Assembly: GCF_000013365.1 (NCBI RefSeq)
Contig: NC_007778.1
Coordinates: 930,001 to 994,000, forward strand
Reading direction: 5' to 3'
Source of the DNA: Rhodopseudomonas palustris HaA2
GTDB lineage: Bacteria > Pseudomonadota > Alphaproteobacteria > Rhizobiales > Xanthobacteraceae
Length of the DNA: 64,000 bases
The position numbers and the translations under genes were made by a program. The notes below the pieces were generated by a model. The model was given only the letters and a program-made list of their open reading frames with translations. It was not told where the DNA came from and searched no databases. Shown piece after piece: positions 1 through 64,000 of this stretch. The first letter of the stretch is position 1. The number at the start of each line of letters is the position of its first letter.

Positions 1-4
1 CGTT

Positions 5-32
5 CCTGCATGTCGCTTCTCGCGCATGCAGG
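5..32. terminator. Stem-loop just beyond the alkA-like gene
   Basis: CCTGCATG (5-12) pairs perfectly with CATGCAGG (25-32) around a 12-nt loop. It lies 8 nt beyond the stop codon of the leftward glycosylase gene. There is no long T-run, so a terminator role is inferred from position only. Confidence 0.4.
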
Positions 33-39
33 GACGGAA

Positions 40-708
40 CTACGCCGTCGCCGTCTTCGCCTTCCCCGCGATCACGCCGTCGCGCTTCTTCACCGCGTGG
101 TAGTAGGCCCACCACAGATGCGCCGCGGCGCCGCGCAGCGGGCGCCAGGGTTCGGCGAGCGGCGCCATCTGCTTGACGCTCGGCCTTGCCTCGAGGCCGA
201 GGCCGATCCGCATCGCCTCCTGCACGGCGAGATCGCCGGCCGGCCAGGCGTCGCCATGGCCCAGACAGAACAGCAGATAGATGTCGGCGGTCCACGGCCC
301 GATGCCGTGCAGCGCGGTCAGCGTGGTGTGGGCGATGTCGGCATCCTCATTGGCGAGCACGTCAAGATTGAGCCGCTCGGCATGCAACTCCTTGGCCAGC
401 GCCTTGAGCGTCTTGATCTTCGCCGCCGACAGGCCGAGCCGGCCGAGCCGGTCGCTGCGCGCGCGCTGGATCGCGGCGTGGTCGAACGGATCGAACGCGG
501 CGTCGACCCGGGCCCAGATCGCCGCCGCGCTCGCCACCGACAATTGCTGGCCGCAGACGATCGCCGCGAGCCCGCGGAAGCCGGGATCGCGCCGCCGCAG
601 CGCCGGCATTCCCGCGGTTTTCAGCACCGGCCGCAGCCGCTTGTCCTGCTTCACCAGATTGGTGATCGCGGCTTCGAGGTCGGCCTGGGTGTCGAGATGG
701 ATGGTCAT
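40..708 (-). CDS. alkA: DNA-3-methyladenine glycosylase II, AlkA/HhH-GPD family
   Basis: Base-excision repair glycosylase (222 aa) that removes alkylated purines. The helix-hairpin-helix core (LHGIGPWTAD, about residues 133-142) is followed by the catalytic Asp in PAGDLAVQ (about D159), the order expected of the HhH-GPD superfamily. There is no C-terminal iron-sulfur cysteine set, which argues against an Nth/MutY type. The ATG at 706-708 is preferred over an upstream in-frame start because the extra codons would translate a palindromic repeat (731-821). It is divergent from gluQ. Family assignment is firm; the exact substrate range is inferred. Confidence 0.87.
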   Translation of the reverse strand: MTIHLDTQADLEAAITNLVKQDKRLRPVLKTAGMPALRRRDPGFRGLAAIVCGQQLSVASAAAIWARVDAAFDPFDHAAIQRARSDRLGRLGLSAAKIKTLKALAKELHAERLNLDVLANEDADIAHTTLTALHGIGPWTADIYLLFCLGHGDAWPAGDLAVQEAMRIGLGLEARPSVKQMAPLAEPWRPLRGAAAHLWWAYYHAVKKRDGVIAGKAKTATA

Positions 709-730
709 GGTGCTCTTCAACTCGCTGGCG

Positions 731-821
731 CCGTCATGCGCGGGCTTGACCCGCGCATCCATCCGTACTCGTAAGACGAGTCTTCCACGCGATGGATGGC
801 CGGATCAAGTCCGGCAATGAC
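731..821. repeat. Palindromic intergenic repeat between divergent alkA and gluQ
   Basis: The arm starting GTCATGCGCGGGCTTGAC is mirrored near 795-821 by GGATCAAGTCCGGCAATGAC. The element fills almost the whole 125-nt gap between two divergent start codons, so it must overlap their promoters. When translated it gives the artefactual N-terminal extension seen in front of both genes. Confidence 0.7.
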
Positions 822-833
822 GCCGGGGTTTCG

Positions 834-1715
834 ATGCCGCCACCCGTTTTCCGATTCGCCCCGAGCCCGAACGGCTTTCTCCACCTCGGTCACGCTTATT
901 CCGCGTTGCTGAATTTCGATTTGGCGCGTGCGAGCGGCGGCCGGCTGCTGCTGCGGATCGAGGACATCGATGCCACGCGCTGCCGGCCCGAGTATGAAGC
1001 GGCGATCGTCGACGATCTGGCCTGGCTCGGCATCGCCTGGGAGCCGGAGGTGCGGCGGCAATCCGATCACTTGGATCTGTATCGCGACGCGGTCGAGCGG
1101 CTGGCAGCGCGCGGGCTGGTGTATCCGGCGTTCGAGAGTCGCGCCGAGATCGCCCGCCTGGTCGCGGCGAAGGAGACGACGGCGCCATGGCCGCGTGACC
1201 CCGACGGCGCGCCGCTGTATCCGGGCTCGGCCAAGTTGCTCTCGGCGGAGCAACGCGCGCAACTGATCGGCTCCGGCGCGCCCTATGCGCTGCGGCTCGA
1301 CATGGAAGCTGCGCGGGCGCTCGCCGGCGAGTTGTTCTGGCGCGAGCTTAGTCTCGGCCCCGACGGTGAGGCCGGCATGGTCGCGGCCCGGCCCGAAGCC
1401 TGGGGCGACGTGGTGATCGCCCGCAAAGAGACGCCGACCAGCTATCACCTCGCGGTGGTGATCGACGACGCGCTGCAGGGCGTCACCGAGGTGGTGCGCG
1501 GCGCCGACCTGTTCTGGTCGACCAGCGTCCACCGCCTGCTCCAGACTTTGCTCGATTTGCCGGCTCCGGTATATCGGCACCATCCACTGCTGCGCGATGC
1601 CGAGGGGCGCAAGCTGTCGAAGTCGACCGGCGCCACCGGGCTGCGCGAATTGCGCGCCGCGGGGGGCACGCCGAGCGAGATCCGCGCGATGGTCGGGCTG
1701 GCTGCATCTGCCTGA
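834..1715 (+). CDS. gluQ: Glutamyl-Q tRNA(Asp) synthetase
   Basis: Truncated glutamyl-tRNA synthetase paralogue (293 aa) that attaches glutamate to the queuosine base of tRNA-Asp. The class I signatures are both present: HLGH (residues 17-20, the HIGH motif) and KLSKS (260-264, the KMSKS motif). It lacks the anticodon-binding half of GltX, and its length is that expected for GluQ-RS. The start at 834 is chosen because the upstream in-frame codons come from the palindromic repeat. The stop is followed closely by the histidine kinase gene. Confidence 0.92.
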   Translation: MPPPVFRFAPSPNGFLHLGHAYSALLNFDLARASGGRLLLRIEDIDATRCRPEYEAAIVDDLAWLGIAWEPEVRRQSDHLDLYRDAVERLAARGLVYPAFESRAEIARLVAAKETTAPWPRDPDGAPLYPGSAKLLSAEQRAQLIGSGAPYALRLDMEAARALAGELFWRELSLGPDGEAGMVAARPEAWGDVVIARKETPTSYHLAVVIDDALQGVTEVVRGADLFWSTSVHRLLQTLLDLPAPVYRHHPLLRDAEGRKLSKSTGATGLRELRAAGGTPSEIRAMVGLAASA

Positions 1716-1823
1716 AGTTTGCCCGAACTTTGCCGCAAGCCGGACAGCCCCGAAATCTCGTTTTCCCGATGGCTCCGCCAAGGCCGCCATGGCATGGTGC
1801 CGGGCGTTGGGGTCGGGGGAACC

Positions 1824-3038
1824 ATGGCAGTGAAGTCGCGCGCCTTGCGCCGCGGGCGGACGCCGGTCAAGCGGTCGCCGATCAAGCGTGCCCGCAAGAA
1901 GGCCGAAACGGCCGGCATGGTCGAGACGGCGCTGGCCGCGTTCGCGCATGAAGTCCGCACCCCGCTCACCGGCATCCTCGCCGTCAGCGACCTGCTGGCG
2001 ACCTCCGACCTCGGCGAACGCGAGCGCCGCTGGGTCGACACCATCAAGGCCGGCGCCGAGCATCTATCTGGATTGGCGACGCTTTTCGTCGATGCCGCGC
2101 GGCTCGGCGCGACCGGCCTGGAGGGCCGCAGCGAGTTCTTCGATCTGCGCGCGCTGGCGCGCCATGCCGGCGACTCGCTGTCCGGCCGCGCCGCCGCCAA
2201 GGGCCTGCGCGCCAAGGTGACGATCTCGCCGCGGCTGCCGGCCTTCGTGGTCGGCGACATGGTGCGGCTGCGCGCGGCGCTGGAAAATCTGATCGACAAC
2301 GCGGTGAAGTTCACCGAGCAAGGCGACGTCGCGCTCAAGGTCACCTCGGCGGCGGCCGGCAAGGACAAGGCCGATGTGAGTTTCGCGGTGTCCGACAGCG
2401 GCATCGGACTGACCCTGACCGAGATCAGGCGGCTGTTCCGCCCGTTCTCGCAGGCCAATGTCAGCATCGCGTCGCGGTTCGGCGGCGCCGGCCTCGGCCT
2501 CTCCTCGGTGCGTCAGATCGCCCGGGCGATGCAGGGCGATGTCGCTGTGGCGCAGGGGGCGAAGGGCGGCGCGGTGTTCACCCTCACGGTCCGGTTGACG
2601 CGGACGAAACCGCCGCAGCAGGCGGCGCCGTCGCACGCCGCCAAAGGCGCCTGCGTGCGGCCGATGCGCCTGCTCAGCGTCGAGGACAATCCGTTCGGCC
2701 GCGTCGTGCTCAACGCCATCCTCACCGAACTCGGCCATCACGCCGAATTCGTCGGCAGCGGCGAACTGGCGCCGGAACGGCTGGCGCAAGGCGGTTTCGA
2801 TGCCGTGCTGATGGACATGGTGCTGCCCGGCATCAGCGGGCCCGAGGCCATTCGCAGCATCCGCGCCCTCGCGGCGCCGCTCGGCGCGGTGCCGATCATC
2901 GGCGTCTCCGGCCGCGATCAGGACGAGGCCGCGGCGCGGATGGCGGGCGCCGACGCCTTTCTGCTCAAGCCGGTGTCTCCCCGCGCGCTCGCAACTGCGC
3001 TGCTTGCAGCGTCACGCCGTCCGGCAGCCGCGACTTGA
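1824..3038 (+). CDS. Soluble hybrid histidine kinase with C-terminal receiver
   Basis: Two-component sensor (404 aa) without a membrane segment or recognisable input domain. A basic N-terminus is followed by HisKA with phospho-acceptor H42 in FAHEVRTPL, the N-box ENLIDNAVKFTE, the G-boxes DSGIGL and FGGAGLGL, and then a receiver with phospho-acceptor D331 (LMDMVLPG) and the conserved Lys in FLLKPVS. The ATG at 1824 has GGGGGA just upstream; earlier in-frame starts give unconserved-looking sequence. Its last 74 nt overlap the 3' end of the convergent BrkB-like gene. The signal sensed is unknown. Confidence 0.88.
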   Translation: MAVKSRALRRGRTPVKRSPIKRARKKAETAGMVETALAAFAHEVRTPLTGILAVSDLLATSDLGERERRWVDTIKAGAEHLSGLATLFVDAARLGATGLEGRSEFFDLRALARHAGDSLSGRAAAKGLRAKVTISPRLPAFVVGDMVRLRAALENLIDNAVKFTEQGDVALKVTSAAAGKDKADVSFAVSDSGIGLTLTEIRRLFRPFSQANVSIASRFGGAGLGLSSVRQIARAMQGDVAVAQGAKGGAVFTLTVRLTRTKPPQQAAPSHAAKGACVRPMRLLSVEDNPFGRVVLNAILTELGHHAEFVGSGELAPERLAQGGFDAVLMDMVLPGISGPEAIRSIRALAAPLGAVPIIGVSGRDQDEAAARMAGADAFLLKPVSPRALATALLAASRRPAAAT

Positions 3039-3858
3039 TGATGGCGGCGTTGAGTTCGCCGCCATAGACGAAGATCGCCGCGATGAAATACAGAAACACC
3101 AGGGCGATGATCACCGAGGCGAGACCCGCATACATCGTCACGTAGTTGTTGGCGAACCGCGCTAGATACAAGCCGAAGCCGACCCCTGAGGCCAGCGACG
3201 CCACGACCGTGAAGGCGATGCCGGGCACGATCTGCTTCACCGTCCGGTGCCCGGCCGGCAGCCGCGCGTGCAGGATGAACAAAGCGAGGATCAGCGCGCC
3301 GACGGTGATGCCGTAGCGCGCGACCGTCAGCAGCGTCTGGTTGTCCTCGACCATCAGCGGCACGTAGTGCCGGGCGGTCGCCAGAATCAGCGGGCCGAGC
3401 ACGATCAGGAACGCCATCGCCAGCGCGGTGAAGGCCGCCACCAGCGTGTAGCCGATCGATTCCAGCCGCAGCATGTACCACGGCCGCATCTCGATCACCG
3501 CATAGGCGCGGTTCAGCGCCACCCGCAGGCTCTCGACGCCGTTGGAGGCGAAATACAGCGCCAGCAGCAGGCCGATCGTCAGCGCGTCGCCGCGGGTGGT
3601 GGTCAGCACGTCGTGGATTTCGCCCGACAGCGTGCTGGCGACCTGGGCCGGCCAGATCTGCAGCATCAGCTCGGCGGCCTGATCCGCGAGGTCCTTGGAG
3701 CCGAAGAAGCCGGCCACCGAGGTCAGCACGATCAGGAACGGAAACAGCGCCATCAGCGAGGACAGCGCGATATGGCTCGCGATCGCCCACCCGTCATCGG
3801 CCAGAAACGTGTAGAATGCGTCCATCGCGACCGCATAGACATAGCGGATCTGCTGCAA
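2965..3858 (-). CDS. YihY/BrkB family inner-membrane protein
   Basis: Polytopic membrane protein (297 aa) of the YihY/virulence factor BrkB family, with about six hydrophobic segments. Typical family features are the early AIASHIALSSLMALFPFLI segment and the last helices around residues 225-265 with GGELNAAIIK. The molecular function of the family is unsettled; older RNase BN annotations are wrong. The C-terminal 24 codons overlap the end of the histidine kinase gene on the other strand. Confidence 0.88.
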   Translation of the reverse strand: MQQIRYVYAVAMDAFYTFLADDGWAIASHIALSSLMALFPFLIVLTSVAGFFGSKDLADQAAELMLQIWPAQVASTLSGEIHDVLTTTRGDALTIGLLLALYFASNGVESLRVALNRAYAVIEMRPWYMLRLESIGYTLVAAFTALAMAFLIVLGPLILATARHYVPLMVEDNQTLLTVARYGITVGALILALFILHARLPAGHRTVKQIVPGIAFTVVASLASGVGFGLYLARFANNYVTMYAGLASVIIALVFLYFIAAIFVYGGELNAAIIKSRLPDGVTLQAAQLRARGETPA

Positions 3859-3997
3859 GGGTCACCTGACTGGCGGTTGGGACGGGCGGAGGCGCAAACA
3901 TTAGCATCGCTACCAACCTGCTCAAACCGACTTCGTTGCCGCGCCATCGGCGTTTCCCGGGATGGCGCGTCCCGGCCGGCGGTGTTATGAGACCCCA

Positions 3998-4192
3998 ATG
4001 GCAACATTCCTCAGCACGTTTCTCCTGCCGATCGCCTTGTGCGCCGTCGCACTGGTTCTTCTGCTCGGCCTGATCAACATGATGCGGGGCGGATCGCCGA
4101 ACCGGTCCCAGACGTTGATGCGCTGGCGGGTGCTGTTGCAGTTCGCCGCGATCGTCGTGGCCATGCTTGCGGTCTGGGCGCTGGGCCGCTAG
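3998..4192 (+). CDS. HIG1-domain small membrane protein (twin transmembrane)
   Basis: A 64-aa protein with two hydrophobic helices (about residues 5-22 and 44-62) joined by a polar loop. The loop contains QTLMRWRVLLQ, which fits the HIG1 motif (Q/I)xxx(R/H)xRxxxQ exactly. In mitochondria HIG1 proteins attach to respiratory supercomplexes and cytochrome oxidase; a respiratory role here is an inference. The start MATFLST is preferred over an upstream in-frame codon because it opens directly into the first helix. The gene lies 62 nt upstream of the adenosyltransferase gene, possibly co-transcribed. Confidence 0.85.
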   Translation: MATFLSTFLLPIALCAVALVLLLGLINMMRGGSPNRSQTLMRWRVLLQFAAIVVAMLAVWALGR

Positions 4193-4254
4193 CCACGAGC
4201 CCTCAGTCCTCCCGTGTTTCGTGATGCCCGTTCGGGTTGCGAGGTTCCTGCACG

Positions 4255-4827
4255 ATGGTCGTTCTCAATCGAATCTACACCCGGACCGGCGACGACGGCT
4301 CGACCGCGCTTGGCACCGGCGAGCGCCGGCCGAAATTCGATCTGCGGTTCAGCGCCTATGGCACGATCGACGAGACCAACGCCGCGCTCGGCGTGGCACG
4401 GCTACATATGGCCGGTTATCCCGAGATCGACGCGATGCTGGCGCGGATCCAGAACGATCTGTTCGACCTCGGCGCCGACCTCGCGGTGCCGGAGCGCGAG
4501 GGCAAGGCCGAGCGGCTGCGGGTGCTGTCGAGCCAGGTCGAGCGGCTGGAGCGCGAGATCGATGAGCTCAACGAGCGCCTCGCGCCGTTGACGTCATTCG
4601 TGCTACCCGGCGGCAGGCCCGGCGCCGCTCATCTGCATCTGGCGCGGACAATATGCCGCCGCGCAGAACGGATCATCGCGGAACTCGCCGCCAAGCCGGA
4701 CGAGATCGTGACCCCGGCGGCGGTGCAATACGTCAACCGGCTGTCGGACTTCCTGTTCGTCGCCAGCCGCGCGGTGAACGACGACGGCGCCGGCGACGTT
4801 CTCTGGGTTCCCGGCCAGAACCGCTAG
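4255..4827 (+). CDS. pduO: ATP:cob(I)alamin adenosyltransferase, PduO type
   Basis: Adds the 5'-deoxyadenosyl group to cob(I)alamin (190 aa). The N-terminal RIYTRTGDDGSTALGTGERR segment is the family's ATP-binding signature. The conserved FVLPGG and later RxICRRAER segments form the rest of the active site. No cobalamin biosynthesis genes or cobalamin riboswitch are visible nearby, so the enzyme probably serves corrinoid salvage or mutase activation. The start at 4255 is the ATG directly before MVVLNRIYTRTGD. Confidence 0.93.
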   Translation: MVVLNRIYTRTGDDGSTALGTGERRPKFDLRFSAYGTIDETNAALGVARLHMAGYPEIDAMLARIQNDLFDLGADLAVPEREGKAERLRVLSSQVERLEREIDELNERLAPLTSFVLPGGRPGAAHLHLARTICRRAERIIAELAAKPDEIVTPAAVQYVNRLSDFLFVASRAVNDDGAGDVLWVPGQNR

Positions 4828-4950
4828 AATCGGCGGTTTCGAGGGGGCGGTTTTGGATTTTCGCGCGTTGACCGGCGATAGCGGGCGCTTTAGGTTCCGC
4901 CGCCACGATAGAACGACAAGATAAACCCAGCGCAACACGAAAGAGGATCG

Positions 4951-5700
4951 ATGAAGGTTCTGGTGCCGGTCAAGCGGGTGGTCGACTACAACGTCAAGAT
5001 CAGGGTCAAGAGCGACGGATCGGGCGTTGAACTCGCCAACGTCAAAATGTCGATGAATCCGTTCGACGAGATCGCGGTCGAGGAAGCCCTGCGGCTGAAA
5101 GAGGCCGGCAAGGCGACCGAAATCGTGGTGGTGTCGATCGGCCCGGCGCAGGCGTCGGAAACGCTCCGAACCGGTCTGGCGATGGGCGCCGACCGCGGCA
5201 TCCTGGTCAAGGCCGAGGGCAGCGTCGAGCCGCTCGCCGTCGCCAAGATTCTCAAGGCGATCGCCGACGAGGAGCAGCCCGGGCTGATCATCCTCGGCAA
5301 GCAGGCGATCGACGACGACTCCAACCAGACCGGCCAGATGCTGGCCGCGCTGCTCGGCTGGTCGCAGGCCACCTTCGCCTCCAAACTCGAGGTCGACGGT
5401 TCCGACTTCCAGGTGTCGCGCGAAGTCGACGGCGGCTCGCAGACCGTGAAGCTCAAGGGCCCGGCGATCGTCACCACCGACCTGCGGCTGAACGAGCCGC
5501 GCTACGCCAGCCTGCCCAACATCATGAAGGCGAAGAAGAAGCCGATCGCCGAGAAGACGGCGGACCAGTACGGCGTCGATCTCGCGCCGCGCCTGGAGGT
5601 CCTCAAGACCGTCGAGCCGAGCGGCCGCAAGGCCGGCGTCAAGGTCAAGGACGTCGCCGAACTGGTCTCCAAACTCAAGAACGAAGCGGGTGTTATCTGA
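4951..5700 (+). CDS. etfB: Electron transfer flavoprotein beta subunit
   Basis: Beta subunit (249 aa) of the ETF heterodimer, which carries electrons from acyl-CoA dehydrogenases to ETF:quinone oxidoreductase. The start [20 protein letters not shown] and the [16 protein letters not shown] segment are typical of housekeeping EtfB rather than FixA. An AGAGGA ribosome-binding site precedes the ATG by 5 nt. Its stop overlaps the etfA start (TGATG), so the two are translationally coupled and form one transcript, with a hairpin terminator after etfA. Confidence 0.95.
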
Positions 5701-6650
5701 TGGCCACGCTGCTGATTGCCGAACACGACCACGCTCAGCTCAAGGATGCGACCAACAAGGCGCTGACCGCGGCAGCCGCTCTCGGCGCCGAGGTTCACGT
5801 CCTGGTCGCCGGTGGTGGCGAGGGCACCAAGGCGGCCGCCGAAGCCGCTGCGAAGCTGCAGGGCGTCGCCAAGGTGCTGCTGGCGGATGCGCCGCTCTAT
5901 GAGCACGATCTCGCCGAGCCGCTGGCGGCGCTGATCGTGTCGCTGGCGCCGAACTACGACGCGATCGTCGCGCCCGCGACCTCGCGCTTCAAGAACGTGA
6001 TGCCGCGCGTCGCCGCTTTGCTCGACGTCATGCAGGTGTCGGAGATCATCAAGGTGATCGCGCCCGACACCTATGAGCGGCCGATCTATGCGGGCAACGC
6101 GATCCAGACCGTGAAGTCGAAGGACGCCAAGAAGGTGATCACGGTCCGCACCTCGACCTTCCAGGCGACCGGCGAGGGCGGCAGCGCCGCGATCGAGCCG
6201 GTGGCGGCTGCGGCGGATCCGGGCCTCTCCACCTTCGTCGGCGAGGAGGTCGCCAAGAGCGACCGTCCGGAACTGGCCTCGGCCAAGATCATCGTCTCCG
6301 GCGGCCGCGCGATGCAGAGCCGCGAGAACTTCACCAAATACATCGAGCCGCTCGCCGACAAGCTCGGCGCCGGTGTCGGCGCCTCGCGCGCCGCGGTCGA
6401 TGCCGGCTACGCGCCGAACGACTGGCAGGTCGGCCAGACCGGCAAGGTGGTGGCGCCGGAGCTGTACATCGCGATCGGCATTTCCGGCGCGATCCAGCAT
6501 CTCGCCGGCATGAAGGACTCCAAGGTGATCGTCGCGATCAACAAGGACGAAGACGCGCCGATCTTCCAGGTCGCCGATTATGGTCTGGTCGCCGATCTGT
6601 ATCAGGCGGTACCGGAACTGACCGACGAACTGGGCAAGCTCGGCAAGTAG
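5700..6650 (+). CDS. etfA: Electron transfer flavoprotein alpha subunit
   Basis: FAD-binding alpha subunit (316 aa). The C-terminal FAD domain is recognisable from [15 protein letters not shown] (about residue 200) and from [20 protein letters not shown] (about 258-277), which contacts the flavin. It shares one nucleotide with the etfB stop. Directly downstream after a terminator is a 3-hydroxybutyryl-CoA dehydrogenase gene, consistent with fatty-acid or aromatic-acid beta-oxidation. Confidence 0.95.
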
Positions 6651-6664
6651 ACGGCGGCTCGCGC

Positions 6665-6690
6665 ACGGATCCGGCTGCGGCCGGGTCCGT
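6665..6690 (+). terminator. Rho-independent-like terminator after etfBA
   Basis: ACGGATCCGGC (6665-6675) pairs with GCCGGGTCCGT (6680-6690) around a TGCG loop, 15 nt after the etfA stop. A short T-run (CATTTTTG) follows about 13 nt later, so it is an imperfect intrinsic terminator. Confidence 0.65.
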
Positions 6691-6812
6691 TGCCGAAGCC
6701 TTCATTTTTGACGTGATACGATCGCCGCGCCGGTGCAACGGATGGCGGCGTAAAATATCCGATACTGACCGGCCGGCGGATCGCGCGGCCGGACTCCCAA
6801 CGAGATGGCGAG

Positions 6813-7694
6813 ATGGCGGCAGCAATCAAGAAGGTCGGCGTAATCGGCTCGGGTCAGATGGGCAACGGCATCGCGCATGTCGCCGCTCTCGGCGGCTTTG
6901 CGGTGGTGCTGAACGACGTCTCGGCCGAGCGGCTGAAATCGGCGATGGCCACCATCAACGGCAATCTGTCGCGCCAGCTCGCCAAGAAGATCATCACCGA
7001 GGACGCCCGCAAATCGGCGCTCGCCAACATCACCGCCACCGAAAAGCTCGACGGCCTGTCCGATTGCGATCTGGTGATCGAGACCGCGGTCGAAAAGGAA
7101 GAGGTCAAGCGCAAGATCTTCCACGATCTGTGCGCGACGCTGAAGCCGGAGGCGATCGTCGCCTCCAACACCTCGTCGATCTCGATCACTCGGCTCGCCG
7201 CCTCGACCGACCGGCCGGAGCGCTTCATCGGCATTCATTTCATGAATCCGGTGCCGCTGATGGAGCTGGTCGAGCTGATCCGCGGCATCGCCACCGACGA
7301 CGCCACCTTCGACGCCGCGAAAGCCTTCGTCACCCAGCTCGGCAAACAGATCGCGGTGTCGGAAGATTTCCCGGCCTTCATCGTCAACCGCATCCTGCTG
7401 CCGATGATCAACGAGGCGATCTACACGCTGTATGAAGGCGTCGGCAATGTCGAGGCGATCGACATGGCGATGAAGCTCGGCGCGCACCACCCGATGGGCC
7501 CGCTGGAGCTGGCGGATTTCATCGGCCTCGACACCTGCCTGTCGATCATGCAGGTGCTGCACGAGGGCCTGGCGGACTCGAAGTATCGGCCGTGCCCGCT
7601 GCTGGTGAAATACGTCGAGGCCGGCTGGCTCGGCCGCAAGACCCAGCGTGGCTTCTACGATTATCGCGGCGACAAGCCGGTCCCGACGCGCTGA
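6813..7694 (+). CDS. hbdA: 3-hydroxybutyryl-CoA dehydrogenase
   Basis: NAD-dependent oxidation of (S)-3-hydroxyacyl-CoA to the 3-keto thioester (293 aa, the usual length for stand-alone enzymes). The N-terminal Rossmann motif is GVIGSGQMGNG. Other signatures are SNTSSISITRLA, the catalytic His in GIHFMNPVPLMELVE (about residue 145), and the C-terminal DFPAFIVNRILLPMINEA segment. It stands alone after etfBA, with its own upstream gap of about 160 nt. Short-chain substrates are likely, but the pathway (butyrate/PHB versus anaerobic benzoate) cannot be told from this window. Confidence 0.92.
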   Translation: MAAAIKKVGVIGSGQMGNGIAHVAALGGFAVVLNDVSAERLKSAMATINGNLSRQLAKKIITEDARKSALANITATEKLDGLSDCDLVIETAVEKEEVKRKIFHDLCATLKPEAIVASNTSSISITRLAASTDRPERFIGIHFMNPVPLMELVELIRGIATDDATFDAAKAFVTQLGKQIAVSEDFPAFIVNRILLPMINEAIYTLYEGVGNVEAIDMAMKLGAHHPMGPLELADFIGLDTCLSIMQVLHEGLADSKYRPCPLLVKYVEAGWLGRKTQRGFYDYRGDKPVPTR

Positions 7695-7699
7695 GCGCC

Positions 7700-8614
7700 T
7701 TACGCGATTCCCGGCACGGTTCTGATCTGCTCCACCAGGAAGTCGATCAGTAGCCGGACACGTGCGATGCCGGCGCGCTCCGGCACGATCAGCAAATTGA
7801 GCGGCACCGCGGCCAGTCGATATTCCGGCAGAATGACCTCGAGCCGCCCTGCGGCCAGCAGATCATCGACCAGCCAGCGATGCGTCGCCGCGATGCCGCG
7901 CCCGGCGATCATGGCCTCCCGCGCCGCGAGCCCGTGGTCGACCCTGAGCTTGCCGCCGAACGGCACCCGATGAGTCTCCTCACCCGGCCCCTGCAGCACC
8001 AGCATGTCGCTGCCCGCGACGTTCATCATGCGGACGCCCTGATGACCGGACAGATCATGCGGCGACGTCGGTCGGCCGTGAGCCGACAGATAGTCCGGCG
8101 AGGCCACCAGCAGGCGCTGGCTGTGGCCGAGCGTGCGGAGTTTCATCGAACTCTCGGTGAGCGGCGCCAGGCGAAGCGCCAGGTCCACGCCTTCGCGAAC
8201 CAGATCGATCCGGTGATCGGTCAGGCCGAGATCGACCCCGATCTCCGGATAGCGATCTTGGAACGCGAAGATCAGCCGGCAGACGTGCAGAATGCCGAAC
8301 GATGCCGTGCAGGAGATCCGGATGGTGCCGGCCTGCGCGCCGGACGCGCCGAGCGCTTCGTCGCCCGCCTGCTCGAGCAGCCGCAGGATCTGGACGCAGC
8401 GCGCATAATAGCGGCTGCCTTCCTCGGTCAGCGTCACTCTGCGGGTGGTGCGGCTCAGCAAAGGTGCGCCGATCGCCGCTTCGAGTTCCTGCAACTGCCG
8501 CGTCACGGTGGACTGGCCGACATTCAAATCGCGGGCGACCGCCGACAGGCTTCCGCGCTCGGCGATGCGCACGAAGGTCCGGATCCGTTCGATGGTGATG
8601 GCTGATTTATCCAT
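7700..8614 (-). CDS. LysR-family transcriptional regulator
   Basis: LTTR (304 aa) with an N-terminal winged helix (IRTFVRIAERGSLSAVARDL, then QSTVTRQLQELEAAIG) and a periplasmic-binding-protein-like effector domain from about residue 95. It is divergent from the quinone oxidoreductase gene across 94 nt, the classical arrangement for a LysR regulator and its target. The ATG at 8612-8614 (MDKSAITIERI) is chosen over one four codons upstream because LTTRs usually begin close to the helix-turn-helix. The effector is unknown. Confidence 0.9.
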   Translation of the reverse strand: MDKSAITIERIRTFVRIAERGSLSAVARDLNVGQSTVTRQLQELEAAIGAPLLSRTTRRVTLTEEGSRYYARCVQILRLLEQAGDEALGASGAQAGTIRISCTASFGILHVCRLIFAFQDRYPEIGVDLGLTDHRIDLVREGVDLALRLAPLTESSMKLRTLGHSQRLLVASPDYLSAHGRPTSPHDLSGHQGVRMMNVAGSDMLVLQGPGEETHRVPFGGKLRVDHGLAAREAMIAGRGIAATHRWLVDDLLAAGRLEVILPEYRLAAVPLNLLIVPERAGIARVRLLIDFLVEQIRTVPGIA

Positions 8615-8708
8615 TTTTCGGCACAATCATATCGAAACTCAACGCCTACCGGAATAGTCGCGGCCGGTCTACTCGGAGGCTCCGATCAATCATCGAGGAG
8701 CCACGGCC

Positions 8709-9509
8709 ATGAAAGTTCTTCTGGTCTTCGCCCATCCCGAACCTCTTTCGCTGAATGGCGCTCTGCGCGACGCCGCGGTCGCGGAGCTGCAGCGCCAGGG
8801 CCACGAGGTGCGGATCTCGGACCTCTATGCCCAGAACTGGAAGCCCGCGATCGACCGCGCCGATTTTCCGAACCTCGCGCCTGACGAGCGCTTGCTGACG
8901 AGCGCGGCCTCCAAGGCGAGCTTCGACGCCGGAGAGCTGACGCAGGATGTCCGCGCCGAGATCGACAAGCTGCTCTGGGCGGATGTCCTGATCCTGCAAT
9001 TCCCGCTGTGGTGGTTCAGTATGCCGGCGATCCTCAAGGGCTGGGTCGACCGCGTCTACGCCTGCGGATTTGCCTATGGGGTCGGCGAGCACAGCGACGA
9101 GCGATGGGGTGACCGTTACGGCGAAGGCAATCTGGCCGGCAAGCGCGCGATGCTGATCGTGACCACCGGCGGCTGGGAACAGCACTACGGCGCCCGCGGC
9201 GTCAACGGGCCGATCGACGACCTGCTGTTTCCGATCCACCACGGCATTCTGTTCTACCCGGGCTACGACGTGCTGCCGCCGTTCGTCGTGTATCAGGCCG
9301 GCCGTCTCGACCAGGCGGGGTTCGAAATCACCGCCGAGCAGCTGCGCGAGCGGATGCGCACGCTCGCGACCACGCCGCCGATTCCCTACCGGCGCCAGAA
9401 CGGCGGCGACTACCTGATCCCGAGCATGGAGCTGCGCCCCGGTCTGGGCGCCCCCGGCAGCAGCGGCTTTGCACTCCACTTGCGGGACGAGACGGCGGCC
9501 CCGCTGTGA
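8709..9509 (+). CDS. Flavodoxin-fold NAD(P)H:quinone oxidoreductase (NQO1/MdaB-like)
   Basis: A 266-aa flavoprotein with the flavodoxin-2 fold. The FMN/FAD phosphate-binding region is HPEPLSLNGAL near the N-terminus, and the QFPLWWFSMPAILKGWVDRV segment (about residues 96-115) is diagnostic of the NQO1/MdaB/YwrO group. The expected reaction is two-electron reduction of quinones or electrophiles. Its divergent LysR neighbour is the likely regulator. GAGGAGCC upstream of the ATG is a plausible ribosome-binding site. The C-terminal 60 residues extend beyond the minimal family length. Confidence 0.85.
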   Translation: MKVLLVFAHPEPLSLNGALRDAAVAELQRQGHEVRISDLYAQNWKPAIDRADFPNLAPDERLLTSAASKASFDAGELTQDVRAEIDKLLWADVLILQFPLWWFSMPAILKGWVDRVYACGFAYGVGEHSDERWGDRYGEGNLAGKRAMLIVTTGGWEQHYGARGVNGPIDDLLFPIHHGILFYPGYDVLPPFVVYQAGRLDQAGFEITAEQLRERMRTLATTPPIPYRRQNGGDYLIPSMELRPGLGAPGSSGFALHLRDETAAPL

Positions 9510-9583
9510 CAGCGGTCCGCGATACCATTCGCCGGCAGCGGAGATGCAGAAGGTTGTTAACGCTTTCCGGCTAAGCTGCGGCG

Positions 9584-9784
9584 ATGGACATGAGCATGAT
9601 CAGTGCGGCGCTCGGCATGCAGGCGAGCAGCACGCAGATGCAGATCGCGACGACGATCCAGGCGTCGAACGCCCGGACCGAACGCGACACCGTGCAGACG
9701 CTGCTCGGCATCGGGCAGGGCGGTTCGTCGTCGCTCGCCAATGTCGGCGCCGGGATCGGCGGCAATCTCGACATCACCGCCTGA
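9584..9784 (+). CDS. YjfB-like putative motility protein
   Basis: A 66-aa protein matching the small YjfB-like (putative motility protein) family: it begins MDMSMISAALGMQASS, then a helix rich in Gln, Ala and Thr, and a Gly/Ser-rich tail. There is no signal peptide. No flagellar genes are nearby, so the motility label rests on the family name only. It is convergent with the DUF1428 gene. Confidence 0.65.
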   Translation: MDMSMISAALGMQASSTQMQIATTIQASNARTERDTVQTLLGIGQGGSSSLANVGAGIGGNLDITA

Positions 9785-9805
9785 TCCGCCGTCAGGCGTC
9801 TCCGC

Positions 9806-10156
9806 CTACACCAGCTTCTTGAAGCCGCCGAAGAACATCCGCTTGGTGTCGAACGGCATCGTGTTGTGGTCCAGGCCGCCCAGCCGCGGGTCCTGCATCG
9901 CCTTGGCCATCACCCGGTCGCGCTGCTTGCGCGATTTGTAGACGATGTAGGAGAACACCACGATCTCGTTCGGCTTCAGCTTCACGCTGCGCGGAAACGA
10001 GGTGGTCTTTCCAGGCGACACGTCGTCGGCGACCCACTCGCGATAGTCGATCGCGCCATGCTCGCGAAACACCTTCTCGGCCTTGCGCGCCAGCTTGGCG
10101 TAGTCCGCCAGCTTGGCTTTCGGCACCGGCACGACGAACCCGTCGACATAGGACAT
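9806..10156 (-). CDS. DUF1428 family protein (YbaA-like)
   Basis: A 116-aa protein starting MSYVDGFVVPVPKAKLADY, the hallmark of the DUF1428/YbaA family, which adopts a dimeric alpha-beta-barrel fold. The C-terminal PFDTKRMFFGGFKKLV ending is also typical. The start at 10156 has an excellent ribosome-binding site (GGGAGGAGAAC), which decides against longer upstream versions. The biochemical function is unknown. Confidence 0.9.
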   Translation of the reverse strand: MSYVDGFVVPVPKAKLADYAKLARKAEKVFREHGAIDYREWVADDVSPGKTTSFPRSVKLKPNEIVVFSYIVYKSRKQRDRVMAKAMQDPRLGGLDHNTMPFDTKRMFFGGFKKLV

Positions 10157-10266
10157 CCGTTCTCCTCCCCGATCTGTCTGCGTCCGCAGCAGCATGCGGC
10201 CGGTCGCAGGACGATCGAAGCGAGAACTGTCCGACAACCCGGCGCCGGGTCCTTTTGTCGCGGCTG

Positions 10267-10935
10267 CTATTTTGGCAGCGCGCCCTTGACCAGCGCCAGC
10301 GCGTCGGCACTGTCCCATTCGGCGGGGCCGGCGATGGTGGCGATCTCGCAGCCCTGACCATCGACCAGCACCGAGGTCGGCATCCCCAGCGCGCGGCCGA
10401 CGCTCTTGAGGTCCTGGAACACCCGGGCCGAGGCGTCGGTGAAGTAGTTCAGCCGGGTCAGCTTCTCGTCGTCGAGAAACTTCTTAGGCTTGGCCGGGTC
10501 GCGGGTGTCGATGTTGATCGCCACCACCTCGAACTGCGGGCTGCCGAGCTTCGCCTGCAGATTGTCGAGCGCGGGCATTTCCTTGCGGCAGGGCACGCAC
10601 CAGGTCGCCCACAGGTTCACCAGCAGGGTCTTGCCGCGGAAGTCGGACAATTTCTTCGGCTGGCCGGCGCCGTCCTGGAAAATCAGGTCGGGCAGCTTCA
10701 GCGGTGCCGAGGCCATCGTCACCGCCGCAACTTCCCCGCGCGCCAGCGGCTTGAGCTGCTGCGCCAGCGCCACCGCCGGCCGGCAGGTCGGATCGCCCGA
10801 TGCATTGCGCTGCAGCCCGCCGATCCCGTATACCCCCGCTGCTCCGGCGACCACGAGCACGGCGATCGCGGCCAGAATGATGGTGCGGCGGCCGGCGCGG
10901 CGCGGCGGGGTGAGGTCGGGCGGGGTCTCGGTCAT
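10267..10935 (-). CDS. tlpA: TlpA-like membrane-anchored thiol:disulfide oxidoreductase
   Basis: Thioredoxin-fold protein (222 aa) anchored by one N-terminal helix (about residues 19-40), with the catalytic domain in the periplasm. The active site is [13 protein letters not shown] (CxxC, about residues 113-116), and the cis-Pro is in [10 protein letters not shown]. TlpA is known in Bradyrhizobium as the reductant for cytochrome oxidase CuA maturation. The divergent neighbour argH is the same arrangement seen in relatives. An extra Cys in CRPA and one in QGCE lie outside the active site, as in TlpA. Confidence 0.88.
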
Positions 10936-11030
10936 CAGGCACTCAACACCGGATAGCTGCGCAGGCTCGCAGGCGGCTGCTGGCGGGTTCGAACAAAGGC
11001 AAAGGCGGGCATGATCGTGAGCGGCACACT

Positions 11031-12428
11031 ATGAGCAACAAAATGTGGGGCGGCCGGTTCACGGATCGCCCCGATGCGATCATGGAAGAGATCAACGTCT
11101 CGATCGACGTCGACCGGCATCTTTACGCCCAGGATATCGCCGCGTCCAAGGCCCATGCCGCCATGCTTGCCGCGCAGGGCATCATCACCGCGAACGATGC
11201 GAAAAATATCGGCAAGGGTCTAGACACGATTCTGTCAGAGATCGGCGCCGGCAAGTTCACCTTCAAGCGCGCGCTCGAAGACATCCATATGAATGTCGAG
11301 AGCCGGCTCGCCGAGTTGATCGGCCCCGCCGCCGGGCGGCTGCACACCGCGCGCTCGCGCAACGATCAGGTCGCGACCGATTTCCGGCTCTACGTCCGCG
11401 ACGTGCTCGACGAGACCGATGCGGCGCTGGCGGCGTTTCAATTCGCGCTGGCGGAGCGGGCGCTGGAGCAGGCCGACACCGTGATGCCCGGCTTCACCCA
11501 TCTGCAGACCGCCCAGCCGGTCACCTTCGGTCATCATCTGATGGCCTATGTGGAGATGGCAGCGCGCGATCGCGGCCGTTTCCAGGATGCCCGCAAGCGG
11601 CTCAACGAAAGCCCGCTCGGCGCCGCGGCGCTGGCCGGCACCTCGTTCCCGATCGATCGCCATGCCACCGCGCAGAAGCTCGGCTTCGTCCGGCCGATGG
11701 CGAATTCGCTGGATGCGGTGTCGGACCGCGATTTCGTGCTGGAGACGCTGTCGGCGGCGTCGATCTGCGCGGTGCATCTGTCGCGCTTCGCCGAGGAGAT
11801 CGTGATCTGGACCTCGCCGCTGGTCGGCCTGATCCGGCTGTCGGACAAGTTCACCACCGGCTCCTCGATCATGCCGCAGAAGCGCAATCCGGACGCCGCC
11901 GAGCTGGTCCGCGCCAAGACCGGCCGGGTGATCGGCGCGCTCAACGGCCTGTTGATCGTGATGAAGGGCCTGCCGCTGGCCTATCAAAAGGACATGCAGG
12001 AAGACAAGCAGGGCGCGATGGAGGGCTTCGCGGCGCTGTCGCTGGCGATCCGGGCGATGACCGGCATGGTCCGCGACCTCGTGCCGGAGCACGACCGGAT
12101 GCGGGCGGCCGCCGGCGAGGGCTACGCCACCGCCACGGACCTCGCCGACTGGCTGGTGCGGACGCTGAAGATGCCGTTCCGCGACGCGCACCATGTCACC
12201 GGCCGGATCGTCGGCCTCGCCGCCAAGCAGGGCCTGGCGCTGCACGAACTGCCGCTCGCCGAGATGCAGGCGGTGGAAAAGCGCATCACCAGGGATGCGC
12301 TGGCGGTGCTCAGCGTCGAATCCTCGGTGAAGAGCCGCACCTCTTACGGCGGCACGGCGCCGAAGAACGTCCGCGCGCAGGCCAAGGCGTGGCTCAAGCG
12401 ACTGGAAAAAGAGCGGAAATTGGGCTGA
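11031..12428 (+). CDS. argH: Argininosuccinate lyase
   Basis: Last step of arginine synthesis: argininosuccinate to arginine plus fumarate (465 aa, standard length). The start [10 protein letters not shown] and the superfamily signature [12 protein letters not shown] (about residues 282-293, with the catalytic Ser loop) are unmistakable. The [12 protein letters not shown] segment supplies substrate-binding residues. It is followed by the small lipoprotein gene lptM and lysA, probably one transcription unit in the order argH-lptM-lysA. Confidence 0.97.
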
Positions 12429-12520
12429 ACCGGGAAGCCGCGGGATAATTCTCTGCCGCGCCGGGTCTCGCCAGACCGCGGCAATCTCTGTAGGATGCGG
12501 CCGCAATTGGGGATTTCGAC

Positions 12521-12772
12521 GTGAACCGCACTGCCGGCCCATCGCGATGGGCGCTTGTTGTGATTGCCGTAGCGACGCTGGCCCTCGCGGGCTGCGGCCG
12601 CAAAGGCGGGCTGGATCTGCCGTCCGGCGCCGCCGAGACGCCGGCGTCGTCGGCCTCTTCGACGCCGGCCGCCAAGGGCGACGTGTTCGATTCGTCCTAC
12701 GGCACCAACGCGCCGCCGGTCGCCGCCAAGGGCCAGAAGAAGCGCATCATCCTCGACCCGCTGCTGGACTGA
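12521..12772 (+). CDS. lptM: LptM-like small lipoprotein
   Basis: An 83-aa lipoprotein with a short signal peptide ending in the lipobox LALAGC (Cys at about residue 20), followed immediately by the GRKGGLDLP motif that defines the LptM/YifL family. The C-terminus is low-complexity and ends KRIILDPLLD. In E. coli LptM assists maturation of the LPS translocon LptDE in the outer membrane. It starts with GTG and ends 6 nt before lysA; the lptM-lysA neighbourhood is widely conserved. Confidence 0.88.
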   Translation: MNRTAGPSRWALVVIAVATLALAGCGRKGGLDLPSGAAETPASSASSTPAAKGDVFDSSYGTNAPPVAAKGQKKRIILDPLLD

Positions 12773-12778
12773 TCCGCG

Positions 12779-14044
12779 ATGCGTCATTTCGACTACCGCG
12801 ACGGCGTGCTGCACGCCGAAGGCGTTGGCCTTGAAGTGCTCGCGCGCGAGGTCGGCACGCCGTTTTATTGCTACTCCACCGCGACGCTGGAGCGGCACTA
12901 CCGCGTCTTCAGCGAAGCCTTCGCCGGCACCGACGCGCTGGTCTGCTACGCGATGAAGGCGAACTCGAATCAATCGGTGTTGCGCACGCTGGCCAGGCTC
13001 GGCGCCGGTGCCGATGTTGTTTCGGGCGGTGAATTGCAGCGCGCGCTGGCCGCGGGCATCCCGGCGAGCAAGATCGTGTTCTCCGGCGTCGGCAAGACCG
13101 AGGCCGAATTGCGCGCCGCGCTGGCGCACGACATCAAGTGCCTCAACGTCGAATCCGAGCCCGAGCTGGAATTGCTGTCGCGGCTCGCGGTCGAGACCGG
13201 GCGGACCGCGCGGATTTCGATCCGGGTCAATCCGGACGTCGATTCCGGCACCCACGCCAAGATCTCGACCGGCAAGTCGGAGAACAAATTCGGCATTCCG
13301 CTCGTGCATGCGCGTGAGGTCTATGCGCGCGCGGCGAAGCTGCCCGGCATCCTGATATCGGGCGTCGACGTCCATATCGGCAGCCAGATCATCGATCTGG
13401 CGCCGATGGAGGCCGCGTTCCGCCTCGTCGCCGAATTCGTGCACCAGTTGCGCGGCGATGGCCACACGATCAGTCACGTCGATTTCGGCGGCGGCCTCGG
13501 CATTCCGTACTACGAGGATCGTGACGCGCCGCCGGAGCCGTTCGCCTATGCTCAGATGGTCAAGCGCGTCACCCACAATCTCGGCTGCGCGCTGCTGTTC
13601 GAGCCGGGCCGGATGATCGTCGGCAATGCCGGCATCCTGGTCGCGCGCGTGATCTATGTGAAGCACGGCGACGGCAAGACCTTCGTGATCATCGATGCGG
13701 CGATGAACGATTTGATCCGGCCGACGCTGTACGAGGCCTATCACGAAATTCTGCCGGTGGCGGCCCCCGCGCCCGGCGCCAAGCTGATCACCGCCGACGT
13801 CGTCGGCCCGGTCTGCGAGACCGGCGATTACCTCGCGCTCGACCGCCAACTGCCGGAGCTGAAATCCGGCGACCTGATCGCGATCATGACGGCGGGCGCC
13901 TATGGCGCGGTACAGGCGTGTACCTACAACACCCGCGCGCTGGTGCCCGAAGTGCTGGTCAAGGACGATCAGTACGCGGTGGTGCGCCCGCGCATCGAGG
14001 TCGAGCAACTGATCGCGCTGGACCGGCCGGCGCCGTGGCTGTGA
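12779..14044 (+). CDS. lysA: Diaminopimelate decarboxylase
   Basis: PLP enzyme (421 aa) converting meso-diaminopimelate to lysine. The PLP Lys is in CYAMKANSN (about residue 60), the glycine-rich phosphate loop is HVDFGGGLGIPY, and the second-subunit motif is VGPVCETGDYLA. The start lies 6 nt after lptM, suggesting coupled expression. Two tandem hairpins follow the stop. Confidence 0.96.
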   Translation: MRHFDYRDGVLHAEGVGLEVLAREVGTPFYCYSTATLERHYRVFSEAFAGTDALVCYAMKANSNQSVLRTLARLGAGADVVSGGELQRALAAGIPASKIVFSGVGKTEAELRAALAHDIKCLNVESEPELELLSRLAVETGRTARISIRVNPDVDSGTHAKISTGKSENKFGIPLVHAREVYARAAKLPGILISGVDVHIGSQIIDLAPMEAAFRLVAEFVHQLRGDGHTISHVDFGGGLGIPYYEDRDAPPEPFAYAQMVKRVTHNLGCALLFEPGRMIVGNAGILVARVIYVKHGDGKTFVIIDAAMNDLIRPTLYEAYHEILPVAAPAPGAKLITADVVGPVCETGDYLALDRQLPELKSGDLIAIMTAGAYGAVQACTYNTRALVPEVLVKDDQYAVVRPRIEVEQLIALDRPAPWL

Positions 14045-14084
14045 GGCGCGGCCTTCCCCTTCGCTGATGCTGGAAGCGAGGGGT

Positions 14085-14123
14085 GGGACCGCCAGAACGC
14101 GGTGAACAAAAGCTGGCGGTCCC
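14085..14123 (+). terminator. Hairpin terminator after lysA
   Basis: GGGACCGCCAG (14085-14095) pairs with CTGGCGGTCCC (14113-14123). A second inverted repeat (about 14055-14083, CCCCTTCGCT with AGCGAGGGG) lies just before it. No T-run follows. Confidence 0.5.
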
Positions 14124-14280
14124 GGATCGCGCATTGCAATCGTGGCCGGGATTGCGGCGTCGCCGGCCAGTTCGCGCGACGCGGTGACCGTATCGATCCG
14201 CCGCGCCGCAGCAACGCAAACCATTGCTTAACCTAACCGATCAACCTTAACCGCCGGGCGATGCCAGGCGTTCGCACGGC

Positions 14281-14661
14281 TCAGCCCTTGTCGACCTCCG
14301 CGAACACCTCGCGGGCGAGGCGGAAGCTGTCGACGCCCGCGGGGACCCCCGCGTAGCAGGCGACCTGCATGAAGATCTCGCGGATCTCGTCGCGGCTGAC
14401 GCCGTTGGTCAGCGCGCCCTTGATGTGCACGCGCAGTTCGTGCGGCCGGTTCAGGATCGCGATCATCGCCAGATTGAGCATGCTGCGGGTCTTGCGCGGC
14501 AGTTCCTCGCGGCCCCAGATCGCGCCCCAGCAATATTCGGTGACCATTTCCTGGAACGGCTTGTTGAAGTCGTCGGCGTTCTTCAGCGCGTTTTCGACAT
14601 AGGCTTCGCCCAGCACCGCCTTGCGGATCTCGAGCCCCTTGTCGTGCGTCGTCTTGTCCAT
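14281..14661 (-). CDS. Carboxymuconolactone decarboxylase family protein
   Basis: A 126-aa all-helical protein of the CMD/AhpD superfamily, resembling 4-carboxymuconolactone decarboxylase (PcaC) in length and in the segment ELRVHIKGALTNGVSRDEIREI. It lacks the AhpD CxxC pair, so a peroxidase role is unlikely. No other protocatechuate pathway genes are nearby; the substrate is therefore uncertain. Two adjacent ATG codons (14664 and 14661) are possible; the second has the better distance from AGAGGA. Confidence 0.78.
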   Translation of the reverse strand: MDKTTHDKGLEIRKAVLGEAYVENALKNADDFNKPFQEMVTEYCWGAIWGREELPRKTRSMLNLAMIAILNRPHELRVHIKGALTNGVSRDEIREIFMQVACYAGVPAGVDSFRLAREVFAEVDKG

Positions 14662-14817
14662 CATGGGTCCTCTTGTTGCAATGGCGCGGACGTTACGGAT
14701 TGCCGCCGGCGCCGTCACGCATTCGTGTCGGGCAAACCGGGGTTCAGGGGCCGGGGTCCGAGGTGCCTCATTGCCGCCGCTGTGCTAGGTTGCAGTGTCG
14801 ACAACCCGGAGAGATTG

Positions 14818-17358
14818 TTGAGCGGACGCAGTCCCGACCCGTCACAGGCCCCGCGCGATCCAGACGCGACCGCGCGGCTGCGGCTGGCCACGGCTCTGCA
14901 GCGGGCGACGGTCGCGATCGCCTGGGAGCGGAGTTGGCCGCTGCTGGTCCGGCTGCTGAGCGTCGTGGGCCTGTTTCTGGCGGCGTCCTGGGCCGGGCTG
15001 TGGCTGGCGCTGCCGTTCACCGGGCGCATCGTCGGCCTGGTGCTGTTCGCTGCGCTGGCGCTGGTGGCGCTCTACCCCGTCCTCAAGTTCCGCTGGCCGA
15101 GCCGCGACGAGGCGCTCGTCCGGCTCGACCGCAACACCGGGCTGAAGCATCGGCCCGCAACAGCGCTGACCGATACGCTGGCGTCGAGCGATCCGGTGGC
15201 GCAGGCGCTGTGGCGGGCGCAACGCGAGCGCACGCTGGCGGCGCTCCAGGGCATTCGCGCCGGGCTGCCGGCGCCGCGGCTGCCGAAGCACGATCCATGG
15301 GCGCTGCGCGCCCTGGTCGCGGTGCTGCTGGTCGCCACCTTCATCGCCGCCGGCGAGGAACGGACCGCGCGCGTCGCCGCGGCGTTCGACTGGAACGGCG
15401 CGCTGGCCGCGCCCAACGTCCGGGTCGATGCCTGGGTGACGCCGCCGGTCTACACCAACAAGCCGCCGATCATCCTGTCGGCCGCCAACAAGGATCTCGC
15501 CGCGCAGAACCAGGCGGCGCTGCCGGTGCCGGCCGGCTCGACGCTGCTGGTGCGATCCAGCGGCGGCGCGCTCGACGTCGCGGTGACGGGCGGGATTGTC
15601 GAAGCCCAGCCGGAGGGCGAGGCGCCGGCGGGCACCAGCGAGCGGCATTTCAAGATCACCGGCGACGGCACCGCGCATGTCCGCGCCCCGTCCGGCCAGC
15701 CGCAATGGGCGTTCAAGGTGACGACCGATCACGCGCCGTCGATCGCTCTGGCCAAGGAGCCGGAGCGGCAGGCGCGCGGCTCGCTGCAATTGTCCTACAA
15801 GCTCGAAGACGATTACGGCGTCACCGAAGCCCATGCGCTGATCGCCCCGTCGCCCTCCGCCGCCGCGCAGACCACCGAGCCGCCACGGCCGCTATACGAA
15901 CCGCCGCATTTCGCGCTGACGCTGCCGAATGCGCGCACCCGCGCCGGTGTCGGCCAGACCGTGAAGGATCTCAGCGAAGATCCCTATGCGGGCGCCGAAG
16001 TGACGCTGACGCTGACCGCCAAGGACGAGGCCGGCAATGAGGGCCGCAGCGAACCGCATAAGATGCGGCTGCCGGAGCGGCTGTTCACCAAGCCCTTGGC
16101 GCGGGCGCTGATCGAGCAGCGCCGCATCCTGGCGCTCGACGCCACCAGGAACGCGCAGGTCTACACCGCGCTCGACGCGCTGATGATCGCGCCGGAAGCG
16201 TTCACGCCGGACGCCGGCCAGTATCTCGGTCTCTACACCGTCGCCGACCAGCTCGAGCGCGCTCGCACCGACGACGCGCTGCGCGAGGTGGTGGCCAGCC
16301 TGTGGTCGCTCGCGCTGGCGATCGAGGATGGCGATACGTCCGACGTCGAGAAGGCGCTACGCGCCGCGCAGGATGCGCTGAAGCAGGCGCTGGAGCGTGG
16401 CGCCTCCGACGAGGAAATCAAGAAGCTCACCGAAAATCTGCGCGCCGCGCTCGACAATTTCATGCGCCAGCTCGCCGAGCAGATGAAGAACAATCCGCAG
16501 CAACTCGCCCGCCCGCTCGATCCGAACACCCGGGTGATGCGGCAGCAGGACCTCAACAACATGATCGAGCGCATGGAGCGGCTGTCGCGCTCCGGCGACA
16601 AGGATGCCGCCAGGCAATTGCTCGAACAGCTCGCCCAGATGCTCGAAAACCTGCAGATGGCGCAGCCCGGCCAGGGCGGCGACGACGACATGCAGCAGTC
16701 GATGAACGAGCTCGGCGACATGATCCGCAAGCAGCAGCAACTGCGCGACAAGACCTTCAAGCAAGGCCAGGATCAGCGCCGTGACCGGATGCGCGGCCAG
16801 AACGGTGAGCAGAGCCTCGGCGATCTGCAGCAGGATCAGCAGAACCTGCAGGAGCGGCTGCGCAAGCTGCAGCAGGAACTCGCCAAGCGCGGGATGGGGC
16901 AGCAGGGCCAGCGCGGCCAGAACGGCGAGCAGGGCCAGCAAGGCGAGCAGGGCGAGGGCGGTCTCGACCAGGCCGAGTCGGCGATGGGCGACGCCGAAGG
17001 CCGGCTCGGCGAAGGCAATGCCGACGGCGCCGTCGATTCCCAGGGCCGTGCGCTCGATGCGCTGCGCAAGGGCGCGCAGAAGCTGGCCGAAGCGATGCAG
17101 CAGGGCGACGGGCAGGGCCAGGGCGATGGCCCGGGCAGCCGTCCCGGCCGGCAGCAGAGCAGCGGCAACAACACCGATCCGCTCGGTCGGCCGTTGCGCG
17201 GCCGCGAATTCGGCGACGATCTCACGGTGAAGATTCCCGGCGAAATCGACGTCCAGCGCGTCCGCCGCATCCTCGAAGAACTCCGCCGCCGCCTCGGCGA
17301 TTCGGCCCGGCCGCAGCTCGAGCTCGACTACATCGAGCGGCTGCTGAAGGATTATTAG
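14818..17358 (+). CDS. DUF4175 (TIGR02302) family large membrane protein
   Basis: About 846 aa. Two hydrophobic helices near the N-terminus (about residues 40-85) and a third around residue 165 precede a periplasmic-looking domain. The C-terminal 330 residues are strongly coiled-coil and rich in Gln and Gly (about residues 560-800). The family is alphaproteobacterial and of unknown function. No suitable ATG exists; the TTG at 14818 is chosen because GGAGAG lies 4 nt upstream, and a TTG one codon earlier is the alternative. It is followed by a repeat element and the convergent cpdR gene. Confidence 0.8.
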   Translation: MSGRSPDPSQAPRDPDATARLRLATALQRATVAIAWERSWPLLVRLLSVVGLFLAASWAGLWLALPFTGRIVGLVLFAALALVALYPVLKFRWPSRDEALVRLDRNTGLKHRPATALTDTLASSDPVAQALWRAQRERTLAALQGIRAGLPAPRLPKHDPWALRALVAVLLVATFIAAGEERTARVAAAFDWNGALAAPNVRVDAWVTPPVYTNKPPIILSAANKDLAAQNQAALPVPAGSTLLVRSSGGALDVAVTGGIVEAQPEGEAPAGTSERHFKITGDGTAHVRAPSGQPQWAFKVTTDHAPSIALAKEPERQARGSLQLSYKLEDDYGVTEAHALIAPSPSAAAQTTEPPRPLYEPPHFALTLPNARTRAGVGQTVKDLSEDPYAGAEVTLTLTAKDEAGNEGRSEPHKMRLPERLFTKPLARALIEQRRILALDATRNAQVYTALDALMIAPEAFTPDAGQYLGLYTVADQLERARTDDALREVVASLWSLALAIEDGDTSDVEKALRAAQDALKQALERGASDEEIKKLTENLRAALDNFMRQLAEQMKNNPQQLARPLDPNTRVMRQQDLNNMIERMERLSRSGDKDAARQLLEQLAQMLENLQMAQPGQGGDDDMQQSMNELGDMIRKQQQLRDKTFKQGQDQRRDRMRGQNGEQSLGDLQQDQQNLQERLRKLQQELAKRGMGQQGQRGQNGEQGQQGEQGEGGLDQAESAMGDAEGRLGEGNADGAVDSQGRALDALRKGAQKLAEAMQQGDGQGQGDGPGSRPGRQQSSGNNTDPLGRPLRGREFGDDLTVKIPGEIDVQRVRRILEELRRRLGDSARPQLELDYIERLLKDY

Positions 17359-17387
17359 GGCGATTAGCTAACGCCGAGCATGGCGCA

Positions 17388-17515
17388 ACCTCTCCCGCCT
17401 GCGGGAGAGGTCGGATCGCGTAGCGATCCGGGTGAGGGCACTCCTCTCAACGAGTGGCTGAGTCACTGCCCGCGTCGCCCTCACCCCGGCCCTCTCCCGC
17501 AGGCGGGAGAGGGGG
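17388..17515. repeat. REP family 1, copy a
   Basis: The outer arms CCTCTCCCGCCTGCGGGAGAGG and its near-copy at the other end are each palindromic, and the inner parts (GGATCGCGTAGCGATCC, then CCTCACCCCGGCCCTC) complete a composite element of about 128 nt. It lies between convergent DUF4175 and cpdR genes. Confidence 0.9.
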
Positions 17516-17540
17516 CAGGCTGCGGCCCGGCGCTGGGTGA

Positions 17541-17918
17541 TCAGCCCGTCTTCTTCGCCGCCAGCGCGGCGGCCACCGCGTTGCGGATGTCGGCCACCGA
17601 GAAAGGCTTGGTGATGACGTCGTGGATCAGGGCGTCGAGCCCGGAGGCGCGTTCGCGCTGATCGGCGAAACCGGTCATCAGCAGGATGGTGAGATCGGGG
17701 AAGTCGCGCGCCGCCGCCAGCGCCAGCGCGATGCCGTCCATGATCGGCATCTTGATGTCGGTCAGCAACAGATCGAACCGGCCGGCACTCTCGATCAGGA
17801 TTTCCAGCGCCTCGCTGCCGTCCTGGGCGGTGACGGTCTCGTGGCCGTCCATGCCGATGGCGCGCGCCACCAGGAGGCGCATCGATTCTTCGTCGTCGGC
17901 GATCAGGATTCGCGCCAT
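17541..17918 (-). CDS. cpdR: CpdR-like single-domain response regulator
   Basis: A 125-aa stand-alone receiver with phospho-acceptor D54 (LLLTDIKMP), acidic pocket ADDEES and switch Lys in ITKPFS. The sequence around MDGIALALAAARDFPDLTILLMTGFADQRERA closely follows CpdR, the adaptor that in Caulobacter controls ClpXP polar localisation and cell-cycle proteolysis when unphosphorylated. The ATG at 17918 is preferred over a GTG one codon upstream. Confidence 0.88.
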   Translation of the reverse strand: MARILIADDEESMRLLVARAIGMDGHETVTAQDGSEALEILIESAGRFDLLLTDIKMPIMDGIALALAAARDFPDLTILLMTGFADQRERASGLDALIHDVITKPFSVADIRNAVAAALAAKKTG

Positions 17919-17979
17919 CACTCGGTCCTAGTTTGCGCGGTGGTGCGGTCGGCCGGCGTGCGGACGGATCCGGGCGGCG

Positions 17980-18861
17980 TCACGCGCGCCCGGCCATCAT
18001 ATCGCGCCGGTTGAAGAAGCGCACATCGATGAAACGGGCTTCGGCGGGCGGCGACGCCAGCCGCGACCGGAACCAGGCCTCTTCGCCGGGGCGCAGCACG
18101 GTTTGTTCGAGCACGGCGTTCCAGGCGTAGATTTCGGTGCCGCGCTCGTCGCGGACCACGAAGCGCAGTCGCGGCAGATCCGCCGGCTTGCGGCCGAGCC
18201 CCATGATCATGCCTTCGATCACCAGCACCGGCTTCGATTCCACCGTTTCGCGGGTGATCTTGACGTCCTTGATCGCCAGCGAGCGCAGGTTCACCTCGAA
18301 CCCGACCAGCCGGTAGAACGTCCCGGTCTGCGGCAGCAGCCGCACCACGTCGGCGCGCCAGATCAGCAGCCCCAGCGCCAGCGCGCCGAACGCCGCGCAG
18401 GCGGTCGAGGCGGTGAACACCGATTTGATCGTGCCGACCGGGTCCTGTTTGAGCGGCTCGAGCATCGCCTTCAGCCCTTTCGGGCGGCGCGCGCCAAACG
18501 AGCGCTTGCTGCGCTTGCGGGTCGCGCTGGGCGCGATGTCGGCATCCGCGTCCGGTTCCGGCTCGGGAGGAGAGCGATCCTCGCTGGTCGGAAGATCGGC
18601 CGCGATCGACGGGCTGTCGACGACAGGGGCGTCCTGGTCGTCCTCGGTCAGGCCCCAGCCGGCATCAGCGGCGAGATCGTCGGTCGGCTGCTTGTCCTCG
18701 GCCGTCATCGCGGCGACCCGCGCCTCGGATTGGATCACGTCCTCCGGACGCGCCAGCCAGACCTCCTTGCAGCGGGAGCAGCGCACGGTCCGGCCGGTGT
18801 CGCCCAGTTTCGCCGGATCGATCGCATAGGATGTCGTACAATGGGGGCAAACGATATGCAT
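17980..18861 (-). CDS. MJ0042-type zinc-ribbon membrane protein
   Basis: A 293-aa protein. The N-terminus begins MHIVCPHCTTSYAID, with Cys5, Cys8, Cys28 and Cys31 forming the MJ0042 zinc ribbon. An acidic low-complexity linker (about 60-130) is followed by a single transmembrane helix (about 165-190) and a C-terminal DUF3426-like domain. The topology suggests a cytoplasmic zinc finger tethered to the inner membrane. It is divergent from ftsE across about 140 nt. Function unknown. Confidence 0.82.
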   Translation of the reverse strand: MHIVCPHCTTSYAIDPAKLGDTGRTVRCSRCKEVWLARPEDVIQSEARVAAMTAEDKQPTDDLAADAGWGLTEDDQDAPVVDSPSIAADLPTSEDRSPPEPEPDADADIAPSATRKRSKRSFGARRPKGLKAMLEPLKQDPVGTIKSVFTASTACAAFGALALGLLIWRADVVRLLPQTGTFYRLVGFEVNLRSLAIKDVKITRETVESKPVLVIEGMIMGLGRKPADLPRLRFVVRDERGTEIYAWNAVLEQTVLRPGEEAWFRSRLASPPAEARFIDVRFFNRRDMMAGRA

Positions 18862-19004
18862 GACGAATCGCTGGCTATGTTCCTTGCCCGATCCTATCCG
18901 GCGACCGTTAACGAATCGGAAACCATAACCGCCCCACAACCGACCCACGGGCATTTGGCGTGGCGTGCCCTTTCCCGCTGCGCCGATCGCGATCGGAGCT
19001 GAAT

Positions 19005-19664
19005 GTGGTCCGCTTCGAAAATGTCGGCCTGCGCTACGGGCTCGGTCCGGAGATCCTGCGGGATCTCAATTTCGCCATCCCGGCGCATTCCTTCCAGTTC
19101 CTGACCGGCCCGTCCGGCGCGGGCAAGACCTCGCTACTGCGGCTGTTGTTCCTGTCGCTGCGTCCGACCCGCGGGCTGGTCAATCTGTTCGGCAACGACG
19201 TCTCGCTGCTGACCAAGGACGAGGTCTCGGCGCTGCGGCAGCGGATCGGCATCGTGCTGCAGGACTTCCGCCTGCTCGATCACATGACCACTTACGAGAA
19301 TGTCGCGCTGCCGTTCCGCGTCACCGGGCGCGACGAATCCAGCTACCGAAGGGAGGTCATCGACCTGCTGAAATGGGTCGGGCTCGGCGAGCGGATGGAT
19401 GCGCTGCCGCCGGTGCTGTCCGGCGGCGAGAAGCAGCGCGCCGCGATCGCCCGCGCGGTGATCGGCCGGCCGCAATTGCTGCTCGCCGACGAGCCCACGG
19501 GTAACGTCGATCCGACGCTCGGCCGCCGGCTGCTGCGGCTGTTCATCGAGCTCAATAAATCCGGCACCGCGGTGGTGATCGCGACCCATGATATCAACCT
19601 GATGGATCAATACGAAGCGCGGCGCATGGTGCTGCACCAGGGACGGCTGCACATCTATGAATAG
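19005..19664 (+). CDS. ftsE: Cell division ATP-binding protein FtsE
   Basis: ABC ATPase (219 aa) that with FtsX activates periplasmic amidases at the division septum. Walker A is GPSGAGKTS, the signature is LSGGEKQRAAIARA, Walker B is LLLADEPTGNVD, and the switch His is in IATHD. The GTG at 19005 is chosen because GGAG lies 6 nt upstream and the protein then begins MVRFENVGLRYG, the usual FtsE opening; an earlier start would add 15 unrelated residues. It overlaps ftsX by 8 nt. Confidence 0.94.
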   Translation: MVRFENVGLRYGLGPEILRDLNFAIPAHSFQFLTGPSGAGKTSLLRLLFLSLRPTRGLVNLFGNDVSLLTKDEVSALRQRIGIVLQDFRLLDHMTTYENVALPFRVTGRDESSYRREVIDLLKWVGLGERMDALPPVLSGGEKQRAAIARAVIGRPQLLLADEPTGNVDPTLGRRLLRLFIELNKSGTAVVIATHDINLMDQYEARRMVLHQGRLHIYE

Positions 19665-20640
19665 GCAACCGCGGCAACCGCGCGATGGGCGCGACGTGCT
19701 GGTCGACCTCGGCGACGAGCGGCCGCAGGTGCCGGCGCGGGCGCGCAATCAGTCGCCGATCGTGCCGCGCGCCTCGATCGCCGGCCGCGCCTTGGTCGCC
19801 GTGGTGGCGATCATGACGTTTCTCGCCTCGATGACCACCGGCGTGGTGTTGCTGGTCAGCGCGTCGGCGGCGGAATGGCAGTCCGAAGTGTCCAGCGAGA
19901 TCACCGTCCAGGTCCGCCCGGTGCAGGGCCGCAGTCTCGAGCGCGACGTCGCGATGGTCGCCGAGGTGGTGCGCAACCAGCCCGGCGTCGTCGAAGTGCG
20001 GCCGTTCAGCAAAGAGGAATCCGCCGGCCTGCTGGAGCCGTGGCTCGGCACCGGCCTGTCGCTCGACGATCTGCCGGTGCCGCGGGTGATCGTGGCGCGG
20101 GTCACGCCGGGCACCGCCCTCGATCTCGCCGATCTCCGCGTCCGCATCGCTCAGGCGGCGCCGGGCGCCACCGTCGACGATCACCGCGCCTGGATCGAGC
20201 GAATGCGCTCGATGACCGGCGCCACGGTGTTCGCCGGCATCGGCGTGCTGGCGCTGGTGATCGTCGCCACCATCATCTCGGTCTCGTTCGCCACCCGGGG
20301 GGCGATGGCGGCCAACAAGCCGATCGTCGAGGTGCTGCATTTCGTCGGCGCCAGCGATCGCTTCATCGCCGATCGCTTCTTCCGCCACTTCCTGATGCTC
20401 GGCCTGCAGGGCGGGCTGATCGGCGGCGGCGCCGCGGTGTTCGTGTTCGGCTTCTCCGAATCGGTCGCGACCTGGTTCTCCGGCACCCCGGTCGGCGACC
20501 AGTTCGCGGCGCTGCTGGGAACCTTCTCGCTGCGCCCGACCGGCTATCTGGCACTGGCGGGGCAGGCGGCGCTGATCGCGGCGATCACCGCGCTGGCGTC
20601 GCGCCGGACGCTGTTCAGCACGCTGAATGCGATCGACTGA
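19657..20640 (+). CDS. ftsX: Cell division protein FtsX
   Basis: Membrane partner of FtsE (327 aa). One N-terminal helix (about residues 42-66) is followed by a periplasmic loop and three C-terminal helices (about 190-215, 240-268, 290-315), the standard FtsX topology. The start codon lies inside the last codons of ftsE (8-nt overlap), giving translational coupling. An extended, charged cytoplasmic N-terminus of about 40 residues precedes the first helix. Confidence 0.93.
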   Translation: MNRQPRQPRDGRDVLVDLGDERPQVPARARNQSPIVPRASIAGRALVAVVAIMTFLASMTTGVVLLVSASAAEWQSEVSSEITVQVRPVQGRSLERDVAMVAEVVRNQPGVVEVRPFSKEESAGLLEPWLGTGLSLDDLPVPRVIVARVTPGTALDLADLRVRIAQAAPGATVDDHRAWIERMRSMTGATVFAGIGVLALVIVATIISVSFATRGAMAANKPIVEVLHFVGASDRFIADRFFRHFLMLGLQGGLIGGGAAVFVFGFSESVATWFSGTPVGDQFAALLGTFSLRPTGYLALAGQAALIAAITALASRRTLFSTLNAID

Positions 20641-20795
20641 TGCGGCGGCGCCGGCGGCGACCGGCCGGACCCAATTCGGACGCCCGGCGGACTCCCTTTC
20701 GCCGGAAAACCCATTAGAGTCCGGTCGTTTCCGGCCAGCGCGTGCGCCGAAAGAAGCCGCACCGGCGGCCCGCAATCGAGGTATATCGGCATCCG

Positions 20796-21518
20796 ATGGA
20801 TCCGCGTCCTGCCCAGTTTCCGTCCGACCAACGCCAGGCCAGACCGATGCGCCGATTCGGATTCGTGCGCGCGGCGGTCGCGGCGGTGCTGGGGCTCGGC
20901 GTGCTCGGGGTCGGCGGCTTCGCCGCCTTCCTGCTGCAGCTCCGCGTCGAGGAATCCAGACCGTCCCGAGCCGCCGACGGCATCGTGGTCCTGACCGGCG
21001 GGTCGTCGCGGGTATCGGATGCCGTCGACCTGCTCGCCTCGGGCTACGGCAAGCGGCTGCTGATCTCCGGCGTGCACAGGACGAGCGGCGCCAGCGAGAT
21101 CTCGCGCTCGGTGCCGGACAGCAAGGACTGGCTCGGCTGTTGCGTCGATCTCGACCGCTCCGCCTTCAACACCCGCAGCAACGCCGCCGAAACGAGGCGC
21201 TGGGCGCACGAGCGCGGCTTCCGCTCGCTGATCGTCGTCACCTCGAATTACCACATGCCGCGCGCGATTGCCGAAATGTCGCACGCAATGCCGGACATCG
21301 AGCTGATCCCGTTCTCGGTGATCGGCGAGAAGTGGCGCGACGAGGCGTGGTGGAGCAGTGGCGCGACGCTGCGGCTGCTGCTATCCGAATACGCCAAATA
21401 CGTCGCCGTCGAAGCGCGGGTGCGGCTGGCGCGACTGGGCATCGACATCATGCCCGAAGCCGCCGAGCAGTCGCCCGAGTCGGTGGCCCACAAACCGGCG
21501 ACGGCGCTCGCCAACTGA
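20796..21518 (+). CDS. YdcF-like DUF218 membrane protein
   Basis: About 240 aa, with one N-terminal transmembrane helix (about residues 20-40) and a DUF218 (YdcF-like) domain beginning DGIVVLTGGSSRVSDAVDLL. The GxNTRSNA element appears as FNTRSNAAETRRWA, followed by LIVVTSNYHMPRA, both diagnostic for the family. These proteins are linked to envelope or vancomycin-sensitivity phenotypes in enterics, but the chemistry is unknown. The stop lies 13 nt before plsC, so co-transcription with it is likely. A GTG start at 20742 would add 18 residues. Confidence 0.85.
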   Translation: MDPRPAQFPSDQRQARPMRRFGFVRAAVAAVLGLGVLGVGGFAAFLLQLRVEESRPSRAADGIVVLTGGSSRVSDAVDLLASGYGKRLLISGVHRTSGASEISRSVPDSKDWLGCCVDLDRSAFNTRSNAAETRRWAHERGFRSLIVVTSNYHMPRAIAEMSHAMPDIELIPFSVIGEKWRDEAWWSSGATLRLLLSEYAKYVAVEARVRLARLGIDIMPEAAEQSPESVAHKPATALAN

Positions 21519-21531
21519 CCGGATCGTTTCG

Positions 21532-22341
21532 ATGACGAGCATTTTCGTCCGTTCGTTGATTTTCAACGTGCTGTTCTATCTGCTGCTGGTGTTCTGGATT
21601 CTGGTCGCGGTGCCGACCTTCGTGCTGCCGCGCCGCGCGCTGATCGGGGTCGCCAAGCTGTGGGGCCGGAGCAGCATCTGGCTGATGCGTGTCGTCTGCA
21701 ACACCAGGGTCGAATTCCGCGGCCTCGAGAAGATCCCGCAGGGCCCGCTGATCGTCGCGCCCAAGCATCAGTCGATGTGGGAGACCTTCGCGTTGCTGCA
21801 GTTCTTCGACGCGCCGCTGTACATCTTGAAGCGCGAACTGACCTGGATTCCGTTCTTCGGCTGGTTTCTGATCAAGGCCGACATGATCGCGATCAACCGC
21901 AAGAAGGGCGGACGCATTCTGATGGAGATGGCGCGCCGCGCCAGCGAGGAGGTCAATCGCGGCCGGCAATTGATCATCTTCCCGGAAGGCACCCGCACCG
22001 CGGTCGGCGCGCCGCCGCACTACAAGGCCGGCGTCGCCCAGATCTATGTCGACTGCGACGTGCCGTGCCTGCCGGTGGCGCTGAATTCCGGACTGTTCTG
22101 GCCGCGCCGCCAGTTCATGCGCTACCCGGGCACGATCGTCGTCGAATTTCTCGATCCCTTGCCGGTCGGCCTGACGCGGCGGGAATTCATCGACACCGTC
22201 AGCGAGCTGATCGAGACAGCCAGCAACCGGCTGATCGAAGCCGGTCGCAAGGAGCAGGCCGAGCTGTTCGGTCGGGTGCCGAGCGCGAACGTCCCGGCTG
22301 CCGCACCGACAGTGGCCAAGCGCAATATCGGCAATCAGTAA
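21532..22341 (+). CDS. plsC: 1-acyl-sn-glycerol-3-phosphate acyltransferase
   Basis: Makes phosphatidic acid from lysophosphatidic acid (269 aa). An N-terminal membrane helix precedes the catalytic KHQSMWET, an HX4E variant of the usual HX4D seen in a subset of PlsC proteins, and FPEGTRTAVG, the second substrate-binding block. The PVALNSG segment later binds the glycerophosphate. It closely follows the ydcF-like gene. Confidence 0.92.
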   Translation: MTSIFVRSLIFNVLFYLLLVFWILVAVPTFVLPRRALIGVAKLWGRSSIWLMRVVCNTRVEFRGLEKIPQGPLIVAPKHQSMWETFALLQFFDAPLYILKRELTWIPFFGWFLIKADMIAINRKKGGRILMEMARRASEEVNRGRQLIIFPEGTRTAVGAPPHYKAGVAQIYVDCDVPCLPVALNSGLFWPRRQFMRYPGTIVVEFLDPLPVGLTRREFIDTVSELIETASNRLIEAGRKEQAELFGRVPSANVPAAAPTVAKRNIGNQ

Positions 22342-22367
22342 TCCACGCCACAACAAGCCGCAGCCTG

Positions 22368-22494
22368 CCCCCTCTCCCGCTTGCGGGAGAGGGCTGGGGT
22401 GAGGGCGAGCCGAGCACGGTCTCTGCGATTCGCCGAGAGCCCTTCCCCCACCCGGATCGCTTGCGCGATCCGACCTCCCCCGCAAGCGGGAGAA
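22368..22494. repeat. REP family 1, copy b
   Basis: Composite palindrome with arms CCTCTCCCGCTTGCGGGAGAGG and CCTCCCCCGCAAGCGGGAG, separated by the conserved GGATCGCTTGCGCGATCC inner stem. It lies between convergent plsC and the chaC-like gene. Confidence 0.9.
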
Positions 22495-22515
22495 GTGCGC
22501 CGTGCCGGCTGCTGG

Positions 22516-23094
22516 TCAGCGATGCACCGGCGCGTCGTCGCGTAGCCCCTCGGCGAGGCGGTGCAGATGCGGATCGCGGCAGCCCTGGCCTTCCAGCGAG
22601 CGCACCGTCGACAGCACGTAGTCGCGGTTCGCCCCGGAGCGGCCGTGGCCCTGCCGCACCAGCCGGAGCTGTTCCGCTGGCGTCAGCCGGCCGGCATATT
22701 GCGCATGGCCGCGATCGACCACGTAAGTGAGCGCGCTGATCCGCCGCCGCGCATCGTCGCCCAGCCAGACCGAGCGCTTGACCTCGCGATACACGCTGGT
22801 GACCTGCTCGCGCTCACGCAAATACGCCACCGTCCGCATCCGGTGTTCGTCAGCGACCCGGAAGGCGATGCCGCGGCAGGCGCCGCCGCGGTCGAGCCCG
22901 AGCACCAGCCCCGGCTGTTCCGGCGTGCCGCGATGCACGAAGGAATACACGCACAGCGCTCGGTGCTCGCCGATCAGCCGGGCCGGCACCTGCTCGACGA
23001 AGGCGAAGCCGGGGCTCCACATCAGCGAACCATAGCCGAACACCCACAAATCGCCGTCGGACAGATCGGAATCGGACAAGGTCTTGGCGGACAT
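22516..23094 (-). CDS. ChaC-like glutathione-specific gamma-glutamylcyclotransferase
   Basis: A 192-aa enzyme expected to split glutathione into 5-oxoproline and Cys-Gly. The family-defining VFGYGSLMWSPGF is at about residues 18-30, and the catalytic Glu lies in AYLREREQV (about residues 90-98). The RxNRDYV-like SGANRDYVLSTV segment is also typical of ChaC. It is divergent from the DUF2125 gene. Assignment to ChaC rather than another cyclotransferase rests on these motifs. Confidence 0.9.
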   Translation of the reverse strand: MSAKTLSDSDLSDGDLWVFGYGSLMWSPGFAFVEQVPARLIGEHRALCVYSFVHRGTPEQPGLVLGLDRGGACRGIAFRVADEHRMRTVAYLREREQVTSVYREVKRSVWLGDDARRRISALTYVVDRGHAQYAGRLTPAEQLRLVRQGHGRSGANRDYVLSTVRSLEGQGCRDPHLHRLAEGLRDDAPVHR

Positions 23095-23255
23095 GACGGC
23101 AGGCTATCGCTCTAATGACAAATTCCGTCTGTACCCCAAGAGCCATGCGGATGTCAGCGATTTCGCAGCTGATCCGCTGCACGGTTCCGGCATGGCGCGC
23201 CCGGCGAGCTTTCCCTCGAATTTGCCTTTTCAGGCGCACACTCTAAGTAGGCTCC

Positions 23256-24449
23256 ATGACTGACATTCCCCCGACCACCCGCCGCCGGCTGTGGCCGTTG
23301 TACCTGATGCCGACGCTGCTGCTGATCGCCGCGATCGGCTGGAGCCTGTTCTGGTTCGTCTCTGCGTCGCAGGTCGACCGCATCGTCGACAATTGGCGCG
23401 CGCGCGAGGCAGCCGCCGGCCGGGTCTATGAGTGCGGCGACCGCACCGTCGCCGGCTTCCCGTTCCGGCTCGAAGTGCGCTGCACCGACGCCAGCGTCGC
23501 GCTGACCTCGCAGACCGCCGAACAGGTGGCGAGCCGGACGCCGCTGACGGCGAAGCTCGGCGAGATCCTGGTGGTGGCGCAGATCTACGATCCGCGCCTG
23601 TTGATCGCCGAGTTCAAGGGCCCGGCGAGCTTCGCCGATCGCGGCCGGCCGACCTCGATGGTGCTGAACTGGGCCACCGCGCGCAGCAGCGTCGCCGGCC
23701 TGCCCGGGCCGCCGCAGCGTGTCGCACTGGTGTTCGATGCGCCGGCGCTCGACCGCGTCGATGGCGCGACGCAGACGCCGCTGGCCCGCGCCCGCCACGC
23801 CGAAATGCATGCGCGGCAGGTCGAAGGCCCAGCGCCCGATCAGCAGCGGATCGAGACCGATTTCCGCTTCGAGGGCGCCAGCATTCAGGAGCTGCATCCG
23901 CTGCTCGCCGAGCTGTTCGACGCGAATCTACGCGTGACGCTGAGCGGGCTGAAGGATTTTCGCCCCAAGCCGTGGCCGGAGCGCTTCCGCGAATTGCAGG
24001 CCGCCGGCGGCCGGATCGAAATCACTCAGGCGCGGATTCAGCAGGGCGGGATGATCGCGACTGCGATCGGTGCGCTCGGGCTGACCCCGGCGGGGAATGT
24101 CGACGGCGAATTGCAGATGGTAGTCGCGGGGCTCGACCAGGTGATCCCCAAGCTCGGCATCGACAAGGTGCTGGAACAGGGCGTGTCGCAATCGACGCTC
24201 GATCGCCTCGCGCCGGGCGTGCGCGCCAACGACGTCAACAACGTGCTCGGCGCGCTCGACCGCGCCATCCCCGGCCTCGGCCGTGTGGTGCGCCAGAACG
24301 CCAATGTCGGCGTCGCCGCCGGCATCAACGCGCTCGGCCAGGAAGCCACCCTCGAAGGCCGCCCCGCCCGCGCCGTCCCGCTGCGCTTCGTCGACGGCGC
24401 CGTGATGCTCGGCCCGATCAAGGTCGCGCAGATGAAGCCTCTGTTCTGA
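23256..24449 (+). CDS. DUF2125 family protein
   Basis: A 397-aa protein with an N-terminal membrane anchor (about residues 12-35) and a periplasmic remainder that is rich in beta strands. Two Cys (YECGDRT and RCTDAS, about residues 62-77) flank the segment GFPFRLEVRC, the recognisable DUF2125 signature. The family is common in Rhizobiales and has no assigned function. Ends before a family-1 repeat. Confidence 0.85.
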   Translation: MTDIPPTTRRRLWPLYLMPTLLLIAAIGWSLFWFVSASQVDRIVDNWRAREAAAGRVYECGDRTVAGFPFRLEVRCTDASVALTSQTAEQVASRTPLTAKLGEILVVAQIYDPRLLIAEFKGPASFADRGRPTSMVLNWATARSSVAGLPGPPQRVALVFDAPALDRVDGATQTPLARARHAEMHARQVEGPAPDQQRIETDFRFEGASIQELHPLLAELFDANLRVTLSGLKDFRPKPWPERFRELQAAGGRIEITQARIQQGGMIATAIGALGLTPAGNVDGELQMVVAGLDQVIPKLGIDKVLEQGVSQSTLDRLAPGVRANDVNNVLGALDRAIPGLGRVVRQNANVGVAAGINALGQEATLEGRPARAVPLRFVDGAVMLGPIKVAQMKPLF

Positions 24450-24512
24450 GCCGCTCTCGCGTTTTGTTGAAGTAAGCGTCTTGAAGTAAGCGCCACCCCG
24501 ACCGCAGCGCGC

Positions 24513-24639
24513 CCCCTCTCCCGCCTGCGGGAGAGGGTTGGGGTGAGGGCGCCCCGTGCAGTGAGTTTGCGACTCGCGGAGAGGAGTGCCCTCACCCGGA
24601 TCGCTGCGCGATCCGACCTCTCCCGCAAGCGGGAGAGGT
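24513..24639. repeat. REP family 1, copy c
   Basis: Composite palindrome of about 127 nt: the CCTCTCCCGCCTGCGGGAGAGG arm, a GGATCGCTGCGCGATCC inner stem and the CCTCTCCCGCAAGCGGGAGAGG arm. It lies between the convergent DUF2125 and ABC-F genes. Confidence 0.9.
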
Positions 24640-24675
24640 GGCAGCGCCGCAAGCGGAGAGCTACCCTACTGATAC

Positions 24676-26298
24676 CTAACTATGCAGCCCCGGCGCCTCG
24701 TGGCCGGTTCGCGCCACGTATTCGGTGTAGCCACCGCCGTATTTGTGGATGCCGTCGGGGGTCAGTTCCAGCACGCGGTTCGACAGCGCGCCGAGGAAAT
24801 GCCGGTCGTGCGAGACGAACAGCATGGTGCCCTCGTACTCGGCGAGCGCCTTGATCAGCATTTCCTTGGTGGCGATGTCGAGATGGTTGGTCGGCTCGTC
24901 GAGCACCAGGAAGTTCGGCGGATCGTACAGCATCTTCGCCATCACCAGCCGCGCCTTCTCGCCGCCGGACAGCACCCGGCACTTCTTCTCGACGTCGTCA
25001 CCGGAAAAGCCGAAACAGCCGGCGAGCGCGCGGAGCGAGCCTTGCCCGGCTTGCGGAAACCATTCTTCCAGCGAGGCGAACACGGTGAGTTCGCCGTCGA
25101 TCAGGTCCATCGCGTGCTGGGCGAAGTAGCCCATCTTGACGCTGCCGCCGATCGCCACGGTGCCGTCGTCCGGCGTCGTCGAGCCGGTGACGAGCTTCAG
25201 CAGCGTCGACTTGCCGGCGCCGTTGATGCCCATCACGCACCAGCGCTCGCGGCGCTGGATCTGGAAATCGAGTCCGTCATAAATCACGCGGCTGCCGTAG
25301 CGCTTGTGAACGCGCTTGAGGCTGACGACGTCCTCGCCGGAGCGCGGCGCCGGCAGGAAATCGAACGCGATGGTCTGGCGGCGGCGCGGCGGTTCGACCT
25401 TCTCGATCTTGTCGAGCTTCTTGACCCGGCTCTGCACCTGGGCGGCGTGCGAGGCGCGCGCCTTGAAGCGTTCGATGAAGGCGACCTCTTTCGCCAGCAT
25501 CGCCTGCTGGCGCTCGAACTGCGCCTGCTGCTGCTTGTCGGCGAGCGCGCGCTGCTGTTCGTAGAACTCGTAATTGCCCGAATAGCTGGTCAGCGTGCCG
25601 GCATCGATCTCGATGATCTTGTTGACGATGCGGTTCATGAACTCGCGATCATGCGAGGTCATCAGCAGCGCGCCCTCGAAGCCGCGCAGGAACTGTTCGA
25701 GCCAGATCAGGCTTTCGATGTCGAGATGGTTCGACGGTTCGTCGAGCAGCATCACGTCGGGTCGCATCAACAGAATCCGCGCCAGCGCCACGCGCATCTT
25801 CCAGCCGCCGGAGAGCTTGCCGACGTCGCCGTCCATCATCTCCTGGGTGAACGACAGGCCGGCCAGCACTTCGCGGGCGCGGCCCTCCAGCGCGTAGCCG
25901 TCGAGCTCCTCGAAGCGGTGCTGCACCTCGCCGTAGCGTTCGAGGATCTGCTCCATCTCGTCGGCCCTGTCGGGATCGGCCAGCGCATGTTCGAGTTCGG
26001 CCAATTCAGTGGCGACCTCGCTGACCGGCCCGGCGCCCTCCATCACCTCGGCGACGGCGCTGCGCCCGGCCATTTCGCCGACGTCCTGGCTGAAATAGCC
26101 GATGGTCAGGCCGCGATCGACCGACACCTGGCCCTCGTCGGGGGTCTCGGTGCCCTTGATCATCCGGAACAGCGTGGTCTTGCCGGAGCCGTTGGGCCCG
26201 ACCAGGCCGATCTTCTCGCCGCGCAGCAGCGTCGCGGAGGCCTCGATATAGAGGATCTGGTGGCCGTTCTGCTTGGAGATGTTGTCGAGACGGATCAT
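24676..26298 (-). CDS. ABC-F family ATPase (ribosome-associated)
   Basis: A 540-aa cytoplasmic protein with two ABC cassettes and no membrane domain. Cassette 1 has Walker A GPNGSGKTT, signature LSGGWKMRVALAR and Walker B VMLLDEPSNHLD; cassette 2 has GINGAGKST, LSGGEKARLVMAK and FLVLDEPTNHLD. The charged inter-domain linker (about residues 240-300) is the tRNA-interacting P-site motif of ABC-F proteins. Such factors act on the ribosome in translation or antibiotic protection; the subgroup (YbiT/EttA/Uup-like) cannot be fixed by eye. Confidence 0.93.
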   Translation of the reverse strand: MIRLDNISKQNGHQILYIEASATLLRGEKIGLVGPNGSGKTTLFRMIKGTETPDEGQVSVDRGLTIGYFSQDVGEMAGRSAVAEVMEGAGPVSEVATELAELEHALADPDRADEMEQILERYGEVQHRFEELDGYALEGRAREVLAGLSFTQEMMDGDVGKLSGGWKMRVALARILLMRPDVMLLDEPSNHLDIESLIWLEQFLRGFEGALLMTSHDREFMNRIVNKIIEIDAGTLTSYSGNYEFYEQQRALADKQQQAQFERQQAMLAKEVAFIERFKARASHAAQVQSRVKKLDKIEKVEPPRRRQTIAFDFLPAPRSGEDVVSLKRVHKRYGSRVIYDGLDFQIQRRERWCVMGINGAGKSTLLKLVTGSTTPDDGTVAIGGSVKMGYFAQHAMDLIDGELTVFASLEEWFPQAGQGSLRALAGCFGFSGDDVEKKCRVLSGGEKARLVMAKMLYDPPNFLVLDEPTNHLDIATKEMLIKALAEYEGTMLFVSHDRHFLGALSNRVLELTPDGIHKYGGGYTEYVARTGHEAPGLHS

Positions 26299-26378
26299 GG
26301 GCTCACAGGGCGAGGAAAATGCTGCGGCGCGTTTAGCCGAAAGTGGCGCAATGCGCCAGACACGCCCGATCCACAGCG

Positions 26379-26421
26379 GTCATTCCGGGGCGCGCAGCAA
26401 CGCTGCGCGAACCCGGAATCT
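26379..26421. repeat. REP family 2 palindrome, left of the IS110 element
   Basis: CATTCCGGGGCGCGCAGC and GCTGCGCGAACCCGGAATC form a near-perfect hairpin. The same type of palindrome in opposite orientation lies on the other side of the IS (27661-27703). A complete pair without an insertion is present at 33352-33473. Confidence 0.85.
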
Positions 26422-26434
26422 ACCGTGTCTCCTG

Positions 26435-27415
26435 TCAAGTCAGTGATGCGCCTTTCCATGGCTGTCCGGACCTCAGAACGGCATTGGCGAACACGACGAG
26501 CCGGCGGAGCACGGCGATGAGCGCAACCTTCACTGGCTTGCCGTCGGCGATCAGGCGTTCGTAGAACGGTCGCAGGATTTTGTTGTGCCGGCTGGCGGCG
26601 ACGGCCGCCATGTAGAGGATGTGTCGGACGGCCGCGCGGCCGCCGCGGATGCGGGCCGGAGCGGTCATCGTACCGCTTTGGCGAACGAACGGCGCCACGC
26701 CGACCAGCGCTGCGGCGGCTTTGTTGTCGACCCGGCCGAGCTCGGGCACCATGGCGATCAGGGTCGTCGCCGAGGTGACGCCGATGCCCTTGATGGTGGT
26801 GAGGAGGCGTTGGGCCGCGATCAGGTCGGCGCTCTGGCGGAGCAGGGTCTGCATCCTCTGCTGGAGCAGTTTGTCTTCGGCCCGAAGCATGTCGAGGTGC
26901 TGCTCGATCGCCTGCCGGATCTCGGCGAGCCGCGTCGTCGCCAGCCGGCAACTCTCGGCGTGGATCATCTGTTTGAGTTGGTCACGGCGGCTGGCGCATT
27001 CATGAAGCGCCTCTCGGACTGGATTTTCCTCGAGTTCGACGTGATCGGACTTGCGACCACGGATTTCGTCGGGACTCGCCGCATAGGCAGCGAGCAGGCG
27101 CGCGTCCGACGTATCCGATTTGGCCTTCTGACCGATCAACGTGCGATACGCCGCAAACCGCGAGGTGTGCACAATCTCGACCGGCAGACCCGCTTGGCGC
27201 AGCGCCTTGACCAGCGGCTTCTCGTAGCCGCCGGTCGGTTCGACCGCGATCCGCGTCAACTGCGGCCCGGCGACAAGACGCTGAACCAGCTCTGCGATCG
27301 CGTCCGGGCGGTTCGCGTAATGAGCGCGACCGCCTCGATGCCATGCCACGTCGAGGCTCGCGCCGCCGACGTCGATGCCGATGAAGATGTTGTCCGATGA
27401 GGGGGAGGCTGTCAT
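26435..27415 (-). CDS. IS110-family transposase (DEDD RuvC-like plus Tnp Ser)
   Basis: A 326-aa recombinase. The N-terminal RuvC-like DEDD domain shows IGIDVGGASLDVAW, VEPTGGYE and KSDTSDARLLAAY. A helical middle is followed by the C-terminal Transposase_20 domain with LTTIKGIG, LVGVAPFVRQSG (the catalytic Ser) and GGRAAVRHILYM. The ATG at 27415 is used because it opens with MTASPSSDNIFIGIDV; upstream in-frame codons belong to the non-coding end. In this family the enzyme works with a guide RNA made from the element's non-coding end. Confidence 0.92.
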   Translation of the reverse strand: MTASPSSDNIFIGIDVGGASLDVAWHRGGRAHYANRPDAIAELVQRLVAGPQLTRIAVEPTGGYEKPLVKALRQAGLPVEIVHTSRFAAYRTLIGQKAKSDTSDARLLAAYAASPDEIRGRKSDHVELEENPVREALHECASRRDQLKQMIHAESCRLATTRLAEIRQAIEQHLDMLRAEDKLLQQRMQTLLRQSADLIAAQRLLTTIKGIGVTSATTLIAMVPELGRVDNKAAAALVGVAPFVRQSGTMTAPARIRGGRAAVRHILYMAAVAASRHNKILRPFYERLIADGKPVKVALIAVLRRLVVFANAVLRSGQPWKGASLT

Positions 27416-27620
27416 GATGTCCCTGCCTTGTTCCACGAGGCAAGGCCGGCGCCTGGATCGTCTATCGTGCGGCCAGCACTTACTACCGTCCGGGTGTCCG
27501 GCCTTTCCGACCAAACGAGGCGGGGAACGAGATTCCGACGGTCGCCAACGACCTTCCCGAGAACTCGTTACGCCCGCCCCAAGACCTCTTAGGCTATCCC
27601 GAGGTCACCCGAGACTTACG
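27416..27620 (-). ncRNA. Candidate bridge RNA region of the IS110 element
   Basis: In IS110-subgroup elements the non-coding end upstream of the transposase encodes the bridge RNA, whose two loops pair with target and donor DNA. This stretch has the right position and size (about 200 nt), no convincing gene, and several short inverted repeats such as CCTTGTTCCACGAGGCAAGG near 27424-27443. No loop-to-target pairing was demonstrated; this is inference from family knowledge. Confidence 0.35.
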
Positions 27621-27660
27621 ATCCCGAAGAGTTCTGCGACTCTGTTTTTTCCAAAACTGC

Positions 27661-27703
27661 GAGATTCCGGGTTCGCTCGCAAGGGCGAGCGCCCCGGAAT
27701 GAC
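27661..27703. repeat. REP family 2 palindrome, right of the IS110 element
   Basis: GAGATTCCGGGTTCGCTCGC and GCGAGCGCCCCGGAATGAC form a hairpin; a partial copy (CCCCGGAATGACGACCGCGG) follows at about 27724-27743. The remainder of the gap up to the arginase gene (27704-27752) holds nothing else that I recognise. Confidence 0.85.
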
Positions 27704-27752
27704 GAGCGCGGGGAGAGCGCTCCCCCCGGAATGACGACCGCGGGGATGGCGC

Positions 27753-28739
27753 TCACCCCTCGGGCAGCAGCGCGTTGCTCGGCGTCACCCGGTCGGAGAT
27801 CTGCATGCCGAACAGGCTGCCGATCAGCTCCACCGCGACCCGGGCGGTGCGGCCGCGCTCGTCGAGGAAGGGGTTGAGTTCGACCACGTCGAGCGAACGC
27901 ACCAATCCCGAGTCGTGCAGCAGCTCCATCACCAGATGCGCCTCCCGATAGGTCGCGCCGCCCGGCACGGTGGTGCCGACGCCGGGCGCGACCGCAGGGT
28001 CGAGCACGTCGACATCGAACGACAGATGCAGCACGCCGTTCGCCGCGCGGACGCGGTCGATCAACCGGCGGATCAGCACGCCGACGCCGAATTCGTCGAT
28101 CGCCCGCATGTCGACCACCGGGATGGCGCGGGCGCGCACCAATTCCTTCTCCAGCGGATCGATCGATCGGATGCCGAACAGGTCGAGCCGGTCGGGCGGG
28201 ATCGACACCCGGGGCTCGTCGCCGAGCAGCGCATCGAGCCCCGGCTCGCCGCACAGGAACGCCGCCGACATGCCGTGCATGTTGGCGGAGAGCGTCGTCG
28301 CCGGGGTGTTGTAGTCGGCGTGGGCGTCGAACCACAGCACGAACAGCGGCCGCCCCTGCGTCTGCCAATAGCGCGCGACGCCGTTGACCGAGCCCATCGA
28401 CAGGCTGTGATCGCCGCCCATGAACAGCGGCACGGCGCCGGAACGCGCCAGCTCATGGGCCCGCGCCGAGATCGCGCCGACCCAGCTTTTCACCTCGTCG
28501 TAATAATTGGCGTTGGCCGGCGTCGGACCCGCGTCGCGACAAGGTGGCGGCCGCGCCATGTCGCCGTGATCCTCGACGGTGATGCGCAACTGTTCGAGCA
28601 CGCGGCCGATACCCGCGGTGCGCAGCGCCGCCGGGCCCATCAGCGTGCCGCGCAGCCCGGCGCCGATCTCGATCGGCACCCCGAGCAGCGCGACGCGGCG
28701 GTTCGGATCGGGCGGGATCACGGAGCTGGAGGGCGTCAT
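27753..28739 (-). CDS. rocF: Arginase
   Basis: Hydrolyses arginine to ornithine and urea with a binuclear manganese centre (328 aa). The metal ligands are visible in FMGGDHSLSMGS, WFDAHADYN and SFDVDVLDPAVAPGVGT, all in the expected order. The N-terminal LLGVPIEIGAGLRGTLMGP favours arginase over agmatinase or guanidinobutyrase. It stands alone; no ornithine aminotransferase or urease gene is in this window. Confidence 0.9.
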   Translation of the reverse strand: MTPSSSVIPPDPNRRVALLGVPIEIGAGLRGTLMGPAALRTAGIGRVLEQLRITVEDHGDMARPPPCRDAGPTPANANYYDEVKSWVGAISARAHELARSGAVPLFMGGDHSLSMGSVNGVARYWQTQGRPLFVLWFDAHADYNTPATTLSANMHGMSAAFLCGEPGLDALLGDEPRVSIPPDRLDLFGIRSIDPLEKELVRARAIPVVDMRAIDEFGVGVLIRRLIDRVRAANGVLHLSFDVDVLDPAVAPGVGTTVPGGATYREAHLVMELLHDSGLVRSLDVVELNPFLDERGRTARVAVELIGSLFGMQISDRVTPSNALLPEG

Positions 28740-28832
28740 GCGCGGCGCCTTTCGGGCAAGTGGGCCGGAGCGTTGTCACGCGCAGGCCATAGCCGCTTCG
28801 CGTGACGACAACGCGATGGCGGCGCGGCTGGA

Positions 28833-29681
28833 TCAGGCCTTGAAATAGGTGATCTGATGCGTGGTCGCCAGCAAACGCCCGCCGGCAGACCACAGTTCCC
28901 CGGTCTGATCGCTGAAGCTCTTGTGAAACACGTTGGCGTCGGCGACGCCGAGCACGGCGGTGATCGGCTCGGCGGCGAGGTCCGCGGCGTCGACATGGAA
29001 ATACGTCGTCATCGACACCGTGCCGATCGGCAGCAATTCGCCGCGGACGTGGAAGATCCGCGCGAAGAACGCGTCCGCGATCGCCGACAGCGACAGCAGG
29101 TCGATCACCCGCGGCACGGCGTGGCCGATCCAGACCTTGGTGTGGGCGCTCGCCGGCTCCACGTGTGGCGTGCCGGTGAAGTTCGGCGCGTTCTCGGCGA
29201 AGCGGAATTCGAATTGCCGGATCCAGGAGGCGGCGACGCCGGCGCGTCCATACACCGGGGAGTCCTCATAGCGCGGCGTTTGCGGCATCTCGGTCGGCTG
29301 GTGCGACCAGGTCTCGCGGCGCTGCGCGAACACGGCCGCGGCGAACGCCGCGACGCCGACCTCGGGCTGCGTCAGGTCGATCGACCAGTGCTGCGTGGAG
29401 CGGGTCGCCTTGATCAGCCGCGGCGCCAGATCGAATGCGCCGTTGCCGACCGGCGCACAGAAATTCACCGTCAGCGCCAGCGGATCGCCGGCGCGCTCGG
29501 GATGCTGCATCAAGGCGCGCAGCAGCGTCGCGGTGGTGGCGCCGCCGAACTGACCGACGAAGGCGTGGTAGTCGTCGCTGGTCGCGCCCTGCCAGCGGCC
29601 GTCGGCGCATTCAACCCGCGTCGCGACGTCGAACGGATGCGGCGCGTCGTGAACCCTGGCGTCCAAAACCTTGGCGTCCAT
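28833..29681 (-). CDS. Acyl-CoA thioesterase-like protein (TesB-like, double hotdog)
   Basis: A 282-aa protein with two hotdog-like halves, matching the thioesterase-family TesB/4HBT_3 group: an N-terminal block with HAFVGQFGGATTATLLRALM (about residues 39-58), the central VNFCAPV strand, and a second half ending in a hotdog strand (GGRLLATTHQITYF). The usual C-terminal Asp/Gln pair of TesB cannot be confirmed by eye. A GGGAGC ribosome-binding site precedes the start. Substrate unknown. Confidence 0.75.
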   Translation of the reverse strand: MDAKVLDARVHDAPHPFDVATRVECADGRWQGATSDDYHAFVGQFGGATTATLLRALMQHPERAGDPLALTVNFCAPVGNGAFDLAPRLIKATRSTQHWSIDLTQPEVGVAAFAAAVFAQRRETWSHQPTEMPQTPRYEDSPVYGRAGVAASWIRQFEFRFAENAPNFTGTPHVEPASAHTKVWIGHAVPRVIDLLSLSAIADAFFARIFHVRGELLPIGTVSMTTYFHVDAADLAAEPITAVLGVADANVFHKSFSDQTGELWSAGGRLLATTHQITYFKA

Positions 29682-29795
29682 GGTGGCTCCCTTCTTGTTC
29701 TTGCTTTTGTCTGGCTCTCTCGGCGCAACTTGCCCCGCGCCGCGGCCGGGCGCAATGGCTGTCGATCGTCATGTGATGCGACGCCGCCCCTCTGC

Positions 29796-29923
29796 TCCCT
29801 CTCCCGCTTGCGGGAGAGGGCCGGGGTGAGGGCGAGCCAGGCACTGAGTCCGCGTGACGCCGAAAGTCAGCTTCCCTCACCCGGATCGCTGCGCGATCCG
29901 ACCTCTCCCGCAAGCGGGAGAGG
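29796..29923. repeat. REP family 1, copy d
   Basis: Composite palindrome with arms CCTCTCCCGCTTGCGGGAGAGG and CCTCTCCCGCAAGCGGGAGAGG and inner stem GGATCGCTGCGCGATCC. It occupies the gap between the thioesterase gene and the end of glgP. Confidence 0.9.
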
Positions 29924-29969
29924 TTGCGCTGTGCGCTGGCGCGAGCGCTGCGACCTCCGCTCGGCCCCG

Positions 29970-32480
29970 CTACCCCTTCGCCAGCCGTGCCGGCGGGGGT
30001 TGCGTCGCGTGCCGTGTCGGAACGTCCCAGATGTCCTCGGCGTATTCGCGGATGGTGCGGTCCGACGAGAACCAGGCCATCCGCGCGACGTTGAGGATGC
30101 CGGCCCGGGTCCAGGCGGGGCCGGCGGCCCAGCGTGCGTCGATGCCGCGCTGGGCCTCGTAGTAGCTGTCGAAATCGGCGCTGACCATGTAGTGGTCGAG
30201 GTGCCGCAGCGCGTGCGCCACCGAGGCGAACCGCGCCGGATCGTCGGGCGAGAACGCGCCTGCGTCGATCGCCCGGATGGCGCGGGCGAGCGGCTGCGAG
30301 CGGGTGATGACGTCGTTGGCGTCGAGGCCCTGGGCGCGCCGCGCCACCACTTCGAGCGCTTCCATGCCGAAGATCGCGATATTCTCGGCGCCGACGTGAT
30401 CGCGGATCTCGATATTGGCGCCGTCGAGCGTGCCGATCGTCAGCGCGCCGTTGAGCGCCAGTTTCATGTTGCCGGTGCCGGACGCTTCCATGCCGGCGGT
30501 CGAAATCTGCTCGGACAGATCGGCGGCGGGAATGATCACTTCGGCCAGGCTGACATTGTAGTCGGCGAGGAACACCACCTTCAGCTTGCCGCCGATCGAG
30601 GCGTCGTTGTTGACGACCTCGGCGACGTCGTTGATCAGCTTGATGATCAGCTTGGCGTAGCGATAGCTCGCCGCGGCCTTGCCGGCGAAGATCTTGACGC
30701 GCGGCACCCAGTCGCGGTTCGGCTCGTCCTTGATCGCGTGATACAGCGCGACGGTCTCCAGCACGTTGAGAAGCTGCCGCTTGTATTCGTGGATGCGCTT
30801 GATCTGGACGTCGAACAGCGCGCCCGGATCGACCCGGATGCCGTTGCGCTCGCTGATCAGCCGCGCCAGCGCGATCTTGTTGCGGTGCTTGACGGTTCGG
30901 AACTGCTGCTGGAACGCGCTGTCGCCGGCGAAGGCTTCGAGGCGGTCGAGCCTCGTCGGATCGTCCAGCACCTCGTCGCCGCAGGCCGAGCGCACCAGAT
31001 CGGTCAGCCCCGGATTGGCCAGCGTCAGCCAGCGCCGGAAGGTGATGCCGTTGGTCTTGTTGGTGATGCGGTCCGGATAGAGATGATTGAGATCGTGGAA
31101 CACGGTCTCCTTCATCAGGTCGGAATGCATCGCCGAGACGCCGTTGATGCGGTGCGAGCCGATGAAGGCGAGGTGCCCCATCCGGACCCGGCGGCCGGCC
31201 CGCTCGTCGATCAGCGACACCGACGCGCGGAACTCGATATCGCCGGGGCAGCGCTGCTCGGCGAGCGCCAGATGCGCCTCGTTGATGCGGTAGATGATCT
31301 GCAGATGCCGCGGCAGCGTGCGCTCGAACAGATCAAGCGGCCAGGTCTCCAGCGCCTCGGGCAGCAGCGTGTGATTGGTGTAGCTCAGCGTCGCGGTGGT
31401 GATCTGCCAGGCGTCGTCCCAGCGCAGGTGATGGACGTCGATCAACAGCCGCATCAGCTCGGTGACGGCGAGGCTGGGATGGGTGTCGTTGAGCTGGATC
31501 GCCGCCTTCTTGGCGAGGTTGCGGATCTGGCCGTCCGAATCCAGATGCCGCTTGATCAGGTCCTGCAGCGAGGCGGAGACGAAGAAATATTCCTGCCGCA
31601 GCCGCAATTCGCGCCCGGCGGGGCTCTCGTCGTTGGGATAGAGGAATTTGCAGATCGCCTCGGCGCGCGCCTCGTGGGCGGTGGCGCCGAGATAGTCGCC
31701 GGTGTTGAAGACGTCGATCAGCATCGGATCGGGCGCCCGCGCCGACCACAGCCGCAGCGCGTTGACGTGCTCGCCGCGCCAGCCGACGATCGGCGTGTCG
31801 TAGGCCATCGCCTGCACGGTTTCGATCGGCGTCCAGACCGCGCGCGTCACGCCCTTGGGGTCGGTGACCTGCTCGACGCTACCGCCGAACTTCACCTGAT
31901 ACACCACCTCGGGCCGCTGCAGCTCCCACGGGTTGCCGAACGACAGCCACTCGTCCGGGAATTCCTGCTGCCAGCCGTGATTGATGATCTGCCGGAACAG
32001 GCCGTAATCGTAGCGGATGCCGTAGCCGATCGCCGGGATCTCCAGCGTCGCCATGCTTTCCATGAAGCAGGCGGCGAGCCGGCCGAGGCCGCCATTGCCG
32101 AGCGCCGCGTCCGGTTCGCATTTGCGCAAATCGTTGAGGCCGACGCCGAGGTCGCCCAGCGCGGCGCCGTATTGCGCCAGCAGGCCCATATTGTTCAGCG
32201 CGTCGGTGAACAGCCGGCCGATCAGGAATTCCAGCGAGAGGTAATACACCCGCTTGCGGCCGGCGTCGTAGCTCTCCTTCTCGGACACCAGCCAGCGGTG
32301 CACGATGCGGTCGCGCAGCGCCAGCGCCGCGGCCTTGTACCAATCGTGCTTGGTCGCCTGCGTCGCCTCTTTGCCGATCGCAAGCGTCAGCTTGGCCAGA
32401 ATGGCGCTCTTGATCTCGGACAGCGCCAGTTCGTCGATCGGCGGCTGCTGAAATTTCTCTGGCACGGGCTGCGCGGGCAA
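29970..32480 (-). CDS. glgP: Glycogen/maltodextrin phosphorylase
   Basis: PLP-dependent phosphorylase (836 aa) releasing glucose-1-phosphate from alpha-glucans. Clear blocks are LGNGGLGRLAACFMESMATL (substrate and PLP contacts, about residues 130-150) and EASGTGNMKLALNGALTIGT with the PLP-binding Lys (about residue 670). The start is a TTG (32478-32480) with TAGGA about 8 nt upstream; no in-frame ATG precedes the conserved region. It stands alone; no other glycogen genes are in this window. Confidence 0.94.
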   Translation of the reverse strand: MPAQPVPEKFQQPPIDELALSEIKSAILAKLTLAIGKEATQATKHDWYKAAALALRDRIVHRWLVSEKESYDAGRKRVYYLSLEFLIGRLFTDALNNMGLLAQYGAALGDLGVGLNDLRKCEPDAALGNGGLGRLAACFMESMATLEIPAIGYGIRYDYGLFRQIINHGWQQEFPDEWLSFGNPWELQRPEVVYQVKFGGSVEQVTDPKGVTRAVWTPIETVQAMAYDTPIVGWRGEHVNALRLWSARAPDPMLIDVFNTGDYLGATAHEARAEAICKFLYPNDESPAGRELRLRQEYFFVSASLQDLIKRHLDSDGQIRNLAKKAAIQLNDTHPSLAVTELMRLLIDVHHLRWDDAWQITTATLSYTNHTLLPEALETWPLDLFERTLPRHLQIIYRINEAHLALAEQRCPGDIEFRASVSLIDERAGRRVRMGHLAFIGSHRINGVSAMHSDLMKETVFHDLNHLYPDRITNKTNGITFRRWLTLANPGLTDLVRSACGDEVLDDPTRLDRLEAFAGDSAFQQQFRTVKHRNKIALARLISERNGIRVDPGALFDVQIKRIHEYKRQLLNVLETVALYHAIKDEPNRDWVPRVKIFAGKAAASYRYAKLIIKLINDVAEVVNNDASIGGKLKVVFLADYNVSLAEVIIPAADLSEQISTAGMEASGTGNMKLALNGALTIGTLDGANIEIRDHVGAENIAIFGMEALEVVARRAQGLDANDVITRSQPLARAIRAIDAGAFSPDDPARFASVAHALRHLDHYMVSADFDSYYEAQRGIDARWAAGPAWTRAGILNVARMAWFSSDRTIREYAEDIWDVPTRHATQPPPARLAKG

Positions 32481-32809
32481 ATGATGATCCTACAAGGGTT
32501 TTATGAGTTCAAACCATACAAACATTAGCGCCGGACCGAAACCCATGACGAGTGCATCGTTGCGGCGCTGTGCCTTGGTTTTGTGCACAACTCGCGTTCT
32601 GGCGCCGCGACGCTGAAGCTGCGCTGAACGACGGCATCCGGACGGCGAGCGTTCGCGCGAGATGGAGACTGCTAGCGGATGAGTTTGACGCGGTCGCGAC
32701 CGCGGATCGACGGTCCGTATGTCGCTCCGCCGCAACCCGTGCGTCGCAATAGACACCGTGGTGCCGGGGCGCATTGTCCCCGCTCATCGACCCGAGCATT
32801 GGGCGTCTA

Positions 32810-32824
32810 GAACAAATTAAGAAC
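32810..32824 (+). promoter_or_regulatory. Putative LexA (SOS) box
   Basis: GAAC-AAATTAA-GAAC is the complement of the alphaproteobacterial LexA operator GTTC-N7-GTTC. It lies in an AT-rich promoter region about 85 nt before the start of the 143-aa gene and about 28 nt upstream of the predicted -35. Only eight bases are specified, so chance is possible. Confidence 0.5.
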
Positions 32825-32851
32825 ATTTTTACAAGCCATTGATATATCATC

Positions 32852-32880
32852 TTGATTCGGCGCTTGGCGCCACAATATCT
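32852..32880 (+). promoter_or_regulatory. Sigma-70-like promoter of the 143-aa gene
   Basis: TTGATT (32852-32857), a 17-nt spacer containing the palindrome GGCGCTTGGCGCC-like sequence, and ATATCT (32875-32880). Predicted transcription would begin close to the start codon at 32909. Confidence 0.4.
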
Positions 32881-32908
32881 ATGGCCTGTCCAAACTTGCG
32901 AGGACTAC

Positions 32909-33340
32909 ATGTCCACCATCGCCTTCGATCAGATGGCCCTGACCCGGATCGCCGATTTCGCCCGCTCGCTGTCGCGGCTGCATCAACTGGCGCGGCGGCA
33001 ATGGATCGACGACGACCAGCTCGACCGCGAGTTCAATGCGGTGTGCCTGTCGATCTGGGGCTATTCGCCGGACGATCTGTGTGACGAGATGTTCTGGACG
33101 GACGATCTCGCCTGGCTCGACACGCTGGATGAATCGAGCGCGCGGATCTTCGCCGCCGAGCACGGCTACGACCTCGTCGACGATTCCGGCATGCTGACCG
33201 ACTGGTGGGGCTATTGCTGGATGATCCTCGCCGAGAAGCGTGGCCTGCTGACGCCCGAAAATCGCGCCGCCGCCCGCGCCCGGATCGAAGAGACCTACCG
33301 CGCCGCGCCGAATGTGATCGGCGTCATCGTCGGGCGGTAG
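32909..33340 (+). CDS. Hypothetical 143-aa acidic protein
   Basis: Not recognised. The protein (143 aa) is acidic and rich in Trp and Asp, with WIDDDQLDREF, EMFWTDDLAWLD and the segment TDWWGYCWMILAEKRG; no signal peptide or membrane helix. It looks globular and cytosolic. The start MSTIAFDQMALTR has GCGAGGA upstream; a longer in-frame version would add 19 residues reaching into the promoter. A putative LexA box upstream suggests DNA-damage control. Confidence 0.75.
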   Translation: MSTIAFDQMALTRIADFARSLSRLHQLARRQWIDDDQLDREFNAVCLSIWGYSPDDLCDEMFWTDDLAWLDTLDESSARIFAAEHGYDLVDDSGMLTDWWGYCWMILAEKRGLLTPENRAAARARIEETYRAAPNVIGVIVGR

Positions 33341-33351
33341 TCCCCTGGACG

Positions 33352-33473
33352 GTCATTCCGGGGCGCTCGCAGAGCGAGCGAGCCCGGAATCGCGAGCTGT
33401 TCTGCGCGGGACCGCCGGGCGCCCCGAATGTCGAGATTCCGGGCTCGCCGCTGCGCGGCGCCCCGGAATGACG
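33352..33473. repeat. Complete REP family 2 composite (two opposed palindromes)
   Basis: The first palindrome CATTCCGGGGCGCTCGC / GCGAGCGAGCCCGGAAT is followed by a linker with GCTGTTCTGCG, then GAGATTCCGGGCTCG / CGCCCCGGAATGACG in the opposite orientation. It serves as the uninterrupted form of the element split by the IS110 insertion at 26422. Confidence 0.85.
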
Positions 33474-33481
33474 GTTGTGCC

Positions 33482-34270
33482 TCAATCCACCCCCGCGCGG
33501 CGCCCGCGCACCGCGGGTTGCGCTGCCGCCGGGACCGGCAGCGACACGTCGCGGGCGATCGGTAGTGGCGTTTCGACGAACTGATCGTTCACCGGCGCCA
33601 CCTTCATTTCGCCGAGCCGGGCGCGGAGCTGCGCGGTCAGGCCGGGATAATCCGCCACCGGGGTGAAATCCGGAGTCTGCTCGGCGCCGAGCCGGACGCC
33701 CGTATAGGCGGCGAGGCCGGTCGCGGTCGCGACGATGTCGCCGGCGCGCAGCGAGGTGTCCTGCGACAGGTCGATCTGCGCGAGGCCGGCGGGATCGCGG
33801 CCGTTGCAGGTGCAATCCGCCTTCAGCGCCTTGCGATAGGCGAAGGCGTTTTCGCTGTCGGCATAGCGCTGGCCGCCCGCCGCGGTCGCGTAGTCGATAT
33901 TGCTGCCATAGTAGACCTTGGCGTTGCCGGCCGGGCAGAACGCGTTGCACATCTGCGCCGCCGTCATGCCGCCGCGCGCCTGCAGCGCGAAATACTTGCC
34001 GTCGCACGGCCGCACGCAGAACGCCGGTCCGCCGCCGGAGGCGACCGGGCGCGGCGGCGGTGGCGGTGCGGCCTGCTGGTTCAGCCCGAACGGATCGGCG
34101 AAGAAATTGGCCTGCGCCGGCGCGCCGCGCTGCTGCGGCCGCTGCGGGCCGCCGCTGCCGAACAGCATGTCGAGGATGTTCTGCGCTGCGGCGGGCACCG
34201 GGCTCAGCGCCACGGGGGTTGCCACAGCGAGCGCCGCCGCGAGCATCACGGGGCGCCGAAGGCGCCGCAT
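33482..34270 (-). CDS. DUF2865 family exported protein
   Basis: A 262-aa protein with an N-terminal signal peptide (hydrophobic stretch about residues 8-27, ending PAAAQ). A Pro/Gln-rich linker precedes the DUF2865 domain, recognisable by FCVRPCDGKYF, CNAFCPAGNAKVYYG and CTCNGRDP, whose cysteines probably form disulfides in the periplasm. The family is alphaproteobacterial and uncharacterised. The ATG at 34270 is preferred over a TTG six codons upstream. Confidence 0.85.
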   Translation of the reverse strand: MRRLRRPVMLAAALAVATPVALSPVPAAAQNILDMLFGSGGPQRPQQRGAPAQANFFADPFGLNQQAAPPPPPRPVASGGGPAFCVRPCDGKYFALQARGGMTAAQMCNAFCPAGNAKVYYGSNIDYATAAGGQRYADSENAFAYRKALKADCTCNGRDPAGLAQIDLSQDTSLRAGDIVATATGLAAYTGVRLGAEQTPDFTPVADYPGLTAQLRARLGEMKVAPVNDQFVETPLPIARDVSLPVPAAAQPAVRGRRAGVD

Positions 34271-34388
34271 TTCAAAGGCTTGACGCAACGCTCACTCCAC
34301 CCGACGCGATCGTGCTGCGGCCTGGCCGCGACCCGTTCACTTTAGTGCGGGATGGTAAACGCGCGGTTTCTTCGGGGCGCCGGGGTGT

Positions 34389-34952
34389 TCAGCGATTGAG
34401 GAATTCGCTGGCCTTGTACAGCGATCGGAACGGCAGCCCGGCTGCGGCGAAGGCTTCGGTGGCGCCTTCCTCGCGGTCGACCATGGTCAGCACCAGCACG
34501 ATCTCGGCACCGGATTCGCGCACCGCCTCGACCGCCTTGATGGCCGAGCCGCCGGTGGTGGTGACATCCTCGACGATGACGCAGCGCTTGCCGGCGAGGC
34601 TCTCGCCCTTCGCCAGACCTTCGACCGCCAGCCGGGCGCCGTGCTCCTTCGGCTTCTTGCGCACAAAAAACGCCGCGATCGGGTGGTTTTTCAGCCACGA
34701 CAGCTGCGCGATCGCGCCGGCCAGCGGCACCGCGCCCATCTCCAGCCCGCCGATATAGTCGACCTGCTCGTCGCGCAGCGCCTCATAGGTCAATTCCGCC
34801 AGCAGCGCCGCGCCCTCGGGGTCGAGCATCGTCGGCTTCAGATTGAAATAGAAGTCGCTCTTGCGCCCCGACGCCAGCGTGATCTCGCCACGGCCGAACG
34901 AGCGGGTGCGGATGATGTCGGCAAGGCGGGCGCGGGACGCGGATTTGGACAC
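34389..34952 (-). CDS. pyrE: Orotate phosphoribosyltransferase
   Basis: Forms orotidine 5'-phosphate from orotate and PRPP (187 aa). The PRPP-binding signature [17 protein letters not shown] (about residues 124-140) is complete, and [11 protein letters not shown] and the [14 protein letters not shown] loop are typical. The catalytic Lys loop is [14 protein letters not shown] is the likely start (34950-34952). No other pyr genes are nearby. Confidence 0.94.
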
Positions 34953-35068
34953 GGGCGGGCTCTCTGAGGTTGACCGGCCGCAATCTAGCCGCCGGCATCG
35001 GCCGATGCCAGCGGGCAGCGGCGGTATTCACGATTTGGGATTGCGTCGTCGCAACCGGCACGGCGCAA

Positions 35069-35197
35069 CCTCTCCCGCTTGCGGGGGAGGTCGGATCGCG
35101 TCAGCGATCCGGGTGGGGGACGCTGACTCTCAGCGGATAGCGGACTCAGTGCTCGGCTCGCCCTCACCCCAACCCTCTCCCGCAGGCGGGAGAGGGG
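35069..35197. repeat. REP family 1, copy e
   Basis: Composite palindrome with arms CCTCTCCCGCTTGCGGGGGAGG and CCTCTCCCGCAGGCGGGAGAGG and inner stem GGATCGCGTCAGCGATCC. It lies between the pyrE start and the polA stop. Confidence 0.9.
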
Positions 35198-35252
35198 GCG
35201 CGCTGCGGAGCGGGGAGAGCCAGCGGCTACGATGAGAGGCCGAAGGCATTAC

Positions 35253-38200
35253 TCAATGCGCCTCGTCCCAATTGTCCGCGGCTCTTGCGTCGACCTGCAG
35301 CGGCACGTTGAGGATCACGGCCGGGAACGGCGCGTCCTGCATGACGTGGCTCACCACCGGCAGCGTCGCCGTCACTTCATCCTCTGGCACTTCGAAGATC
35401 AGTTCGTCGTGCACCTGCAGCAGCATCTGCGCCGCCAGCTTCTTCTCGGCCAGCGCGTCCTCCATCCGCACCATGGCGCGGCGGATGATGTCGGCGGCGG
35501 AGCCTTGCAGCCTCGCATTGATGGCGGCGCGTTCGTTGAAGGCGCGGATCGACGGGTTCGAGGCCTTGATGTCCGGGTAGTGGCATTTGCGGCCGAACAG
35601 CGTCTCGACATAGCCGTGCGTCCGGCAGAAATCGCGGGTCTCGTCCATATAGGCGCGGATGCCCGGGAAGCGCTCGAAATAGCGCTTGATATAGGCGCCG
35701 GCCTCCTCGCGCGGGATGCCGAGCTGATTGGCGAGGCCGAACGCCGAGATGCCGTAGATGATGCCGAAATTGATCGCTTTCGCACGGCGGCGGATGTCCG
35801 ACGGCATGCCCTCGACCGGCACGCCGAACATTTCGGACGCCGTCATCGCATGAATGTCGATGCCGTCCTGAAACGCTTTCCGCAGCGCCGGCACATCGGC
35901 GACTTCGGACAGCAGGCGCAATTCGATCTGCGAGTAGTCGGCCGAGACCAGTCTGTGGCCGGGCGTCGCCACGAAGGCGCGGCGGATTTTACGGCCGTCC
36001 TCGGTGCGCACCGGGATGTTCTGCAGATTGGGTTCGTTCGACGACAGCCGCCCGGTGGTGGTGGCGGCGAGCGCGTAGGTGGTGTGGACGCGCTGGGTCT
36101 GCGGATGCACATAGGTCGGCAGCGCGTCCGTGTAGGTCGAGCGCAGCTTCGAGACCTGGCGCCAGTCGAGAATTTTGCGCGGGAATTCGTGCCCTTGTTC
36201 GGCGAGCTCGTCGAGCACCTGCGCCGAGGTCGACCACGCGCCGGTCTTGGTCTTGCTGCCACCGGGCAGGCCCATCTTGCCGAACAGGATGTCGCCGAGC
36301 TGCTTCGGACTGCCGATGTTGATGTCCTCGCCGGCGAGTTCGCGGATCTCTGCCTCGATCCTTGCGGCGGTCTGGGCGAAGTCGGCGGACAATCGCGACA
36401 GCACTTGGCGATCGATCGAGATGCCGCGCCGCTCCATCCGCGCCAGCACGCCGACCAGCGGCCGCTCCAGCGTCTCGTACACTGCCATCATCCGCTCGGC
36501 GACCAGCCGCGGCTTCAGCACGCGCCACAGCCGGAGTGCGACGTCGGAGCGCTCGCCGCCATATTCGGTGGCGCGGTCGATCGGCACCTGATCGAACGCG
36601 ATCTTCGCCTTGCCGCTGCCGGTCAATGCGCCGAGCACGTGCAGGGTGTGGCCGAGATTGCTTTCGGACAGCGCATCCAGACCGTGGCTGCCGCGGCCGG
36701 CATCGAGCACATAGGAGATCAGTTGCACATCGTCGATGTTACGCAAGGTGACGCCGTGCTGCGCCAGCAGCACCGCGGTGAATTTGATGTTGAAGCCGAT
36801 CTTGGCGAGGCCTGCGGAGTCCAGCAGCGGCCGCAGCGCATCGAGCACATCGCGCGCGCCGAGCTGGTCGGGCGCCAATCCTGCGGCGAACAGACCGCTT
36901 CCGTCGCCGGTCTGACGATGGCCGAGCGGGATGTAGCAGGCGTCGTTCGGCCCGAGCGACAAGGCGATGCCGCACAGCTCCGCCTGCATCGGATCGATCG
37001 AGGTCGCGATCGCATCGACCGCGAAGGCGCCGGCGTCGTGGATGCGCGCGATCCAGCCCTGCAGCTCGTCGCGCGTGCGCACGGTCTTGTATGCGGTGCG
37101 ATCGACCGGAATTTTTCGCGCGGCTTCGGCGCGCTTGGCGGCGAGGATCTGTGGCGACAGCACCTCGCCCGGCTGGCCGTCGCGGCCGCGGCCGGCATTC
37201 AGAGGACCACCTTCCGCCGAATGCGGCGCGCTCCCTCTCCCGCCTGCGGGAGAGGGTTGGGGTGAGGGCACTTGCCCCGAAAAAAGGTCTCCGCCTGTGG
37301 ACGTGCCCCCACCCGTCGCGCTCCGCGCGCCGACCTCCCCCGCAAGCGGGAGAGGTGAAGACTTCAGCGCGGCTTCGGCCTCGACGTCGGACGGATCGAT
37401 CTGGGAGTAGTCCGCGACCCGCCGCGTCAGCGTGGTGAATTCCATCGCCTTGAGAAACGAGATCAGCTTTCGCGCGTCGGGCTCGTGCACGGCGAGTTCG
37501 TCGAGCGGGACGTCGAGCTTCACCTTGTCGTCGAGCAGCACCAGTTGCCGCGAGATCCGCGCCTTCTCGGCGTTCTCGATCAGCGCCTCGCGCCGCTTCG
37601 GCTGCTTGATTTCGCCGGCGCGCGCCAAGAGCGTGTCGAGGTCGCCATATTCATTGATCAGTTGGGCCGCGGTCTTGATGCCGATGCCGGGCACGCCCGG
37701 CACGTTGTCGACGCTGTCGCCGGCCAGCGCCTGCACTTCGACCACCTTCTCGGGCGGCACGCCGAATTTCTCGATCACCTCGGCAATGCCGATGCGGCGG
37801 TCCTTCATGGTGTCGTACATCGTGACGCAATCGGTCACGAGCTGCATCAAATCCTTGTCGGACGAAACAATTGTAGCCGTGGCGCCGCGCTCGCAGGCCT
37901 CGCGCACATAGGTGGCGATCAGATCGTCGGCCTCGAAGCCGGATTGTTCGAGGCACGGCAGGTCGAACGCCCGCACCGCCTCGCGGATCAGGGCGAATTG
38001 CGGGATCAGATCGTCCGGCGCCGGCGGCCGGTGCGCCTTGTAGTCGGGGTAGAGCTGGTTGCGGAAGGTGTGCTCGGATTTGTCGAAGATGATCGCCAGA
38101 TGCGTCGGCCGGTTGTCCGGCGGCATCTCGCGGAGCAGCTTCCACAGCATGTTGCAGAAGCCGAGCACGGCGTTGACCTGCAGCCCGTCCGACTTGCGGG

Positions 38201-38351
38201 TCAGCGGCGGCAGCGCGTGATAGGCGCGGAAGATGTAGGACGATCCGTCGACCAGGAAGATGTGATCGCCCGTGCCCGGCGCCTTGGCGGCGGCCGGGGC
38301 AGGGGAGTTTGCGGCGGGCGCCGCGGCGGCTTTCGAGGGGGATTTCGGCAT
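35253..38351 (-). CDS. polA: DNA polymerase I
   Basis: A 1032-aa repair and Okazaki-processing polymerase. The 5' nuclease domain (about 28-310) has its acidic residues (FDKSEHTFR, GFEADDLIATY, AGDSVDNVPGVPGIG). The polymerase has motif A DYSQIELR, motif B RRRAKAINFGIIYG and motif C VHDE. The 3'-5' exonuclease domain (about 425-620) is present in sequence but lacks most catalytic carboxylates: E357 is Ile (VDAIATSIDPM), D424 is Thr (NIKFTAVLL) and D501 is Arg (YGGERSD), in E. coli numbering. Residues about 332-374 are encoded by a palindromic repeat. Confidence 0.95.
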   Translation of the reverse strand: MPKSPSKAAAAPAANSPAPAAAKAPGTGDHIFLVDGSSYIFRAYHALPPLTRKSDGLQVNAVLGFCNMLWKLLREMPPDNRPTHLAIIFDKSEHTFRNQLYPDYKAHRPPAPDDLIPQFALIREAVRAFDLPCLEQSGFEADDLIATYVREACERGATATIVSSDKDLMQLVTDCVTMYDTMKDRRIGIAEVIEKFGVPPEKVVEVQALAGDSVDNVPGVPGIGIKTAAQLINEYGDLDTLLARAGEIKQPKRREALIENAEKARISRQLVLLDDKVKLDVPLDELAVHEPDARKLISFLKAMEFTTLTRRVADYSQIDPSDVEAEAALKSSPLPLAGEVGARSATGGGTSTGGDLFSGQVPSPQPSPAGGRGSAPHSAEGGPLNAGRGRDGQPGEVLSPQILAAKRAEAARKIPVDRTAYKTVRTRDELQGWIARIHDAGAFAVDAIATSIDPMQAELCGIALSLGPNDACYIPLGHRQTGDGSGLFAAGLAPDQLGARDVLDALRPLLDSAGLAKIGFNIKFTAVLLAQHGVTLRNIDDVQLISYVLDAGRGSHGLDALSESNLGHTLHVLGALTGSGKAKIAFDQVPIDRATEYGGERSDVALRLWRVLKPRLVAERMMAVYETLERPLVGVLARMERRGISIDRQVLSRLSADFAQTAARIEAEIRELAGEDINIGSPKQLGDILFGKMGLPGGSKTKTGAWSTSAQVLDELAEQGHEFPRKILDWRQVSKLRSTYTDALPTYVHPQTQRVHTTYALAATTTGRLSSNEPNLQNIPVRTEDGRKIRRAFVATPGHRLVSADYSQIELRLLSEVADVPALRKAFQDGIDIHAMTASEMFGVPVEGMPSDIRRRAKAINFGIIYGISAFGLANQLGIPREEAGAYIKRYFERFPGIRAYMDETRDFCRTHGYVETLFGRKCHYPDIKASNPSIRAFNERAAINARLQGSAADIIRRAMVRMEDALAEKKLAAQMLLQVHDELIFEVPEDEVTATLPVVSHVMQDAPFPAVILNVPLQVDARAADNWDEAH
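37232..37356. repeat. REP family 1, copy f, inside the polA reading frame
   Basis: Same composite element as copies a-e, with arms CCTCTCCCGCCTGCGGGAGAGG and CCTCCCCCGCAAGCGGGAGAGG. It lies in the linker between the 5' nuclease and 3' exonuclease-like domains of polA, and is read through without a stop, giving a Pro/Gly/Ser-rich insert. Confidence 0.92.
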
Positions 38352-38496
38352 GGCGGCAACTTAAGGCGTTTTGCGGCTTTTGACACCCTGCCGGACGCGG
38401 GCGGCGGTGATTTTTGCGGTGCGCGGGAAATCCGGTTGCGCGGGCTGCTGTTCCATGCGCCGGTGGCGCTCGCCGACCCACCCGAAAGGACTCCCG

Positions 38497-39090
38497 ATGC
38501 CCACGCCCCTCGACGATCTGATGGCCAGACTGCGCGCGGTCGAGGCCGAGATCGAGGTCGAGCTGACCAGGCGCCGCGAGGCGCTGCGCTGGCATCTGGA
38601 CAACCAGCGGATCGTGTTCGAGCAGGGCGTCGAGCGATTGCACGGCGCGATCAAGATCCGGCTGTCGCGCTACATCCGCGACGCCAATCCGTGGATCGTG
38701 CTCACCGCGCCGGTGATCTACGCGCTGATCGTGCCGTTCGTGATCCTCGATGTCAGCGTGATGGCCTTTCAGGCGATCTGCTTTCCGATCTACAAGATCC
38801 CGAAAGTGCGCCGCCGCGACTATCTGGTGTTCGACCGCCACCACCTCGCTTATCTGAACCTCTTGGAAAAGATCAACTGCGCCTACTGCTCCTACGGCAA
38901 CGGCGTGATCTCCTTCGCCCGCGAGGTCGCGGCGCGGACCGAGCTGTATTGGTGCCCGATCAAGCACGCCCGCCGCGTATTAGGCCCGCACCCGCACTAT
39001 CAGGGCTTCGCCGATTTCGGCGACGCCGAAGCCTATCGGGCCAAGATCGTCGGGATGCAGGGCGGGGTGAAGGTCGAGGACGGCGGGTAG
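38497..39090 (+). CDS. Conserved membrane protein with Cys cluster, function unknown
   Basis: A 197-aa protein. An N-terminal charged helix (about residues 5-50) is followed by a hydrophobic hairpin (about 62-95) and a C-terminal cytoplasmic domain with CAYCSYGNGV (about residues 128-137) and ELYWCPIKHARR (about 150-161). The CxxC plus CxxKH arrangement looks like a metal-binding site. An AAAGGA ribosome-binding site stands 6-7 nt before the ATG at 38497. I recall similar hypothetical proteins in proteobacteria but no function. Confidence 0.75.
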   Translation: MPTPLDDLMARLRAVEAEIEVELTRRREALRWHLDNQRIVFEQGVERLHGAIKIRLSRYIRDANPWIVLTAPVIYALIVPFVILDVSVMAFQAICFPIYKIPKVRRRDYLVFDRHHLAYLNLLEKINCAYCSYGNGVISFAREVAARTELYWCPIKHARRVLGPHPHYQGFADFGDAEAYRAKIVGMQGGVKVEDGG

Positions 39091-39201
39091 ACCTGCGCCG
39101 GGAGCCGGGGCTACTGATCGCTCAACCTCGTCATGGCCGGCGACGAACGCGGGCACGGCGAGTCGGATCAGCCGGCTTGTTCTTTGGCCTCCTCGCGCCG
39201 C

Positions 39202-39323
39202 CGTCATCCTGAGGCGCGAGCGAAGCGAGCCTCGAAGGATGAGGGCAACGGGCACCGTGGCCCATCCTTCGAGGTCCGATGTGCCGCGCATAAGCGCGGC
39301 GCATCGGACACCTCAGGATGACG
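39202..39323. repeat. REP family 3 palindrome
   Basis: GTCATCCTGAGG at the left end and CCTCAGGATGAC at the right are complementary, as are the inner GCCTCGAAGGATG and CATCCTTCGAGG. It forms part of the 437-nt gap between the Cys-cluster gene and the nfn-like gene, which otherwise holds only a family-4 repeat and no gene that I can support. Confidence 0.88.
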
Positions 39324-39421
39324 TCGAGGAGGTCGAGATTGAGGGAGGAAGAACGGCGCTGCGGTCACCTCCGCAGAACGACAATGGCCGGGGGCGAACC
39401 CCGGCCGATTCGTGTCGGTTG

Positions 39422-39509
39422 CGTCATTGCGAGGAGGCGAAGCCGACGAAGCAATCCAGAGGCTCCGTGCACGGAGCTGGATTGCTTCGCCTTCGGCTCG
39501 CAATGACGA
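39422..39509. repeat. REP family 4 palindrome
   Basis: GTCATTGCGAGGAGGCGAAG at the left is mirrored by CTTCGGCTCGCAATGAC at the right, with GAAGCAATCCAG / CTGGATTGCTTC inside. It sits directly after the 3' end of the nfn-like gene. Confidence 0.88.
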
Positions 39510-39527
39510 TGTCGCGACGTCGAGCCC

Positions 39528-42356
39528 CTACGCGAACCCGTGCTTGGCCTTGCTCTCCAATTCCTGCGCCTTGAAGGCGTTGAAGCGCGGCAGGAACTTG
39601 TCCCAGTCGATGATGTGGGCGTCGATTTCCGGGCCGTCGATGCAGGCGTGCTTGCGCACCATCTTGCCGTCGATGGTCACCGGCACCATGCAGGCGCCGC
39701 ACATTCCCGTCGCATCCACCATGATCGAGTTGAGGCTCGCCACGGTCTTAACGCCGTAGGGCTTGGTGAGATCGCTCACCGCCCGCATCATCAGCGGCGG
39801 GCCGATCGCGATCACTTCGGCGATGCTGCGGCCGAAGCCCTGCTGGTTGGCCTTGATCATCTCTTCCAGCGGCCCGGTAACGAAGCCCTTGACGCCGTAG
39901 CTGCCGTCGTTGGTGGTGTAGATCAGCGACAGTTGATTGCCGAATTCCTGCTTCAGCTTGCCGACGCGCTCGTCGTCGCCGGTCCAGAACAGGAACTCCT
40001 TGGCGCGGAAGCCGGAGATCAGCGTGACGTGATTGCCGAGCCGCAGGTGCTCGCGCATGATCGGATACACCGGCGGCAGGCCGACGCCGCCGGCGCAGAA
40101 CACCACGGTCTGGTTGCCGTCGTAGCGATGCAGCTCCGAGGCGCGGCCGAGCGGGCCGGCGACGCCACTGAACGCATCGCCGATCGCCATCCGGTTGATC
40201 TCCAGCGACGAGGTGCCCATGCCCTGCACCACGAGGTCGATGGTGCCTTTCTCGGCGTCCCAATCGGCCAGCGTCAGCGGGATCAGTTCGCCCTTCTCCC
40301 ACGGCAGCACGCGGACGAACTGCCCGGCCTGCGCTGAGCGCGCCACCATCGGGGCGCGCACGGTGAATTCGACGATGCCGCCGGCCAGCGTCACCTTGTC
40401 GACGATGGTCTGTTCGATCTGGCCGAGCTCGGTGTAGCGCGCCGCGCGCTCCACACGGTCCTTGATCTCGGCGGCGGTGAACGGGATCTCGCCGACGATT
40501 TCCTTGGCCGCCGCCTGGCCGTCGCCGGCCGCGCGGATCGCCGTGGAGCCGCCGCGTGCGGCGTCGCCGCCGGAGTACACGTCCTGGATCGAGGTGCGCT
40601 GCGAGCCGGCTTCGACCTCGATCGTGCCCCATTTGTTGGTCTTAAGCCCGGGCTCGGCGTCGCGCATGATCGGGTTGGCGGTGTTGCCGAGCGCCATGAT
40701 CACCAGATCGACCGGCACGCGTTCGATCTCGCCAGTTGGCTTCGGGCTGCGGCGGCCGGATTTGTCCGGTTCGCCGAGCTCGTTGACGTCGAGCAGCGCG
40801 TGGGTGACGAAATGGGTGTGGTCGTCGCCGATGAATTCGCGCGGCGCGCGCAGCACCGCGAGATTGATGCCTTCTTCGAGCGCGTGATGCAGCTCCTCGA
40901 CGCGCGCCGGCATCTCGCTCTTGGTGCGGCGATACACGATGGTGACGTTGCCGCCCAAACGTTTCGCGGTGCGCGCGGCGTCCATCGCGGTGTTGCCGCC
41001 GCCGATCACGAACACGTTCTTGCCTTTGGTCTCGGGCAACGGCGTCTCGTAGCGGTCGTCGAGGCCGCGCATCAGGTTGACGCGGGTCAGGAACTCGTTG
41101 GCCGACATCACGCCGAGCAGATGCTCGCCGGGCACGTTCATGAACGTGGGAAGCCCCGCGCCGGTGCCGACAAAAATCTTCCAGAAGCCTTCGGACTTGA
41201 GGTCTTCCAAGGTGGCCGTCTTGCCGACCACGAAGTTCTTCACGAAGCGGCCGCCGAGCAGCGTGATCTTCTCGACGACGTCGTCGATCAGCTGGTTCGG
41301 CAATCTGAATTCCGGGATGCCGTAGCGCAGCACGCCGCCGAGGTCGTGGAACGCCTCGAAGATCGTGACCGGGAAGCCTTCGACCGCCAGCAAGTACGCG
41401 TTGATCAGGCCGGACGGGCCGGAGCCGACCACCGCGATCGGCGGTTTTGCCGCCGCGGCCCACGGGCTGATGCGGCCGGCAAAGCGCTCATTGGCGTTCG
41501 GATTCACCAGCTTCTCGTGTTCGGGCAGATACCATTCGAGCTGGCCGATCTCGATCGGCCGCTTGGTATGGGTGCAGACGCCCTGGCACTGCAGTTCCTG
41601 CGGGCAGACGCGGCCGGTGACGTTGGGCAGCGGGTTGCAGCTCTCGATCAGCTCCAAGGCTTCGCGATGCTTGCCGTTGCCGAGCAGGTCCAGCATCTCG
41701 GGGATGTGGATCTTCACCGGGCAGCCGCCCTTCGGCTCGCTCTTGCCGTGGATCAGCACGCCGAGCTCGCACGGTTTGTCGTCGCACTGCTTGTCGCGCA
41801 TCACTTCGAGCCAGACGAACAGCTCGCACTCCCGCAGCGAATAGCCGATCGACTGGTAGCCGAGATAGCCCTGGTTGACGAGGTCGAAGTCGACCGCGCG
41901 CTGCTCCGCCGGGCGGATGTAAGGCGGGATGAACGCCTCGCCCGGCCAGCCTTCCGACAGGTTTTCGAACATCGGATAGCGATCGCGCAGATGCAGGTCG
42001 ATCGCCTTGATGAACTTGCGCTTGAACTTCAGCGGCAGCGCCCAGATGAAGCGCTGCAGGATGATCGACATATCATCGCCGCGGGCGAGCAGATTCCACA
42101 GCGTCGTGGTGAACGCTTCGCCGAGCTCCGCCTGCTGGAATTCCCAGACGATCGCCTGGGTGCCGTCGGCGATGAACATGTTGCGCAGCGACGCCGGGTC
42201 GTTGAGCAGCCGCTTCTGCAACAGCGCGATCTGCTTCTGGAACACGCCGACCGCTTCGCTGGCTTGCAGCTCCTCCAGCTCGGTCTTGGAGCTTTCCAGC
42301 GCGCTGCGCGCCTGCTGATAGCGCAGCACGTCGTTCGGCACGGTGAGGCTGCTCAT
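39528..42356 (-). CDS. Single-chain NfnB-NfnA-like NAD(P)H:ferredoxin oxidoreductase
   Basis: A 942-aa cytosolic flavoprotein. After an unrecognised 150-residue N-terminus comes a GltD/NfnB-like half with cluster cysteines (GGCPVKIHIP, ESCNPLPNVTGRVCP, CQGVC), FAD site VVGSGPSGL (about residue 306) and a second nucleotide site VIGGGNTAMDAA (about 450). From about residue 640 follows an NfnA half of the ferredoxin-NADP reductase type with FVRVLPW and the C-terminal [2Fe-2S] cysteines MCGACMVPV and KHACIDGPE (about 882-905). It overlaps the PFOR gene by 4 nt. It probably passes ferredoxin electrons to NAD(P). Confidence 0.88.
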   Translation of the reverse strand: MSSLTVPNDVLRYQQARSALESSKTELEELQASEAVGVFQKQIALLQKRLLNDPASLRNMFIADGTQAIVWEFQQAELGEAFTTTLWNLLARGDDMSIILQRFIWALPLKFKRKFIKAIDLHLRDRYPMFENLSEGWPGEAFIPPYIRPAEQRAVDFDLVNQGYLGYQSIGYSLRECELFVWLEVMRDKQCDDKPCELGVLIHGKSEPKGGCPVKIHIPEMLDLLGNGKHREALELIESCNPLPNVTGRVCPQELQCQGVCTHTKRPIEIGQLEWYLPEHEKLVNPNANERFAGRISPWAAAAKPPIAVVGSGPSGLINAYLLAVEGFPVTIFEAFHDLGGVLRYGIPEFRLPNQLIDDVVEKITLLGGRFVKNFVVGKTATLEDLKSEGFWKIFVGTGAGLPTFMNVPGEHLLGVMSANEFLTRVNLMRGLDDRYETPLPETKGKNVFVIGGGNTAMDAARTAKRLGGNVTIVYRRTKSEMPARVEELHHALEEGINLAVLRAPREFIGDDHTHFVTHALLDVNELGEPDKSGRRSPKPTGEIERVPVDLVIMALGNTANPIMRDAEPGLKTNKWGTIEVEAGSQRTSIQDVYSGGDAARGGSTAIRAAGDGQAAAKEIVGEIPFTAAEIKDRVERAARYTELGQIEQTIVDKVTLAGGIVEFTVRAPMVARSAQAGQFVRVLPWEKGELIPLTLADWDAEKGTIDLVVQGMGTSSLEINRMAIGDAFSGVAGPLGRASELHRYDGNQTVVFCAGGVGLPPVYPIMREHLRLGNHVTLISGFRAKEFLFWTGDDERVGKLKQEFGNQLSLIYTTNDGSYGVKGFVTGPLEEMIKANQQGFGRSIAEVIAIGPPLMMRAVSDLTKPYGVKTVASLNSIMVDATGMCGACMVPVTIDGKMVRKHACIDGPEIDAHIIDWDKFLPRFNAFKAQELESKAKHGFA

Positions 42357-45300
42357 CGGATGATCTCCGCGTCGCAATTCGCCGCCGCGCGGCTGAGTTT
42401 GGCCGACAATTCGGGCGTCACCTTGAGCTTGCCGAAGACGCCGGGAATGACGTGAGCGACGTCCTTCGACGCACCGCCGACCACGATCTTGGTCAGCTCG
42501 AACACTTCGGGCACGTCCTGATAGCAGCTCTTGCAGTTGGTGCATTTGTCCAGATCGGCATCGTCGATATGGATCGGCTCGGCGCCGTTGCCGTTGGCCG
42601 GCTTGGCGCCGTTGGTCGGCGCCGCCGCGGCGGGCGCCGCCGCGAAGCCGTTCATCAGCCCGGCAAAGCCGCCGGCGGCCGGCGCGTTGGAGGAAGCGGC
42701 GAGTTCGCTCATGCCGCGCGCGATCTGGTCGAGCGAGGATTCGCGGGCCTTGACCTGCTCCTGGTACTGCTGCTGCAGCGCTTCCAGTTCGACGCGGTGG
42801 CTGTCGTCGAGTGCGCGGATGTCGAAGCCGGCGAGCACCTGCAGCGTGCGCCAGTATTTGCGCCGCTCTTCCACCAGCGCCACCACGGTCTCGCCGACCG
42901 CCATCCTGACCAGCTTCTTGTCGGCGTCGGCGACATGGATGAACGGCGTCCTGCCGGCCCGCGCAGCGGCGTCGAGCGCCACGTACTCGTCGATCGGCAG
43001 GCCGTCGGCCTCCTTCTTCATCGGCTTGAACTGCTTGCGGAAGCGGACTTCGGTATAGGCGAAATCGGCCGGGGTCAGTTTCGCCTTCATCAGTTGGGTC
43101 GCGCCGCTGTCGTCGACATATTCGATCGACTTGCTGGCCCAATCCTGATCCGGCTCCGGATTGCCGTCGAGGCAGAACGCGCGCTCCAGCTTGCCGGCCT
43201 TGCGCGGGTCGTGGACGAACACGGGATTCATTCGGCTCTCCACCGCCAGCCGCGCCTGGCGGTTGGCGACGGCGTCGCCGATGCCATGCTCGGCCTGGCA
43301 CGGCGTGTAGACGTCGAGCACCGCCGGCGACGAGCTGTGGTTGAGGAACTCCATCACGTTTTTCAGGAAGTGCCCCTGCAGCGCGGTCGCGGTCTGCACC
43401 ACGAACACGTTGGGATGGAACGAGGCGATCAGGCCGAGCTCCTTGCGGGATTCCTGCTTGCCGTGATTGGCGATACCGAACCGCGACAGGTCGGAGTCTT
43501 GACCAGTCAAGCTCGCGGTCGAAGTCTGGCCGCCCGTGTTGGAATAGGCGCCGGTGTTCAGCACTACCACCTTGATCGGGGTCTTGGTCGACAGCAGCCG
43601 CGACAGCGCGCCGAAGCCGATGTCGTAGGTGGCGCCGTCGCCGCCCATGCTCAGCACGGTCGGCAGCAGGCCGCGCTCCTCCGGCGTGAACTGGCCCCAA
43701 CCGAAGTAGCGGAAGAAGCCGTCGTGCTTGGCTGGATCATAGGCGTCGGCCAGCTCCAGCTTCGCCACCCGCAGCGCGCGAAAATCGTCGGAGGCCTGCG
43801 CGGTGAGGCCCTCGAAGATGCCCTTCGCCACCGCCGGGGTGTCCTGGAACAGGCTGTTCACCCACGGGTCGGTGTAGGGGTTGAACGGGAAGGTCGAGGC
43901 GTAGACGCTCGAACATCCCGTCGCGTTGGCGATCACCATGCCGGACGGGCCGTTGCCGGTCGGGCCGCTCTCGTAGGTGTACAGCCGCTTCTCCAGCGTC
44001 TTCAGCGTCGCGTCGATCCGCGCGGCGCGCGCCGCGTCGCCTTCGACCTGCGTCCGCTTGGCGGTGAGCTGGTCGATCAGGGCTTCCAGCTCGCGGGTGT
44101 GGTCCTTGCGGCGCTTGTCGTGGATCGCGTGGTTGGTCGAGGTGACCAGCCGGATCGCGGTGACTTCGCCGCAGCCCCGGCAGGCGCCGTGGCCGCCGGT
44201 GGTGGCGTAGTAATTGGCGCGGTCGAGCATCAGCCGCTTGGTCTCACCCTCGGGCTTGGTCGCGCCTTCGGTGAAGCGCGCCGGGGTGTTCGGGGTGCGG
44301 CTGAGGAATTCGAACCGGGCCTGGAGCTGCTCCAGCAGCGGCTCGTCCTGCTCGCGATCGACCAGCGCGCCGGGGCCGCAGACGTCGATACATTCGAGGC
44401 AGCCCGAGCACTTCCACGGATCGACGCTCACTGAATAGAGGCCGCCGGTGCCCGGCTGGCTCTTCTCCATCGCGTCGAAGAACGGCCGGGTGCGGGCCAC
44501 CGGATACACCGACAGCGCCGCGGCGAGCTTGCCGAGATTGCGCTTCAGCGTGGCGTTGTCGAGGCCGAGCGGTTCGGCCGCCTGCGCCACCACTTCGTGG
44601 AACGGTCTGTCGTCCTTGGCCGAGCGATACACCTCGCGAATCGCTTCGCTGAGAGTCGGCACCTGGCCGCGCAACGCCTCGGCTTGGGCCGGCGCGATGT
44701 CGAGCTGCTTGATCGCGGTGCCGAGCAGTTCGTGGATGTCGTGCACGGCGTTGGGGATCGCCGCGTCCGGGCAGACCAGCGCGCATTCCATGCAGCCGGT
44801 GCACAGATCGGCGTTGAACTCCGGCACGTTGCGGCGGAACAGGCCCTTGTCCTTGGCGGCGGCGGAGCCGGCCGGCATGAACATGCCCATGCCCGGCAGC
44901 ACCGGCGCATCGGCGATGGTGCCGTCGCGGAACGGGCCGGCCAGCACGTCGTCGTAGTACTCCGGATCGAGGAAGCCCGAGGCCTGCGCCGGTGCGGCGG
45001 CGCGGCACATCGACGCCGAGATCGAGGCGTCGCGCTTGGCCTTCGGGGCGGCCTTGATGGCGTCCTCGCTGAATTCCGGTGCGTCGACATCGACCTTGTG
45101 GGTCGCCTCGACGCCCTCACGGATCACCGCCATGTTGCCGTCGACGATGTCGCCGCCCTTGGCGCCGAACTTCTTGGAAATCTGCTGGCGGATCTTGTTC
45201 AGCATCGCCTCCTGCGAGGCGTCGGCGACGACGCGGTCGACATGGCCGCACACCGCGCCGATGAAGGCGATGCCCATCATCCGGGTCTCGAGTTCGGCGG

Positions 45301-47341
45301 TCGGCGCGTGGCGCTTGGCCACCGCGAAGGCGTCGATCACGTAGAACTTGATCTTCTTGTCGCGGATGGTCTGCCGCGCCTTGGCGGGCAGGTCACGCCA
45401 GACGTCGAGCGCCGACAGGTTGGTCTGCAAGATGAAGGTGCCGCCCTCGACCAGCCCGCGCAGCGGGTTGGTGTGCACAAAGACTTTATGGTCCGGCGAG
45501 ATCACGATCTCGACGTCTTCAAGTTCGGCGTTGGTGATCTTCACCGGCTCCGGCGACAGCGTGATGTAGTAATTGGTCGGCGCACCGCTCTTCTCCGAGC
45601 CGTATTTCGGCGCCGACTTCGAGTGCATGTCGAGCGCGCCGGCCAGAATGTCGGTGAGCAGCTTGCCGGACGCGATGGTGCCGTAGCCGCCGATCGAGTG
45701 GAAGCGGATGCGGAAGGCCGAGGGCGGCAGCAGGTTCGGGTTGGTCCCGGTCGGCAGCGCCATGAACTGGGTTTCCGGATAGGCGGTCCTGAGCCGATCC
45801 TGCAGCGCCGCCATCCGCGGCGAGGCGTCCTTGGTGAAGAACTGCGTGCCGAGATACACGAACGGCGCCGAATCCGGCTTCTCCATGTTGGCGTAGCAGG
45901 CGATCATGTCGCGCGGCTGCAGATCGTGGCCGCCGAGGCCGAAGATCGCGGTGGTGATCTTCGGCAATTTGTCGAGCGCCGGAATGCCGGCATGGCGCAC
46001 GCCGGCGTCGCCGTTCTCGCGCGCCTTGCACAGCGCCTGCGTCACCAGGCTGGTGAGCGCGGTGACGTCGGAGCGCTCCAGCACGGTGACGGCAGTCTTG
46101 CCCTTCAGCGCTTCGATCAGGTCCGCCTCGGGGAAGGGCTGCAGCATCTTGATCGACACCACGCCGACCTTCTTGCCCTGCGAGCGCAAGTAAGCCGCGA
46201 CCGCTTCGGCGTCGTCGGTGACCGAACCGAGCCCGATCACGACGTGCTCGGCGTCGTCGCACATATAAGTCATCACCGGCTTGTATTCGCGGCCGGTCAA
46301 TGCGGCGTATTCGTCCATCGCTTCCTTGACGAAGCGCGGCACCGCATTGGCGAAATGGGTGCGGTGGTCGACCGCGCCGGCCTGGAAGTCCGGCTGGTTC
46401 TGCACGCCGCCGGTCAGGCCCGGATTGTCGATATCGACCAGCGCCGGCACCAACTGCCGCGTGCCCTTCTCGGGCGCGTTGACCCACTGCCGCTTCCACG
46501 GGCCGCGCAGCTCTTCCGGCACGTAGGCGAGCGTCGCATCGATCAGCGCGGCGTCGTTGTCGGTCTCGATCGCGTCGGCATGGGAATCCAGATGCAGCTT
46601 CAGCTTGGTCAGATCGCAGGCCAGGAAATCGGCCTCGTGCCGCGCCAGATATTGCTTGAGCTGGAACACGCGGCCCTTGGCGCCGAACAGCATCTCCTGC
46701 GCCACCGTCGGGCACTTGATGCGGCCGGACGGGTCGCCGAGGAAGTCGCGCAGCAGTTCCGGCTCCGGCATCAGCGCTTCGCTGAGCATGTGCGAGGTGG
46801 CGAAGCCGTCCATCGCATTGGCGACCGGGATCAGCGAGGTCGCGGCGACCTTGTAGGAGATCGCCGCGAGGTCGGCGGCTTCCTGCGGATTGGAGCCGAA
46901 CAGGATGGTGTAGCCCGACGACAGCAGTGCATAGACGTCGTCATGGCCGGCCATCACGTTGAGCGAGTGCTTCGACACCACGCGCGCGGCGACCTGCAGC
47001 ACGAAGCCGCCGACCTTCTTGCCGACGGTGACGTAGTGCGACTCCAGGCCGTACAGGATGCCCTGGCTGGACGAGGCGTTGGAGATGAACTTGCCGCCGG
47101 TCAGCGCGGCGCCGAGTGCGCCGGACTGCGCCGAGTGCTCGCCCTCGGGCTCGAAGAAGAACGGGTGCTTGCCCCAGACATTGCAGCCGCCGGAGGAGCG
47201 GAACGCCTCGTAGATCTCGGAGATCTCGGTCGAGGGCGTGATCGGGTAGCCGATGACGCCGCCGCAGACATGACCCATCACCTGCGCCACCGCGCCGTTG
47301 CCGTGGATCACCGAGGGGATGCCGGGATATTTTGCGTTCAT
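42353..47341 (-). CDS. nifJ: Pyruvate:ferredoxin oxidoreductase with C-terminal ferredoxin domain
   Basis: A 1662-aa 2-oxoacid oxidoreductase, against about 1170-1200 for ordinary single-chain PFOR. In order: the thiamine PYR domain (GYPITPST, and the pyruvate-contact Arg in VAARVVSKHSL), the gamma domain (FHSIGGYGTIASGKL, about 570), an [4Fe-4S] dicluster (CTGCMECALVCP about 847; CSGCLECIDVC about 977), and the PP domain (CRGCGE, MGGDGATYDIG about 1234, SNTGGQTS about 1270). A long tail and an Ala/Pro-rich linker lead to CTNCKSC (about 1599) and a distal Cys (about 1655), a ferredoxin-like module. The start at 47341 is preceded by GGAA. Confidence 0.9.
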   Translation of the reverse strand: MNAKYPGIPSVIHGNGAVAQVMGHVCGGVIGYPITPSTEISEIYEAFRSSGGCNVWGKHPFFFEPEGEHSAQSGALGAALTGGKFISNASSSQGILYGLESHYVTVGKKVGGFVLQVAARVVSKHSLNVMAGHDDVYALLSSGYTILFGSNPQEAADLAAISYKVAATSLIPVANAMDGFATSHMLSEALMPEPELLRDFLGDPSGRIKCPTVAQEMLFGAKGRVFQLKQYLARHEADFLACDLTKLKLHLDSHADAIETDNDAALIDATLAYVPEELRGPWKRQWVNAPEKGTRQLVPALVDIDNPGLTGGVQNQPDFQAGAVDHRTHFANAVPRFVKEAMDEYAALTGREYKPVMTYMCDDAEHVVIGLGSVTDDAEAVAAYLRSQGKKVGVVSIKMLQPFPEADLIEALKGKTAVTVLERSDVTALTSLVTQALCKARENGDAGVRHAGIPALDKLPKITTAIFGLGGHDLQPRDMIACYANMEKPDSAPFVYLGTQFFTKDASPRMAALQDRLRTAYPETQFMALPTGTNPNLLPPSAFRIRFHSIGGYGTIASGKLLTDILAGALDMHSKSAPKYGSEKSGAPTNYYITLSPEPVKITNAELEDVEIVISPDHKVFVHTNPLRGLVEGGTFILQTNLSALDVWRDLPAKARQTIRDKKIKFYVIDAFAVAKRHAPTAELETRMMGIAFIGAVCGHVDRVVADASQEAMLNKIRQQISKKFGAKGGDIVDGNMAVIREGVEATHKVDVDAPEFSEDAIKAAPKAKRDASISASMCRAAAPAQASGFLDPEYYDDVLAGPFRDGTIADAPVLPGMGMFMPAGSAAAKDKGLFRRNVPEFNADLCTGCMECALVCPDAAIPNAVHDIHELLGTAIKQLDIAPAQAEALRGQVPTLSEAIREVYRSAKDDRPFHEVVAQAAEPLGLDNATLKRNLGKLAAALSVYPVARTRPFFDAMEKSQPGTGGLYSVSVDPWKCSGCLECIDVCGPGALVDREQDEPLLEQLQARFEFLSRTPNTPARFTEGATKPEGETKRLMLDRANYYATTGGHGACRGCGEVTAIRLVTSTNHAIHDKRRKDHTRELEALIDQLTAKRTQVEGDAARAARIDATLKTLEKRLYTYESGPTGNGPSGMVIANATGCSSVYASTFPFNPYTDPWVNSLFQDTPAVAKGIFEGLTAQASDDFRALRVAKLELADAYDPAKHDGFFRYFGWGQFTPEERGLLPTVLSMGGDGATYDIGFGALSRLLSTKTPIKVVVLNTGAYSNTGGQTSTASLTGQDSDLSRFGIANHGKQESRKELGLIASFHPNVFVVQTATALQGHFLKNVMEFLNHSSSPAVLDVYTPCQAEHGIGDAVANRQARLAVESRMNPVFVHDPRKAGKLERAFCLDGNPEPDQDWASKSIEYVDDSGATQLMKAKLTPADFAYTEVRFRKQFKPMKKEADGLPIDEYVALDAAARAGRTPFIHVADADKKLVRMAVGETVVALVEERRKYWRTLQVLAGFDIRALDDSHRVELEALQQQYQEQVKARESSLDQIARGMSELAASSNAPAAGGFAGLMNGFAAAPAAAAPTNGAKPANGNGAEPIHIDDADLDKCTNCKSCYQDVPEVFELTKIVVGGASKDVAHVIPGVFGKLKVTPELSAKLSRAAANCDAEIIR

Positions 47342-47548
47342 GGGTCGTTCCATTCCTAATGACTGTTGGCGCAGCGATGCCGCGCGGCGCGTCCGAGAAA
47401 AGCGGTCGGGGCCGTGGCGGCTGCGATTGCAGCGCACGGCGAACCTCGTCTCGATCCTTCAGAAGTGGCTTCCGGCGGGGTCGAACCTCCGCGGTGGTAA
47501 AGCCGTAGCCTGTGTGCGGTGCACTAGCATGCGAGAGGAGGGCTCGAT

Positions 47549-47562
47549 TTGACGCGCATCAA
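47549..47562. promoter_or_regulatory. FixK/FNR-type box
   Basis: TTGACGCGCATCAA matches the FNR/FixK consensus TTGAN6TCAA with both half-sites perfect. It lies about 208 nt upstream of the nifJ start and 239 nt upstream of the DUF2478 start. Low-oxygen activation of the PFOR operon is the simplest reading, but the box could act on either gene. Confidence 0.75.
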
Positions 47563-47704
47563 AAGCGAAGAATGAGGTGCTGTTTGAGCAATAAAATTAC
47601 AAAAGTCTCAAATGAGAGGCATCCGCAGGTGGCGGGGTATGGGGTCGCCGCCGCGTCGCTCACGAAGCGCACCTAAAGGCCAAATTGCTCGTAAATGGCA
47701 CATA

Positions 47705-47725
47705 CGTTATATATTTATCTATACG
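47705..47725. promoter_or_regulatory. Mo-box-like ModE site upstream of DUF2478
   Basis: An imperfect 21-bp palindrome with outer halves CGTTATATA and TATACG around TTTATC, resembling the ModE/Mo-box consensus. It is 76 nt upstream of the DUF2478 start. Similar to the stronger site at 50511-50535. Confidence 0.6.
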
Positions 47726-47800
47726 ACGACGGGCCGGCGCCGCTGAAGTGCGGCGGACCCTCCTCCGTCCGCGGAGCGCCGGCAAACCGGCGGAGAGAAG

Positions 47801-48370
47801 ATGACCTTCGATTCCCAATGCGATCTCGCGGCGCTGGTCTACGACCCCGGCGACGATCCCGACGCGCTGCTCCACGGCTTCGCGGCCGATCTCAATGCGC
47901 GCGGCACTCGCACCGTCGGCCTGGTGCAGTTCGCGCATCGCGTGGCGGACGTGCCGCAATTGTCGGCGACGCTGCTGCACAGCGGCGAGCAACTGCCGCT
48001 GTATCAGAACCTCGGTTCGCAGGCGTCCGGCTGCCGGCTCGATCCCGGCCAGCTACTGGCGGCCGGCGGCCGCGTCGGCACGGCGATCGGCCAGGGCGCC
48101 GACCTCGTCATCATCAACCGCTTCGGCCAGCAGGAGAGCGAAGGCCGCGGGCTGCTGCATCTGATCGTTCAGGCGCTGAGCGCCGACATCCCGCTGGTGA
48201 TCGCGGTCCCGAACAAGCGCTTCGACGCCTGGATCCGGTTCGCCGACGGCATGAGCGTGCGGCTGCCCTGCGAGCGCCGGGCGCTGGAGGCGTGGTGGTC
48301 CAACCTCTCTCCGCGCGGCAGAGGCAGTGCGCCGAACGCGCACACCACGGTGTGCGAGGTCTACAAATAA
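47801..48370 (+). CDS. DUF2478 family protein
   Basis: A 189-aa protein with a nucleotide-binding-like fold. The diagnostic DUF2478 blocks are present: LYQNLGSQASGCRLDPGQLL and LVIINRFGQQESEGRGLLHL (about residues 105-124). The family is usually encoded beside molybdate-transport genes in alphaproteobacteria, as here. A GGAGAGAAG ribosome-binding site precedes the ATG. The Mo-box-like palindrome upstream suggests ModE control. The activity is unknown. Confidence 0.85.
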   Translation: MTFDSQCDLAALVYDPGDDPDALLHGFAADLNARGTRTVGLVQFAHRVADVPQLSATLLHSGEQLPLYQNLGSQASGCRLDPGQLLAAGGRVGTAIGQGADLVIINRFGQQESEGRGLLHLIVQALSADIPLVIAVPNKRFDAWIRFADGMSVRLPCERRALEAWWSNLSPRGRGSAPNAHTTVCEVYK

Positions 48371-48424
48371 ATCTCCAGAGCCGGCCGTAGCCGGCCCTGG
48401 TCGATGTCGCGATTCGCCAAGTGG

Positions 48425-48907
48425 TCAGTCTTCGAGCAGACTGCGCAGCATCCACGCGGTCTTTTCGTGGACGTCGAGCCGCTGGGTCAGCAGATCGGCG
48501 GTCGGCTGGTCGTTGGCCTCGCCGACGATCGGAAACAGTTCGCGCGCGGTGCGCGCGGTGGCTTCCTGCGCCGACACCAGGTGCCGCACCATGTCCAGCG
48601 CCTTCGGCTGACCTTCGACTTCGGCGATCGAGGCCAGCTTGACGAATTCCTTGTAGGTGCCGGGCGCCGGAAAACCCAGCGCGCGGATGCGCTCGGCGAT
48701 CTGATCCAGCGCGGTCCACTGCTCGGTGTATTGCGCCATGAACATCGCATGCAGCGTGTTGAACATCGGCCCGGTGACGTTCCAGTGGAAATTGTGCGTC
48801 ATCAGATACAGCGTGTAGGAGTCCGCCAGCAGCCGGGACAGCCCGTCGGCGATCTTGCCGCGATGTTTCTCGGAGATGCCGATATTGATCTGGGGGCGCT
48901 TCTTCAT
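48425..48907 (-). CDS. dps: Dps-family DNA-binding ferritin-like protein
   Basis: A 160-aa mini-ferritin that oxidises Fe(II) with peroxide and protects DNA. The inter-subunit ferroxidase ligands are visible in [14 protein letters not shown] (His) and [15 protein letters not shown] (Asp/Glu), about residues 35-70. The N-terminus has Lys residues (MKKRPQ) that may bind DNA. It lies between the DUF2478 gene and the mod region, on the opposite strand. Confidence 0.93.
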
Positions 48908-49209
48908 GTCGTGTCCTCGTCAAGGTTGGTCGGTCGGTCGACTGCGCGAGCAGGCGTCGGCCGCAGGCCGGTATCGTTATCACGCCGCGACGCCATCAGT
49001 CGCATGATCTCCGGATTCTGCGCGCTTCGGTGGTCGACGAAAGAATGATGCGGCGAGTATTTTTGGTAACTAACTACCCTGTCATTGCTTTCGATCAAAT
49101 CTAAACAACTTCCAACTTATTGATCCTATAGAACAAAATCTTTGACCCGCGCCGTCTCTCAATTGCAATTAGTTCCCGGAATGAGTTGCGTTTCGATTTC
49201 GGGGGTCGA
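48908..49209. other. 302-nt intergenic region between dps and the barrel gene
   Basis: The right half (about 49,040-49,150) is strikingly AT-rich, with TATTTTTGGTAACTAACTA and CAAAATCTTTGAC. It probably carries the divergent promoters of dps and the outer-membrane gene. I find no convincing operator or gene. Confidence 0.5.
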
Positions 49210-50211
49210 ATGGTGTTGCAGTTTGAAGCGGCGTGCGGTCGTCGCAAGAAGTCTATTTTGGGTGTGGCGCTGAGCATTCTGGCGCTCGGGTCGATGCTGC
49301 CGGTCTCGGCGGACGCCGGCGACGCGCCGTCCTGGCTGTCCACCGCCTCGGCCTCGTCGACCAGCGCTGCCGTGCGGGCCGTCAAGCCGCGCGCCGAGCT
49401 GCTCGACGCGCAGGCGCAGCACGACGGCGTCGATACCGAGCACATCTTCGGCTTCAGCATGGGCTCCGACATCGGCAAGAAGGGCGAGATCGAGCTCGAG
49501 ATCGAGAATGTCGGGCGCTTCAACAGGCGCGCCGGCTCGTATACCGGCGTCGGCGTGCTGTCGCAGGTCAAGTTCGTGCTCACCGACAATTTTCGCGTGG
49601 CGCCGGGCATCAGCTTTGCCTCGACCAGGGTCAGCGGCGTGCCGGACATGATCGACAACCGCCGCACCGCGGTCGCCGGCGCGTCGCTGGAATTCCGCTA
49701 CAAAGTGCTCGACCGCGACGTGATGCCGTTCGGTCTGACGCTGCACGCCGCGCCGGCGTGGAACAGGTTCGACGAACTGACCGGCTTCGACGTCCAGACC
49801 TATGGCAGCGAGTTCGCCGCGCTGATGGACAAGGAGCTGATCCGCAACACGCTGTTCGCCACCGTCAACGTCTGGTACTCGGGCGGCGCGTCGCGCGACC
49901 TCAGCAACGCGTGGTCGCGCGATTCGGAGTTCTCGGTGAACGGAGCCATGTCCTATAAAGTCGGCCCGGATCTGATCCTCGGCGCCGAGGCGCGCTATTT
50001 GCGGGCCTATGACGGCCTCGGCCTCGACCGCTTCGTCGGCGACGCGGTGTATCTCGGCCCGACCTTCTCGATGCATCTGGCGCACAATGTCGGCCTGTCG
50101 GGCACCTGGAGCACGCAGGTCGCGGGCAGGGCGATCAACGACCCGCGGCGTCTCGACCTCACGAATTTCGAGCGCCACCAGGCGATGCTGCGTCTCAATT
50201 ATCTGTTCTGA
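49210..50211 (+). CDS. Outer-membrane beta-barrel protein of unknown specificity
   Basis: A 333-aa protein with a signal peptide (hydrophobic core about residues 17-34, probable cleavage around VSADAG). The mature part is a series of alternating amphipathic strands and ends in LRLNYLF, the C-terminal Phe expected for BAM-dependent barrels. A trimming of known porin families does not fit. Its place immediately upstream of mop-modE-modABC suggests a part in molybdate or oxyanion entry, an inference only. A strong bidirectional terminator follows. Confidence 0.75.
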   Translation: MVLQFEAACGRRKKSILGVALSILALGSMLPVSADAGDAPSWLSTASASSTSAAVRAVKPRAELLDAQAQHDGVDTEHIFGFSMGSDIGKKGEIELEIENVGRFNRRAGSYTGVGVLSQVKFVLTDNFRVAPGISFASTRVSGVPDMIDNRRTAVAGASLEFRYKVLDRDVMPFGLTLHAAPAWNRFDELTGFDVQTYGSEFAALMDKELIRNTLFATVNVWYSGGASRDLSNAWSRDSEFSVNGAMSYKVGPDLILGAEARYLRAYDGLGLDRFVGDAVYLGPTFSMHLAHNVGLSGTWSTQVAGRAINDPRRLDLTNFERHQAMLRLNYLF

Positions 50212-50217
50212 GGGAAG

Positions 50218-50255
50218 GGCCGGTCGACGCTGCGCACACACAGCGTCGACCGGCC
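50218..50255. terminator. Bidirectional terminator between barrel gene and mop
   Basis: A perfect 15-bp stem: GGCCGGTCGACGCTG (50218-50232) with CAGCGTCGACCGGCC (50241-50255), loop of 8 nt. It lies between two convergent stop codons, so it probably serves both genes. Confidence 0.8.
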
Positions 50256-50259
50256 GCCA

Positions 50260-50469
50260 TCAGTCGATCGCCACCAGCACGTCCGAGGCCTTGATCACCG
50301 CCATGGCGGCCTGGCCCTTGGCGAGCTTCAGCTCGTCCACCGCCTCGTTGGTAATCGCCGCGGTGACGACCGCGCCGCCGCCGATGTCGATGCGGACATG
50401 CGAAGTGGTGGCGCCCTTTTGAATGTCGATGATGGTGCCCTTGAGCTGGTTGCGGGCGCTGATCTTCAT
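50260..50469 (-). CDS. mop: Mop-type molybdopterin/molybdate-binding protein
   Basis: A 69-aa stand-alone TOBE (Mop) domain that starts MKISARNQLKGTIIDIQKGA and ends in VIKASDVLVAID, the full length of a molbindin. It binds molybdate in the cytoplasm as a store or buffer. The ribosome-binding site AGGAG lies 8 nt before the ATG at 50469. It is divergent from modE, with a Mo-box-like palindrome between them. Confidence 0.93.
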   Translation of the reverse strand: MKISARNQLKGTIIDIQKGATTSHVRIDIGGGAVVTAAITNEAVDELKLAKGQAAMAVIKASDVLVAID

Positions 50470-50510
50470 AGTCGAATCTCCTGGTTGCGGAATGTCCCGA
50501 TCGGGGTTAG

Positions 50511-50535
50511 CGTTATGTAGATCATCTATATAACC
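50511..50535. promoter_or_regulatory. Mo-box (ModE binding site) between mop and modE
   Basis: A palindrome with halves CGTTATGTAG and CTATATAACC around ATCAT. It sits 42 nt before the mop start and 19 nt before the modE start, where ModE bound to molybdate could repress both directions. Confidence 0.75.
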
Positions 50536-50553
50536 ATCGGCGAGCCCGTCTTT

Positions 50554-51345
50554 ATGCCAATCGAGGCTACGGTCACCCTGAAGACCAAGGACATTTCCGG
50601 CGTCGGCCGCGACCGCATCCGGCTGCTGCAGGCGGTGGCGCGCGAGGGCAGCATCACCGCCGGCGCCAAGGCGGCGGGCCTCAGCTACAAGGCGGCGTGG
50701 GACGCGCTCGACGCGATGACCAACATGTTCGGCCGCCCGCTGCTGGAAACGCGAACCGGCGGCAAGGCCGGCGGCGGCGCGGTGCTGACGCCGACCGGCC
50801 TGCGGGTGATCGAGGCGTTCGGCCGGTTGGAGGCCCAGATGGCGCGGGTGTTGCGCAATCTCGAGCCGGACCTCGCCGGCACCGGCATCTCCCCGCTCAA
50901 TCTCGTCTCCGGATTCTTCATGAAAACCAGCGCCCGCAACGCCCTCCGCGGCACCATCACCGAAATCAATTCCGACACGCTGAGCGCAGAGGTCGCGGTC
51001 GCGGTGTCGGCCGACACCACGATCTACGCGTTGCTGACCAGCGAGAGCGTGCGCAGCCTGGGTCTCGTGGTCGGGCGCGAGGTGATCGTGCTGATCAAGG
51101 CGCCGTTCGTGCTGATCTCGCCGGGCGCCACGGCGCCGATGGTGTCGGCGCGCAATTGCGTGCACGGCGTGGTCCGGCGCGCCGACGTCTCCGCGGTCAA
51201 TGCCGAGATCGTGCTCGATATCGGCGACGACAAGACGCTGGCCGCCTCGATCACCGCGCGCAGCGCCGTCGACATGAAGCTGTCCCCCGGCGATCCGGCC
51301 TGCGCGTTGTTCGACGCCGCACACGTCATCGTCGCCATCGATTGA
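50554..51345 (+). CDS. modE: Molybdate-responsive regulator ModE
   Basis: A 263-aa full-length ModE. The N-terminal LysR-like winged helix contains AREGSITAGAKAAGLSYKAAW and the wing GGKAGGGAVLTPTG; two C-terminal TOBE/Mop domains (about residues 124-190 and 196-263) bind molybdate. It represses molybdate uptake genes when metal is plentiful. It is divergent from mop, with its own binding site just upstream, implying autoregulation. Confidence 0.95.
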   Translation: MPIEATVTLKTKDISGVGRDRIRLLQAVAREGSITAGAKAAGLSYKAAWDALDAMTNMFGRPLLETRTGGKAGGGAVLTPTGLRVIEAFGRLEAQMARVLRNLEPDLAGTGISPLNLVSGFFMKTSARNALRGTITEINSDTLSAEVAVAVSADTTIYALLTSESVRSLGLVVGREVIVLIKAPFVLISPGATAPMVSARNCVHGVVRRADVSAVNAEIVLDIGDDKTLAASITARSAVDMKLSPGDPACALFDAAHVIVAID

Positions 51346-51359
51346 TGCCCATGCATCCG

Positions 51360-51447
51360 CGTCATTGCGAGGAGCGTAGCGACGAAGCAATCCAGGAGAG
51401 GCGCGCAAGTGGCTGGATTGCTTCGTCGGCTGCGCCTCCTCGCAATG
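51360..51447. repeat. REP family 4 palindrome between modE and modA
   Basis: GTCATTGCGAGGAGCGTAGC at the left with GAAGCAATCCAG inside, mirrored by CTGGATTGCTTCGTCGGC and CGCCTCCTCGCAATGGC at the right. It ends 40 nt before the modA start codon. Confidence 0.85.
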
Positions 51448-51486
51448 GCGGATGAGAGTTCATTGTCCACACTTAGGAGTCATGCT

Positions 51487-52251
51487 TTGAAACACGTCCT
51501 CAAACTCGCGCTGCTCGGCGCCGTCGCGGTCGGCCTGTCGGCCGGCCAGGCATTCGCCGCCTCCGCCCACGTCGCCGTCGCGGCCAATTTCACCGAGCCG
51601 GTCAAGGAGATCGCGGCGGCCTTCAAGGCCAAGACCGGGCACGAGCTGGTGCTGTCGTTCGGCGCCAGCGGCCCGTTCTACAGCCAGATCACCCAGGACG
51701 CGCCGTTCGAAGTGTTCCTGTCGGCCGATAGCGCGCGCCCGAAGAAGCTCGCCGACGAGGGCCTCGGCGTGAAGGACAGCGTCTTCACCTATGCGATCGG
51801 CAAGCTGGTGCTGTGGAGCAAGGCGCCCGGCGTGGTGAAGGGCGAGGCGACGCTGAAGGACGCCAAATTCGCCAAGCTGTCGATCTGCAATCCGGCCGCC
51901 GCGCCTTATGGCGCTGCCGCGGTCGAAACCATGCAGGCGCTGAAGCTCGATGCCGAGCTGAAGCCGAAGCTGGTCGAGGGCGCCAACATCACCCAGGCCT
52001 ATCAGTTCGTGCAGACCGGCAATGCCGAGGTCGGCTTCGTGGCGCTGTCGCAAGTGATCAACGACAAGGACGGCTCGCGCTGGATGGTGCCGCAGTCGCT
52101 GTACAAGCCGATCACCCAGGACGCGGTGCTGCTGAAGAAGGGCGAGGCCAATGTCGCCGCCAAGGCCTTCATCGACTTCCTCAAGGGCCCCGAGTCGCGC
52201 GCGATCATCGAGAAGTACGGCTACGAAGTCGCGCCCGGCAAGGCGAGCTGA
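51487..52251 (+). CDS. modA: Molybdate ABC transporter periplasmic binding protein
   Basis: A 254-aa exported molybdate-binding protein. The signal peptide has core LKLALLGAVAVGLSAG with cleavage after AFA. Oxyanion contacts are in AANFTEPVKEI and SFGASGPFYSQI. TTG at 51487 is the best start: AGGAG lies 7 nt upstream and the signal peptide follows at once. A longer ATG version (51445) would add residues encoded by the family-4 repeat. Two repeats separate it from modB. Confidence 0.93.
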   Translation: MKHVLKLALLGAVAVGLSAGQAFAASAHVAVAANFTEPVKEIAAAFKAKTGHELVLSFGASGPFYSQITQDAPFEVFLSADSARPKKLADEGLGVKDSVFTYAIGKLVLWSKAPGVVKGEATLKDAKFAKLSICNPAAAPYGAAAVETMQALKLDAELKPKLVEGANITQAYQFVQTGNAEVGFVALSQVINDKDGSRWMVPQSLYKPITQDAVLLKKGEANVAAKAFIDFLKGPESRAIIEKYGYEVAPGKAS

Positions 52252-52278
52252 GCGACGCTGCATGCGAGCGCCTCTTCC

Positions 52279-52310
52279 CGTCATTGCGAGCGCAGCGAAG
52301 CAATCCGGCT
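52279..52310. repeat. REP family 4, half element
   Basis: GTCATTGCGAGCGCAGCGAAGCAATCCGG, the left arm of the family-4 palindrome only; the right arm is missing. It is directly followed by a family-1 copy. Confidence 0.75.
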
Positions 52311-52330
52311 TCATGCACGGCGCTTCGCTC

Positions 52331-52472
52331 CCTCTCCCCGTGCGCGGGGAGAGGGCCGGGGTGAGGGGGCGTCTCCGCGAGTTTGGGCCGCTCGGCCTCG
52401 GGGAGGCGCCCCCTCACCCGACCAGCGTCGCTGCGCTCCGCCGGTCGGCCTCTCCCCGCGCGCGGGGAGAGG
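52331..52472. repeat. REP family 1, copy g, between modA and modB
   Basis: A variant copy with arms CCTCTCCCCGTGCGCGGGGAGAGG and CCTCTCCCCGCGCGCGGGGAGAGG, about 142 nt. Together with the half element it enlarges the modA-modB gap to 258 nt, unusual for a transport operon. Confidence 0.88.
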
Positions 52473-52509
52473 TTAGTGCCGCGCCCCGCACAGGCATCCG
52501 GGCGCACCA

Positions 52510-53196
52510 ATGACGGGCCTTCCCCCCGATATCTGGCAGCCGGTCTGGCTCACGATCGAACTCGCGGCCATCACCACGATCATCCTGCTGATCGTCGGCA
52601 CGCCGATCGCGTGGTGGCTGGCGCGCTCCAAGGCGGCGTGGAAGGAGGGCGTCGCCGCGGTGGTGGCGATGCCGCTGGTGCTGCCGCCGACCGTGCTCGG
52701 CTTCTATCTGCTGGTGCTGATGGGGCCGGACGGGCCGGGCGGCGCGATCGCCGGGCTGTGGGGCGGGCGCACGCTGGCCTTCACCTTCGGCGGTCTGGTG
52801 TTCGGCTCGGTGATCTATTCGATGCCGTTCGTGGTGCAGCCGATCCGCAACGCCTTCGACGCGATCGGCGACCGGCCGCTGGAAGTCGCCGCGACGCTGC
52901 GGGCCTCGCCGCTGAAGGCGTTCTGGACGGTGGCGGTGCCGCTGGCGCGGCCGGGCTTTCTCGCCGGCGCGGTGCTCGGCTTCGCCCACACCGTCGGCGA
53001 ATTCGGCATCGTGCTGATGATCGGCGGCAACATTCCCGGCAGCACCAAGGTGCTGTCGGTGGCGATCTACGACTATGTCGAGACCTCGCAATGGCGCGAG
53101 GCCAATATCCTCGCCGGCGGCATGGCGGCGTTCGCCTTCGTGGTGATTCTCACCATGATGATGCTGGAAAAGCGTACCGCGCGGATCAGAGGATGA
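52510..53196 (+). CDS. modB: Molybdate ABC transporter permease
   Basis: A 228-aa inner-membrane permease with about five helices. The EAA loop with [28 protein letters not shown] (the ATPase-docking motif) is clear, and the N-terminal [15 protein letters not shown] and [14 protein letters not shown] segments are typical of ModB. It overlaps modC by 4 nt (ATGA). Confidence 0.95.
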
Positions 53197-54326
53197 GGGC
53201 GATCGCTCCGCGCAGCATTCGTGGCGAATTCCGCGGCCGGCTCGGCGGCTTCGCGCTCGACGCGGCGTTCAGCGTGCCGGCGACCGGCATCACCGGCCTG
53301 TTCGGTCCGAGCGGCTGCGGCAAGTCGACGGTGCTGCGCTGTCTGGCGGGGCTGCAGCGTCTGCCCGGCGGTCGTTGCGACGTCGACGGCGATGTCTGGC
53401 AGGACGAGGCGACCTTTCTGAAGCCGCATCAGCGCCCGATCGGCTACGTGTTTCAGGAGGCCAGCCTGTTTCAGCATCTGTCGGTGCGGGCCAATCTGCT
53501 GTACGGCGCGCCGCGTGGCGGCGCCGACGCGGCGGAGGGCGCGGTCGGCTTCGACGAGGTGATCGAGCTGCTCGGGCTGTCGCATCTGCTCGACCGCGCG
53601 CCGCGCAATCTCTCCGGCGGCGAGCGCCAGCGCGTCGCGATCGGCCGCGCGCTGCTGTCGCAGCCGAAACTGCTGCTGATGGACGAGCCGCTGTCGGCGC
53701 TCGACCGACTGACCAAAGACGAAATCCTGCCGTTCCTGGAGCGGCTGCATGCAAGGCTGTCGCTGCCGGTGATCTATGTCAGCCACGACATCACCGAGAT
53801 CGAACGCCTCGCCGATCATCTGATCCTGATGCGGGCCGGCAAAGTGCTCGCCGCCGGACCGCTGACCGAGCTGCAGAGCGATCCGGCGCTGCCGCTGGCG
53901 ACCGCGCGCGACGCCGCGGTGAATGTCGACGCCATCGCGGAGTCCTACGATTCCGTCTACGGCCTGCTGACGCTGCGGCTCGACGGCGGTCGATTGCTGG
54001 TGCCGTCCGCGCCGGTGCAGCCCGGCGAAGCGCGCCGGATCAGGATCGCCGCGGGCGATGTCAGCCTCGCGCGCGAGGCGCCGCACCGCACCTCGATTCT
54101 CAACATCCTGCCGGCCCGGATCGCCACGACCTCGCCAGTCGGCCCCAACGAGGTTCTGGTCGTGCTGGCGCTCGGCCCGGGCGGGCAGGGCGCAAGGCTG
54201 CTGGCGCGGGTGACGCGGCGGTCGTGGGATCAGTTGCAGCTCGCCGCAGGCGACGAATTGTTCGCGCAGATCAAGGGCGTCGCGCTGGCCCCCGAGCGCG
54301 GTGCCGCGCGCGACTCTGCATCGTAA
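53193..54326 (+). CDS. modC: Molybdate ABC transporter ATP-binding protein
   Basis: A 377-aa ATPase driving ModB. Walker A is GPSGCGKST, the Q-loop YVFQEASLF, signature [16 protein letters not shown] and Walker [13 protein letters not shown]; the C-terminal 120 residues form a TOBE domain able to bind molybdate. The start overlaps the modB stop (ATGA). Confidence 0.95.
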
Positions 54327-54403
54327 CCATTGCGGTCCGCCCCGACGATCCGACCATGCGAAGCTGCGAAGTCACGCTGGTCCGCGCGCAAAGCCCGGCG
54401 CGG

Positions 54404-55372
54404 TCACGCCCGCGGCCGGAACGTGGCGTGGTCCGACGGCTGCGCATTCGTCAGCGCCCGATGCCACAGTCCGAACGGAGACGTCGCGGCACTGTCGAAC
54501 ATCACGCCGGTGAGGCGGGCCGCGGCGGCTTCGACATTTGCCCGGCCGATCCAGGCGCGCTGGCATTCGTCGGCCCGCGCCGCGAGCCGCGGCGTCGCGC
54601 TGCCGAGGATCGCCTCGATGGCCGCGCCGGGGTCGTGGGCCCGGCCGGTGGCGGTCTGCGTCCCGAGCAGCAGCCCGGCAATGCCGGCGATCAAAGCGGC
54701 CGAGTAGTTCGCGCCGCGGCGCTCGCCGATGCCGCCTTCCAGCGTCGCGCCGATCAGCCTGGCGCCGGGGACCGCGATGCCGATCTCGTGCAGGCTGGCG
54801 TCGCTGCCGCCGATCAGCCGGCCGTTTCTGTCGATCGCGCCCACCGGGAGAAGATTCACCGCGCCGCAGCGGCGCAGCAGGCTGGCGCAGCCATCGCGGC
54901 CGGCGCCGGCGACGATCAGCGCGTTGTGGTCGTTGCACAGCGCCACGGCCGCGCTCAGTTCGGCGGTCGGCTGCCGCCGCCCGTCGAACAATCCGCCGCT
55001 GATGTGGAGGATGTGGGCGCCGTGATCCAGCGCCATCACGATCGCCTGCGCCAGATCGGTCTGGGAGCAGCCCGGCCGGTCGTCGCCGAAGATCGGTGCG
55101 ATCAGCCCGCGGCAGAGCGGCGCGACGCCTTCGACCGAACTGCAGGGCTGGCCGAAAATCAGACTCGCCAGATGCGTGCCCTGCGCGCTGGCGAATTCCT
55201 CGGCGCATCGCGCCGCAGCCGGCGTGTCGAGCGGAGCCAGCCGCGCGCCGCGAAAACAATCATGTGTGCGATCCACCGGCCCATCCAGCACCGCGATGGT
55301 GATCTGCGGATCTCCGCCACCGAACGCGAACAGAAGGTCCTGCTGGAAATCCGCCCCTGCGACCCCTACCAT
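54404..55372 (-). CDS. PatA/PatG-type subtilase homologue, predicted catalytically dead
   Basis: A 322-aa cytosolic S8-family protein. The match to cyanobactin maturation proteases is specific: ITIAVLDGPVDRTHDCFRG (Asp), QGTHLASLIFGQP (His), APLCRGLIAPIFGD, LAQAIVMALDHGAHILHISG. The nucleophile block GTSFATP of the family reads GANYSAA here (Ser to Asn), and the oxyanion Asn in AGNDGC reads AGRDGC (Arg). Two essential residues are thus lost, so proteolysis is unlikely; substrate or leader-peptide binding may remain. It is divergent from the regulator gene at 55615. No RiPP precursor was firmly identified. Confidence 0.8.
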   Translation of the reverse strand: MVGVAGADFQQDLLFAFGGGDPQITIAVLDGPVDRTHDCFRGARLAPLDTPAAARCAEEFASAQGTHLASLIFGQPCSSVEGVAPLCRGLIAPIFGDDRPGCSQTDLAQAIVMALDHGAHILHISGGLFDGRRQPTAELSAAVALCNDHNALIVAGAGRDGCASLLRRCGAVNLLPVGAIDRNGRLIGGSDASLHEIGIAVPGARLIGATLEGGIGERRGANYSAALIAGIAGLLLGTQTATGRAHDPGAAIEAILGSATPRLAARADECQRAWIGRANVEAAAARLTGVMFDSAATSPFGLWHRALTNAQPSDHATFRPRA

Positions 55373-55614
55373 TTCACCCCGCCCTTACTAACTCCGCCGT
55401 TCCGCGACATGCGACTTGCTCGCATAAAGTCCGCGCACGACCCGCCCTGCAGCTCCAGCGGCCAACTCCGAGCCCTCGCCGGCGAATTTCGCCTAGCGGA
55501 AGAGCACCTCGGCATTTTCCTTATCGAGTTCCCATTCGTCTTCTTATCGAACTGTTTCCGGCGTGAAATTCACGTGATAGACGCGTGAAAAATGCTATTC
55601 TGAGTTGAATCCGG

Positions 55615-57384
55615 ATGATCGAAGTTATGTCGGAGACGTCGTTGCGCTTTTCGGTCAGATTGCTGGGGCCATTCCAGCTGTCGACGCCGGACGGTCGACG
55701 CGTCGAGATTTCCAGCAAGAAGGGGACGGCCGTCATCGCCATGCTGGCGATGTCGCGCGACGGTGAGCACACCCGTGGCTGGCTGCAGGATCGACTGTGG
55801 GGCAGTCGCGGCCATGCCGAAGCGGCGGGAAGTCTGCGCCGCGAATTGTCGAATCTGCGAAAGCTTCTGAATGGCGCCGGCATCGAATTGCTGGTCAGCG
55901 ATCGTGACCGCGTCCGCCTGCGGCTCGACCGGATCGTCGTCGACGCCCGCGATCCGAGCGCCGATCCGGCCATCGCCGGCGAATTTCTCGAAGGCTTCGA
56001 TATTCCCGGCGAGGCCAGCTTCCGCGATTGGCTGCGCGAGCAGCGCGCGCGGCTGATGCGCGGACCGCGCCCACCGGCGCCCGCCGCGCCGGTGCCGGGC
56101 GGGCTGCCCAGCCACATCCTCGACACCAGCCAGCCGCCCGTCGGCTTCACCGGCAATCAGGCGATCGCGGTGCTGCCGTTCACCAACGTCACCGGCGACG
56201 AGACGCTGGACTATCTGGCCGAGGGCATCAGCGAAGAGCTGATCGTCGGCCTGTCGCGGATTCGCTGGCTGCCGGTGATCGCGCGCAGTTCGAGCTTTTC
56301 CTTCGCCGACACGATCGACCGCAAGGTGATAGGCCAGCGGCTCGGCGCGCATTATCTGATCGAGGGGCATCTGTATCGCGCCTACGATTCGTTCGGAGTC
56401 TCCGCCAGCCTGTCGGAGGCGGCGACCGGCTACGCGATCTGGTCGCGGCGTTTCACGCTGCAATCGCCGGCGCTCCGCGACGAACTCGAGCAGTTCGTCA
56501 ACGAACTGGTGGCGCAGCTCGAGATCAGGATCGAGCACGCCGAGCAGATCCGCATCCGCAACAAGCGCCAGGACGCGCTCGGCGTCAGCGACCTGATCTG
56601 GCGCGGCCGCTGGCACCTCAACCGGCTGACCCGCGCCGATTCCGACATGGCGCAGAAGCTGTTCGCCGACGCGTTGGCGCTCGATCCGGACTCGGCGGAG
56701 GCGCTGATCCAGGTCACCTCGGCGCTCGGCTGGTCGATCTGGGCCGGCCGCCAGCCGCAGGAGCAGATCCTGCGGATGCGCAAGCTGGCGAAGCAGGCCA
56801 GTCTCGCCGACCCCGACGACGGCCGCGGCTTCATGCTCGCCGGCATCGCCGAGATGTGGCTGCGCCATCCGCACGAGGCCAAGACCCTGCTGCAGCACGC
56901 GATCGCGCTCAATCCGAGCCTCGCGCTGGCGCACGCCCAGCTCGGCGGCTGCTACAATCTCGCCGGCGAGCCGGCCAAAGCGATCGATCACCTCAAGGCG
57001 TCGCTGCGGCTGAGCTCGAACGATCCGAACATCTTCTATGCGCTGGGCGAACTGGCGATGTCGCACACCATGTGCGGCCGCTGGGCCGACGCGGCCGAGC
57101 ACGCCTCGCTGTCGCTGGCCCGCCGCCCGGCCTATTGGTACGCGCACGTTCTCAAGATCAACGCGCTGGCGCGCGGCGGTCATCTCGCCGCGGCGCGGCT
57201 CGCGACCGATGAATTACTTGCTGTCAAGCCGAATTTTTCGCGGCGTTACATCGAATGGTTGCCGTTCGTCGATAGAACATGGATTGACCATTTCGTCGAA
57301 GGCCTGAAAATGGTGCCGGGCCGCGACGCGGACTGGCTGGAGCGCGACAGTCAAGAAAGCCCCGCGCATTTTGAGCCGAATTGA
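55615..57384 (+). CDS. SARP-like winged-helix regulator with TolB-like and TPR domains
   Basis: A 589-aa cytosolic regulator. The N-terminal SARP/OmpR-type DNA-binding domain (about residues 10-115; VRLLGPFQLSTPDGRRVEI, GSLRRELSNLRKLL) is followed by a TolB-like domain (from about 181; IAVLPFTNVTGDETLDYLAEG) and TPR-like repeats (about 350-560; LAHAQLGGCYNLAGEPAKAI, GELAMSHTMCGRWADAAEHA). The same set occurs in CadC/cyclase-related regulators that lack a cyclase. It ends 40 nt before the P450-DyP gene, so it probably regulates it from the same transcript. Confidence 0.82.
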   Translation: MIEVMSETSLRFSVRLLGPFQLSTPDGRRVEISSKKGTAVIAMLAMSRDGEHTRGWLQDRLWGSRGHAEAAGSLRRELSNLRKLLNGAGIELLVSDRDRVRLRLDRIVVDARDPSADPAIAGEFLEGFDIPGEASFRDWLREQRARLMRGPRPPAPAAPVPGGLPSHILDTSQPPVGFTGNQAIAVLPFTNVTGDETLDYLAEGISEELIVGLSRIRWLPVIARSSSFSFADTIDRKVIGQRLGAHYLIEGHLYRAYDSFGVSASLSEAATGYAIWSRRFTLQSPALRDELEQFVNELVAQLEIRIEHAEQIRIRNKRQDALGVSDLIWRGRWHLNRLTRADSDMAQKLFADALALDPDSAEALIQVTSALGWSIWAGRQPQEQILRMRKLAKQASLADPDDGRGFMLAGIAEMWLRHPHEAKTLLQHAIALNPSLALAHAQLGGCYNLAGEPAKAIDHLKASLRLSSNDPNIFYALGELAMSHTMCGRWADAAEHASLSLARRPAYWYAHVLKINALARGGHLAAARLATDELLAVKPNFSRRYIEWLPFVDRTWIDHFVEGLKMVPGRDADWLERDSQESPAHFEPN

Positions 57385-57424
57385 TCGGCGAGACCGATTT
57401 TGATGTGTTTTTTTGAGGTGGCCG

Positions 57425-60400
57425 ATGTTCACGCTCAAGTACTACGACGCGATCAAGAAAGCCCAGTCCGACACCGCTTCCGCCCCGCCCGCTCCGATCC
57501 TCCCGTTCAATCTCGACGACCTCGGCGCCGACACCACGCTGAAGCGCTGGACCAGCTGGGGCTTCGGCTGGCTGATGCGCGGAGCGCTGCATGTCTTCCG
57601 CGAGGTCTGGCCGAATCCGCAATTCGGTCGTCTGATCATCGTCACCCGCGAGACCGACGTTCGTGACGTGCTGGCGCAGCCCGGCCTGTACGAGGTGCCC
57701 TACGGGCCGGAGATGACCGAACTCGCCGGCGGCACCAATTTCGTGCTCGGCCTCGAGGGTCCGGAGCACGACCGCCAGAACGCCATCATCCGCAGCGTGC
57801 TGCGCCCGGCCGATCTCGATCGCATCAGGGAATTGTCCGCGCACTACACGACGATCCTGCTCGACGCCTCCGGCGGCCGCATCGACGTGATGAAGGATCT
57901 GATGACGCGGGTCGCGACCGAAACCTGCTGCGGCTATTTCGGCCTCGAACCGGAGGATCCGGACGCCTTCGCCGAATGGGCGATGTCGATCTCGGCGCTG
58001 TTGTTCGCCGATCCGTTCGGCGACGCCGCGACGCGGCGGCTGGCGCTGAACGGCGCCGCACAGGTCCGCGAGGTCATCGACCGCGCCATCGCGCGCGCCA
58101 AGGCGGCGCCGGAAACCGACACCGTGGTCGGGCGCCTGGTGGCGCAGGCGCACGACGGCGTCGTCACCGAGGACGAGATCCGCGCCATCATCGTCGGCCT
58201 CGTCACCGGCTTCATCCCGACCAACACGCTCGCCGCCGGCAAGATGCTCGACGAATTGCTGCGCCGTCCGAAAGTGTGGGCGGAGGCGATCGCTTGCGCC
58301 GGCCGCGACGACGTCGCCGGGCTGCAGGCGATCCTGCTCGAAGCCGGCCGGCTCAATCCGGCGCTGGCGCCGGGGCAGTGGCGCTACGCGACGCAGGACG
58401 GCGTGATCGCGCACAACACCAGCCGGCAGCGCCGGGTCAAGGCCGGCTCGGTGCTGATGGTGGCGACGATGTCGGCGCTGCGCGACAAGCGCGCTTTCGT
58501 GGCGCCGGGGTCGTTCCGCGCCGACCGGCCGAACGATTCCGGCCTGATGTTCGGCGACGGCGCCCATGTCTGCCTCGGCAAGCACGTCGCGATCACGCAG
58601 ATCACGCAGGTGTTCCGCGGGCTGCTGCAACAGCCGAATCTGCGCACCGCTTCCGGCAAGGATGGCGCGATCGGCTGGGTCGGTCCTTTCCCGCGCCGGC
58701 TCGACATGGAGTTCGAATCGCGGGTCGCGCCGCAGACCCAGAACATGGTGGTGATCTGCGCACCGGTGCGTCCCGGCGCCGATCTCGACACCTTGCGGAC
58801 GCAGATCACCGCGCTCGGCAATCCGGCGCGGCCGGAGCTGGTCGCGGCGTTCGAGGCGACCGGCATCGTCCACTTCGCCTCGATGACGCTGATCGACGCC
58901 GGCACGCCCGAGCAGCCCGCGCCGCATCTGTTGCTCGAGCTCAATGTCGACGGCACCCCGGACGGCGCGATCCGCGCCGTGGCCGAGGTCGCCGGACAAT
59001 GGCTGGCGCCGATCTTCGCGCAGGCCGACGCGCCCGCCGGCGCGGCGCTGATCGACATCCTGCGCGACAACACGCTCGATCTGCAGACCCGGCCGTGGGG
59101 CGCGATCGGGCTGAACTTCAACGGCACGCCGGAATTCGCCGTCGGCGATATCATCCGGCAGCGCGAGCTGGCGCAATTCGCCCAGGACGCGCTGGAGGAC
59201 TATCTCGAAAATCACGCCTGCCTCGGCAGCCGCGCGATGGTGGCGCTCGGCTATGTCCGCAAGCTGATCCGGCAGGACCCCGCGCTGAAGCGGACCATCG
59301 ACGAATCGCCGGACTCGCCGCGCAGGGCGCGGCTGCAGGCGCTGTTCGCCCGCGGCGCGGCGTTCACCCAATATCTGATCCGGCCGAGCCGGCGGCGGCT
59401 CAAGATCTCCGACTGGGTGCCGCGCTCCGGCACCGACTCGCTGCTGTCGCTGCTCGGCTCGCCGACTTTCCAGTGGATCGGCGCGATCGTCGCCGCGCTG
59501 GTGCTGATCGCCGGCCAGGCGATCTATTTCGCGATCGAGCCGTTCTCGGACGCGACCTATCTTGGCCGCATCGCGCTCGCCTTGGTCGGCGGGATTTTGC
59601 TGGTGGCGCTGATCCTCGCCGCACTCGGCGGGCTGTTCCTGCTCGTGCTGAACGACTACGAATCGCGCGACGTTCCCGACGACAGCGACCCCGATCTCGG
59701 AAAGGTCCGCGAGATCGCCGCCAGCGAGAACCATCCCGGCTTCATCCAGAACCACATCACCGCGGTCACCACGCTCAAGCCCGGCTGGTTCCGGAAACTG
59801 ACGCTGGCGCTGTCGCTGTGGGGCATCAAGGAGCTGGTGACGCACTGGTATCGCCCCGGCTTCGTGCTCAACATGGGCACCATCCACAAGGCGAAATGGT
59901 TCCGGCCGCCCGGCACCGACAAGCTGATCTTCCTCGCCAATTACGACGGCAGCTGGGAGAGCTATCTCGAGGACTTCGTGATGAAGGCCCATGCCGGCCA
60001 GTCGGCGGCGTGGAGCAACGGCGTCGGCTTTCCGCGCACCCGCTTCCTGATCTTCGACGGCGCGCAGGACGGCGATCGCTTCAAGCGCTGGGTGCGGCGC
60101 CAGCAGGTGCCGACCCAGTTCTGGTTCAACCGCTATCCGCAACTCACCACCGACGACATCCGCCGCAACGCCATGATCCACGACGGCCTGGTCCGCGCCT
60201 CGACCGACAGCGCGGCGCGGGCGTGGCTCGATTGCTTCGGCTCGATGACCCGGCCGAACTATGCGATCGAGACTCCCGAGGTGCAGTCGCTGGTGTTCCG
60301 CGCGATGGGGCAGCTCGACCACACCGCGACCGCATTGCTGCGGCTGCCCGCGGACCGGGGCGCGGGCAAGGAATGGCTGCGCGCGATCATGCCGGAGGCG

Positions 60401-61894
60401 GGGCTGCTGCAGGATCCGCAGGCGCCGCGGCCCGCGATCGGCGCGATCACCTTCGGCGATCGACCGTTCGTCGGCGGCGACGCCGCGCACAATGTCGCGA
60501 CCTTCGTCGCCTTCTCGGCGAGCGGGCTCGGCAAGCTCGGCCTGTCGGCGCGCAACGCCAATGACGGGCTGACCACGTTCCCGACCGCGTTCAACATTGG
60601 CATGTCGCAGCGCGCCAACATCCTGCGCGACACCGGCGCGTCGAAGCCGGAGCGATGGGATTGGGTCGACGCCGCGCTGGAGGGCAGCGACGGGGCGGCG
60701 GCGGCCGACGCCACGCTGTTCGTCTACGGCAAATCCGCCGAGGTCTGCCGCAAGGCGCTCGACGCGCATGCGGCGCTGCTCGGCGGCCGCGATGCGCTGC
60801 TCTACGTCGTCGAGACCAGCCCGCCGACGGTCGACACCCCGGACGGTCCGAAGACCTCGCTGGAGTACGAACATTTCGGCTTCGTCGACGGCATCTCGCA
60901 GCCGGTGATCAAGGGCACCCAGCGCTTCGCCAAGGGCGTGCCGGCGCGCGACATCGTCGAGCCCGGCGAGTTCATTCTCGGCTATCGCAACAATCAGGGT
61001 TACTTTCCGCCGAGCGCGACGGTGGCCAGCAGCTCCGATCCGGCCAATCATCTGCCGATCCTGCCGGATCTGCTGCCGAGCCGGTTTCCGAATTTCCGCG
61101 CCGATACGCCGGCCAAGCCGGTGCGCGATTTCGGCCGCAACGGGACTTTTCTCGCGATCCGCCAGTTCGTGCAGGACGTCGACGGCTTCAAGGCGTTCAC
61201 CGAAGCCAAGGCGCAGGAGCTGTCGAAATATCGCGACCTCGCAGCGGTGATCGGCGAGACGCCGACGGCCGAATGGGTGGCGGCGAAGATGATGGGGCGC
61301 TGGCGCAACGGCGTGCCGCTGGTCGACAAGCCGAATTCCACCACCTTCAACACCCGTCGCGGCAAATCGCGTAGCGACGCGCGCGATCCCTACGACCGCG
61401 ACAACGACTTCGCCTACGGCCAGGACGATCCGCAGGGGCTGCATTGTCCGTTCGGCGCGCATATCCGCCGCGCCAATCCGCGCGACAGCCTGCAGCCCGA
61501 CGATCCGACGCAGCAGCAGCTCACCGCGCGGCACCGGCTGCTGCGCCGCGGCCGCTCGTTCGAAGCCGGGCAGGGCAGTGGCGGGCCGGGTCGCGGCGGC
61601 AAGCCGGAAAAGGGCCTGCTGTTCGTCGCGGTCTGCGCCGACGTCGAACGCCAGTTCGAACTGGTGCAGCAATCCTGGGTGTCGTCGCCGTCGTTCCACG
61701 GCCTCAGCCACGAGCCGGACCCGATCATCGCGTCGGCGCCCGACGATCCGGCGAAAAAGCGCGTCTTCACCATCCCGACCGCCGCCGGCCCGCTGACCCT
61801 GCACGGTATCCACAGCTACGTCACGGTGACAGGCGGCGGCTACTTCTTCATGCCGAGCCGCTCGGCGCTGCAATATCTGATCGATCTGGAGTGA
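57425..61894 (+). CDS. Cytochrome P450 - membrane - DyP peroxidase fusion
   Basis: A single 1489-aa chain. Residues about 1-430 are a cytochrome P450 with ExxR (EAGRLNP, E306/R309) and the heme loop FGDGAHVCLGK (Cys383). After a linker come two hydrophobic helices (about 685-704 and 713-742), a conserved domain of unknown role (about 765-940; LANYDGSWESYLEDF, AAWSNGVGFPRTRFL), and a DyP-type peroxidase (about 960-1489) with the distal Asp in GFVDGISQP (D1155), the proximal His in CPFGAHIRRANPRD (H1346) and the catalytic Arg in HRLLRRG. Heme ligands of both domains are intact. The I-helix is GFIPTNT, without the acid-alcohol pair. GAGG lies 6 nt before the ATG at 57425. Confidence 0.9.
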   Translation: MFTLKYYDAIKKAQSDTASAPPAPILPFNLDDLGADTTLKRWTSWGFGWLMRGALHVFREVWPNPQFGRLIIVTRETDVRDVLAQPGLYEVPYGPEMTELAGGTNFVLGLEGPEHDRQNAIIRSVLRPADLDRIRELSAHYTTILLDASGGRIDVMKDLMTRVATETCCGYFGLEPEDPDAFAEWAMSISALLFADPFGDAATRRLALNGAAQVREVIDRAIARAKAAPETDTVVGRLVAQAHDGVVTEDEIRAIIVGLVTGFIPTNTLAAGKMLDELLRRPKVWAEAIACAGRDDVAGLQAILLEAGRLNPALAPGQWRYATQDGVIAHNTSRQRRVKAGSVLMVATMSALRDKRAFVAPGSFRADRPNDSGLMFGDGAHVCLGKHVAITQITQVFRGLLQQPNLRTASGKDGAIGWVGPFPRRLDMEFESRVAPQTQNMVVICAPVRPGADLDTLRTQITALGNPARPELVAAFEATGIVHFASMTLIDAGTPEQPAPHLLLELNVDGTPDGAIRAVAEVAGQWLAPIFAQADAPAGAALIDILRDNTLDLQTRPWGAIGLNFNGTPEFAVGDIIRQRELAQFAQDALEDYLENHACLGSRAMVALGYVRKLIRQDPALKRTIDESPDSPRRARLQALFARGAAFTQYLIRPSRRRLKISDWVPRSGTDSLLSLLGSPTFQWIGAIVAALVLIAGQAIYFAIEPFSDATYLGRIALALVGGILLVALILAALGGLFLLVLNDYESRDVPDDSDPDLGKVREIAASENHPGFIQNHITAVTTLKPGWFRKLTLALSLWGIKELVTHWYRPGFVLNMGTIHKAKWFRPPGTDKLIFLANYDGSWESYLEDFVMKAHAGQSAAWSNGVGFPRTRFLIFDGAQDGDRFKRWVRRQQVPTQFWFNRYPQLTTDDIRRNAMIHDGLVRASTDSAARAWLDCFGSMTRPNYAIETPEVQSLVFRAMGQLDHTATALLRLPADRGAGKEWLRAIMPEAGLLQDPQAPRPAIGAITFGDRPFVGGDAAHNVATFVAFSASGLGKLGLSARNANDGLTTFPTAFNIGMSQRANILRDTGASKPERWDWVDAALEGSDGAAAADATLFVYGKSAEVCRKALDAHAALLGGRDALLYVVETSPPTVDTPDGPKTSLEYEHFGFVDGISQPVIKGTQRFAKGVPARDIVEPGEFILGYRNNQGYFPPSATVASSSDPANHLPILPDLLPSRFPNFRADTPAKPVRDFGRNGTFLAIRQFVQDVDGFKAFTEAKAQELSKYRDLAAVIGETPTAEWVAAKMMGRWRNGVPLVDKPNSTTFNTRRGKSRSDARDPYDRDNDFAYGQDDPQGLHCPFGAHIRRANPRDSLQPDDPTQQQLTARHRLLRRGRSFEAGQGSGGPGRGGKPEKGLLFVAVCADVERQFELVQQSWVSSPSFHGLSHEPDPIIASAPDDPAKKRVFTIPTAAGPLTLHGIHSYVTVTGGGYFFMPSRSALQYLIDLE

Positions 61895-61922
61895 TCACTC
61901 AAGGTCGTTGTCACTTGCCCCG

Positions 61923-62036
61923 CCGTCATCGCCCGCGCAGGCGGGCGACCCAGTAACCCGGAGCGTCTGTTGGTCCGCGGTGCATTCGCCGCGCACGCCC
62001 AGCGATACTGGATCATCCGCCTGCGCGGGTGATGAC
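61923..62036. repeat. REP family 5 palindrome
   Basis: GTCATCGCCCGCGCAGGCGG at the left is mirrored by CCGCCTGCGCGGGTGATGAC at the right, with ACCCAGTA / GATACTGGAT inside. It lies 28 nt after the stop codon of the P450-DyP gene and may act as its transcription end. Confidence 0.85.
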
Positions 62037-62070
62037 TTCAGTATGTTTCACCGCCCCGCAACTGACGCCA

Positions 62071-62174
62071 CGTCATCCTGAGGTGCGAGCGCAGCGAGCC
62101 TCGAAGGATGAGCCGCGCGCACCGTATCCGCATCCTTCGAGGCTCGCCCTTACGGTCGAGCACCTCAGGATGAC
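62071..62174. repeat. REP family 3 palindrome
   Basis: GTCATCCTGAGGTGCGAGCG and CGAGCACCTCAGGATGAC at the ends; GAGCCTCGAAGGATGAG and CATCCTTCGAGGCTC inside. Confidence 0.88.
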
Positions 62175-62213
62175 GGCGTCGGGATGGTCGCGTCGGCTTT
62201 CCGCCTCTCGCTG

Positions 62214-62330
62214 CCGTCATCGCCCGACTTGATCGGGCGAACCCAGTATTCCAGAGCGCCTGTTAGTTCGTCGTGCGCTCACCACGCACGCCCTGCAATA
62301 CTGGATCCCCCGCTTTCGCGGGGGATGACG
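62214..62330. repeat. REP family 5 palindrome
   Basis: GTCATCGCCCGACTTGATCG with ACCCAGTATTCCAG on the left; AATACTGGATCCCCCGC and GCGGGGGATGACGAC on the right. It is a diverged copy of the element at 61923-62036. Confidence 0.8.
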
Positions 62331-62384
62331 ACCGTGAAGGCGGAAGGCGTCTTGACAAAAATCCTACTATGATTATAGTCCGCG

Positions 62385-62880
62385 CTGTCCTGTCCGTGAG
62401 GGGCGCTTCGCGAGGCGTCGTACAAGCGGGACAGATCGGCGGGCCGGGCAACCGGTCCGGAACGATGGTTCGATGAAGCCGGCCTTGTGCCGGTGGAATC
62501 GGACGGACGCGGCGTCCTGCGCGTCGTGCCTCGCAAGCACGCGTCCGGGAGGCTTCGGGGACCCGTCCGGGCCTACTACGAGGCTCCGCGACTTGTTAGT
62601 TCGCTGCACGGGGGCAGGCGAAGGCGGCGTAATCCGCCGGACCGTGGGGTTTCATTACCCTTGCCTGTCAACGGAAGCACGGGCCCGAAGACAGAAAGCG
62701 CCGCGGTGGGCTCGCCGGAAGGCGATGCGCGATCCTTCGCAAGAAGTGATCGCGAGAACCACCACCAAACCCCGCGCCGACCGGCGCGCCCCCACCCCTC
62801 GCTGTGACAGCGACGGGTGCACACCTCGGGCTCAGCGGAGCCGCGAGAACGAAGAGCCGTGGCTGTTTGATATCTGAATC
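62385..62880. other. GC-rich non-coding block of unknown type
   Basis: About 490 nt beginning GTCCTGTCCGTGAGGGGCGC and ending near GGCTGTTTGATATCTG, flanked by palindromic repeats. No reading frame in it has a ribosome-binding site or recognisable domain. From memory, similar stretches starting TGAGGGGCGCTTCGCGAG recur in related genomes, but I cannot verify this. It may be a repeated element or a structured RNA. Confidence 0.4.
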
Positions 62881-62911
62881 TGTCGGCGCGTGCGGGTTCT
62901 CAACTTGCACT

Positions 62912-63022
62912 CCGTCATCCTGAGGCGCGAGCGCAGCGAGCCTCGAAGGATGAGCCGCAAGCTCGGCCCTCGTGTCCGCATCCTTCGAGGCTCGCCCTCG
63001 CGGGCGAGCACCTCAGGATGAC
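62912..63022. repeat. REP family 3 palindrome
   Basis: GTCATCCTGAGGCGCGAGCG at the left and GAGCACCTCAGGATGAC at the right, with GCCTCGAAGGATGAGC / GCATCCTTCGAGGCTC inside. A duplicated GCTTGCGGGAGTTGT follows immediately. Confidence 0.88.
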
Positions 63023-63088
63023 GCTTGCGGGAGTTGTGCTTGCGGGAGTTGTTCTGCAACGCCGGCCATGAACGCCGGCCGGCGCCGC

Positions 63089-63871
63089 TCAGATCGCCTG
63101 CGCGACCTGCTCCAGCCCCATGGCGCGGGCGAGTTTGCGGACTTCCTGCTTCTGGTCTTCGCGCAGCTGGAACAGCAGCGGCATCGCGGCGTATTTCAGT
63201 TGCTGGACTTCGGCGCTGTCCGGATCGATCGGCGGCGGGCCGCTGTCGGCGACAGTGCGGGTCGCATGCAGCTTGCGGCCGATCGCGCGTAGCGCCTGCT
63301 CGACCGAGGGCCAGTAATATTCCTGCGACGATGACAAATTGAGGCGGCCGCGGAGCTGGGAAATCTGCGCATCGCTGAGCAGCGCCGGCGGCTTCGGCTT
63401 GGCGGCCGGCTTCGGCTTCTGCACCGGCGCGGTGGCGATCACCGGCGGGAGACTGGTGACCGGGGCCGAATTGGCGGCCTTGTCGGCCGCATCGGGCAGC
63501 GCGCCGACCGCGAGGTCGCCGCTGTCGTCGGCCGCATAGGCCAGTTGGATCGGCTTCTGCGGCGACGGGACCTGTTGTCCGGCGAGATCGGGCACGGCGG
63601 CCTCTGCCGACGGATCGGCCAGCAGCGGTGCGGACGACAACAATGCGGGCAACGACAAGTCGGAGGGAGCGACCGCAGACGCCAGTCTGTCGGACTTGGT
63701 TTCCCGGTTGCTCACCGGGCTCGCGATCGCCGCCGGAGCTGCCATCGCGGGGCCTGCCATCGCCAGGCCGGCGGCCGGAACGCTGTCGCGCGCCAGGATG
63801 GTCGCGGCCGAGGCGCCCGCGATCAGGAGGCACACCAGAGCCAGAAGGGTCGCTGCTTTCGTCAAGCTCAT
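63089..63871 (-). CDS. Hypothetical secreted or anchored protein
   Basis: A 260-aa protein that I do not recognise. It has an N-terminal hydrophobic segment (about residues 5-25), an Ala/Pro-rich low-complexity region (about 30-160, including KPKPAAKPKPPA), and a C-terminal helical domain beginning LSDAQISQLRGRLNLSSSQE and containing YYWPSVEQALRAIG. The C-terminal part looks like a small periplasmic domain; no catalytic motif is visible. It is leftward, with only a short GC-rich hairpin-like stretch downstream (63061-63080). Confidence 0.7.
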   Translation of the reverse strand: MSLTKAATLLALVCLLIAGASAATILARDSVPAAGLAMAGPAMAAPAAIASPVSNRETKSDRLASAVAPSDLSLPALLSSAPLLADPSAEAAVPDLAGQQVPSPQKPIQLAYAADDSGDLAVGALPDAADKAANSAPVTSLPPVIATAPVQKPKPAAKPKPPALLSDAQISQLRGRLNLSSSQEYYWPSVEQALRAIGRKLHATRTVADSGPPPIDPDSAEVQQLKYAAMPLLFQLREDQKQEVRKLARAMGLEQVAQAI

Positions 63872-64000
63872 CTCCGTCGCGACGAACGCCTGTCCATATC
63901 GCGCATAAATGCAGAGGAAATATGGCCCGGCACCGGATACCGGTGTCGGGCGGCCCGCGTCGGGCAGGTCGAATCGGAACGCCGCGGTTCCGCGGTGGGA

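Follow-up and report, generated by a model that had tools for sequence, protein, structure and literature searches.

Rhodopseudomonas palustris HaA2 was found to carry a gene for a protein in which two unrelated heme enzymes, a cytochrome P450 and a DyP peroxidase, are joined by a membrane-anchored linker. The gene lies in the stretch of 64,000 nucleotides analysed here (NC_007778.1, positions 930,001 to 994,000), referred to as the window, and its features are listed in Table 1. Comparison with related loci showed that the chain is one form of a conserved module that combines an atypical P450, a pair of DAB halves flanking membrane helices, and a DyP whose catalytic residues are intact. The product is a putative membrane-held two-heme enzyme, and we tentatively propose that its P450 would not activate O2 but split a peroxide or lipid hydroperoxide. 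The split genes of its relatives, some of which have a catalase-like protein in the P450's place, suggest a peroxide chemistry at the membrane that has yet to be described.

Table 1 Features of the P450-DyP locus, in window positions.
Feature	Positions	Strand	Basis
P450-hairpin-DyP chain	57425-61894	+	single open frame, 1489 aa, without stop
Cytochrome P450 domain, aa 1-420	57425..58684	+	PF00067 33.2 bits, cut-off 22.8
I-helix segment TGFIPTNT, aa 261-268	58205..58228	+	alignment of 37 system and 26 background P450s
K-helix ExxR (EAGR, aa 306-309)	58340..58351	+	37/37 system P450s
Heme-thiolate loop FGDGAHVCLG, Cys383	58550..58579	+	Cys in 37/37 system P450s
First DAB half, probably ferredoxin-like, aa 421-668	58685..59428	+	HHalign to second half, AF2, Foldseek
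Membrane hairpin, TM-like stretches aa 677-703 and 724-742	59453..59650	+	hydropathy, AF2
Second DAB half, aa 756-925	59690..60199	+	A1 alignment; homology to small DAB proteins
DyP peroxidase domain, aa 985-1489	60377..61891	+	TIGR01413 E 1.6e-24; 8re3/8re2 matches
DyP distal GFVDGISQP, Asp1155	60878..60904	+	Asp in 43/44 aligned DyPs; Glu in L014
DyP distal Arg1246 (NGTFLAIRQ)	61139..61165	+	44/44 aligned DyPs
DyP proximal His1346 (CPFGAHIRRANPRD)	61445..61486	+	44/44 aligned DyPs
Upstream regulator, AfsR/SARP-like N-terminus (weak) and TPRs	55615..57384	+	40 bp upstream of chain
Divergent PatA/mycosin-like subtilase	54404..55372	-	PF00082 46 bits; TIGR03895 E 1.4e-49, below cut-off

The fused chain and its heme sites

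The initial annotation had placed the P450, the hairpin and the DyP in one chain with both heme ligands intact, and this was confirmed: the frame is open throughout, the domains are matched by profiles and all of the motifs quoted are present. Among the loci examined, the same architecture is one continuous ORF in 16 besides the window (L010-L014, L017, L018, L067-L071, L073 and the plasmid loci L091, L092 and L094; L078, a copy of L012, was left out), and an assembly join or frameshift at about 59,400 is thus ruled out. The genera include Rhodopseudomonas, Bradyrhizobium, Pararhizobium, Novosphingobium and Sulfitobacter. A minus-strand frame of 1549 aa (57224-61873) was taken as a high-GC mirror ORF. 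Profile searches with Pfam and NCBIfam found neither a reductase or ferredoxin domain nor a cyclooxygenase-like peroxidase domain in the chain, the second heme domain being the DyP. A search of the open-licence literature found no P450-DyP protein, in line with the earlier view that no enzyme of this build has been characterised.

The N-terminal domain belongs to the P450 superfamily, scoring above the PF00067 cut-off, matching many solved bacterial P450s in a solved-sequence search and sharing the heme-thiolate Cys and the ExxR motif with all 37 P450s of the system. This set includes a Burkholderiales pair and L041, and leaves out L078, a fragment (L082) and a remnant (L019). Its I-helix is atypical. 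In the window, Pro occupies the position of the Asp or Glu of background P450s and the adjoining Thr is retained. Across the alignment the acid before the Thr is present in none of the 37 system P450s and in all 26 background P450s, the latter being top-scoring matches in close relatives with many near-copies; it is absent from the system P450s under either register of the alignment, which can shift by one residue. For the background, 30 loci were fetched from the host and its relatives, of which 23 were kept (seven gave no row), and three further host P450s were added. A strict regular expression recovered the acid in 19/23 background and 0/35 system P450s; a looser one matched outside the I-helix in 9/35 system P450s and was set aside in favour of the strict form and the alignment. 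Thr or Ser beside the lost acid is kept in 30/37 system P450s, a figure that depends on the alignment register. In the P450 tree, 34 rows form one clade, apart from three host P450s and the Burkholderiales pair. The AF2 model of this domain (6 sequences) had a mean pLDDT of 57.9 and was not used for a fold search.

These residues bear on a reading that builds on the initial annotation, which had suggested that a product or peroxide possibly passes from one heme to the other at the inner membrane: an ordinary O2-dependent monooxygenase would feed the DyP heme with leaked H2O2 or with its product. The intact Cys loop and ExxR motif and the presence of both hemes in one chain are consistent with it, and the retained Thr/Ser leaves room for O2 chemistry, with ferredoxins encoded elsewhere in the genome as possible partners. 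No Fer2-type ferredoxin was found near the locus, the nearest of 17 being about 61 kb away. The missing acid argues against an ordinary monooxygenase with peroxide leakage as its sole link to the DyP, as do the lack of a detected redox domain in the chain and the replacement of the P450 by a catalase-like protein at five loci (see below), and we consider this explanation distinctly unlikely.

The DyP domain falls below the curated cut-offs of its families (TIGR01413, 86.8 against 100.5 bits; Pfam Dyp_perox_C, 19.9 against 20; DyP_N, 17.6 against 27.5). Its closest solved sequences are 8re3 (E 2.2e-39) and 8re2 (E 1.4e-37), two forms of the Deinococcus radiodurans DyP (PMC10820274). The distal Asp, reported as intact by the initial annotation, is accompanied in the window by the distal Arg and the proximal His.

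The region between the two enzymes is probably a pair of ferredoxin-like DAB halves around the hairpin. The two halves are homologous to each other (HHalign E 2.9e-12), and the second is homologous to small DAB proteins adjoining DyPs (E 3.4e-19), such halves occurring elsewhere as separate small genes. An unassigned domain had been proposed at about 765-940; it is conserved and has no Pfam family, the A1 alignment of ten sequences having 32 invariant columns, but it proved to be one member, the second, of a homologous pair (about 421-668 and 756-925) that the hairpin splits. The hydropathy of the hairpin is common to the window and 13 relatives, and AF2 models it as two helices. With six input sequences (window and L010-L014), the AF2 model of the middle region had a mean pLDDT of 45.4 and was usable for the first half and the hairpin, the second half being without a confident model. 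The core of the first half (about aa 439-548, pLDDT blocks 64-89) has the order strand, helices, strand, strand, helix. Its best Foldseek matches were ABM-type domains, at a non-significant E of 0.066 (probability 0.96; none at 0.001), and the A1 profile gave no meaningful match to solved structures (one, E 1.9). Derivation of the DAB halves from a degenerate DyP was unsupported, HHalign showing no similarity (E 0.19-0.57).

Forms of the module and the partner swap

The architecture is not isolated. Besides recurring as one ORF, the module is found in two- and three-gene versions, its forms being adjacent separate genes, a P450 gene beside a DAB-DyP fusion, and the single chain. In the sampled Pseudomonadota genomes, strong matches to the second DAB half had a DyP at 34/34 loci, a related P450 fused or adjacent at 28 (one a remnant), a catalase-like protein in its place at 5, both at none and neither at 1; the models behind these counts were partly built from the loci scored, while the first detections were independent of them. 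The five catalase-like rows form one group of the DyP tree (82/82), so that the swap is essentially one event and the Fisher value obtained for the partner counts lacks independent rows. The DyP tree groups largely match those of the P450 tree. As to the fusion, the P450 tree favours one origin (89/78) and the DyP tree needs two changes. The chain is patchy, being present in 7/16 same-genus genomes seen.

The best matches of the catalase-like profile among solved sequences were to the coral allene oxide synthase of the AOS-LOX fusion (1u5u, a weak 5e-4; then 3dy5, 0.0025), covering some 60 of 362 positions, followed by two catalases and 3e4w. All five catalase-like partners have Asn at the distal His position of coral AOS (H67, PMC5617202) and catalase, and are therefore not simple equivalents of the coral enzyme. 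The catalase-like gene is on the strand opposite to the DyP in L111 and L112. A fatty-acid gene (oleate hydratase, 3-hydroxyacyl-CoA dehydrogenase or acyl-CoA thioesterase) is close by in five of the six catalase-DAB-DyP plasmid loci viewed (L096, L097, L099, L113 and L114, not L115). The lipid link comes from these catalase-type loci, since among four P450-type plasmid loci viewed such genes were near L091 only. Iron-transport genes occur near L115, and a 5-aminolevulinate synthase gene near the DAB-DyP pair of L100.

The swap would also suit peroxide defence, in which the DyP and its partner, whether P450 or catalase-like protein, would simply clear H2O2 or organic peroxides at the membrane during stress, with cyclase/CRP or SARP-type control; cyclase-AAA-TPR and Crp-type genes do adjoin the split forms. 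This explanation is unlikely, given the Asn at the catalase distal His in every catalase-like partner, the oddity of a P450 as scavenger and the patchiness of the gene. Heme handling or sensing, with the DAB barrels and DyP binding or passing heme or porphyrin and the P450 as a non-catalytic heme-thiolate partner, appears improbable. Ferredoxin-like barrels do include heme binders (PMC4835899), and canonical distal residues are lost in the P450s and catalase-like partners alike, but the DyP distal Asp and Arg are conserved and most catalase-type loci viewed have fatty-acid rather than heme-uptake neighbours.

Genes beside the chain in the window

The upstream regulator has TPRs above the cut-off and an AfsR N-terminal match far below its own. 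It has a BLAST-linked homologue in all 14 fused loci of the set compared (13 distinct). Homologues of the divergent subtilase were found at L010-L013 and L017, and none in the fetched stretches of L014 and L018; its membership of the system is uncertain. Another subtilase lies beside L068, and L093 has a trypsin-like peptidase nearby. A defence system was rejected, PADLOC giving nothing up to E 1 for any of the three window proteins (chain, subtilase and regulator). The subtilase beside the locus in Rhodopseudomonas, and the peptidases at L068 and L093, would fit a small pathway in which the two heme enzymes and the subtilase mature a specialised metabolite or peptide; the failure to find its homologue in the fetched stretches of L014 and L018, and the fact that no precursor peptide stood out, short of a systematic search of small ORFs, make such a role very unlikely.

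Known systems and a possible route at the membrane

The chain is best read as working like the fungal Ppo and coral AOS-LOX fusions without belonging to either. In Ppo-type fusions the peroxidase half belongs with the cyclooxygenase/animal-peroxidase type and not with DyP, there is no DAB pair or hairpin, and the domain order is the reverse of that in the window. Fungal Ppo/linoleate dioxygenase-P450 fusions and oomycete CYP5619 likewise combine a peroxidase-type domain with a P450 in one chain, and the Ppo-type P450 half is described as handling hydroperoxides and needing no electron donor (PMC13049297). In the coral protein the partner is a lipoxygenase (PMC5617202). CYP152 and CYP74 P450s lack the usual acid-alcohol pair, and the heme loop of CYP74 is different. 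Neither appears by name among the 60 solved matches listed, of 277, for the window P450. Use of peroxide or hydroperoxide is reported for both the CYP152 fatty-acid peroxygenases and the CYP74 clan (PMC9112060, PMC8124189). Among solved proteins the DyP domain is closest to DrDyP (DR_A0145; 8RE2/8RE3), a stand-alone enzyme that, unlike the window chain, has no P450 or hairpin. Its gene is flanked by a small DAB gene and a catalase-family gene; DrDyP was studied alone, and the word 'catalase' is absent from the main text of that study (PMC10820274).

In the proposed peroxide-splitting enzyme, the DAB pair and the hairpin would hold both hemes at the cytosolic face of the inner membrane, a placement suggested by the lack of an N-terminal TM-like stretch in the window protein and by the hairpin, which brings both ends to one side. 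The P450 would bypass the normal O2/electron cycle. Its substrate would be of the peroxide type, with a lipid hydroperoxide as the likeliest candidate, and its cleavage or rearrangement would need no redox partner, as is the case for CYP74, CYP8A and the P450 half of fungal Ppo. The DyP may use H2O2 on the same pathway, either making an oxygenated radical or hydroperoxide for the P450 or reducing the product that the P450 releases. The catalase-like stand-in would do the same job as the P450, for which coral catalase-related AOS and plant P450 AOS offer a parallel. More specifically, and somewhat doubtfully, the module may be a bacterial oxylipin machine in which the anchored DyP forms a hydroperoxide from unsaturated lipids that is then rearranged by the redox-partner-free P450 or by the catalase-fold protein without distal His.

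To our knowledge, the natural substrates of most DyPs are not known. The partnership with an atypical P450 or catalase-like protein, fused in some lineages, provides a direct handle on the role of these DyPs. A two-heme enzyme of the kind proposed would extend the small set of double-heme enzymes with a bacterial, membrane-bound example and may be of use for peroxide-driven biocatalysts. If the oxylipin reading were true, it would give a DyP a natural role and would be a third independently evolved pairing of a peroxidase or oxygenase with a heme isomerase, beside fungal Ppo and coral AOS-LOX.

Reading frame and distribution of the P450-DyP chain

The open reading frame for the P450-DyP chain translates without a stop into 1489 aa; a GAGG stretch lies directly 5' of its ATG, and 40 bp separate it from the preceding gene on the same strand. 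Pfam and NCBIfam searches (E up to 1) placed a P450 at the N-terminus and a DyP at the C-terminus and gave no match for aa 421-984. The DyP scores below the curated DyP cut-offs, two of these by a small margin, and the D. radiodurans DyP (8re3 and 8re2) matches both of its halves with whole-sequence E of 2.2e-39 and 1.4e-37. No second TIGR01413 match was found in the host genome (one 5.33-Mb contig) at E <= 0.001.

A first scan of genome contigs with the window chain gave seven loci, including full-length copies in Rhodopseudomonas sp. AAP120, B29, R. pseudopalustris, an R. palustris MAG and Bradyrhizobium sp. U87765, and two Burkholderiales records in which the match is confined to the DyP part. 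The profile of the second DAB half (A1) matched 26/398 phylum and 23/198 family genomes at E <= 1e-3, and 14/297 order genomes at E <= 1e-20, all three sets overlapping. After merging, 34 distinct places with A1 E < 1e-20 were obtained, all of which were scanned. The gene is patchily distributed even inside the genus: a P450 match within a 1483-1694-aa frame occurs in 7/13 genomes of one same-genus set (host included) and the middle domain in 3/11 of a second, and on pooling the gene is present in 7/16 distinct genomes. Longer fused proteins with insertions within the DyP domain were seen in the same-genus genome G028 (L018) and in Sulfitobacter (L092).

Fused, split and substituted arrangements

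DyP is encoded in 34/34 loci and a family P450 in 28, including one putative remnant (L019), apparently a P450 in decay that adjoins an intact DAB-DyP pair. One fused ORF is found in 10 loci, a P450 gene upstream of a DAB-DyP fusion in two (L107, L109), and separate adjacent P450, DAB and DyP ORFs in 15, among them L084, where two ORFs share the DAB part, and L082, where a contig end cuts the P450. In five loci (L075, L076, L077, L111, L112) an adjacent catalase-like protein takes the place of the P450, and L074 has neither partner; the two partners occur together in 0/34. In L077 a catalase-like domain is, in addition, fused to the C-terminus of DyP, a counterpart of the P450-DyP fusion. The catalase-like genes of L111 and L112 lie on the strand opposite to DyP, and no P450 is present within the stretch of only 7 kb around L111, although one could be further off. 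Outside the 34, neither partner was found within the 20.6 kb of the Rhizobium plasmid locus L093. The models used detected neither in the DAB-DyP plasmid loci L098 and L100. Exo_endo_phos proteins adjoin DyP in L093 and L074. The divided DAB of L084 reflects a split of the gene or a frameshift from sequencing. Fisher's test for the partner swap (2e-5) counts related rows as independent, and the swap is too rare for statistics.

Coordinates of features in the window and in homologous loci
Locus	Position	Strand	Feature
Window	57425-61894	+	P450-DAB-DyP ORF
Window	54404-55372	-	PatA/mycosin-like subtilase, divergent from regulator
L015	3841-7068		DyP-P450 single ORF
L016	7248-10445		DyP-P450 single ORF
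L018	1331-6415		fused, 1694-aa frame
L019	10922-11362		short P450 match in 146-aa ORF adjoining DyP (1/34 loci)
L074	10506-12002		Exo_endo_phos (endonuclease/exonuclease/phosphatase-family)
L077	9155-11890	+	DyP-catalase-like single ORF, 911 aa
L084	9131-9829		with neighbour: DAB halves in two ORFs, 232 and 515 aa
L092	7736-12598		fused, 1620 aa
L093	12232-13329		Exo_endo_phos
L099	5794-9027		catalase-type locus with D. radiodurans DyP

In the P450 tree (39 rows, without L082 and L019) the 17 fused rows group together (89/78) and are joined by the two-gene rows (96/94*), and each of the two three-gene arrangements forms a clade of its own (100/98*, 100/99*); the long-branched Burkholderiales P450s group with the other P450s of the host. 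The groups of the DyP tree (50 rows) largely match these: one unites the fused and two-gene rows with L093 (99/100*), another holds the five catalase-type rows (82/82), and L089 is apart on a long branch. This pattern fits a module that was co-inherited and fused stepwise, in one or two fusion events.

The Burkholderiales ORFs of L015 and L016 have the opposite order, DyP then P450 (Pfam E 1.3e-15 for the P450 of L015). By eye, a DAB-like stretch precedes their DyP, and the DAB models gave no match to it. The L015 fusion adjoins a winged-helix NB-ARC protein and Sel1 genes.

Neighbouring genes were compared by single-linkage BLAST clustering in another set of 34 loci, 14 of them fused (13 distinct). 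A regulator linked in this way occurs in 14/14 fused loci; that of the window has C-terminal TPRs and a weak SARP/AfsR-like N-terminus, and that of Pararhizobium L094 has a cyclase domain. A cyclase-AAA-TPR cluster (one member, L081, checked by Pfam) accompanies 11/11 loci with the order P450, DAB, DyP, and a Crp-type cluster (one member, L020, so checked) is present in 15 loci. Homologues of the window subtilase stand beside L010-L013 and L017 and were not found in L014 or L018; in L068 the fused gene has a different subtilase downstream. Fatty-acid genes adjoin the catalase-DAB-DyP plasmid loci in 5/6 viewed, L096 and L113 being apparently the same segment, and P450-type plasmid loci in 1/4.

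Middle region and heme sites

The DAB halves on either side of the hairpin are homologous to each other (HHalign E 2.9e-12), and the second to 200-240-aa proteins encoded beside DyPs (E 3.4e-19). Two separate small DAB genes followed by DyP occur in L041, L042, L044, L045 and L046, the first of which has a family P450 in addition. AF2 modelling from six sequences gave a ferredoxin-like core for the first half and two helices for the hairpin; the top Foldseek match was an antibiotic-biosynthesis-monooxygenase domain (prob 0.96, E 0.066), with none at 0.001. By hydropathy, TM-like stretches separate the halves in the window chain and 13/13 relatives examined, their number being one in L068, L075 and L076 and exceeding two in some split forms.

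The P450s of the module retain Cys and ExxR in 37/37. The I-helix acid is present in 0/37, against 26/26 background P450s (23 of the best-scoring from host and relatives plus three further host P450s, many of them near-copies), and Thr/Ser follows one position later in 30/37 and 25/26, respectively. DyP keeps its proximal His and distal Arg in 44/44 and its distal Asp in 43/44. R-x-x-x-Y is found in 10/10 catalase-like proteins, the distal His being retained in 5/5 from small-DAB loci and replaced by Asn in 5/5 at the P450 position.

Catalase-like partner and proposed chemistry

The profile of eight catalase-like proteins (A4) had five matches among solved sequences (E up to 1), with coral AOS-LOX on top (1u5u, E 5e-4; 3dy5, E 0.0025; about 60 of 362 positions), then two catalases (E 0.046 and 0.2) and 3e4w (E 0.62), a bacterial cAOS-like protein. 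Individually, three of the eight gave sub-threshold Pfam Catalase matches, the catalase-like parts of the P450-position L076 protein and L077 chain had no Pfam match at E <= 0.001, and one member had no phmmer match to solved sequences.

According to PMC5617202, allene oxide synthase has two known solutions, P450 and catalase-type proteins, and for this reason a hydroperoxide is favoured as the candidate substrate. The distal His67 of cAOS counts against this reading, as the P450-position proteins have Asn. The D. radiodurans DyP, as identified in PMC10820274, is encoded in L099, where a DAB gene and a catalase-family gene flank it.

The module is conserved in fused and split forms, with active-site residues kept or lost and with catalase-like substitution. 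The chain may dock at the inner membrane, on its cytosolic face, where the P450 would run peroxide- or hydroperoxide-driven chemistry on a putative lipid substrate. According to PMC13049297 and PMC5617202, respectively, Ppo-type dioxygenase-P450 fusions and coral AOS-LOX work this way in outline; the window protein belongs to neither group, because its oxidising half is a DyP.
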